IMG/VR virus record: IMGVR_UViG_3300033994_002787
Coordinates: 1 to 27,018 of that record
Direction: 5' to 3' (one strand)
Origin: a virus
Length of the DNA: 27,018 bases
A model generated the notes under the pieces. The model had not been told where the DNA came from and searched no databases. It was given only the letters and a program-made list of their open reading frames with translations. Position numbers and translations under genes: made by a program. Position 1 is the stretch's first letter; each line of letters opens with the position of its first letter. Of this stretch, positions 1-27,018 are shown in pieces.

Positions 1-37
1 TGCGGCGGAGCGGTCGTTCGGCCAGCGGGCCGTCTGA
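1..37 (+). CDS. 3' end of a small gene duplicated at 3322-3492 (partial)
   Basis: Only the last eleven codons and the TGA stop (35-37) are inside the window. They are identical at DNA level to the end of the complete 56-residue gene at 3322-3492 (…AERSFGQRAV). The identity continues through the following terminator, so this is the tail of a recent duplicate of that gene. The function is unknown. How far the duplication extends to the left cannot be seen. Confidence 0.6.
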   Translation, partial: AAERSFGQRAV

Positions 38-75
38 CCCCCCTGTCTCCCTGTTAGGCCGACCCGAAGCGGCAC

Positions 76-111
76 CAGCGGCCCCCGGTCCTCCTCCGCC
101 GGGGGCCGCTG
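76..111 (+). terminator. Strong GC hairpin after the partial gene
   Basis: A 13-bp perfect stem (CAGCGGCCCCCGG paired with its complement) around a 10-nt loop, 38 bases after the stop codon. There is no long T-tract (TTT follows shortly after), as is common for terminators of GC-rich actinobacterial phages. An identical copy is at 3531-3566. Confidence 0.7.
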
Positions 112-150
112 CGCGTTTCGGGCACCCTGACCCCAAACCCCACCCAAACA

Positions 151-196
151 TTGAAGTTGTCACAGCGATGCTGTACCATCTAGGTGATACCTACTA
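151..196 (+). promoter_or_regulatory. Shared-class promoter with start-associated box, for 216-407
   Basis: TTGAAG (151-156), 17-bp spacer containing TTGTCACAGC, TACCAT (174-179), then ACCTACTA at 189-196, followed by AAAGGAG. This is the plus-strand copy of the control module repeated before at least a dozen minus-strand genes of the window. Confidence 0.7.
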
Positions 197-215
197 ACCG
201 CAAAGGAGCAAGGAA

Positions 216-407
216 ATGGCAAACCGCAACCGCCAAAATCGTGGGGCCTCCCCCGTGCGGCAAGAAGCAGCCGCCATGCGCCGCTGGCAATGGGAAGCCA
301 AAACGGCGGCAATGGCCGAAGGCCGGCGCGAACGAGCCACCACTTACGCCGACCGCAAACGGGTCGCCAACAAGCGAGCCTGTCGCGACCGCAAACACTG
401 GTCCTGA
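216..407 (+). CDS. Small basic protein, 63 aa, unknown function
   Basis: The start ATG follows AAAGGAGCAAGGAA and a complete copy of the shared control module (151-196), which makes this frame, and not the longer overlapping one starting at 184, the real gene. The product is very rich in Arg and Ala (MANRNRQNRGASPV…, ending ACRDRKHWS), has no membrane segment and no recognised domain, and its high positive charge suggests nucleic-acid binding (inference). It stands alone on the plus strand, followed by GC-rich non-coding DNA and a hairpin at 479-510. Confidence 0.75.
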   Translation: MANRNRQNRGASPVRQEAAAMRRWQWEAKTAAMAEGRRERATTYADRKRVANKRACRDRKHWS

Positions 408-478
408 CCCCTCCCCCCCTTTACCCGGGCGGGGGGGGGGCAGGCGCCCCGCTAGGAAATCCGCCCCTCCCACAAACA

Positions 479-510
479 AGCCCCGCCACAAAACCTTTCG
501 TGGCGGGGCT
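479..510. terminator. Hairpin downstream of the 63-aa gene
   Basis: AGCCCCGCCAC pairs perfectly with GTGGCGGGGCT around a 10-nt loop (AAAACCTTTC). There is no T-tract on either side. It probably ends the transcript of the gene at 216-407. Confidence 0.55.
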
Positions 511-546
511 CGTGGCAGAACTGCTGGCGTGCGGTAAGTTCTTGGC

Positions 547-759
547 GTGACACTTCCGCCACTATTTTCTTGCCGGCTTTGCGGAGCGGAGGTGGATCCA
601 AGCGATCCGCTGACATGGCAACGCGCATCGGGATGGGTCCAGAACCGAAAACCCAACAACATCTTGTTACCCGAAAAGGAGTTGGGGTTCGCCTGCAACA
701 TTTGCGTCGAGTCTGCTCGTTATAAGCGACCCGCCGTCAGCGACGACACATTGTTTTAG
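547..759 (+). CDS. Small zinc-knuckle protein, 70 aa
   Basis: A GTG start. The product begins MTLPPLFSCRLCGAEVDP and contains a CRLC pair near residue 9 and a CNIC pair near residue 50, a four-cysteine zinc-binding pattern typical of small phage proteins. There is no clear Shine-Dalgarno. A possible -10 box TAAGTT (535-540) lies 6 nt before the GTG, fitting leaderless expression. It is followed by the convergent terminator at 811-847. The partner or function is not known. The start is less certain than the frame. Confidence 0.6.
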   Translation: MTLPPLFSCRLCGAEVDPSDPLTWQRASGWVQNRKPNNILLPEKELGFACNICVESARYKRPAVSDDTLF

Positions 760-810
760 TGCGGAAGTTTGTTTCGCCGCACAGCCCCGCCGACCTGAAT
801 GCGGACGCGC

Positions 811-847
811 CACCGCCCCCAACACCTGCTCGATGTTGGGGGCGGTG
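811..847. terminator. Bidirectional terminator
   Basis: A perfect 14-bp stem CACCGCCCCCAACA / TGTTGGGGGCGGTG around a 9-nt loop. On the plus strand it is followed by ACTATGTTTTTGG. It lies between the convergent genes 547-759 (+) and 861-1070 (-). Confidence 0.85.
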
Positions 848-860
848 ACTATGTTTTTGG

Positions 861-1070
861 TCAAATGGTGAGTTCGATGCGATGCTGTTCGATCCACCGC
901 TCGCCTTCGCCGGCGATTGGTGTCACCAGCAGGTCAAGGTGACCGAAACGCATTCGTGCGTCAGTGATCTTGACCTGAACGCGCAGGTTGTCTACGGCAA
1001 TGGTGCCGGTCCGATCTCGGTAACTTGCGAGGTCCGGAGTTTCTCCGTCCGAGGGGGTGTAAATCCGCAT
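861..1070 (-). CDS. Small protein, 69 aa, unknown function
   Basis: The start is the ATG at 1070 (MRIYTPSDGETPD…): it is preceded by AAAGGAG at good spacing and by the CACCTACTA box at 1092-1099. A longer reading frame upstream would overlap that control region and is rejected. The product is acidic to neutral with no cysteines or membrane segment, and ends …GEGERWIEQHRIELTI. It has its own promoter with consensus -35, so it is expressed separately from the gene at 1174-1710. No family recognised. Confidence 0.75.
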   Translation of the reverse strand: MRIYTPSDGETPDLASYRDRTGTIAVDNLRVQVKITDARMRFGHLDLLVTPIAGEGERWIEQHRIELTI

Positions 1071-1091
1071 AGGGCTTTCTCCTTTCTTGGG

Positions 1092-1146
1092 TAGTAGGTG
1101 CATGGGGCAACGGGCAGATGGTACGTCCACCCACGGCCCTTGTCAA
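1092..1146 (-). promoter_or_regulatory. Promoter with consensus -35 for 861-1070
   Basis: On the minus strand: TTGACA (1146-1141), 17-bp spacer, TACCAT (1123-1118), then ACCTACTA (1099-1092) and AAAGGAG. This copy has a consensus -35 hexamer and lacks the TTGTCACACC box found in most others. Confidence 0.75.
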
Positions 1147-1173
1147 ACCGTAGGCGGACGCCCACCCGCGAGG

Positions 1174-1710
1174 TCAGCCGAGGCGCTTCGCGCACACAGG
1201 GCCGATGCCACGCTTGACGCTCTCGGGGTCCGAGAGTTCGGCACCGCACAGCACGCACCGCCCGTGGAGGTGGCCGAGGGCGGCGGCCTGCTCAAGGGTG
1301 AGGCGTTCGGTAAGAAACTTTGCCGCTCCGGCAACGTACTCCCACCGGCCCGTGGCAAGGTTCATGCGCTTGGCGTAGACGCTCGTCTCGGCCTTGTTGG
1401 GGACGACGACCCAGACGTCGCCGTCAAGGTTGTAGTAGCCGGGGGCGGGGAGGGCTTTCCGTTCGCCGGCGGCGGCGCAAGCACCCTTTGCCCGCAAGTA
1501 GGCGATGCGGGCCTTGAGGGTGTCGATCCGCTCCGATGCGGCGTGGGTGGTGAGGGCACCCAGCAGGATGGCCTCCTCGATGCCTTGCTCGGTGGCGAGG
1601 GCGACTTCAGGGCCGTTGTCGGGGTCGAACGCAACCTCGGCCGCGCAGACCTGCGCAATGAGGGCGCGCAGGAAGGCGACCTGCTTATCGGTGGCGACTT
1701 TGGCGGTCAT
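1174..1710 (-). CDS. DUF6011-like zinc-knuckle protein, 178 aa
   Basis: The product starts MTAKVATDKQVAFLRALIAQ and ends with GRCVLCGAELSDPESVKRG followed by IGPVCAKRLG. That C-terminal CxxC…GIGPVC pattern is the hallmark of DUF6011 proteins, widespread in actinobacterial phages; I recognise it from memory and it is unverified. The middle (WVVVPNKAETSVYAKRMNL) resembles a small beta domain. The start ATG at 1710 has AAAGGAGAAC upstream and a control module at 1726-1768. Function is unknown; zinc binding by the C-terminal cysteines is inferred. Confidence 0.85.
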   Translation of the reverse strand: MTAKVATDKQVAFLRALIAQVCAAEVAFDPDNGPEVALATEQGIEEAILLGALTTHAASERIDTLKARIAYLRAKGACAAAGERKALPAPGYYNLDGDVWVVVPNKAETSVYAKRMNLATGRWEYVAGAAKFLTERLTLEQAAALGHLHGRCVLCGAELSDPESVKRGIGPVCAKRLG

Positions 1711-1725
1711 GTTGTTCTCCTTTAC

Positions 1726-1768
1726 TAGTAGGTGATTGCAGTTTACAGGTTGGGTGTAACAGGATCAA
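1726..1768 (-). promoter_or_regulatory. Shared-class promoter for 1174-1710
   Basis: Minus strand: TTGATC (1768-1763), 17-bp spacer containing TGTTACACC, TAAACT (1745-1740), ACCTACTA (1733-1726). The -35 overlaps the stop codon of the upstream gene (1765-1767). Confidence 0.7.
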
Positions 1769-2277
1769 ATCTTCGCAGCGGCGAGGATGGCGGCGGCGTA
1801 CTCGTTCTTGGGGATCAGGCGATCAAAGAACGGCTCGGCCAAATGACGAAGCCGTGTCACCACGGCGGCAATCGCCTCGGCGTCGGTGTAGCACCGTTCC
1901 CGCTCGACGCTGGTGAGGTCAATGTTCGGAAACTCGCGAGTGATCTTGACGAGAACGCCGGCGCGGGTGTTGCTGCGCACGAACGTGACCGTTCCCGGCC
2001 CATCGGCACCGCCGTCCAACGGCACCACGATCTTCTTGGGGAGGTTGGCGTACTCGGCGGCCGTGGCAACTGCTTCGGCGTATCGGCTCCCGGCAAAGTG
2101 CCGCTCCCGTGCGGCCTGCTGGGCCGTCGCCTTTTCCGCTGCGACCCGCTCGGCGCAGGCGTCGGTGCCGCACTTCACGAACCAGCCGTTGACGCGAGGG
2201 CGCTGATAGGCGACTCCCTGCTGCGCTTCAACGTGCGTGCCGCAAAGGGCGCACGTTCCGGGGTAGCGGTTGTTCAT
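1765..2277 (-). CDS. Zinc-knuckle protein, 170 aa, paralog of 7596-8120
   Basis: The start ATG at 2277 (MNNRYPGTCALCGTHVEAQQ) follows TAAGGAG and a full control module at 2295-2340. The N-terminus carries CALC and a later CGTDAC, a likely zinc site in about residues 9-40. The rest is mixed alpha/beta and ends in an alanine-rich helix. The gene at 7596-8120 has the same layout (RYxxxCxxC, xVLY/VAY, later CxxxxxC, then a C-terminal YTDAEA/FTNEEA helix), so the two are probably paralogs. A DNA- or RNA-binding role is possible but not shown. Confidence 0.8.
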   Translation of the reverse strand: MNNRYPGTCALCGTHVEAQQGVAYQRPRVNGWFVKCGTDACAERVAAEKATAQQAARERHFAGSRYAEAVATAAEYANLPKKIVVPLDGGADGPGTVTFVRSNTRAGVLVKITREFPNIDLTSVERERCYTDAEAIAAVVTRLRHLAEPFFDRLIPKNEYAAAILAAAKI

Positions 2278-2294
2278 GACGTACTCCTTATTGC

Positions 2295-2340
2295 TAGTAG
2301 TTACTAACCACATAGTATTAGCAGGGTGTGACAACTTCAA
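2295..2340 (-). promoter_or_regulatory. Shared-class promoter for 1765-2277
   Basis: Minus strand: TTGAAG (2340-2335), 17-bp spacer that starts TTGTCACACC, TACTAT (2317-2312), AACTACTA (2302-2295), then AAGGAG. Confidence 0.75.
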
Positions 2341-2592
2341 CGGCACCGCAAAACGCCCACCCCACAACCACATCAAACAAATCCAAACAGCCGAACGGCT
2401 TCCGCCCCAAAGGGCAAAACAAACCCACCAAAACCAGCCAGCCGCCCGCAGCGGCAGCCCCGCAGCAGACGGCACCCCCCTCAGCAGCCCCGACGCCGCT
2501 CAGGCCGCTTCGGGACTTGCCAAACAAGCCGGAGCAGGGCGTCCCAGCGGGGCTGGCGGGCGTTGCTCTGGTACGGGCGGGCAGACGCGACA
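2341..2592. other. Long intergenic region, no gene seen
   Basis: No convincing gene. The half next to the promoter is rich in A and C on the plus strand (GT-rich on the transcribed strand upstream of the promoter). It contains the 20-bp repeat at 2450-2469, whose AGCCCCGC can pair with GCGGGGCT near 2549-2556. Confidence 0.5.
2450..2469. repeat. 20-bp intergenic repeat, copy 1
   Basis: AGCGGCAGCCCCGCAGCAGA, identical to 9264-9283. Shorter relatives with core AGCCCCGCARCAG lie at 6277-6289 and 3737-3750. All four are intergenic and near hairpins. Confidence 0.75.
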
Positions 2593-2624
2593 CCGCCCCC
2601 CAACCGAACGTGGTCGGGGGGCGG
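2593..2624 (-). terminator. Terminator of phosphatase A
   Basis: CCGCCCCCCAACC and GGTCGGGGGGCGG form a 13-position stem with one mismatch around the loop GAACGT, ten bases beyond the stop of the gene at 2634-3167. Confidence 0.65.
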
Positions 2625-2633
2625 GCCGAAAGA

Positions 2634-3167
2634 TCATCGGCCAAGTCTCATCCCCGGACTGGGGGCGTACTTGCCGAAGTGCCACTTGGCAAAGTAACGC
2701 TCGTGTTCCCGCACGATGTAAGGCAAGTGCGGCTCGTCGAGCAAGTCGGCTGCCAACTCAATAATGAGGTCGTTGGGAGCAAACGGTCGCGTTGCGGGGT
2801 GAATGTCCGCAAGGGTACGGGCTGCCTCGGCGGGATCTACCCCGCGAGCCACGAGTACGGTAACGGCTGCGGCGGTGGACCGGCTGATGCCCATGTGGCA
2901 GTGAATCAGCATGTCCTCGCCGTTGGCGCGTCCAAACTCGATGATTCGCTCTACATCCTGCCGCTGGGGGCGGCGTGGGTGGCGAGGATCGATCGTGTCG
3001 GCAAATGGCAGCACGAGATGGTTCGCGTGTCCGAAGTCGGCTTCCGTGAAAGAGGGGCCAACTGTCAGGACGGCGGGGAAGTGCGGAGCAAGTGCTCGCG
3101 CTTCCTCGATGCTGCGCACCGTCGGCGCAACGGTAACGCCGTTGCTGGCGGTTGCTAGTTGTGTCAT
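2634..3167 (-). CDS. Tyrosine/dual-specificity phosphatase-like protein A, 177 aa
   Basis: It contains the protein-tyrosine-phosphatase signature HCHMGISRS, i.e. C-X5-R, with the nucleophile at about Cys90 and Arg96. An Asp in LPFADT (about residue 57) is a candidate general acid. Such enzymes remove phosphate from Tyr, or Ser/Thr, in proteins, or from small phosphoesters; the substrate here is unknown. The start ATG at 3167 follows GGGAGGTG and the control module at 3188-3224; a longer frame beginning at 3257 runs through that promoter and is rejected. Two paralogs lie at 5473-6027 and 24144-24671, sharing VGPS/AGPT, NHxxxxFxD, the signature and an IHPxxRPFxPN block. Confidence 0.9.
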   Translation of the reverse strand: MTQLATASNGVTVAPTVRSIEEARALAPHFPAVLTVGPSFTEADFGHANHLVLPFADTIDPRHPRRPQRQDVERIIEFGRANGEDMLIHCHMGISRSTAAAVTVLVARGVDPAEAARTLADIHPATRPFAPNDLIIELAADLLDEPHLPYIVREHERYFAKWHFGKYAPSPGMRLGR

Positions 3168-3187
3168 GTAATCACCTCCCTTATGTC

Positions 3188-3224
3188 TAGTAGTTGTAAT
3201 GATGGTACCACATTGCTGTGACAA
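3188..3224 (-). promoter_or_regulatory. Shared-class promoter for phosphatase A
   Basis: Minus strand: TTGTCACAGC (3224-3215), TACCAT (3207-3202), AACTACTA (3195-3188), then GGGAGGTG. No good -35 is found 17 bp upstream of the -10, so the TTGTCACA box itself is probably the key upstream element. Confidence 0.7.
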
Positions 3225-3252
3225 AAAGAAATCCAAAAAAAACTGGGAATCG

Positions 3253-3277
3253 CGCACGAAACGAAACGTTCCGTGCG
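3253..3277. promoter_or_regulatory. Inverted repeat upstream of the 56-aa gene
   Basis: CGCACGAAACG and CGTTCCGTGCG form an 11-position stem with one A/C mismatch on the plus strand (G-T on the minus strand) and a 3-nt spacer. It is followed by TGCGACTACCTAATGAAG. A similar block (CGCACGAAATG…TGCGACTAGTAAGTAAAG) precedes the isolated gene at 9027, so this is a candidate operator or promoter region for these small plus-strand genes. Confidence 0.5.
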
Positions 3278-3321
3278 ACTACCTAATGAAGCCACCTAGA
3301 GCCACAGGGAGGAGGTGAAAC

Positions 3322-3492
3322 ATGATTGACACCGAACTGCTCGAGACGTACCGGTTCTACAAGAGCGAACGGGCCGAAGCCCTCGCCAACGGAGAACGGT
3401 ACCGGGCCTCCTTCGCCCGCGAGGCGTTGGAGATCATCGAGGGGATCTTCGCCGATGCGGCGGAGCGGTCGTTCGGCCAGCGGGCCGTCTGA
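3322..3492 (+). CDS. Small helical protein, 56 aa, unknown function
   Basis: The ATG at 3322 follows a near-perfect ribosome site, GGGAGGAGGTGAAAC. The product starts MIDTELLETYRFYKSERAEA, contains ASFAREALEIIEGIFADAAE and is predicted from composition to be an alternation of charged helices. It is a lone plus-strand gene among minus-strand genes and ends in the strong hairpin 3531-3566. The last eleven codons and the terminator are duplicated exactly at the left edge of the window. The gene at 9027-9155 has the same position, size class and upstream motifs. No family recognised. Confidence 0.75.
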   Translation: MIDTELLETYRFYKSERAEALANGERYRASFAREALEIIEGIFADAAERSFGQRAV

Positions 3493-3571
3493 CCCCCCTG
3501 TCTCCCTGTTAGGCCGACCCGAAGCGGCACCAGCGGCCCCCGGTCCTCCTCCGCCGGGGGCCGCTGCGCGT
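3456..3571 (+). repeat. 116-bp perfect direct repeat, copy 2
   Basis: Identical to 1-116. It contains the last codons of the 56-aa gene and its terminator. The two copies diverge after base 3571. Confidence 0.9.
3531..3566 (+). terminator. Terminator of the 56-aa gene
   Basis: The same 13-bp perfect GC stem and 10-nt loop as at 76-111, 38 bases after the stop codon. Confidence 0.75.
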
Positions 3572-3816
3572 CTCGGCCACCCACACCCCAAACCTTCGCA
3601 CACCCCCACCGAACAGGCGGAAGCGCGTCCGGACCCAAAACAAACGAGCCGAATCGGCAAAACCGCCGACAGGTCTCGGCGCAGCGACGCTTCAGCAAGG
3701 TGGGCGAGCGCAGCGAACCCGACGGGTGGCGGCCCGAGCCCCGCAACAGATCAAAACAAAAAACAAAGAAAAGCCCCGCCAAACTCCCACACCCCAACGG
3801 GACTAAAAAGTTTGAT
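3572..3816. other. Intergenic region, no gene seen
   Basis: No frame with a credible ribosome site. A-rich and C-rich on the plus strand near 3745-3800. It holds an AGCCCCGCAACAGA element at 3737-3750, related to the 20-bp repeat at 2450 and 9264. Confidence 0.4.
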
Positions 3817-3841
3817 GCCCTCGAGGTTGCTTCTCGAGGGC
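3817..3841 (-). terminator. Rho-independent-type terminator of the candidate small RNA
   Basis: GCCCTCGAG / CTCGAGGGC form a perfect 9-bp stem around GTTGCTT. On the minus strand it is followed by ATCAAACTTTTTAG, a short spacer and then five T. This orientation fits ending the transcript begun near 3964. Confidence 0.65.
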
Positions 3842-3964
3842 TGGTAGTTTTGCAGGGGCCAGTGTCTGCTTCTGTCAAGTCATCGAAAAACACCAGTCCG
3901 ACGGGCGGAGGTCTGAACATTGTGACGGCGTACAGGACCCGCCGGACCGGCGTTTTCGATAACG
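3817..3964 (-). ncRNA. Candidate structured small RNA, about 150 nt
   Basis: Seen: on the minus strand, a promoter TTGACA-17-CATAAT ends at 3971, so transcription should start near 3964. Four bases later begins a 23-bp stem: arm 3960-3938 pairs with arm 3905-3882, with a single bulged U and a 32-nt loop (3937-3906). The three positions where the arms are not Watson-Crick are all G-U pairs in minus-strand RNA but would be C-A mismatches in plus-strand RNA, so the pairing supports a minus-strand transcript. The transcript ends at the hairpin 3841-3817. There is no convincing reading frame inside. It is not recognised as a known RNA family; function unknown. Confidence 0.6.
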
Positions 3965-3970
3965 GGGACG

Positions 3971-3999
3971 ATTATGGCAGGTCGGCTTACTGCTGTCAA
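3971..3999 (-). promoter_or_regulatory. Near-consensus promoter of the candidate small RNA
   Basis: Minus strand: TTGACA (3999-3994), 17-bp spacer (3993-3977), CATAAT (3976-3971). This is one of the closest matches to a sigma-70/SigA consensus in the window. The -35 region lies in a 12-bp sequence (CTGTCAAGTCAT, plus strand) at 3993-4004 that recurs at 3872-3883 inside the RNA. Confidence 0.75.
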
Positions 4000-4036
4000 G
4001 TCATTCCTCGCACTTTGCAGGTGGTTGGCAAGATTG

Positions 4037-4279
4037 TCAGCCGACAAGGGCGGCGTAGATTGCCGCCCTTGCCGTGGCCAGACCCTCGCTCAGATTCACA
4101 AGGTCAATAAACCCCTCACCCGCCGGCGTGGAATCAGCCAGCATTTCGTCCTCGGTTCGCCACGCGGACCACGAGAACGACTGGGAGTAAGGTCCACCCC
4201 AGTGGATCAGCCAGTTTTCGCCGATCCACGTTTCTGACCCGTTGGGCCACCGGGTGTGGTTCGTATCTAGTCGGTGCAT
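4037..4279 (-). CDS. Small Trp-rich protein, 80 aa, unknown function
   Basis: The ATG at 4279 (MHRLDTNHTRWPNGSETWIG) follows GAGGAGGTGAACA and the control module at 4295-4334. The first half has six tryptophans and reads like a small beta domain (WLIHWGGPYSQSFSWSAW). The second half is helical (SEGLATARAAIYAALVG). It has no cysteines or membrane segment. It is the last gene before the small-RNA locus; its stop lies 38 bases before that promoter. No family recognised. Confidence 0.75.
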   Translation of the reverse strand: MHRLDTNHTRWPNGSETWIGENWLIHWGGPYSQSFSWSAWRTEDEMLADSTPAGEGFIDLVNLSEGLATARAAIYAALVG

Positions 4280-4294
4280 TGTTCACCTCCTCGG

Positions 4295-4334
4295 TAATAG
4301 GTACTTACCTAATAGTACCCATTGGGTGTGACAA
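4295..4334 (-). promoter_or_regulatory. Shared-class promoter for 4037-4279
   Basis: Minus strand: TTGTCACACC (4334-4325), TACTAT (4317-4312), ACCTATTA (4302-4295, one mismatch to the usual box), then GAGGAGGTG. Confidence 0.7.
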
Positions 4335-4378
4335 GACCCGATTTCAGACTTCCATGCGGTAGCGGCCCATCACTGTCG

Positions 4379-4522
4379 CTAGCCCTCGCACATGAGGCAC
4401 GGTCCGGCGTAGTGCCGACCCAGTAGTGTCCCCGAGTAGATGCCGGTGCCTTGGCACCACGGGCATGGGGCGGGGGCGCTCGGCTCTGTATCATCAGACT
4501 TGTTTTTGTCGTTGAGGTCCAT
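4379..4522 (-). CDS. Tiny zinc-ribbon protein, 47 aa
   Basis: The product is MDLNDKNKSDDTEPSAPAPC, then PWCQGTGIYSG…, ending GPCLMCEG. The CPWCQGTG…CLMCEG spacing is that of one DnaJ-type zinc-knuckle pair (CxxCxGxG). A TAG stop comes just before the start region and the ribosome site (GATAGGTG) is weak, so the start is not certain. It lies downstream of the operon 5387-4658 and after a hairpin at 4570-4599, so it may have reduced or separate expression. Function unknown. Confidence 0.55.
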   Translation of the reverse strand: MDLNDKNKSDDTEPSAPAPCPWCQGTGIYSGTLLGRHYAGPCLMCEG

Positions 4523-4569
4523 CACCTATCACGAGGAGCGTTGTGTCCCAAAGTGTCAGCAATGCCAAT

Positions 4570-4599
4570 AGCCCCGACGCCCAGCAGAAAAGCGGGGCT
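4570..4599 (-). terminator. Hairpin after the 5387-4658 operon
   Basis: AGCCCCG and CGGGGCT form a 7-bp stem around a 16-nt loop, about 60 bases after the stop at 4658. It has no T-tract, so it may be a weak terminator or a processing site. Confidence 0.4.
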
Positions 4600-4657
4600 A
4601 ATGGGATCATGTGGCCGCTTTAATCCTGTTGCGGCGGGGCGGGCGAGGCGGTGTCGG

Positions 4658-4819
4658 TCATGCCTCCTCTGCCAGTGTCCGCAGTCGTTCCCATTGGGTG
4701 CGCAACTCCATGGCTCGGACGTCGGTGACGTGAAGGTCGTAGCCGTAGGCGAGTTGTACCAGCACCTTGCGCATGGCTTCGCACGCCTCGGCGATGATCT
4801 GACGGTCGGTGTCAGTCAT
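4658..4819 (-). CDS. Small helical protein, 53 aa, third gene of an operon
   Basis: The ATG at 4819 overlaps the TGA of the upstream gene (ATGA), so translation is probably coupled. The product MTDTDRQIIAEACEAMRKVL… ends RTQWERLRTLAEEA and looks all-helical with no cysteine pair. Its own stop overlaps a further ATG (frame 4661-4620, 13 residues) that is too short to call. It belongs to the three-gene operon driven by the promoter at 5410-5448. No family recognised. Confidence 0.65.
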   Translation of the reverse strand: MTDTDRQIIAEACEAMRKVLVQLAYGYDLHVTDVRAMELRTQWERLRTLAEEA

Positions 4820-5175
4820 GCCGTCACCCCTTTCTGTCGGTCAGCCTCGCGTTCGGCTTCGATGATCCGGTCAATAAACGCTTCGTATTCGGCGTCGTTC
4901 TCGGCGGCGATGCGTTGCGCTTCGGCGTAGCAGTCTCCGCACACGAGTTTCTCGTCGGGGGTGAGCCACGTTTCGGCCCATGCGACCTGATCGTAATCGT
5001 GGAACGGATGCGGTCGCTCGTAGTAGCCGACCACTGCGTCACAGTCTGTGCCTTCGCAAGACCATGAACCGATCTCCCATTTGTCGTCCCAGTCGTCTGC
5101 GGTGAGTTCTTCGTACTCTGCCGGTCCGCAACCGGGGATCATGTAGTCGGTGACTCCGGGGGGCAGGTTGCTCAT
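4816..5175 (-). CDS. Acidic zinc-knuckle protein, 119 aa
   Basis: It starts MSNLPPGVTDYMIPGCGPAE and carries CEGTDC around residues 40-45 and CGDC near residue 80, a probable zinc site. The flanks are strongly acidic (ELTADDWDDKWE, and a Glu-rich helix AYEAFIDRIIEAEREADRQK-like near the end). Its start overlaps the stop of 5172-5387 and its stop overlaps the start of 4658-4819, both as ATGA, so the three genes form one operon. Function unknown. The W-rich acidic front resembles other small actinophage proteins, from memory. Confidence 0.8.
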   Translation of the reverse strand: MSNLPPGVTDYMIPGCGPAEYEELTADDWDDKWEIGSWSCEGTDCDAVVGYYERPHPFHDYDQVAWAETWLTPDEKLVCGDCYAEAQRIAAENDAEYEAFIDRIIEAEREADRQKGVTA

Positions 5176-5387
5176 GCCGACACCAACGTGAAGCCGGGTC
5201 GGTTGAGGTCGACGCTGTGGTACGAGTAGCCGGTCTCGGGGTCAAGGCTCCGAACCGTGTGCTCGCCAGTGGTCCACTGGCCAAGTTCGCTGACCACAAC
5301 ATAACGCTGTGGTTGCTCCGTCAGTGCGGGAAGGTGCCACTCGACAATGGATCCGATGCTGACCTTCGCAGCAAGTTCGTTTCTCAT
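5172..5387 (-). CDS. Small protein, 71 aa, first gene of an operon
   Basis: MRNELAAKVSIGSIVEWHLP… followed by YVVVSELGQWTTGEHTVRSL and a C-terminal LNRPGFTLVSA. The pattern of alternating hydrophobic residues suggests a small beta-barrel (SH3-like) fold; this is inference from sequence. The ATG at 5387 follows AAAGGAGAACAGG and the control module 5410-5450. It overlaps the next gene by 4 nt (ATGA). Confidence 0.75.
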   Translation of the reverse strand: MRNELAAKVSIGSIVEWHLPALTEQPQRYVVVSELGQWTTGEHTVRSLDPETGYSYHSVDLNRPGFTLVSA

Positions 5388-5409
5388 CCTGTTCTCCTTT
5401 GTTGGGCGC

Positions 5410-5448
5410 TAGTAGGTGCTTGATAGATGGTACGGGGTAGGTGTGACA
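5410..5448 (-). promoter_or_regulatory. Shared-class promoter for the 5387-4658 operon
   Basis: Minus strand: TGTCACACC (5448-5440), TACCAT (5432-5427), ACCTACTA (5417-5410), then AAAGGAG. Confidence 0.7.
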
Positions 5449-5472
5449 TGGCCAGTGATGTCAGTGGACCGT

Positions 5473-6027
5473 TCACCGGACTCCAAGTTTCAGTTTCGGG
5501 TTCGGTGCGTACTTCAACGGGTGCAACTGCTTGAAGATCTGTCCAACGTAACGCTCGTGGCTAATGACCAGTTCAGGAAGGTCCGGCAGGTCAAACATCT
5601 CTGCCGTTATCGCCACGATTAGGTCGTTCGGCACGAAAGGGCGTCCCTCGGGGTGAACGGCGACCAACGCCTTTACGGCAACCTCGGGATCGACGTTTCG
5701 GGCAAGCAGGATCGCTAGTGCGGATGCCGTGGAACGGCTGATGCCGGCGTGGCAATGGACGAGGATGGGGCCGAGGTCGGCGGCACCAACCTCCACAATC
5801 CTGTCCACGTGCTGGCGGCGTGGCCGGCGCGGGTCGGTGATTCTTGTGGTGTCCGCGAACGGCAGAACGACATGGTTGGGGTGGTTGAACCCCGCAACGT
5901 CGTGGCCCGACGGGCCTACGGTGAGCACCAGCGGGTACTCGGCCGCAATGGCCTTTGCCTCGCTGAGGCTTCGCACGGTAGGCACGGTTACGGTGTCCCC
6001 CGTGCGGTTCAGAACGGTAGCGGTCAT
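5473..6027 (-). CDS. Tyrosine/dual-specificity phosphatase-like protein B, 184 aa
   Basis: Signature HCHAGISRS with Cys92 and Arg98 (C-X5-R); LPFADT near residue 55-60 supplies a candidate general acid. It is closely similar to phosphatase A over its whole length, including VRSxxEAxAxAxxxPxVLTVGPS and the C-terminal KYAPxPxxxLG, so the two are probably duplicates from one ancestor. The start ATG at 6027 follows AAGGAGTGCGTC and the module at 6046-6082. Whether it acts on host proteins, for example on actinobacterial Ser/Thr/Tyr kinases' targets, is not shown by the sequence. Confidence 0.9.
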   Translation of the reverse strand: MTATVLNRTGDTVTVPTVRSLSEAKAIAAEYPLVLTVGPSGHDVAGFNHPNHVVLPFADTTRITDPRRPRRQHVDRIVEVGAADLGPILVHCHAGISRSTASALAILLARNVDPEVAVKALVAVHPEGRPFVPNDLIVAITAEMFDLPDLPELVISHERYVGQIFKQLHPLKYAPNPKLKLGVR

Positions 6028-6045
6028 GACGCACTCCTTAGTAAC

Positions 6046-6082
6046 TAGTAGGTAGTAACAGGGTACATCATAGGTGTGACAA
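6046..6082 (-). promoter_or_regulatory. Shared-class promoter for phosphatase B
   Basis: Minus strand: TTGTCACACC (6082-6073), TACCCT (6065-6060), ACCTACTA (6053-6046), then AAGGAG. Confidence 0.7.
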
Positions 6083-6399
6083 GCCGCAACCCCAGCACCG
6101 CATCATCTTCATGGTCAGCCCTTTCCTCCCCGGACCAAACAGAAACGGCAACCGGTCCACCCCGAACCGCCCAACCGTCCACAAAAGTCAATCGAATAAA
6201 TCAAACCGCAAGTCGCCAACCCAACAGGCCCACAGGGCCGGCGGCGCCCGCCCCGCACGGCGGGAGGGGCAGGGATAGCCCCGCAGCAGGGATGTGCGGA
6301 AACGATCATTGGCCCCTGCGGGACTTTGATGTGTTTGTTGGTGGCTGGGGGCTGTTCGGGACTGCCGCCGCCAACTTGGTGGTGTGGGGGGCAAGGGGA
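6083..6399. other. Intergenic region with hairpins, no gene seen
   Basis: No frame with a ribosome site. It holds the AGCCCCGCAGCAG element (6277-6289), which can pair with CCCCTGCGGG at about 6315-6324, giving a roughly 10-bp interrupted stem that could end the transcript of 6400-6894. A small GGGGA/TCCCC hairpin sits right at that gene's stop. Confidence 0.45.
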
Positions 6400-6894
6400 T
6401 CAATCCCCGACTGAAGCACCTTTCACGTTTTCGGTCCATTTCAGTTGGAATGCGCTGTCGTATCGGCCATTGCGGTGCCGGTCGCAACAAACAGGACATG
6501 CTGCTGTTTTTGCGCTGCCGGCGAGCCTGTGTCGCTCGGCAGCGAACCCGCACAGTTCGCACCGACCAATCCATTTGGGGGGCGGTGTAACGATTTGGGT
6601 TGCGTCGGTGCACCGCACAGGGTCTGCGCCGATTTGTTGGGCGACTTTGCGCCACTTGGGGCCGTGGCCGGCTTCGTTGCCTGCGAGTGCATGGGCGATT
6701 TCGTGGAGGATGGTGTTGGTGACTGCGGATTCGTTGTTGAGTTCGACAAAGTGGCGTGACAGGCCGATCTCTTTTCGCCTTTCCCGACAAACGCCAAGTC
6801 TGCGTTTGGCGTTGTCGAGCACTACGGACCAGTCGTCAAGTCCGTGGGTGTTCATTAGGCGGCGGGCTAGGGCGTGTGCTTGGCATGCGTCCAT
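6400..6894 (-). CDS. SprT-like zinc metalloprotease, 164 aa
   Basis: It contains HEIAHALAG (residues 64-72), the HExxH zincin motif, with a third likely ligand in GHG (His77). A C-terminal four-cysteine zinc ribbon follows: CELC at 112-115 and CPVC at 133-136. This is the SprT/Spartan layout. Eukaryotic Spartan degrades proteins crosslinked to DNA; bacterial and phage members are poorly studied. About 160 residues is the usual length for the bacterial family. The ATG at 6894 is preceded by GAAAGAG and the module at 6910-6944. Confidence 0.88.
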   Translation of the reverse strand: MDACQAHALARRLMNTHGLDDWSVVLDNAKRRLGVCRERRKEIGLSRHFVELNNESAVTNTILHEIAHALAGNEAGHGPKWRKVAQQIGADPVRCTDATQIVTPPPKWIGRCELCGFAAERHRLAGSAKTAACPVCCDRHRNGRYDSAFQLKWTENVKGASVGD

Positions 6895-6909
6895 GTGCGG
6901 CTCTTTCGG

Positions 6910-6944
6910 TAGTAGGTGTTATCAGTGTACGTCAGTGGTGTGAC
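6910..6944 (-). promoter_or_regulatory. Shared-class promoter for the SprT-like gene
   Basis: Minus strand: GTCACACC (6944-6937), TACACT (6929-6924), ACCTACTA (6917-6910). The upstream box lies inside the last codons of the gene at 6932-7126. Confidence 0.65.
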
Positions 6945-7126
6945 GGGTTGGCGATCGGTGAGGTCCACCGCTCAAAGCCTGTTGGCACACTTACCCTGCG
7001 GCGGGCGGCGGTGATAAGGGCTTTCTCTGCTGCGCGACGGGCATCGGCGGCTGCCTCAATCCGATAAAGGGTTATGGCGGCGGCGGTGTAAAGCGCCACG
7101 GCGGCGGCGGTAACGGCGAAAAGCAT
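6932..7126 (-). CDS. Small membrane-anchored protein, 64 aa
   Basis: The N-terminus MLFAVTAAAVALYTAAAITL is a single hydrophobic segment of about 20 residues, followed by a charged helix (EAAADARRAAEKALITAARR) and a polar tail. This predicts a one-pass inner-membrane protein with the basic part in the cytoplasm. The ATG at 7126 follows AAGGAGAACAG and the module at 7144-7181. The stop codon lies within the promoter of the next gene. Function unknown. Confidence 0.75.
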   Translation of the reverse strand: MLFAVTAAAVALYTAAAITLYRIEAAADARRAAEKALITAARRRVSVPTGFERWTSPIANPSHH

Positions 7127-7143
7127 CTGTTCTCCTTAGTGGC

Positions 7144-7181
7144 TAGTAGGTAACAATCACTATACATTGCCGGTGGGACAA
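7144..7181 (-). promoter_or_regulatory. Shared-class promoter for the 64-aa membrane protein
   Basis: Minus strand: TTGTCCCACC (7181-7172, one change from the usual box), TATAGT (7164-7159), ACCTACTA (7151-7144), then AAGGAG. Confidence 0.7.
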
Positions 7182-7228
7182 CCCGCAACCCAACAACCGC
7201 TCACGGAACCGGTGAGTAGTGCCTGTGG

Positions 7229-7241
7229 TATGGTGCCGCCC
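7229..7241 (+). promoter_or_regulatory. -10 box for a leaderless start at 7242
   Basis: TGGTATGGT, an extended -10 (TGn-TATGGT, hexamer 7229-7234), lies exactly 7 nt before ATG 7242. No Shine-Dalgarno is present, so the mRNA probably begins at the start codon. Confidence 0.5.
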
Positions 7242-7532
7242 ATGTCTACTGCGGCTACCAGACGAGAAAACGAGCAACGAATCATCGAGGCGTATGACCT
7301 GCCAATGCTTCCCAGCAAGGTTGGGCAACGGGTCCGAACCGTGTCAGCGGGTGGGGAAGTTGCGAAGTGGATGGAAACCGGAGTTGTAACGCGATTCACA
7401 CGCACGGGCGTCCCGATTGTGGCAGTGGACTCATACGGGCAGTCCACCGAAGTGGCGGACCGGTGGTGCTGCTTCAGGCGGGTCGATTCAGCCGGACGGT
7501 GGCTGCGTCCTTCGTCGGCGAGTCCCGCATGA
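7242..7532 (+). CDS. Small protein, 96 aa, leaderless plus-strand gene
   Basis: The ATG at 7242 (MSTAATRRENEQRIIEAYDL) is chosen over an upstream in-frame start because it lies 7 nt after a -10 box and upstream residues overlap the divergent promoter. The protein has a basic helical N-terminus, then a probable beta domain (QRVRTVSAGGEVAKWMETGV … VVTRFTRTGVPIVAV) that resembles small SH3-like or KOW-like folds; this is inference. It faces the convergent gene at 7596-8120. Confidence 0.65.
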   Translation: MSTAATRRENEQRIIEAYDLPMLPSKVGQRVRTVSAGGEVAKWMETGVVTRFTRTGVPIVAVDSYGQSTEVADRWCCFRRVDSAGRWLRPSSASPA

Positions 7533-7595
7533 ATCCGTTGCTTGGTGGCCGACGGGGCTGCTGTCGTCGACTGTGGCAGCGTTGCAGAAGTGGGG

Positions 7596-8120
7596 TCAAG
7601 GTGTGTCTGCTTTGGCTGCTTCCAAAACCTTTTGGGCTTCATTCCACCATTCGCGATCGGAAAACCTGCTGTCAAGCAGCCAGTTCACAATGCGGGATGC
7701 TGCTTCTTCGTTTGTGAAGAATCGTTCGGTGTTTCGTTCCGTAACTCCGTTTGCGGTGTAGGCGAACAGCACCGAAACCGAACCGTCTTTGTTTTGCCGG
7801 CGAGTCATTTTGTATTCCTTTGGCCCACCGTCCTCAATGTTCAGGCGGACCGTGTTGGGAAGATTTGGGTAACGCTGGCACCAGCCGAGTGCTTTGGCGA
7901 GTGCTTCGTCACGCAGGCGACGGTCGCGTTCTTCCATGTATGGATTTCGGCGAGGCTTGTTCGCGTTTTGAGATTCTTGGCAAGCCGTTTCATCGGAGCA
8001 ACGGACTTTCCATTTCTGATCGGCACCGAAAGGCCATTCCTTGTAAAGAACGCCCTTCCCGGCCTCGATGTCCTCTGAACACTTTACGCATCGGGTGGCG
8101 TATCGGTTGGTTTGTGTCAT
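7596..8120 (-). CDS. Zinc-knuckle protein, 174 aa, paralog of 1765-2277
   Basis: The N-terminus MTQTNRYATRCVKCSEDIEA has a CVKC pair, with CSDETAC following near residues 41-47, so a zinc site is likely. A basic stretch (KPRRNPYMEERDRRLRDEAL) and a C-terminal domain FFTNEEAASRIVNWLLDSRF follow. The order of elements matches the gene at 1765-2277 although overall similarity is low. The ATG at 8120 follows AAAGGAGGTGACCAC and the module 8148-8184. Function unknown. Confidence 0.8.
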   Translation of the reverse strand: MTQTNRYATRCVKCSEDIEAGKGVLYKEWPFGADQKWKVRCSDETACQESQNANKPRRNPYMEERDRRLRDEALAKALGWCQRYPNLPNTVRLNIEDGGPKEYKMTRRQNKDGSVSVLFAYTANGVTERNTERFFTNEEAASRIVNWLLDSRFSDREWWNEAQKVLEAAKADTP

Positions 8121-8147
8121 GTGGTCACCTCCTTTATGGTTGGCAAA

Positions 8148-8184
8148 TAGTAGTTACTTGTAGGGTACTGCATGGGTGTGACAA
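8148..8184 (-). promoter_or_regulatory. Shared-class promoter for 7596-8120
   Basis: Minus strand: TTGTCACACC (8184-8175), TACCCT (8167-8162), AACTACTA (8155-8148), then AAAGGAGGTG. It starts three bases after the stop codon of the upstream gene. Confidence 0.7.
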
Positions 8185-8187
8185 GGG

Positions 8188-8346
8188 TCAGACCCTTCGG
8201 AGAATGCGAGCCTCGAAGTGGTCAAGAAGGTCGGACAGTTCCCTTGCTTTCGTTTCGTTTCCTGCGTCTGTCGCTTCGGCAAGTTCTTGCCGGATGATTC
8301 CCGCCAGCCCATAAAGGGCAGCGGTGTCAAGATTGCTTGATAGCAT
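8188..8346 (-). CDS. Small helical protein, 52 aa
   Basis: MLSSNLDTAALYGLAGIIRQ, then ELAEATDAGNETKARELSDL, ending LDHFEARILRRV: two amphipathic helices, no cysteines. The ATG at 8346 follows ATAGGAGGTGTCAC and the module at 8366-8408. Its stop abuts the promoter of the next gene. It is a short but well-supported gene because of the promoter, start-associated box and ribosome site. No family recognised. Confidence 0.7.
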   Translation of the reverse strand: MLSSNLDTAALYGLAGIIRQELAEATDAGNETKARELSDLLDHFEARILRRV

Positions 8347-8365
8347 GTGACACCTCCTATGTGTC

Positions 8366-8408
8366 TAGTAGTTACTACAAGTATACAGGAGTGTCCTCCA
8401 AAATACAA
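8366..8408 (-). promoter_or_regulatory. Promoter with start-associated box for 8188-8346
   Basis: Minus strand: TTGTAT (8408-8403), 17-bp spacer with GGACACTCC in place of the TTGTCACACC box, TATACT (8385-8380), AACTACTA (8373-8366), then TAGGAGGTG. Confidence 0.75.
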
Positions 8409-8597
8409 ATCTGGCACCAGAACAACCGAGCAAACCAAAACAAAACAAAACAGCAGACCCACAAACGCAAGCCCCCCTCGCCAGCGGCCCCGCAAAAAAG
8501 CCTCAGAAAACCAGTCCCGCAACGACCACACAACAGCGGGACGCTTGCAGCCCCTCGGCCCAATGCGAAACGGGACCCCCCCAGTCGGATTGCGCGA
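8409..8597. other. Intergenic region, no gene seen
   Basis: A-rich and C-rich on the plus strand next to the promoter (repeated CAAAA units at about 8438-8452), then GC-rich. No frame with a ribosome site. It may supply an AT-rich upstream element to the promoter at 8366-8408 (inference). Confidence 0.35.
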
Positions 8598-8631
8598 TAA
8601 AGCCCCCACCCGCAAATGGGTGGGGGCTTTA
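8598..8631 (-). terminator. Terminator of 8643-8855
   Basis: A perfect 14-bp stem TAAAGCCCCCACCC / GGGTGGGGGCTTTA around a 6-nt loop, 11 bases after the stop codon of the minus-strand gene; ends with CTTTA. Confidence 0.85.
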
Positions 8632-8642
8632 CCGGTTGACGA

Positions 8643-8855
8643 TCAGTAATCGTCGTCCCACCTTTCACCCGCATAATACGGGTCAAAGTCGGCGGGGGCG
8701 TTTACGGGGTACCGCTCCCGAATGGCCTGATCGCGTTCGATGGCCTCGTCAAGGTGGTGGATGCATCGGGGGAACGCCTGTCCACTGCCCGAAACATCGT
8801 AGTAGGTCACTTCGCCGCGACAATCGCCGTCGCCGTAGTCGTTTATACACTGCAT
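8643..8855 (-). CDS. Small Cys/His-containing protein, 70 aa
   Basis: MQCINDYGDGDCRGEVTYYD … FPRCIHHLDEAIERDQAIRE, ending ADFDPYYAGERWDDDY. Small proteins with a C…C…GxxFPRCxxH core and a C-terminal DFDPxYAGERW are common in actinobacterial phages as I remember them; their function is unknown. Three Cys and two His could bind a metal. The ATG at 8855 follows GGGGAGGTGAACA and the module 8875-8910; a strong terminator follows the stop. Confidence 0.85.
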   Translation of the reverse strand: MQCINDYGDGDCRGEVTYYDVSGSGQAFPRCIHHLDEAIERDQAIRERYPVNAPADFDPYYAGERWDDDY

Positions 8856-8874
8856 TGTTCACCTCCCCTGTCGT

Positions 8875-8910
8875 TAGTAGTTACCAATACAGTACCAGCC
8901 GGCTGTGACA
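8875..8910 (-). promoter_or_regulatory. Shared-class promoter for 8643-8855
   Basis: Minus strand: TGTCACAGC (8910-8902), TACTGT (8894-8889), AACTACTA (8882-8875), then GGGGAGGTG. Confidence 0.7.
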
Positions 8911-8929
8911 TCAATAAATCTGGAACCTG

Positions 8930-8970
8930 CCGCACGAAATGGGTCCATTGTTGCGACTAGTAAGTAAAGG
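8930..8970 (+). promoter_or_regulatory. Control region of the 42-aa gene, related to 3253-3290
   Basis: CGCACGAAATGG…CCATTGTTGCG followed by CGACTAGTAAGTAAAG. The block upstream of the 56-aa gene reads CGCACGAAACG…CGTTCCGTGCG followed by CGACTACCTAATGAAG. The match suggests a shared, separate type of control for the isolated plus-strand genes. Confidence 0.4.
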
Positions 8971-9026
8971 GGGCGATCAACTCGCCCGCATCCGACTACC
9001 ACCCACCGTCGCAAGGAGGTGAACGC

Positions 9027-9155
9027 ATGACACCGCAAAACACGGAAGCCATCCTGAAAGAACTGGCCGAAATGGATCGGGAAGCCGACCTACTCGCCGA
9101 AATCGGGATCATCACGGAGCATTTTGAAGAATGGGAACTTCGGTCGGACGACTGA
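9027..9155 (+). CDS. Tiny acidic protein, 42 aa
   Basis: The ATG at 9027 follows GCAAGGAGGTGAACGC, one of the best ribosome sites here. MTPQNTEAILKELAEMDREA, then DLLAEIGIITEHFEEWELRS, ending DD: a strongly acidic, helical peptide. It sits alone on the plus strand between minus-strand genes, like the 56-aa gene at 3322, with a similar control region and its own hairpin terminator. Acidic pI and small size are common in phage anti-host proteins, but nothing here proves such a role. Confidence 0.7.
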   Translation: MTPQNTEAILKELAEMDREADLLAEIGIITEHFEEWELRSDD

Positions 9156-9172
9156 TACCTGCATTGCCGCTC

Positions 9173-9200
9173 GAGCCCTCGGTGCGTCCACCGGGGGCTC
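9173..9200 (+). terminator. Terminator of the 42-aa gene
   Basis: GAGCCCTCGGTG and CACCGGGGGCTC form a 12-bp stem (one U-G pair in plus-strand RNA) around CGTC, 17 bases after the stop codon. Confidence 0.75.
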
Positions 9201-9263
9201 AAGCGCGTCAAGGCCCGTTTCGGCGGAGCCCCGCTAAACGATCCCCGTTGGGGCAAGGCGCAA

Positions 9264-9283
9264 AGCGGCAGCCCCGCAGCAGA
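9264..9283. repeat. 20-bp intergenic repeat, copy 2
   Basis: AGCGGCAGCCCCGCAGCAGA, identical to 2450-2469. Confidence 0.75.
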
Positions 9284-9315
9284 TTGGTCGTGGGTTTGCG
9301 GGCGGGACGGGGGAG

Positions 9316-9353
9316 GCGGTGGAGCCCCACCCCGAAGGACGGAACTCCACCGC
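9316..9353 (-). terminator. Terminator of 9359-9583
   Basis: GCGGTGGAG / CTCCACCGC form a perfect 9-bp stem around a 20-nt loop that contains a small CCCCACCCC/CGGAAC segment; it lies five bases after the stop codon. Confidence 0.6.
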
Positions 9354-9358
9354 GTGGT

Positions 9359-9583
9359 TCACAGCACGCCGAGGAGGCCCGCACGCTCAAGCGCGGCCGT
9401 CTCGTCGGCGGCGTCGGCGGCAGCCAGCAGGGCTTCGCCCAACCGTCGGGCGGCGTCGGCGTTCACCATGACGGTGCGGTTCTCATCCGGCCCCCGCAGT
9501 CGGGGGACCGTGATCCACACCGTCGGACGGGCCATTGCTGCGCCGCCCTCAACCCCGAACGGGTAAATCAGTGCTCTGGTCAT
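9359..9583 (-). CDS. Small protein, 74 aa, unknown function
   Basis: MTRALIYPFGVEGGAAMARP, then TVWITVPRLRGPDENRTVMV, followed by an Ala-rich helix (AARRLGEALLAAADAADETA). The front half looks like a short beta domain and the back half like a helix. The ATG at 9583 follows AAGGGGGTGAAAGT and the module 9606-9643. It is the last of the run of minus-strand genes before the large plus-strand gene. No family recognised. Confidence 0.75.
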   Translation of the reverse strand: MTRALIYPFGVEGGAAMARPTVWITVPRLRGPDENRTVMVNADAARRLGEALLAAADAADETAALERAGLLGVL

Positions 9584-9605
9584 ACTTTCACCCCCTTTTC
9601 ATGTC

Positions 9606-9643
9606 TAGTAGTTATTTGTAATAGTACAGGTTGGCTGTGACAA
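9606..9643 (-). promoter_or_regulatory. Shared-class promoter for 9359-9583
   Basis: Minus strand: TTGTCACAGC (9643-9634), TACTAT (9626-9621), AACTACTA (9613-9606), then AAGGGGGTG. Confidence 0.7.
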
Positions 9644-9707
9644 GCGCAAGGCAAGCAATCAATTGCACTGCGCCACCCGAAACTACAGCGATGTAACCTG
9701 TACACCT

Positions 9708-11945
9708 ATGGCACCCCGCTGGGGCGGACTCCGCATCGAACCCTACGATCCTGACGCACGCGACGCCGACAACGACGGCATCGTCCAAGAAGGCACCGCA
9801 TGGGAACGACCGGTAGGAACAAGGCTTGTCACAGAAATCGGTGACGTCAACCGCGGACGCACTTCCACCAGCCGCCCGCCCGGACTTCGCATCGTGGATC
9901 GTGACGGCAACGACGTCGCTTACAAGCCGACGTACGGCACCGGCGCCAACGCCGGCAAGCCGAGCACGCCGACACCGCTCGAGGATCACGGCGCACTCCC
10001 GCTTCGTGAAATCACACCGGACGCACGCACCCGCGCCCGCCCCGCCCCTCCGGCACCTCCGCCCGACACTCCGCTTGCAGATCACGGGGCAGCGAACCTG
10101 AAGGAGCGGGGCTTGCGCACGGTGCGAGACGCTACAAACCCGAACCCGCCGGCACCGAAGGAGCAGAAGAAACCAAAAGCGCCAAAAACTCCAGAAAAGT
10201 TGGAACCATCCGTTGGCTATAGTGAGCGCACCGAACCAAAAGAACTTGTAGATGCGGTACTTGGCGACCTCAAGGAACTTTTTTCCGCTCTTCCGGGTTT
10301 GGGGGGTGCCGAAGATCTTGCTCTGGCCCGTATTGCTGCCCAGCAAGGTTTTGATGGGAAGCCCCGCCTTGTTGATACTCCCGATGATCTCCCTGATGGG
10401 CACTCGAGGTTTTATCGGGGGGTGGGTCGCAACACGCACAGCCTTGATGAAGCCGCCGAGTTCACAGAGGCGTTTCGAACCGGTAACTATTTTGCTGGCC
10501 GAGGCCCTGAGGGTGCCGGCACGTATTTAACTGACGACCCAATTGAAGTCATCATGGGTTACACCCATAGGGACGATGTTATGGGTCAACGCACAAAGAT
10601 CGATTTGGCTATTGACCCTGATGCCAAACTTGCTGATTACGATAACTTGACACAGCAGATCAGGCAGATCAACGAAGAACTTGACGCCCGCTTGGAAGAA
10701 GTTAGACGGACTGGTTCGGCTGCCGAGGTGGCGCAGCGGGAGTTCCAAGTCAATCAAGTCCGTAAGGTGTTGGAGGACCCGGGACGGGTGGCGGCCCTCA
10801 TGGGTTTTGACGGGTATCGGTTGCCGCCACGCAAGGATCTGGGCGGGAAGTCCCGCACGCATATTGTGCTTCTTAACAGGGGAAAGGCGACGGTGGTGAA
10901 GGGTCCGTCAAAGGGGAAAGCCGAGCCGAAGCAAGCAAAAGAACTGGTTGCGGCGAACGGGAAGCCGTTGGGCTACACGCCCGGCAAGCCCGATCCCGCC
11001 ACTGCTCAGGGCGCCAAGATCGTGGAAGCGCAGGACGAGTTGCGTGCCGACATTCGCCGCATCGTCCCCGGCGAAGTGAAACGCTACGTCGAAAGCGTGC
11101 TACGCGAGAACGACATCGAAGACCTTCTTGACGGACTTGGCATGGACCGCGCCGAGTTCCTCGATCTCGTGGTCAAAGAGTTCGATCTCGTCACCCGCGC
11201 CCAGATCGAAGCGGCGGCGGGACGGCAGATCTACGTCGGCATGCCCACCACCGCCCTTGAGGCGTTCCTCGCCGACGGTCGCTACAAGTCGCAGTTCGAG
11301 ACCGGCGACAGCGTCGGCGCTTACGACCCGGACCGCCGAAAGGAACTCGAGGAACGGCAACTGGGGATCAGCCGACGGCTTAACAAACAACTGCGTCCGG
11401 TGTACGCGTTCGCCGACAAAGCAAACGGCGAGTCCCCGGTGGAGCAAAGCGTGTACGGCAGATTCGTGGTGGAACTAGACGAAGGTGTGCGGGAACGGTC
11501 CACGATCAGCCTGATGGACACGTTCGCTGCCGGTCTTGCGTTCCCCCTCGCCGGGTTGGACCTCGAAGAAGGCGACGGAATCCTGTCGACCAGCCCGTAC
11601 GTCACGCCGTCACAGAAGGGGTGGGTGCGTCCGTTCGCAAACCAAGCGTTTATCGGGGCGCTCCGCAGAGTCGGGGCTGATGACGCCACCATCGAGCGGG
11701 CGCTTGAAGCCGAGGCTTACCACCCGCTCCAGATGCGGGCTGAAGGCGAGGAGATACCGGAGTACGATCGACGGCCGAAGATCCGCGATGACTTGGTTCA
11801 TGAGTCGTACAGTGAGATTCAGATCCACGGGGGGTTCGGCGCCGGCGACGTTCGTACGATCTGGATCGATGACATGAGTGCCGTGCCCAGCAACCTCATT
11901 GACGCTGCCGCCAAACTCGGTCTACAGTTCCGACAAACCGACTAG
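9708..11945 (+). CDS. Large protein with two ADP-ribosyltransferase-like modules, 745 aa
   Basis: Layout: a short front with an acidic DADNDGIVQEGTAWERP block (residues 19-35, resembling a calcium-binding loop); a Pro-rich linker with two copies of TPLxDHGAxxLxE (about 88-101 and 121-133); a first module (about 230-410) with RFYRGVG, YFAGRGPEGAGTYLTDDP and a following GY, the pattern of ADP-ribosyltransferases; a second module (about 460-745) with YKSQFETG (about 526), RPVYAF, YGRFVVELDEGV and HESYSEIQIHGG (about 697), which I recall from DUF3626/ART-like proteins. These are family memories, not searches. It could be an injected or virion-associated toxin. ATG 9708 (MAPRWGGLRIEP) is preferred to the in-frame ATG at 9663; there is no Shine-Dalgarno. 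Confidence 0.75.
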   Translation: MAPRWGGLRIEPYDPDARDADNDGIVQEGTAWERPVGTRLVTEIGDVNRGRTSTSRPPGLRIVDRDGNDVAYKPTYGTGANAGKPSTPTPLEDHGALPLREITPDARTRARPAPPAPPPDTPLADHGAANLKERGLRTVRDATNPNPPAPKEQKKPKAPKTPEKLEPSVGYSERTEPKELVDAVLGDLKELFSALPGLGGAEDLALARIAAQQGFDGKPRLVDTPDDLPDGHSRFYRGVGRNTHSLDEAAEFTEAFRTGNYFAGRGPEGAGTYLTDDPIEVIMGYTHRDDVMGQRTKIDLAIDPDAKLADYDNLTQQIRQINEELDARLEEVRRTGSAAEVAQREFQVNQVRKVLEDPGRVAALMGFDGYRLPPRKDLGGKSRTHIVLLNRGKATVVKGPSKGKAEPKQAKELVAANGKPLGYTPGKPDPATAQGAKIVEAQDELRADIRRIVPGEVKRYVESVLRENDIEDLLDGLGMDRAEFLDLVVKEFDLVTRAQIEAAAGRQIYVGMPTTALEAFLADGRYKSQFETGDSVGAYDPDRRKELEERQLGISRRLNKQLRPVYAFADKANGESPVEQSVYGRFVVELDEGVRERSTISLMDTFAAGLAFPLAGLDLEEGDGILSTSPYVTPSQKGWVRPFANQAFIGALRRVGADDATIERALEAEAYHPLQMRAEGEEIPEYDRRPKIRDDLVHESYSEIQIHGGFGAGDVRTIWIDDMSAVPSNLIDAAAKLGLQFRQTD

Positions 11946-11986
11946 CGAAAAGACCTGCCGTGCGACCCATCCCCGCTGTGCAACCC

Positions 11987-12178
11987 ATGACCAAGTTACC
12001 CGACGACGTCACCCTGCTTGCCTACCGCGGCACGCAAGACAACCACGAGCAACGACTGTACCTACGTGCTAACGGCGTCGGCGTGTTCCACGACCTCATT
12101 TCCGACAGCATGTTCGAAGCCGACGTAAACTCGGTGCTCTCGAAAGGTTATTGGACGTACGTGGAGGGTGACGAGTGA
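11987..12178 (+). CDS. Small protein, 63 aa, between the ART-like gene and the exonuclease
   Basis: MTKLPDDVTLLAYRGTQDNH … RLYLRANGVGVFHDLISDSM, ending SKGYWTYVEGDE. It has an alternating hydrophobic pattern that suggests a beta-rich domain. An in-frame GTG at 11960 would add nine residues and is an equally possible start; neither has a strong ribosome site. Its stop overlaps the GTG start of the exonuclease gene (GTGA), so the two are translated together. Function unknown. Confidence 0.7.
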   Translation: MTKLPDDVTLLAYRGTQDNHEQRLYLRANGVGVFHDLISDSMFEADVNSVLSKGYWTYVEGDE

Positions 12179-12915
12179 GGCGGCCAGCCCCGCCGCCACT
12201 CACCGGCACCGCCGATTGCCTTGCCACCCAAGCCGACGGCGACTTCGCTGAGTTCCGACGGCTGCTGAGCGAGTACGTGGTTCTTGATTATGAGACCACC
12301 GGACTTGACACAGGGAACCGGCCGGTGCAAGTGGCGGCGCTCCTTGTCAAAGACGGCATCGAGTGCGACTGGCTAAATCTTTTCATGAATCCCGAGGAAC
12401 CGCTCGGCGAGTGGAGTCGCGCCAACTTGCGGGACGCCGACGGGGCGCAACTCACCGACAAGTGGCTATCCACCCAAATGCCGATCGCTGAAGCACATCG
12501 AAGGCTCATCAAATTTATTGGTGATCGAATCGTTGTTGCCCAGTACCTTCCGTTTGATGCCGAAGTGCTTGAACGCTGCTTGTTGGAGACCGACTTGAAG
12601 TGGCGGATGTCAGGGGGGGTGGACACGAAAGGCTTGTTCGCTGCAGCGCTTCCGCCCGGTCCTGCAGCCCCGCAGGGGTACCGGTTGGCAAATCTCACCG
12701 AGTTCTTCGGCGTGGAGTTAGGCGACAACCATCACGACGCGATGCACGATGTGGTTGCGACCCACGAGGTGCTGCAGCGGGGGTTGGCGTACTGTGAGGC
12801 GCATGGCGATCCGGCGGCGTTGAATGGTCGGGTCCAGCGGGCAACATTCGTCAAGAGGTTACGTTCTTATTTCTTTGGTTTGCGGACAAACGCGACGGAA
12901 GGGCCGACCCTCTAA
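12175..12915 (+). CDS. DnaQ-like DEDDh 3'-5' exonuclease, 246 aa
   Basis: The three exonuclease motifs are present: ExoI VLDYETTGLD (Asp38, Glu40), ExoII VVAQYLPFDAEVL (Asp128) and ExoIII NHHDAMHDVVAT (His187, Asp192), the DEDDh arrangement of the DNA polymerase III epsilon subunit and RNase T families. It removes nucleotides from DNA or RNA 3' ends with two metal ions. Phage homologues serve as proofreading or processing enzymes. GTG start at 12175 overlaps the previous stop (GTGA). The last codons are part of the terminator stem 12895-12931. Confidence 0.9.
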   Translation: MRRPAPPPLTGTADCLATQADGDFAEFRRLLSEYVVLDYETTGLDTGNRPVQVAALLVKDGIECDWLNLFMNPEEPLGEWSRANLRDADGAQLTDKWLSTQMPIAEAHRRLIKFIGDRIVVAQYLPFDAEVLERCLLETDLKWRMSGGVDTKGLFAAALPPGPAAPQGYRLANLTEFFGVELGDNHHDAMHDVVATHEVLQRGLAYCEAHGDPAALNGRVQRATFVKRLRSYFFGLRTNATEGPTL

Positions 12916-12931
12916 GAGCCGACCCTTCCGT
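12895..12931. terminator. Terminator between convergent genes
   Basis: ACGGAAGGG pairs with CCCTTCCGT (9 bp) around a 19-nt loop that can itself fold (GGGCCGACCCTC…). The left arm is inside the last codons of the exonuclease gene. It lies directly before the stop of the minus-strand DUF932 gene. Confidence 0.65.
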
Positions 12932-12938
12932 AGAGTGT

Positions 12939-13961
12939 TCAGGCGTATGTCAAAACTGCGGCTTGTGTTGCCAACTTCGCTTTTGACACCCACGAGTTTT
13001 CGTCCATTGATGTCAAGGCACGTTCGTAGACCCTGCTGTCCCGATAGTGATCAAGGTACTCAACGACGCTGTTGTAAATGGACCAGCCGTTGTAGCCAAA
13101 TCCACCGGCGTTGCGTTCGTTGCCGTAAAGGGCGCGAATAGTGTCGTGCACCTGTTCTCGGTTCACTTTTTGTCGGTCGGTTTCGCCGGCCTTCTCGGGG
13201 AACACTTTATTGAGAATGCCGTCAATGCGGGCGGACCCTGCGGGGACGTTGATGGAAAGCATTGCTTCGGCGTTTTGTTTAAACGATTTCGCCCATGCGG
13301 TGGAAATCTCAAGCACCCGTTGGGCGTCCTCAATAACGCTGTCTGCGTTGGCGGTGTGACGGGCCTTGAACACGCGATGGGCGTTTTCCATGCCCATGAC
13401 CACGGTGTTTTTGCATACGGCACGAATGTCTGTGTTGGCATAAGTGATTGGCACCTTGCCGTTGTGCCCGTTGCGGACCAACAGGTATCTGTCAATGCGG
13501 TCGTTGGCGCCGGTGGGGTCAATCACGAGGGGGCCAAGGTCGATACTTGCGAAAAACTCTTTTCCGTCGTGAAGGACGCCAACGGTGTCCATGACCGCTT
13601 CGCCCCGGGTAGCCCCGACGATGGCGAGGGCGCGCTCGGTGACTGCTTCGTTTTGGTGGACGGTGTATCGGGTGCCGACGGTTGAAAGACCAACATAAGT
13701 TCCGTCTTTGTCTTGCCGGACGGTGGCGCGCGAGTCGTCGATGAGCACAGGGCTGCCGTCGGGGTTAAGCAGAACGTTTCCGTCGTCGTCGATGGCAGCG
13801 ACGCGTGTGAGGCTGACGCGGTAGTCGGCTCGTGCCGCTGCAAGCATTTCGTCAATGGTTTGAAGCCCCTTCATTGGCTGCCCGAGGCGGTGCCAAGGTA
13901 TTTCTCGGTCGGCGTATGCCATCATGGCGCCTTTTGAATCGAAGGCGAGTTTGTGGGACAT
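12939..13961 (-). CDS. DUF932 phage/plasmid-like protein, 340 aa
   Basis: MSHKLAFDSKGAMMAYADRE, then PWHRLGQPM, VGLSTVGTRYTVHQNEAVTE, LLVRNGHNGKVPITYANTDI and RAVCKNTVVMG: the order of motifs of DUF932 (TIGR03299) proteins, which are common in phages and plasmids and typically 300-400 residues. Function in the family is unknown; links to homologous recombination or plasmid/phage replication have been suggested from gene neighbourhood. The ATG at 13961 follows CAGGAGAAACAACCC. Its promoter differs from the shared class and carries an operator-like inverted repeat. Confidence 0.9.
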   Translation of the reverse strand: MSHKLAFDSKGAMMAYADREIPWHRLGQPMKGLQTIDEMLAAARADYRVSLTRVAAIDDDGNVLLNPDGSPVLIDDSRATVRQDKDGTYVGLSTVGTRYTVHQNEAVTERALAIVGATRGEAVMDTVGVLHDGKEFFASIDLGPLVIDPTGANDRIDRYLLVRNGHNGKVPITYANTDIRAVCKNTVVMGMENAHRVFKARHTANADSVIEDAQRVLEISTAWAKSFKQNAEAMLSINVPAGSARIDGILNKVFPEKAGETDRQKVNREQVHDTIRALYGNERNAGGFGYNGWSIYNSVVEYLDHYRDSRVYERALTSMDENSWVSKAKLATQAAVLTYA

Positions 13962-13991
13962 GGGTTGTTTCTCCTGTGTATGGTAGTCGGG

Positions 13992-14037
13992 TTTATCTTT
14001 TCAGATAAATCCTATCAGAACGGAATCCGGCTTGCAA
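13992..14037 (-). promoter_or_regulatory. Promoter of the DUF932 gene with an operator-like inverted repeat
   Basis: Minus strand: TTGCAA (14037-14032), 17-bp spacer, TAGGAT (14014-14009). Directly downstream TTTATC-TTTTCA-GATAAA (13992-14009) is an inverted repeat that spans the expected start of transcription and touches the -10, a good place for a repressor. The start-associated box of the other class is absent. Confidence 0.65.
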
Positions 14038-14124
14038 GCCTTTAAACAAATCTTTTTAGCCGCACAGGAAGCGGCGCCCCCAAAAAACAAAGCGACGACA
14101 CCAGCAACTCAAACCGGACCTCCT

Positions 14125-14152
14125 CTGACGCCCCACCCCCAGAATGTACCCT
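14125..14152 (+). promoter_or_regulatory. Promoter for leaderless endolysin mRNA
   Basis: CTGACG (14125-14130), 16-bp spacer, TACCCT (14147-14152), then six bases to ATG 14159; no ribosome site. Confidence 0.5.
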
Positions 14153-14158
14153 GAACAC

Positions 14159-14932
14159 ATGGGTTATTACCTCTTCGACAATCCACCAGCCGTGCAACAG
14201 TTCTACAACCCGCGCAGAGGCAAGTGGACCGGCGGCGTTCTCGTTCACACCGCTGAGAACGTCATGGACAACGTTGATCTGGACACAGGTGCCGAAAACA
14301 TCGCCTCGTTCATCGCCCGCCGCACCGACTTCGGCTCCTACCACATCCTTGCCGACTCCGATTCGGTAATCGAACTTCTCCCCCCCACGGCGGTGGCGTA
14401 CCACTGCGGGGCAGACGGCTACAACTCCACGACTGTTGGCGTTTCGTACGCTTGCCGCACCGTAGATTTGGATCCAAACTCGGAGTGGACGAAAAAGGCA
14501 ACACAAAATATTTGTCGGGTGCTTGTCCGCTGGTGGCAGGAAAACGGTTTCGACCCTTTGGCCGCCGAGTTCATTCCAGCCCCAGAAACGAAAGTTCGGC
14601 TTGGTTTGAGCACTCATGGGGAGGCGCAGCCGGCCGATCGGTCCGATGCTTGGACTCGCAGTCCCGACCGCCCCCAACTCGAGGATTTGTTTCTGTCCAC
14701 CGTTAAGTCCCTGTTAGCCCCGACCCCACCCGGAGTTGATCCAATCATGAACAAGCCAGTAATGATGCGACGCAAGACCGACGGCACGATCAGCGTGTTC
14801 TATCAAGGCACCCCGTTCCGTGTTGATTTGCGACCGAAGGACGTTGACAAGTTCCGTTTCTTCGGCGTAGAGTATAAGGGTGATGCCGACCCGTGGTTTT
14901 GGGAAGTCACGCAGGCCGTAAAGGTAGGCTGA
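14159..14932 (+). CDS. N-acetylmuramoyl-L-alanine amidase endolysin (Amidase_2/PGRP type), 257 aa
   Basis: It cuts the amide bond between MurNAc and L-Ala of peptidoglycan. Motifs: GGVLVHTAE (His30), SYHILADSDSVIELLP (His62), AYHCG (His82) and LSTHGEAQPADRSDAW (His153, Asp163). By analogy with T7 lysozyme (His, His, Cys) the zinc ligands are probably His30, His153 and Asp163. The last 60 residues (from about 195, MMRRKTDGTISVFYQGTPFR…) form a separate beta-rich unit that could bind cell wall. ATG 14159 (MGYYLFDNPPA) is preferred to an upstream in-frame start that would lie inside the promoter. No holin gene is recognised nearby. Confidence 0.88.
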   Translation: MGYYLFDNPPAVQQFYNPRRGKWTGGVLVHTAENVMDNVDLDTGAENIASFIARRTDFGSYHILADSDSVIELLPPTAVAYHCGADGYNSTTVGVSYACRTVDLDPNSEWTKKATQNICRVLVRWWQENGFDPLAAEFIPAPETKVRLGLSTHGEAQPADRSDAWTRSPDRPQLEDLFLSTVKSLLAPTPPGVDPIMNKPVMMRRKTDGTISVFYQGTPFRVDLRPKDVDKFRFFGVEYKGDADPWFWEVTQAVKVG

Positions 14933-14949
14933 CTAGCCCCCCCCAAAAG

Positions 14950-14998
14950 CGCAGCGCCCCGACCTTGACCCCCTTGCGGGGCGGGGATCGGGGCTGCG
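14950..14998. terminator. Terminator between endolysin and 15011-15145
   Basis: CGCAGC(G)CCCCGA pairs with TCGGGGCTGCG, 12 bp with one bulge, around a GC-rich loop that can fold again (CCCC…GGGG). It lies between two convergent genes. Confidence 0.65.
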
Positions 14999-15010
14999 TC
15001 GCGTATGGGC

Positions 15011-15145
15011 TCAGTCTGCGATTTCTTTAGCGATTTGTTCGACCCACGCCCAGTACGTTCCATCTTCGGTGTGGAACGCCCATTCGCGCAGGAAGTGCTC
15101 GTCCGCTTGCGATTGTTCGTATTCGGCGAAAGACGCGTCGGTCAC
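15011..15145 (-). CDS. Small acidic protein, 44 aa
   Basis: The GTG at 15145 overlaps the TGA of the upstream gene (GTGA). Product: MTDASFAEYEQSQADEHFLR, EWAFHTEDGTYWAWVEQIAK, EIAD. A longer upstream frame in the same phase exists but lies inside the previous gene. It shows acidic, aromatic-rich helices with no cysteines. It is co-transcribed with 15142-15369. Function unknown. Confidence 0.65.
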   Translation of the reverse strand: MTDASFAEYEQSQADEHFLREWAFHTEDGTYWAWVEQIAKEIAD

Positions 15146-15369
15146 GATTCTATTTCCCCGATAAACGGGTGGCCGGGTCCGTTTCCTTCTTCGTCGCTGC
15201 TTAGTTCTAGTTGCATCAAACGGCCGTCGGCAGTTCGGAAACGGACAACGGGCCAACAGTTCCCGTCGTCATCGAGAATGGCTCCTGCGGAAACGACTGT
15301 GGCGCCAATAAGGGGAGCAAACTCCGACTCAATGGCTTTCTTCTGTTCGGCTAAATGAATGCTGGGCAT
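15142..15369 (-). CDS. Small protein, 75 aa, unknown function
   Basis: MPSIHLAEQKKAIESEFAPL, then IGATVVSAGAILDDDGNCWP, VVRFRTADGRLMQLELSSDE, ending GHPFIGEIES. The central strands (ATVVSAGAI, WPVVRFRT, LMQLELSSDEEGN) suggest a compact beta fold. The last words resemble small phage proteins ending in …DEEGNGPG, seen from memory only. The ATG at 15369 follows AAAGGAAAAA and the promoter 15386-15428. First gene of a two-gene operon. Confidence 0.75.
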   Translation of the reverse strand: MPSIHLAEQKKAIESEFAPLIGATVVSAGAILDDDGNCWPVVRFRTADGRLMQLELSSDEEGNGPGHPFIGEIES

Positions 15370-15385
15370 TTTTTTCCTTTGGTGG

Positions 15386-15428
15386 TAGTAGGTGATTGCA
15401 CCCTACACTGCGCAAAAGGTGGAGTCAA
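15386..15428 (-). promoter_or_regulatory. Promoter with start-associated box for 15369-15011
   Basis: Minus strand: TTGACT (15428-15423), 17-bp spacer, TAGGGT (15405-15400), ACCTACTA (15393-15386), then AAAGGA. The -35 overlaps the stop codon of the helicase gene (15425-15427). Confidence 0.75.
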
Positions 15429-17365
15429 GTCTTATCAAGCCCAAGTTGAAGATATTTACCCACCAAAGCCGCCGCCATCCCCACCCTCCCCATTTCTTCA
15501 CCATCGGTTGCAGCGTCCACCACTGCCCTTTTCTGCTCAACCACATGGTAAATGCTTTCGTCAACAGTTCCCGATGCCAAAAGGTACGTGGCCGTAACGC
15601 TTCCCACCTGACCCAAGCGGTGGCAACGCGAATACGTTTGGTCCACATCCGCCGGCGTCCACGGCAACTCCACAAAAAGTACATCCTGCGCCGCCGTCAA
15701 CGTATGCCCCGTCTTGGCCGCCTGAATCGACAACACAATCACCGGCGCCTCTGCAACCGACCCCGACTGAAAGCGGGACTTGTGGGCTTCAACATCGGCG
15801 ACCGTCATGCCCCCTTGAATTTTTAACCCGCCAAACCGGTGCGCCAACTCGTCAACGATTTCTCTGTGGTGGGCAGCGATCACTACCTTGCGTCCCTCCC
15901 CGATAACTTGCTCAACCCACTCTTCCACTATCGGCATTTTTGCTCGAGCCGCCAGTTTCCGCAGCACGCTTAACCGAACAAGGTGCTCGTTCGACTCCGC
16001 AGCCATTTTCGCCCGTACTTTGGCGTGCCCCACGGACAGCCCCAGTTCTCGAGCGATCTCCGCCGCACGGTCCACCAGCCACGCCACGATGTCCGCCTCT
16101 GCTTTACGGTACTCCCGCAACGGTCCCGCCTCGGGGGTGACGAGGAGGGGGGCGTGCCGAATCGGGGGAAGATCCTCGAGGACCTGTTCTTTGACGCGAC
16201 GGATGTAGCACGACGACCTAAGTTTTCCGTTAAGTTCGTCCAGATTCGAGTGGCCGTCAAAGTGCCAGTGCCCCCATTTGTCTTTATAGGCGGCGCAATA
16301 CCGCCGGTAAAAACCCATCTTGCCGCCAAAGTCGTTGAGGCGACCAAGAATGTCAAGTTGGGCGGCGTACTCCGCCGGCTTGTTCGTCACAGGAGTGCCG
16401 GTCAACGCAAGGACGAGACCATCGGGCGGGACGGTCCGGGCAGCCTTGATGGCGGCTTTGGTGCGCTTGGCATCATACGACTTGGCGTAGTGCGACTCGT
16501 CAAAGATGTAGGCGGCATGGTTTTTGGTCTGCTCAACCCAGTAAGCGACATTGCTCCACCCAAGCACGACCACGTCGTATTCGGATTTGTTTGGAAAAGT
16601 TTTGCGGTCGGTGACCGTGGCAACCCGCCGGTGCGGCAGCCATTTTTCGTACTCCGCTTTCCAGTTCAGGACAAGCGACGGTGGGCAAATAACCGCAGCG
16701 GGGTAACCGCCAACCAGTTCTGTTGTGGCGATGGACTGTAAAGTTTTGCCGAGCCCCATGTCATCTGCGAGAAGGCAGCGGCGGGCTCGAGCGGCGTAGG
16801 CCACTCCCGCACGCTGATACCCAAGAAGTGGGAGTCCCGCCACATCAAGGTCGGCGTCAGTTGCTCGAGAAGCGTCAATAAGAAGTTGGGCTTCAGCGTT
16901 TATGGTGTTGGCGTGGCTTTGGAGGTCGGGGGGGATGGCAATGTCGAACCGGTGACAGAAGGAAAGCAAATCGTCGATGCTGGACAGCGGGGCGCGCCAT
17001 CTGTGTGTTTTGGGTTCCCACGTTATGCCGGGTACCGTTTTTACTGCTGTGACCCGCACTCTGTCGTAGGGAAACCCAACCCAAATCCATTCGTCGTCAA
17101 AGCAAACGCCGAGCACATCAGCGTTTGGTCGCGGCGGGAGGTCAAGAGTGGCGACATCGGGGTGGACCCAAAAGCCCCATTGCGTTGCAAAGGTTCGGAC
17201 TTCGTCGATGGCGGTAATGGGGAGTCGCCAGACTCGGGCGGGACGGTCCCACTTGGCGCCGGGAAGACGTTTGACGGCTTTTACGGCTTCGGCGTCGTAG
17301 TCGAAGTAAAGGGCAAAGTGATCGTCGGCAAGAAGAACTTGCCCATTGAGGTTGATGCGACGCAT
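15425..17365 (-). CDS. HARP-type SNF2 family DNA helicase/translocase, 646 aa
   Basis: Two HARP-like repeats (about 12-72 and 84-148) share F/YxYD…VxAVKxxPGxxW…WRxP. They are followed by the SNF2 ATPase: motif I LLADDMGLGKT (about 198-208), motif II DESH (289-292), motif III LTGTP (322-325), and in the second lobe SIQAAKTGHTLTAAQDV and TPADVDQTYSRCHRLGQVGS. This is the layout of SMARCAL1/ZRANB3-like annealing helicases and of phage SNF2 proteins that remodel replication forks or strip proteins from DNA. ATG 17365 is chosen; a TTG at 17380 is an alternative. It sits in one minus-strand run with the acidic gene 17389-17619 just upstream. Confidence 0.92.
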   Translation of the reverse strand: MRRINLNGQVLLADDHFALYFDYDAEAVKAVKRLPGAKWDRPARVWRLPITAIDEVRTFATQWGFWVHPDVATLDLPPRPNADVLGVCFDDEWIWVGFPYDRVRVTAVKTVPGITWEPKTHRWRAPLSSIDDLLSFCHRFDIAIPPDLQSHANTINAEAQLLIDASRATDADLDVAGLPLLGYQRAGVAYAARARRCLLADDMGLGKTLQSIATTELVGGYPAAVICPPSLVLNWKAEYEKWLPHRRVATVTDRKTFPNKSEYDVVVLGWSNVAYWVEQTKNHAAYIFDESHYAKSYDAKRTKAAIKAARTVPPDGLVLALTGTPVTNKPAEYAAQLDILGRLNDFGGKMGFYRRYCAAYKDKWGHWHFDGHSNLDELNGKLRSSCYIRRVKEQVLEDLPPIRHAPLLVTPEAGPLREYRKAEADIVAWLVDRAAEIARELGLSVGHAKVRAKMAAESNEHLVRLSVLRKLAARAKMPIVEEWVEQVIGEGRKVVIAAHHREIVDELAHRFGGLKIQGGMTVADVEAHKSRFQSGSVAEAPVIVLSIQAAKTGHTLTAAQDVLFVELPWTPADVDQTYSRCHRLGQVGSVTATYLLASGTVDESIYHVVEQKRAVVDAATDGEEMGRVGMAAALVGKYLQLGLDKT

Positions 17366-17388
17366 GGGTCCGGCCCGCAAGTAAAAGG

Positions 17389-17619
17389 TCAGTTCTCGTC
17401 TGAGTCGGGGTCATCCAAAGTGATTCGGGCGGATACCTCAAAATCGTTTACGGCGATTACATCAAACTCGAGTGCCTCGAGTATCAGGTCGGCGGCGTCT
17501 GCTAGGGAGTCCCGCAGGTCGCCACGATCGTCATCACTCAGGTCGTCGTCGTCACTCAGTTCGAACAGGACGTCAGCGATGATTCCAACAACTGCTAGCC
17601 GGGCTTCGTTTGTGTTCAT
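17389..17619 (-). CDS. Very acidic protein, 76 aa
   Basis: MNTNEARLAVVGIIADVLFE, then LSDDDDLSDDDRGDLRDSLA and a hydrophobic helix DAADLILEALEFDVIAVNDF, ending DDPDSDEN. The charge pattern is that of DNA mimics or acidic partner proteins, but no family is recognised. It lies 24 bases upstream of the helicase gene and is probably co-transcribed. The start ATG 17619 has a -10-like TAGTCT 7 nt before it and no ribosome site, so it may be leaderless. Confidence 0.75.
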   Translation of the reverse strand: MNTNEARLAVVGIIADVLFELSDDDDLSDDDRGDLRDSLADAADLILEALEFDVIAVNDFEVSARITLDDPDSDEN

Positions 17620-17711
17620 GGTTGACAGACTAGTCCACGAACCCTATGCTTTGTCCACCTCCCGTTGGGGGGGTGCTTGTATTCACACACATCACGAGAG
17701 AGATTCAGCAC

Positions 17712-18146
17712 ATGGCAAACGACAACTCTGTCACTATTATTGGGAACGCTACACGCGAGCCCGAGATTCGGCACACGAACGGCGGCATGGTCGTCGCATC
17801 GTTTGGGGTGGCGATTAACCAGCGGAAGAAGAATGCGGCCACCGGCGAGTGGGAAGACGGCGAGCCTTCGTTTTTCGACGTCACCTGTTTCCGTGAACTT
17901 GCCGAAAACGTCGCCGAGACCGTGACTAAAGGCACCCGCGTCATCGTGGCCGGCACTTTGCGTCAGTCATCGTGGGAAAACGATCAGGGCGAGAAGCGCA
18001 GCAAGATTGAGGTCATTGCCGACGAGGTCGGTCCTTCTTTGCGGTGGGCGACAGCCAGCGTGGAGCGGGTCGGGCGGGACGGCCGGGCGGTTGCTTCGAG
18101 TGGGGCGGGCCGCCGGTCGGCGGTTCCAGACGAAGAAGCGTTCTGA
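17712..18146 (+). CDS. ssb: Single-stranded DNA-binding protein, 144 aa
   Basis: MANDNSVTIIGNATREPEIR, then FGVAINQRKKN, SFFDVTCFRELAENVAETVT, KGTRVIVAGTLRQSSWENDQ and KRSKIEVIADEVGPSLRWAT: the full OB fold of bacterial SSB (about residues 5-112). The tail is short and ends DEEAF, a degenerate form of the acidic DDxxF tip that binds partner proteins. It coats single-stranded DNA in replication and recombination. ATG 17712 is chosen; the ribosome site GAGAGAGA is modest. It lies divergent from the helicase operon and ends at the terminator 18156-18193. Confidence 0.93.
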   Translation: MANDNSVTIIGNATREPEIRHTNGGMVVASFGVAINQRKKNAATGEWEDGEPSFFDVTCFRELAENVAETVTKGTRVIVAGTLRQSSWENDQGEKRSKIEVIADEVGPSLRWATASVERVGRDGRAVASSGAGRRSAVPDEEAF

Positions 18147-18155
18147 TTTGCACGC

Positions 18156-18193
18156 AAAAGCCCCTCGCACCTAAACGGGTGTGAGGGGCTTTT
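18156..18193. terminator. Bidirectional rho-independent terminator
   Basis: AAAAGCCCCTCgCACC pairs with GGTGtGAGGGGCTTTT around TAAACG-type loop, giving a 15-bp near-perfect stem with A-tract and T-tract at either side (CTTTTGTTGTTG on the plus strand). It separates ssb (+) from 18214-18492 (-). Confidence 0.9.
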
Positions 18194-18213
18194 GTTGTTG
18201 TAGGGGGGGGCAA

Positions 18214-18492
18214 TTAAAGAGGGGTAATTGACCCATCAGGGTGGAGGTCCCACCATTCGCCGACCGCAGGGCAGTGGAGTGGGGTAAATCCGTTTTCTGT
18301 CCCCCGGCCGGTCGGTTCCCATAAGGTGGGGGTGCCATCGAGGTACGTGAAGGCGACTTGGGAGCAACGTGTTTCGCCGTAAGTAATGTCAATGGCGCGA
18401 CTTGCTAGTTCCAGTAAGACAAGTATGCCGACTATGCTGGCGCCAAGGATTAGTGCGGTGCGCAGTGCAGGTCGGTACTGGCTTGCGGTCAT
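18214..18492 (-). CDS. Single-pass membrane protein, 92 aa
   Basis: MTASQYRPALRTALILGASI, then VGILVLLELASRAIDITYGE: a basic lead-in and a hydrophobic segment of about 22 residues (12-33), followed by a soluble part with two cysteines (TRCSQVAFTY and LHCPAVGEWW) that could form a disulfide outside the cell. The prediction is an N-terminal anchor or uncleaved signal. The ATG at 18492 is 6 nt after the -10 TACTTT, so the mRNA looks leaderless. No family recognised. Confidence 0.75.
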   Translation of the reverse strand: MTASQYRPALRTALILGASIVGILVLLELASRAIDITYGETRCSQVAFTYLDGTPTLWEPTGRGTENGFTPLHCPAVGEWWDLHPDGSITPL

Positions 18493-18498
18493 GTCAGT

Positions 18499-18527
18499 AA
18501 AGTAGACGTTGCCAAAGTCCACGTCAA
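18499..18527 (-). promoter_or_regulatory. Promoter for leaderless mRNA of 18214-18492
   Basis: Minus strand: TTGACG (18527-18522), 17-bp spacer, TACTTT (18504-18499), then ACTGAC and ATG. There is no room for a ribosome site. Confidence 0.7.
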
Positions 18528-18561
18528 GTCATTTGGATAAGTTTGTTTGGAGTTGAATGCA

Positions 18562-18771
18562 GTGAAGCCATACGAACCCACCCTCGAGGAACGAGCCGCC
18601 GACGCACTCAACCGCCTATCAAGCACAATGCCCACGCAGACGGAAGTGATTTCAGGAGCCCCGCTGCCCGAATGGATCACGGCCAAGTGGTTGCCGGCCC
18701 TCACGGACCCCGCCAACAAAAAGTTTGCTAAAGCCGTCGTTGAGGCAGAAGCGTGGCTCGCCGCTCACTGA
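18562..18771 (+). CDS. Small protein, 69 aa
   Basis: The GTG at 18562 (MKPYEPTLEERAADALNRLS) has TGGAG 9 nt upstream; a TTG at 18547 is a weaker choice. The sequence is helical (EERAADALNRL, ITAKWLPALTDPANKKFAKA, VVEAEAWLAAH) with no cysteines. It overlaps the next gene by 19 nt and is the first of a plus-strand run up to 19682. No family recognised. Confidence 0.7.
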   Translation: MKPYEPTLEERAADALNRLSSTMPTQTEVISGAPLPEWITAKWLPALTDPANKKFAKAVVEAEAWLAAH

Positions 18772-19172
18772 AAGCGGCCCCGCGTCGCATTGTTCGAAGC
18801 ATCGAACGGCATGGCGACTGGGGTGAAGTCGAATATCGCCACCACCTCACCTGCGGACACGTTGAGATTCGCAAACGTCGGAGCCCTCACGGAGTTATCG
18901 CCTGCTCGGGCTGTTTGGTTGCGTCCGATTTTGAAGCCGGAATATTTTCTTCCTCCGATCAACCGAAAAAAGCGGTTGCCCCATTTCTTGTAGACGAAGT
19001 CGCAGGTGTTGAGACTGAGGCGGGACGTTTGCGCGCTGGCCTCGCTAAACGGTTTGGGGTCGTGGCGGAAGCAATCGATGTGGCGGTGCAGGGCACCGAA
19101 ATCGGTTACGCCCTTGTGTTTTTGGATAAAGCGACAGCGTTGCGGTTGGCCAACAGCAGCGATTCCGTTTGA
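18753..19172 (+). CDS. Basic zinc-knuckle protein, 139 aa
   Basis: GTG start at 18753 inside the end of the previous gene. The N-terminus is basic (MARRSLKAAPRRIVRSIERH) and leads to HHLTCGHVEIRKRRSPHGVI and ACSGC: one CGH plus a CxxC, a familiar small phage zinc site (residues about 30-55). The C-terminal half (RAGLAKRFGVVAEAIDVAVQ … YALVFLDKATALRLA) is alpha/beta. Its stop overlaps the -35 of the next promoter. A DNA- or RNA-binding role is plausible only. Confidence 0.75.
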   Translation: MARRSLKAAPRRIVRSIERHGDWGEVEYRHHLTCGHVEIRKRRSPHGVIACSGCLVASDFEAGIFSSSDQPKKAVAPFLVDEVAGVETEAGRLRAGLAKRFGVVAEAIDVAVQGTEIGYALVFLDKATALRLANSSDSV

Positions 19173-19212
19173 CACGTTTTTTTGCTTGTGGTAGTGTCTG
19201 GTGCATCTACTA
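19169..19212 (+). promoter_or_regulatory. Promoter with consensus -35 and start-associated box for 19230-19682
   Basis: TTGACA (19169-19174), 17-bp spacer with seven T in a row, TAGTGT (19192-19197), ATCTACTA (19205-19212, one change from the usual box), then AAGGAG. Confidence 0.8.
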
Positions 19213-19229
19213 AACGCAAGGAGAGTGTT

Positions 19230-19682
19230 ATGGACACATCAGTTGCCGACATTGATCGCCGTTACAAAGAAGGGTTCGCCTTTCTTGCAGACAAGCATGG
19301 CAGCCCTTTCAGGATACCCGCCGACGAACTTCATTTACTTGGAGAGCGAACACGGGCAGAGCACGTTGTCGCCATTCATGGCAAAGCCGACCCGATCGTG
19401 CTGCGAGGCTACTCAATCCCTGTAGCGATCATCGAGGAACTTTGCGGCGAAGCGCCCGTTGCGGAGCCCCGCCGCCCTTTTCGGCTTCGCAAAGAAACGG
19501 TTGAGCGGTGGTGCTTGGAACACGTTGGGACTACAGTCAGCCCGCAGGTTATTGCGACTGTGGGCGAGTTTTCCGAAGCGACGGCAAGAACCTTTATTGC
19601 TGACCGGCCCGATTTGTTCAGTAAAGTCAGGCGTGGACATTACCTTGTTCGGGATCCCAAAGCCGAGCGTCAAGGCGCATGA
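19230..19682 (+). CDS. Possible winged-helix protein, 150 aa
   Basis: The ATG at 19230 (MDTSVADIDRRYKEGFAFLA) follows GCAAGGAGAGTGTT and a strong promoter with a start-associated box. The last 50 residues read like a winged helix: VSPQVIATVGEF, SEATARTFIADRPDLFSKVR, RGHYLVRDP (helix, helix, recognition helix, beta wing). The front half (IPADELHLLGERTRAEHVVA) is helical. If it binds DNA it could be a regulator of the shared promoters, being itself under one; that is inference. Convergent with the methyltransferase gene, whose stop is one base away. Confidence 0.75.
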   Translation: MDTSVADIDRRYKEGFAFLADKHGSPFRIPADELHLLGERTRAEHVVAIHGKADPIVLRGYSIPVAIIEELCGEAPVAEPRRPFRLRKETVERWCLEHVGTTVSPQVIATVGEFSEATARTFIADRPDLFSKVRRGHYLVRDPKAERQGA

Positions 19683-19683
19683 A

Positions 19684-21138
19684 TCAGTCAGCGTCGTCGA
19701 ACAGGGTCGGCGTAGTGTCGGCGGCCTGTTCCTCGGCCCACGCCACCCGGCCTTCGATGATCGGCAGGTAGTCGTCGGTCATTTCGATCCCGATGGCGTC
19801 GAAGCCCTCTAGCACTGCGGCGACGAGGGTGGTGCCGGACCCGGCGAACGGGTCTAGGACGGTGCCACCGGGCGGGGTGACGAGGCGCACCAGCCACCGC
19901 ATGAGGGCGACGGGCTTCACGGTCGGGTGATGGTTGGACTGTTTGGCAACGCCCTTCTCCTCGAAGGTTCCCTTGCCGGTGGTCGAGCGTGTGTCGGGCC
20001 GCTGTTCCGGTAGCCCGTCGAGTCCGGCGTTGCGTTCCCGCTTGCTCGGCTTCGCCACATACCGGAACGGCGCGACGTCAGCGGTCGGGTCCCACTCGGT
20101 GACCGTGAAGAAACGGGACGCCCCGCCGGTGTCGCCGTAGCCGGCCGTGGTTGCGTTTCGTCGCCCGCTTGCAAACGCAGTCGTCGAGCCGTTGCTATTG
20201 CTAGTGGCACCGGGCCGTTCCCCGCTCTGCCCGTCCAGTTCGGCCACCGGGCAACCGTCAGCGCACGCCCACACCGGCACCTTGACCGTTTTGCCCGTGA
20301 ACCCGTCACCAGACTCGTACCCGTCCACAAACCCGGACGTGGCGTTGGCTCCACCGCCGAACGTGTCGTCGGTTGCCCCGACCTGCTCACAGTCGGCGGC
20401 GTGGGTGAACACAAGGTTGGCAGGCCAGCGGCCGGCGGGATTGCCGGTGCTGACATAGCGACCACCCGGCGACTCGTTGCCCCAGTCCATCGGCTGCGGC
20501 ATAGTGCCTTGTGGTCGGCCCAGCTCGTCACTGGTCCCGACCCGGCACCCGTCGATGTTCAGCGCCCCCGTGCCATACGCCAGCACGTTCCCCGCCACCG
20601 TCCCCACCAGCGGCTTGCGGGCGACGACGATCGGTTCGTGGGCAGGCTTGAGCGCTGTGCCCCAGCCTGACCATTGGCGGGCGGCGTCGGTGGCGGGGGC
20701 GGTCACTGGGACTTCCTGCTGGCCGCCGTTCCACCCCTCATCGGTGCGGGCCTTGCCCGTAACCTTGCTGCCCACCACTTCACGCTCAGCCCCCGCCATC
20801 TTGTCAATGGCCTTGCTCACGTCCAGCGACTTCGGGAACCCGGACCCGTACACCCAATGCAGGCTGTCCCGTATGTCGAACCCGGCGTCCTCAATAGCGA
20901 CGGTCATACGGTGGTAGGTGCGGGTGGCACCGAACGCGAGCAGGTGACCGCCCGGCTTCAACACGCGCAGGCACTCGGTCCACACCTCGGGTTGCCCGGC
21001 GATGCCGTCGGCTGCGTCCCACGCCTTGCCCATAAAGCCGATGAGGTAGGGCGGGTCGGTGACAATGGAGTCCACGCTGGCGTCAGGCATTGACGCCAAC
21101 ACGTCCAAACAGTCGCCGTGCCGCAACGTCACCGTCAC
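19684..21138 (-). CDS. DNA methyltransferase 1 (DPPY, beta class), 484 aa
   Basis: Motif IV DPPY at residues 28-31 near the N-terminus and motif I DPFAGSGTT (about 429-437) near the C-terminus give the beta-class order (N6_N4_Mtase). DPPY favours N6-adenine. It transfers methyl from S-adenosylmethionine to DNA. The large middle (about 110-340), rich in Gly and with WACADGCPVAELDGQSGERP, probably holds the target-recognition region. GTG start at 21138 overlaps the stop of the paralog upstream (GTGA). No restriction enzyme lies next to it, so it is probably an orphan protecting phage DNA. Confidence 0.93.
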   Translation of the reverse strand: MTVTLRHGDCLDVLASMPDASVDSIVTDPPYLIGFMGKAWDAADGIAGQPEVWTECLRVLKPGGHLLAFGATRTYHRMTVAIEDAGFDIRDSLHWVYGSGFPKSLDVSKAIDKMAGAEREVVGSKVTGKARTDEGWNGGQQEVPVTAPATDAARQWSGWGTALKPAHEPIVVARKPLVGTVAGNVLAYGTGALNIDGCRVGTSDELGRPQGTMPQPMDWGNESPGGRYVSTGNPAGRWPANLVFTHAADCEQVGATDDTFGGGANATSGFVDGYESGDGFTGKTVKVPVWACADGCPVAELDGQSGERPGATSNSNGSTTAFASGRRNATTAGYGDTGGASRFFTVTEWDPTADVAPFRYVAKPSKRERNAGLDGLPEQRPDTRSTTGKGTFEEKGVAKQSNHHPTVKPVALMRWLVRLVTPPGGTVLDPFAGSGTTLVAAVLEGFDAIGIEMTDDYLPIIEGRVAWAEEQAADTTPTLFDDAD

Positions 21139-22724
21139 GGATCACCACCAAGCGACGTGACCCTGACCCCTTGCCCAGCGTCGTCAAACAGGGTCGGGGT
21201 CATCTTGTCGGCCTGTTGTTCAGCCCACGCCACCCGCCCCTCAATGATCGGCAGGTAGTCGTCGGTCATCTCAATGCCGATGGCGTCGAACCCTTCAAGG
21301 GTGGCGGCGACGAGGGTGGTGCCGGACCCGGTGAACGGGTCGAGGACGGTGCCGCCGGGCGGGGTGACGAGGCGCACGAGCCAGCGCATCAAGGCGACAG
21401 GCTTCACGGTGGGGTGATGATTGACCTTGGCTGCGTTGCTCCGGTTGCGCGGATTGTCGCCACCAACACCGTCAGCCTTTGCTCGGTCGGCCTCTCGCTT
21501 CCCCGGCAGCCCGTCCAGTCCGGCGTTGCGTTCCCGCTTGCTCGGCTTGGCGACATACCGGAACGGGGCCACGTCAGCGATAGGGTCCCATTCGGTGACG
21601 GTGAAGAAGCGGGAAGCGCCGCCAGTGTCGGCATAGTTCTGAAACTCCACCGGCCTGTTGTTGTGTTTGTTCCAGCCGTTGTTTTGTCCAAGGGCGGTCG
21701 GGCTGGAAACGGTCACGCCTGTTCCGCTCTTACTGACCCCACTCTGCCCGTCCAGTTCCGCCACCGGGCAACCGTCGGCGCACCGCCACACGGCGACAGT
21801 CTCGGTGCCGTCGCCATTTCCGGACGGTCGGTTGCCAGTCGGGTCCGGCTGACCGGCACCAAAACCGGTTGCCACACCCGCACCACGCTGGGCTGGGTAA
21901 TACCCGGACGCTTTCACGTCGGTGGTGCCCACCTGACAGCAGTCGGCGGCGTGGGTGAACACAAGGTTGGCGGGCCATCTCCCTCCGCTGGTGTCGGGGC
22001 GCTCAACCTCAACTCGCCCAGCGTCATCAACGTCAGGCGCTGCGCCCGCCGCCTTGTTGCTTGTCACCCGCCCTTGCGGCGTGGCGCTTGCACGGTCAGC
22101 GTCGGAGCGATGCGCTACCCGACACCCGTCGATGTTGAGTGCCCCGGTGCTGTGGGCCAACACGTTGGCGGCGACGGTGCCGGTTAGGGGTTTGCGGGCG
22201 ACGACGATGGGTTCGTGGGCGGGTTTTAGGGCGGTGCCCCAGCCTGACCACTGGCGGGCGGCGTCAGTGGCAGGGGCGGTGATGTCAGCCTCAACCTCAA
22301 CCCGTTCCCCCATCCGCAGTTCGTAAGACGTTCCGCCACCGTTGACGTAGGTCTTGGTGCCCACCACTTCACGCTTGGCACCCGCTGCCTTGTCAATCGC
22401 CTTGCTCACGTCCAACGACTTCGGAAACCCCGACCCGTACAACCAATGCAGGCTGTCGCGAATCTCAAACCCGGCGTCCTCAATGGCGACCGCCATGCGG
22501 TGATACGTGCGTGTCCCACCGAAGGCCAGTAGATGCCCGCCCGGCTTCAACACCCGAAGCGCCTCGGTCCACAGGTTGACGTTGTAGGCGATGCCCGAAC
22601 CGTCCCACGCCTTACCCATGAACCCGAGTTCATACGGCGGGTCCGTGACGATGGCATCCACGCTGGCGTCAGGCATTGACGCCAACACGTCCAAGCAGTC
22701 GCCGTGCCGCAACGTCACCGTCAT
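21135..22724 (-). CDS. DNA methyltransferase 2 (paralog of 1), 529 aa
   Basis: DPPY at residues 28-31 and DPFTGSGTT near residue 460, beta class as in its neighbour. The first 100 and last 150 residues are nearly the same as in methyltransferase 1; the middle, including KASGYYPAQRGAGVATGFGA, differs strongly and is longer. That pattern suggests a tandem duplication that kept the catalytic parts and changed target specificity. ATG 22724 (MTVTLRHGDCLDVLASMPDA) is aligned to the start of the paralog; the longer frame upstream is rejected. It has GAGGA upstream. Confidence 0.93.
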   Translation of the reverse strand: MTVTLRHGDCLDVLASMPDASVDAIVTDPPYELGFMGKAWDGSGIAYNVNLWTEALRVLKPGGHLLAFGGTRTYHRMAVAIEDAGFEIRDSLHWLYGSGFPKSLDVSKAIDKAAGAKREVVGTKTYVNGGGTSYELRMGERVEVEADITAPATDAARQWSGWGTALKPAHEPIVVARKPLTGTVAANVLAHSTGALNIDGCRVAHRSDADRASATPQGRVTSNKAAGAAPDVDDAGRVEVERPDTSGGRWPANLVFTHAADCCQVGTTDVKASGYYPAQRGAGVATGFGAGQPDPTGNRPSGNGDGTETVAVWRCADGCPVAELDGQSGVSKSGTGVTVSSPTALGQNNGWNKHNNRPVEFQNYADTGGASRFFTVTEWDPIADVAPFRYVAKPSKRERNAGLDGLPGKREADRAKADGVGGDNPRNRSNAAKVNHHPTVKPVALMRWLVRLVTPPGGTVLDPFTGSGTTLVAATLEGFDAIGIEMTDDYLPIIEGRVAWAEQQADKMTPTLFDDAGQGVRVTSLGGDP

Positions 22725-22843
22725 CGCCAACACATCCTCAAAATCTGGCAACCAAGCATTCCGCAGCCTTTTACAAGCAAACAATACCCAACAACCGCAA
22801 ACGTTAGCAGCCGTGGACGCCACAGGCGACCACTATTTCGGTC

Positions 22844-22856
22844 TAGCGTTTCACCC
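22844..22856 (+). promoter_or_regulatory. -10 box for a leaderless start at 22857
   Basis: TAGCGT (22844-22849) is followed by 7 nt and GTG 22857. No ribosome site; no good -35 seen. Confidence 0.35.
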
Positions 22857-23480
22857 GTGGACCCCTACGGCACCCCAACAGAAAAGATCGCTTTAGTGGC
22901 AGGAGCGACACGAGTCGCCAAACAAGAGATGGTCACCGAAGAGGGCATCGGCGAAGACTTGCCATTCTCGCTAATGGTGTGGCGAGAAGCACTCCTCACC
23001 GCCGTATGCCAACTCGAAGCAACCATGCGGGACGAAGAACCCGGCGAACGCCTCACCCGCACACTGCAAGCGGCAGCCGCCTGTCGTCAAGGCTTTGACG
23101 CCACCTCCTTCACTTTCGTGACAGAAGGATTCTGCGCCACCGACCCCGACGCCATAGACCCCGACGTCCCTCTAGCCGCACAGTTCGTCACCAACCACGA
23201 AGTGCGAGAATGCTTGACAATCACGCACATCGAAGCAGGCAACATCTACCTTTCCGCTCTCCCCTACCACTACGAAATCGGACGACAAGTCAAATGGGAC
23301 AAGCCATTGCACTACGACCCAATCTTCCCCACAAGCAACCAGTTCCTAACATCAATGACAGAAATCCTGCTCCGCGACCTGCACAACCAAACCCCCAACG
23401 ACAAATGGCGGGACGCCACCGCAGAAGAAGTCAGCCGCTGGGGATTCCACATCCAGTACGACCTAGAGGCAGACCAATAA
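22857..23480 (+). CDS. Unknown protein, 207 aa, AC-rich gene
   Basis: The GTG at 22857 (MDPYGTPTEKIALVAGATRV) is chosen because it lies 7 nt after a -10-like box and because upstream codons overlap the divergent methyltransferase promoter. Helical first half with ERLTRTLQAAAACRQGFDAT; second half with AGNIYLSALPYHYEIGRQVK and ILLRDLHNQTPNDKW. No membrane segment and no recognised domain. Codon choice becomes strongly A and C rich towards the 3' end, unlike most of the window. Confidence 0.7.
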   Translation: MDPYGTPTEKIALVAGATRVAKQEMVTEEGIGEDLPFSLMVWREALLTAVCQLEATMRDEEPGERLTRTLQAAAACRQGFDATSFTFVTEGFCATDPDAIDPDVPLAAQFVTNHEVRECLTITHIEAGNIYLSALPYHYEIGRQVKWDKPLHYDPIFPTSNQFLTSMTEILLRDLHNQTPNDKWRDATAEEVSRWGFHIQYDLEADQ

Positions 23481-23614
23481 ACCACCCACCCCCCCCAACA
23501 ACCCCCACCAACACAAACAAAAAGCAAACGAAGCAGCAAACAAAACACGCCCAACACCCAACAAACACAACGCCCCACACACGCAACCATCACAACACGC
23601 ACAGCGGGACTTTT
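23481..23614. other. AC-rich non-coding tract
   Basis: After the stop the plus strand is almost only A and C for about 130 bases, with long C runs. No gene is seen. It leads into the hairpin 23615-23653, after which the plus strand turns to G and T. Confidence 0.7.
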
Positions 23615-23653
23615 GCCCAACAGGCCGAAGCGGGGGGGAGGGCCTGTGTGGGC
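23615..23653. terminator. Convergent terminator at the composition switch
   Basis: GCCCAACAGGCC pairs with GGCCTGTGTGGGC (about 12 bp, one bulge) around a G-rich loop. On the plus strand it is followed by CGTTGTTGTGTGTTTTTGG. Confidence 0.6.
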
Positions 23654-23672
23654 CGTTGTTGTGTGTTTTTGG

Positions 23673-24032
23673 TTAGATTTCTTTGGGGGGGGTGTGTTGT
23701 GGGGTGAGGAGGAGTGCGGCGGTGAGTAGGTGTTTTTCTGCGGCGGTTTGGTTGGCGGTTTGGGTTGGTGTGGTGTTGGGGAGGCGTCGGGTGTATATGG
23801 CTGCTGCGTAGGCGTGGTAGGCCGGGTTTTTGGTTTTTTGTAGGTTGGCGAGGCTTTGGTTGGGGGGTGTTGTGGTGTCGTGTTGGGCGAGGTGTTTGAG
23901 GGCGGTTTTGCAGTGGGTTTGTGCGGGGTGGTTGGGGATGCGTTTGATGAGGTCGTTGATGATTGTGATTGCTGTTTGTGTGCTGCCGGGGATTTTGGGT
24001 TTGTTCATAGTGTTGCGGTTAGATTTGTCCAT
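23673..24032 (-). CDS. Unknown protein, 119 aa, G/T-depleted gene
   Basis: MDKSNRNTMNKPKIPGSTQT, AITIINDLIKRIPNHPAQTH, …, ending LLTPQHTPPKEI. The coding strand is mostly A and C, giving many Thr, Pro, Asn, Lys, Gln and His codons and almost no Gly or Val. Helical segments (QTAAEKHLLTAALLL) are present. An ATG at 24008 is an alternative start. It overlaps the upstream 42-aa gene by 14 nt, third in the operon with phosphatase C. No family recognised; the regular helices and lack of stops support a real gene. Confidence 0.65.
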   Translation of the reverse strand: MDKSNRNTMNKPKIPGSTQTAITIINDLIKRIPNHPAQTHCKTALKHLAQHDTTTPPNQSLANLQKTKNPAYHAYAAAIYTRRLPNTTPTQTANQTAAEKHLLTAALLLTPQHTPPKEI

Positions 24033-24147
24033 TGGAGGGCTTTCGTGGTGTCCGGTAGTCTTGGGTGTGTCCGCACGCCCGACACTCCCAGTACCGGCCG
24101 TATTTGTCGGTTCGCAGGACGCGTCGGGTGTGCGTGCACTTTTTCAT
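24019..24147 (-). CDS. Tiny zinc-knuckle protein, 42 aa
   Basis: MKKCTHTRRVLRTDKYGRYW, ECRACGHTQDYRTPRKPSNG, QI. CTH and CRACGH together give a Cys/His zinc site of the small phage type. ATG 24147 overlaps the TGA of phosphatase C (ATGA), so the two are translated together, and its end overlaps the next gene. The function is unknown; small size and basic charge suggest nucleic-acid contact. Confidence 0.65.
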   Translation of the reverse strand: MKKCTHTRRVLRTDKYGRYWECRACGHTQDYRTPRKPSNGQI

Positions 24148-24671
24148 AGGTAGTCCCCGTAGAAGGGTCCGTCGTATTCGTAGTTTTCGGCCAGTTTCGG
24201 GAGGTTCGGCACCCCGTACCGCTCACCAATGAATCCAAGGATGAGGGGGTTGGGGATGAACGCTCTACCGATTGGGTGAATTTCTGACAGGGTTTCTAAA
24301 GCCTCGATGGCGTCAACGCCGCGAGCCAGCAGTACGCCAATGGCTGTGGCCGTGGATCGGCTCATTCCTGCGTGGCAGTGGATGAGCAACGGTCCGGTTT
24401 GCTTGGCCCCAAATTCTACAAGTTGCAAAGCCGCTGAAGCGGTTGGCGAATAAGACGACTTGTGGGTTACGTCGTCAAAGGTTCGGATGAGGTGATTGGG
24501 GTGGCCGAAGTTTGCTTCTTTGCGGGTGGGGCCGGCGGTGATTACCGCAGGGAACTCGCGGGCAAGGATGCGTGCTTCTCGCAAGTTGACCACGGTTGGC
24601 ACGATGGTGGTGCCACCGTCGATCGTGTCCACTTCGTAGGTTTCGGTTAGGGATGTAGGTGTTTTTTGCAT
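24144..24671 (-). CDS. Tyrosine/dual-specificity phosphatase-like protein C, 175 aa
   Basis: Signature HCHAGMSRS with Cys99 and Arg105 (C-X5-R). NHLIRTFDD (about 59-67) supplies the candidate general acid, and EIHPIGRAFIPN matches the block found in paralogs A and B. It is more diverged than A and B are from each other and has a longer N-terminus with a small insertion KSSYSPTAS in place of the HPRRPQR basic segment. ATG 24671 follows AAAGGAAACCAAT and the start-associated box at 24688-24695. It heads a three-gene operon. Confidence 0.9.
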   Translation of the reverse strand: MQKTPTSLTETYEVDTIDGGTTIVPTVVNLREARILAREFPAVITAGPTRKEANFGHPNHLIRTFDDVTHKSSYSPTASAALQLVEFGAKQTGPLLIHCHAGMSRSTATAIGVLLARGVDAIEALETLSEIHPIGRAFIPNPLILGFIGERYGVPNLPKLAENYEYDGPFYGDYL

Positions 24672-24687
24672 ATTGGTTTCCTTTTTT

Positions 24688-24705
24688 TAGTAGGTATTAG
24701 CCATA
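24688..24705 (-). promoter_or_regulatory. Start-associated box and possible -10 for phosphatase C
   Basis: Minus strand: TATGGC (24705-24700), then ACCTACTA (24695-24688) and AAAGGA. The TTGTCACACC box is missing and no good -35 is placed at 17 bp. A further promoter-like TTTACA-16-TAGTAT lies upstream near 24740-24770. Confidence 0.5.
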
Positions 24706-24832
24706 CAAGCGGAGAGGGTATTATGGAGTGAACACCCCATACTAGGACGTACCCAAAAGTTGTAAATCTAAATAATTGGGGACTGCCGCCTCAACTTGCT
24801 GAATGCGATTCTACGGTCTTGGCTTGCCCGTG

Positions 24833-25570
24833 TCAAGCCCGATCCCAATCGTACAGGTCGCAACCGATACCAAACCGATCGAGACTTTCGGCGACCTCGA
24901 CCGTGGTTCCTGACCCAACGAACGGATCAAGCACGATGTCCCCCACATTGCTAGTCAGCGGAATGCACCGGTTGGGCAGTTCGTACGGGAAGGGCGCCAA
25001 ATGGTTCCTTCCTTGCGCAGGAGGGAAATGCCAGACATTGCCACGCTCGACTAGCCGGTCAGGGAAAAAACGGTGATTGCGTGTCTTGGCGAGCATAAAA
25101 ATAAACTCACTGGAAACCCCCGGGCGGCGGGCGTGACGCAAGTCCTCGGGCCGCAGCCGACCCTTGTTCCACGTTACGCAGGACCGGTAAAGCCAGTCAC
25201 GCTCAACGAATACCTCTACGATTCTGTGGGGCAGATTAAGCCACTGCATGGGTGCCCGCCCTGACGCTCCTTGCCGCCATCGCGGTTTGCCGTCCTTGCT
25301 GCCTCCTCGGTTGTAGTCGCCGCCGGCCCCTCCTGAGCCACTAGCGGTGTCGCCAAGGTTGAGCCACAACACCCCGCCGTCGTCAAGGAGTCGCCACCAT
25401 TCGGTGGCGCAGGCGGCCATGTCCTCAAGGTACGTATCGATGTCGCCACGCCCAATTTCTTGAGGGTCGTCCCCGTAGGCCCTTAGACCGAAATAAGGGG
25501 GAGATGTGACAATGGTTTGTACGCTGCGATCCACTAGCGGAATGTTGGCGGCATGGCAATTTATGAGCAT
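24833..25570 (-). CDS. DNA methyltransferase 3 (TSPPY, N4-cytosine type), 245 aa
   Basis: TSPPY at residues 22-26 (motif IV) and DPFVGSGTT near residue 217 (motif I) give the beta-class order; SPPY is the usual form in N4-cytosine enzymes. Also present: LRPEDLRHARRPGVSSEFIF and PLTSNVGDIVLDPF. It is compact, with a short recognition region, as in enzymes of type II systems. The ATG overlaps the end of the PD-(D/E)XK gene upstream by 10 nt, so the two are translated as a pair. There is little similarity to methyltransferases 1 and 2 outside the motifs. Confidence 0.92.
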   Translation of the reverse strand: MLINCHAANIPLVDRSVQTIVTSPPYFGLRAYGDDPQEIGRGDIDTYLEDMAACATEWWRLLDDGGVLWLNLGDTASGSGGAGGDYNRGGSKDGKPRWRQGASGRAPMQWLNLPHRIVEVFVERDWLYRSCVTWNKGRLRPEDLRHARRPGVSSEFIFMLAKTRNHRFFPDRLVERGNVWHFPPAQGRNHLAPFPYELPNRCIPLTSNVGDIVLDPFVGSGTTVEVAESLDRFGIGCDLYDWDRA

Positions 25571-26121
25571 GGCGCCCCTTGTGGAACGACAGGCCCGTGC
25601 AGCGCCGAAATGGGGACGTTGCGGACTGGAATGGTGGCGCGCCAGTTATTGCGGCGATCCACCATGTCGGTCGTCCAGTGCGTTGCTTGAGCATGAAACT
25701 GCGTGTGCGGCAAAGTGCCCAACACCCACGCTCGCTCAAAGCGATCCATCCCAACCTTGCCGTTGGACAACAGTGAGACAAACAGGTACACGTCAGGGGT
25801 CTGGACCCCGTCAAGATACTCGGGGACCGAGCATTCGTAATGGGGTAAGGGCGCAACCGTCCGTTCTTTGGTTTTGACGTCTACGGTCTTCCCGTTCACA
25901 ATGAGGTCGTGGCCAATTTCCCCTGCTTCGGTGACTGTTGCCGAAAGGCTTGCAAGGTAAGCAAGCGCAACGACTTCGCCCAAAGCCCCCACCTCATTCG
26001 CCGCCCGTTTCCGCATTGAGCGCCGGTACTCCGGCCATTCGGCTGCCCGTTCGGCTGCAATGCCGAGCAGCGGAGCCACCGGAATTTCTAATGGTCGGGT
26101 AAGCCTAACGAGTGCGGTCAC
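25561..26121 (-). CDS. PD-(D/E)XK-type nuclease candidate, 186 aa
   Basis: With the GTG at 26121, which overlaps the TGA of the upstream gene (GTGA), the protein reads MTALVRLTRPLEIPVAPLLG …. It carries EVGALGEVVALAYLA (Glu43/Glu49) and GHDLIVNGKTVDVKTKE, i.e. Asp72 … Asp81-Val-Lys83, the E…D…(D/E)XK core of PD-(D/E)XK nucleases. Such folds include type II restriction enzymes and Holliday-junction resolvases. Being translated directly upstream of a TSPPY methyltransferase points to a restriction-modification pair; this is inference and the cut site is unknown. Around 190 residues is small but acceptable for a restriction enzyme. Confidence 0.72.
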   Translation of the reverse strand: MTALVRLTRPLEIPVAPLLGIAAERAAEWPEYRRSMRKRAANEVGALGEVVALAYLASLSATVTEAGEIGHDLIVNGKTVDVKTKERTVAPLPHYECSVPEYLDGVQTPDVYLFVSLLSNGKVGMDRFERAWVLGTLPHTQFHAQATHWTTDMVDRRNNWRATIPVRNVPISALHGPVVPQGAPCS

Positions 26122-26591
26122 GCAAATACCTCGGTCGCATGATGCACACGGTATGTCAAGGTCACTTTTGGATTGGGGTTCTCGAGTGCGGCATAACGGG
26201 CAACGGCTCGGCGGGCGGAACGAAGCGTGAGGTGACGGCTGACGGGGGCGCTTGCAACAAGTCGACCGCTCGGTTGCCCTGCCATGGCAGTCACCATCCA
26301 CCGGCGAAACGCGAACCGATGCCGTACCGGAGTGTAGGCCCGACGGAACTGGTCATCGGGCAAAGAGTAAAATCCGTTTACATCGCGACAGACCCAGTCC
26401 CCAATATTTGCCACTTCGTTGGCGTTAAGCAAAATGCCGGTTTCGCAAAGCATGTGCTCCTCATCGTCAAACTGAAGGTGTGGTTCGCCCATCCAAAAGT
26501 GGATTGCAGCGCATGTTTCGGCGGTGTACTGCATGGCGTCGATCGTCGTGGGGCAACTAACAAATTTTTGGGGGGGCTGCCATAGGGCCAT
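26118..26591 (-). CDS. Phage protein of the GDW/PGDYG type, 157 aa
   Basis: MALWQPPQKFVSCPTTIDAM, QYTAETCAAIHFWMGEPHLQ, then ANEVANIGDWVCRDVNGFYS and DQFRRAYTPV. The front 90 residues match a very common small phage domain (KxxVIDAxQ…GDWVxxxxxGExYxxxPDxFxxxYxPV) whose function is unknown. A second part (RHRFAFRRWMVTAMAGQPSG … RRAVARYAALENPNPKVTLT) appears to be fused to it. ATG 26591 is chosen over a TTG at 26615. It overlaps the nuclease gene (GTGA) and so forms the first gene of the three-gene operon. Confidence 0.8.
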   Translation of the reverse strand: MALWQPPQKFVSCPTTIDAMQYTAETCAAIHFWMGEPHLQFDDEEHMLCETGILLNANEVANIGDWVCRDVNGFYSLPDDQFRRAYTPVRHRFAFRRWMVTAMAGQPSGRLVASAPVSRHLTLRSARRAVARYAALENPNPKVTLTYRVHHATEVFA

Positions 26592-26631
26592 TTTGGCTTT
26601 TTCCTTTTCGTTCAAGAGTTCTCGACAAAAT

Positions 26632-26739
26632 TCAATCTTCGCCGATGTCGTCGTGTGGGATTAGCAGCGCCACTACCAAAAAAATTGCAATGCCGGCTAC
26701 TCCGATTAGTCCCACAAGCAAGATGTCCATGGCTTCCAT
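26632..26739 (-). CDS. Tiny single-pass membrane peptide, 35 aa
   Basis: MEAMDILLVGLIGVAGIAIF, LVVALLIPHDDIGED: an acidic start, about 22 hydrophobic residues, and an acidic tail, so a one-span membrane peptide. The start at 26739 is 7 nt after the -10 TAGGGT and has no ribosome site, fitting a leaderless mRNA. It is the first gene of a minus-strand run; the gene 26118-26591 follows 40 bases on. Its role is unknown: small membrane phage peptides include holins, antiholins and superinfection proteins. Confidence 0.65.
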   Translation of the reverse strand: MEAMDILLVGLIGVAGIAIFLVVALLIPHDDIGED

Positions 26740-26746
26740 GCGGATA

Positions 26747-26775
26747 ACCCTACACTCCGTGTTCGCAGGCTTCAA
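26747..26775 (-). promoter_or_regulatory. Promoter for leaderless mRNA of the 35-aa membrane peptide and operon
   Basis: Minus strand: TTGAAG (26775-26770), 17-bp spacer, TAGGGT (26752-26747), then seven bases to ATG 26739. It may also drive the nuclease-methyltransferase operon downstream. Confidence 0.7.
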
Positions 26776-26787
26776 TCATGCGCCCCA

Positions 26788-26824
26788 CCCTCCTCACCCC
26801 GATGTATGGTGACGGGGTGGAGGG
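26788..26824. other. Hairpin over the start of the last gene
   Basis: CCCTCC(TC)ACCCCG pairs with CGGGGTGGAGGG, 12 bp with a 2-nt bulge. The 11-nt loop ATGTATGGTGA carries the ATG of the plus-strand gene and a -10-like TATGGT. No upstream plus-strand gene explains it as a terminator. Confidence 0.5.
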
Positions 26825-27018
26825 CAGGAGCGAGCGTGACGAACGGATCTTAGGCGGCGAAGTTCGGCTGCTTAGGGCTAGGAACGGACCCTGCATGGTC
26901 TGCGGTCACCCTACCGGCGACTGTGCCGGCGAAATCAGCGAGCACGTGCGTGTTGTTGGCGCCGAAGTTTTTCCGTCCCTTCAGCGCGAAGATGTGTTTA
27001 TCGTTCAGGAGAACGTAT
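26802..27018 (+). CDS. Zinc-knuckle protein (3' end cut by the window)
   Basis: 72 codons are present: MYGDGVEGRSERDERILGGE, VRLLRARNGPCMVCGHPTGD, CAGEISEHVRVVGAEVFPSL …. CMVCGHPTGDC is a compact Cys/His knuckle seen in small phage proteins as I recall. ATG 26802 has no ribosome site. The in-frame GTG at 26817 lies 6 nt after TATGGT and could be a leaderless start, like the gene at 7242. The frame stays open to the window end. Confidence 0.7.
   Translation, partial: MYGDGVEGRSERDERILGGEVRLLRARNGPCMVCGHPTGDCAGEISEHVRVVGAEVFPSLQREDVFIVQENV

Follow-up and report, generated by a model that had tools for sequence, protein, structure and literature searches.

The DNA analyzed here (the window) was a 27-kb record from an uncultured virus. 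The window encoded an SSB-like protein, a helicase, an amidase, a DUF932 protein, and DPPY-type methyltransferases, and this gene content pointed to a tailed phage, probably one with an actinobacterial host. The helicase gave many tblastn matches in Gordonia and Arthrobacter phages. Relatives in IMG/VR, some of them on contigs as long as 137 kb, were gathered via the DUF932 protein and three paralogous dual-specificity-phosphatase-like proteins (positions 2634-3257, 5473-6027, and 24144-24671), which were 43-53% identical and were all encoded in this one phage fragment. A 99.7% identical contig (L002:1-9748) overlapped the window at 21149-27018 and added about 3.9 kb past its right end. At the other end, positions 1-139 and 3456-3594 formed a 97% identical direct repeat that contained the end of a small gene and a hairpin. 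Since the record began inside this repeat, its left end may reflect a break in the assembly. A recent duplication was also seen in two tandem, similar genes for DPPY-motif methyltransferase-like proteins (19684-21138 and 21135-22823), in which DNA blocks were 76-91% identical.

The locus of interest was located on the minus strand between two small genes. Upstream was an 80-aa orphan gene (4279-4037, minus strand) with a strong end hairpin of its own at about 4083-4036, and downstream was a convergent 56-aa ORF (3322-3492, plus strand) with a ribosome binding site (RBS) and an end hairpin (3531-3566). Searches for relatives of the 80-aa gene and of the 56-aa ORF found none. Features expected of a phage small non-coding RNA are the lack of a protein-coding ORF, a promoter of its own, and a defined 3' end or terminator. 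In the case of the first feature, a 187-codon ORF that spanned the element had no RBS, had a codon log-odds of -0.02 (compared to 0.13-0.39 for genes), and grouped with antisense frames; the element thus lacked a protein-coding ORF. Plus-strand ORFs across the hairpin described below (3700-4110, 3922-4110, and 3974-4237) were rejected based on their non-coding codon usage.

The promoter proposed when only the sequence had been read, TTGACA-17-CATAAT on the minus strand, was borne out by our analysis. TTGACA (3999-3994), a 17-nt spacer, and CATAAT (3976-3971) matched the sigma-70 consensus at 11 of 12 positions, and a TG one base 5' of CATAAT provided an extended -10, giving TTGACA-17-(TGc)CATAAT. 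In 100 shuffles, a TTGACA element followed after 17 nt by a -10 with five or more of six matches was expected 0.01 times per shuffled window, and 0.00 times when the extended -10 was included. By sequence match, the element therefore had its own predicted promoter.

The expected +1 of this promoter, G3963, was also the first base of a long hairpin (3963-3879, minus strand). Folding paired 3963-3937 with 3906-3879 in a helix of 27 bp, with a single bulged U (3890) and a 30-nt loop. The sequence-only reading had described the same structure but had read it short, as a 23-bp stem with a 32-nt loop, and had placed the start of the stem four bases past the transcription start rather than at about +1. 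The helix contained five G.U pairs (3961/3881, 3951/3892, 3948/3895, 3942/3901, and 3937/3906), all of which were A.C on the opposite strand; the three such positions noticed earlier were real and were the middle three. The minimum free energy of the hairpin was -42.4 kcal/mol on the minus strand versus -31.1 kcal/mol on the plus strand. This asymmetry points to selection on a minus-strand RNA. As the strand-specific evidence it had been taken for, it stood, but it left a small RNA and a terminator hairpin undistinguished.

Positions 3810-3970 had a folding z-score of -6.5, which none of 200 shuffles reached. The hairpin, also with a z-score of -6.5, ranked fourth among 3592 sliding 90-nt windows, and the lowest z-score among 1500 shuffled windows was -4.85. 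Moreover, it was the only long helix of the window with a loop of more than 10 nt. A simple stem score was weakly selective, as 1 of 40 shuffled windows equaled the score of the hairpin, and thus the case rested on the z-score, the promoter, and their placement. Elsewhere on the minus strand, a 24-bp hairpin (1169-1114) overlapped a TTGACA-17-TACCAT promoter, such that a gene-end hairpin and the next promoter shared bases.

A 12-bp sequence had been noted both in the -35 region and in the RNA. We found this sequence, ATGACTTGACAG, at 4004-3993, and a second copy of the motif at 3883-3872, which overlapped the foot of the stem and was followed by no recognizable -10 (both minus strand). In related phages GACTTGACA recurred, mostly as ATGACTTGACAG or TTGACTTGACAR, at a spacing of 16-18 nt from a -10 that was followed by a short leader, an RBS, and a start codon. 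That is, WTGACTTGACAR was the -35 of a promoter that recurred in related uncultured phages, nearly always 5' of a small gene, and the -35 of the window promoter was an exact match to it. When 29 distinct WTGACTTGACAR-type sites in the window and its relatives were compared, an RBS-preceded ORF was found within about 130 nt at 23. Two of the remaining six were the window pair, three preceded a start codon that the filter had missed (as determined by inspection), and one had no recognizable -10. The window promoter was therefore the only strong site of this type found without a gene. Because of its recurrence before the small genes of relatives, we concluded that the 12-bp repeat was the -35 element of the family and not a feature specific to the RNA. 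A second promoter-like layout, which differed from the WTGACTTGACAR type, was observed upstream of genes on the minus strand at about 3225, 8912, and 9645; it consisted of TGTCACAGC, a -10 such as TGGTACNNT, and an ACTACTA leader.

These results bear on the idea that the inverted repeat works as DNA, either as a site for recombination, replication, or protein binding or as a small mobile element with flanking direct repeats. The 12-bp direct repeats on both sides of the inverted repeat would fit such an element, but they are accounted for as -35 elements. A DNA palindrome should also be strand-neutral, whereas the five imperfect positions pair in the minus-strand RNA only, and the inverted repeat occurred once in the window. 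We consider a DNA element very improbable.

As for the 3' end, the 9-bp hairpin that had been proposed as the terminator was present at 3841-3817, but its five T nucleotides (3809-3805) started 7 nt past the stem, which is not canonical. The likelier intrinsic terminator, by prediction, was a hairpin at 3804-3772 that ran straight into TTTTCTTTGTTTTTTGTTTTG, a T-rich tract, although this region (3804-3752) may alternatively fold as a single larger stem with 3860-3853. With the terminator at 3804-3772, the predicted full RNA would have a defined 3' end and a length of about 190-200 nt. The first hairpin, with its U5 tract, could also be an end point, which would give a shorter RNA of about 80 nt. 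We rejected the first hairpin as an ordinary intrinsic terminator; the U5 tract was present, but the loop was 30 nt and a promoter was located between the gene and the hairpin.

Might the first hairpin instead be a mere terminator or 3' end stabilizer of the 80-aa gene, possibly a bidirectional one between convergent genes? Its position, with a gene on the minus strand to one side and a convergent ORF on the plus strand to the other, is suited to this role, and so is a GC-rich stem flanked by an A-tract and a U-tract. However, the loop is long, folding was much weaker on the plus strand, and a strong predicted promoter intervenes. In addition, the 80-aa gene ends in a hairpin of its own and does not need the element as a terminator. 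Thus, we judge that this explanation is improbable.

Next to the results for the window itself, we considered its relatives. An Rfam search with gathering and lax thresholds yielded nothing credible for the RNA, in agreement with the initial impression that it matched no known RNA family. The mraW RNA motif (RF01746), which scored 20.8 bits against a gathering cut-off of 50 bits, was dismissed as a generic long-hairpin match. Blastn searches of the RNA against relatives, phage records, and plasmids also found nothing credible. A covariance model of the hairpin recovered the window itself only from 0.9 Mb of relatives, and its four weak matches in 0.44 Mb of other, mostly unrelated loci (best E value 0.014) were not taken as homologues. 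Searching IMG/VR with the promoter pattern produced no matched site that led into the hairpin, and promoter-pattern matches in GTDB genomes, which were screened by the hairpin model only, included no credible hairpin relative. A 16-base exact stem pattern had 21 matches in IMG/VR, all of which lacked both the second arm and the promoter, and these were taken as chance, as were resemblances of 20-28 nt in L048 and L054. The predicted RNA, for which no homologue was found, is thus a singleton within the relatives and records searched.

Another phage, L212, was 86% identical to window positions 5363-4633 and then changed completely; the RNA was absent although it was located only 0.7 kb away in the window. 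This abrupt divergence suggested that the segment containing both the 80-aa gene and the RNA acts as an exchangeable cassette, and it makes an essential role for the RNA unlikely.

The exchange seen in L212 is also in line with the main rival to an RNA gene, a cassette relic. According to this explanation, a small protein gene was lost, its promoter became fused to its terminator hairpin (with A4/U5 flanks) and then to the -35 half of the next cassette, and any RNA would be a functionless by-product. The -35 motif does stand on both sides of the hairpin, like cassette borders, and the relatives are built as mosaics of units that each combine a promoter with a small gene. The first hairpin carries an A-tract and a U5 tract that fit a terminator too, and the G.U bias cannot separate an RNA gene from a relic because terminator hairpins are also selected as RNA. 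On the other hand, a relic would make the start of the stem at the expected +1 a coincidence, the 30-nt loop departs from the 3-10 nt loops of the other long hairpins in the window, and a separate, better terminator is present further downstream. For these three reasons we favored an RNA gene, and we regard a relic as rather unlikely.

The best reading of the locus, which we hold with slightly more confidence than doubt, is therefore that an exchangeable accessory cassette of the phage carries a promoter-driven gene for a non-coding RNA. The sequence-only reading had likewise proposed a gene for a small structured RNA with a promoter and a terminator of its own. The recurring promoter motif of the relatives lends that proposal independent support, but its terminator had been misplaced.

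In further support of this reading, at least one more unit of promoter, non-coding RNA, and terminator is present in this phage group. In a related phage, L053:8394-8690 contained a Pistol ribozyme (RF02679, 45.9 bits, 8429-8502) that started about 5 nt past the -10 of a sigma-70-like promoter. Downstream of the ribozyme came some 150 nt of structured sequence with no evident gene and then a terminator, which together give the layout of a ribozyme-led RNA unit. This unit was not found in 22 other relatives. The same contig carried a cluster of TTATCCACAGG (DnaA-box-like) and GTTCGGGTGAACAG repeats at 8848-8990, a possible replication origin.

In the few actinobacterial phages studied by RNA-seq, non-coding RNAs rank with the most abundant transcripts of infection and have no known function (PMC5712189, PMC10986025). 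For example, cluster A mycobacteriophages L5, D29, and StarStuff produce abundant non-coding RNAs from a phage promoter, including the Pleft right-end RNA and the D29 63-64 intergenic RNA (PMC5712189). The L5 RNA is about 500 nt, has no evident stem-loop terminator, and was detected by RNA-seq and Northern blot (PMC5712189), whereas the window RNA is predicted only, would be about 80-200 nt, and would begin with the 27-bp hairpin; it had no blastn match in phage records. Rhodococcus phage WC1 also has highly expressed RNAs from non-coding regions (PMC10986025). These are known from expression data, whereas the window RNA is a prediction with no sequence match in phage records. The extended start-associated sequences (ESAS) of cluster K mycobacteriophages are similar in that they, too, are imperfect, spacer-containing inverted repeats close to repeated phage motifs, but they are 17-bp repeats present in many copies just 5' of start codons (PMC3203893), and the window element is a single 27-bp hairpin that no start codon follows. 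In the case of 6S RNA, which is likewise small, structured, and of similar length, the molecule is a closed rod with a central open-promoter-like bubble. The earlier suggestion of a 6S-like RNA did not hold, since there was no Rfam match and the predicted fold was a 5' hairpin plus a separate 3' domain rather than a single closed rod with a large central bubble.

Actinobacteria typically lack Hfq. Base-pairing, the mode of action that we also propose for the window RNA, is used by small trans-acting phage RNAs such as PreS of lambda and DicF of Qin, but RNAs of this type have known targets and are mostly Hfq-dependent (PMC12197685), and for the window RNA we infer a pairing role. Its predicted features fell outside every described family, and it is a candidate new orphan of the phage small RNA kind.

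A working model for such an RNA would be as follows. A host-type sigma-70 promoter with the -35 motif of the group's small accessory genes would initiate the RNA at about 3963, the 27-bp hairpin at its very start would protect the 5' end, and the RNA would end at the terminator near 3770. With its 30-nt loop exposed by the stable hairpin, the RNA would pair with mRNA of the host or the phage in an accessory role, in the manner of other phage small RNAs. An ACCUCC in the loop would fit Shine-Dalgarno sequences. Antisense pairing of the loop with 54 candidate phage gene starts was no better than that of shuffled loops, its own complement set aside, and thus the target step is one that we infer. 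Shared use of a conserved early promoter has served to find anti-defence genes in archaeal viruses (PMC11065993), and on this precedent one may reasonably guess at an early accessory role, no more. One specific and speculative version, which we think unlikely, is that an orphan regulatory RNA in an exchangeable early cassette replaces a small protein and acts through its 30-nt loop against the host (a target mRNA, a defence system, or RNA polymerase).

RNA genes under the small-accessory-gene promoter would offer a simple route to discovery, namely, copies of the family promoter with no start codon following. If the regulatory RNA proposed here is real, then it and the Pistol-led unit of L053 would imply that RNA genes serve this phage group as interchangeable accessory cassettes beside small protein genes.
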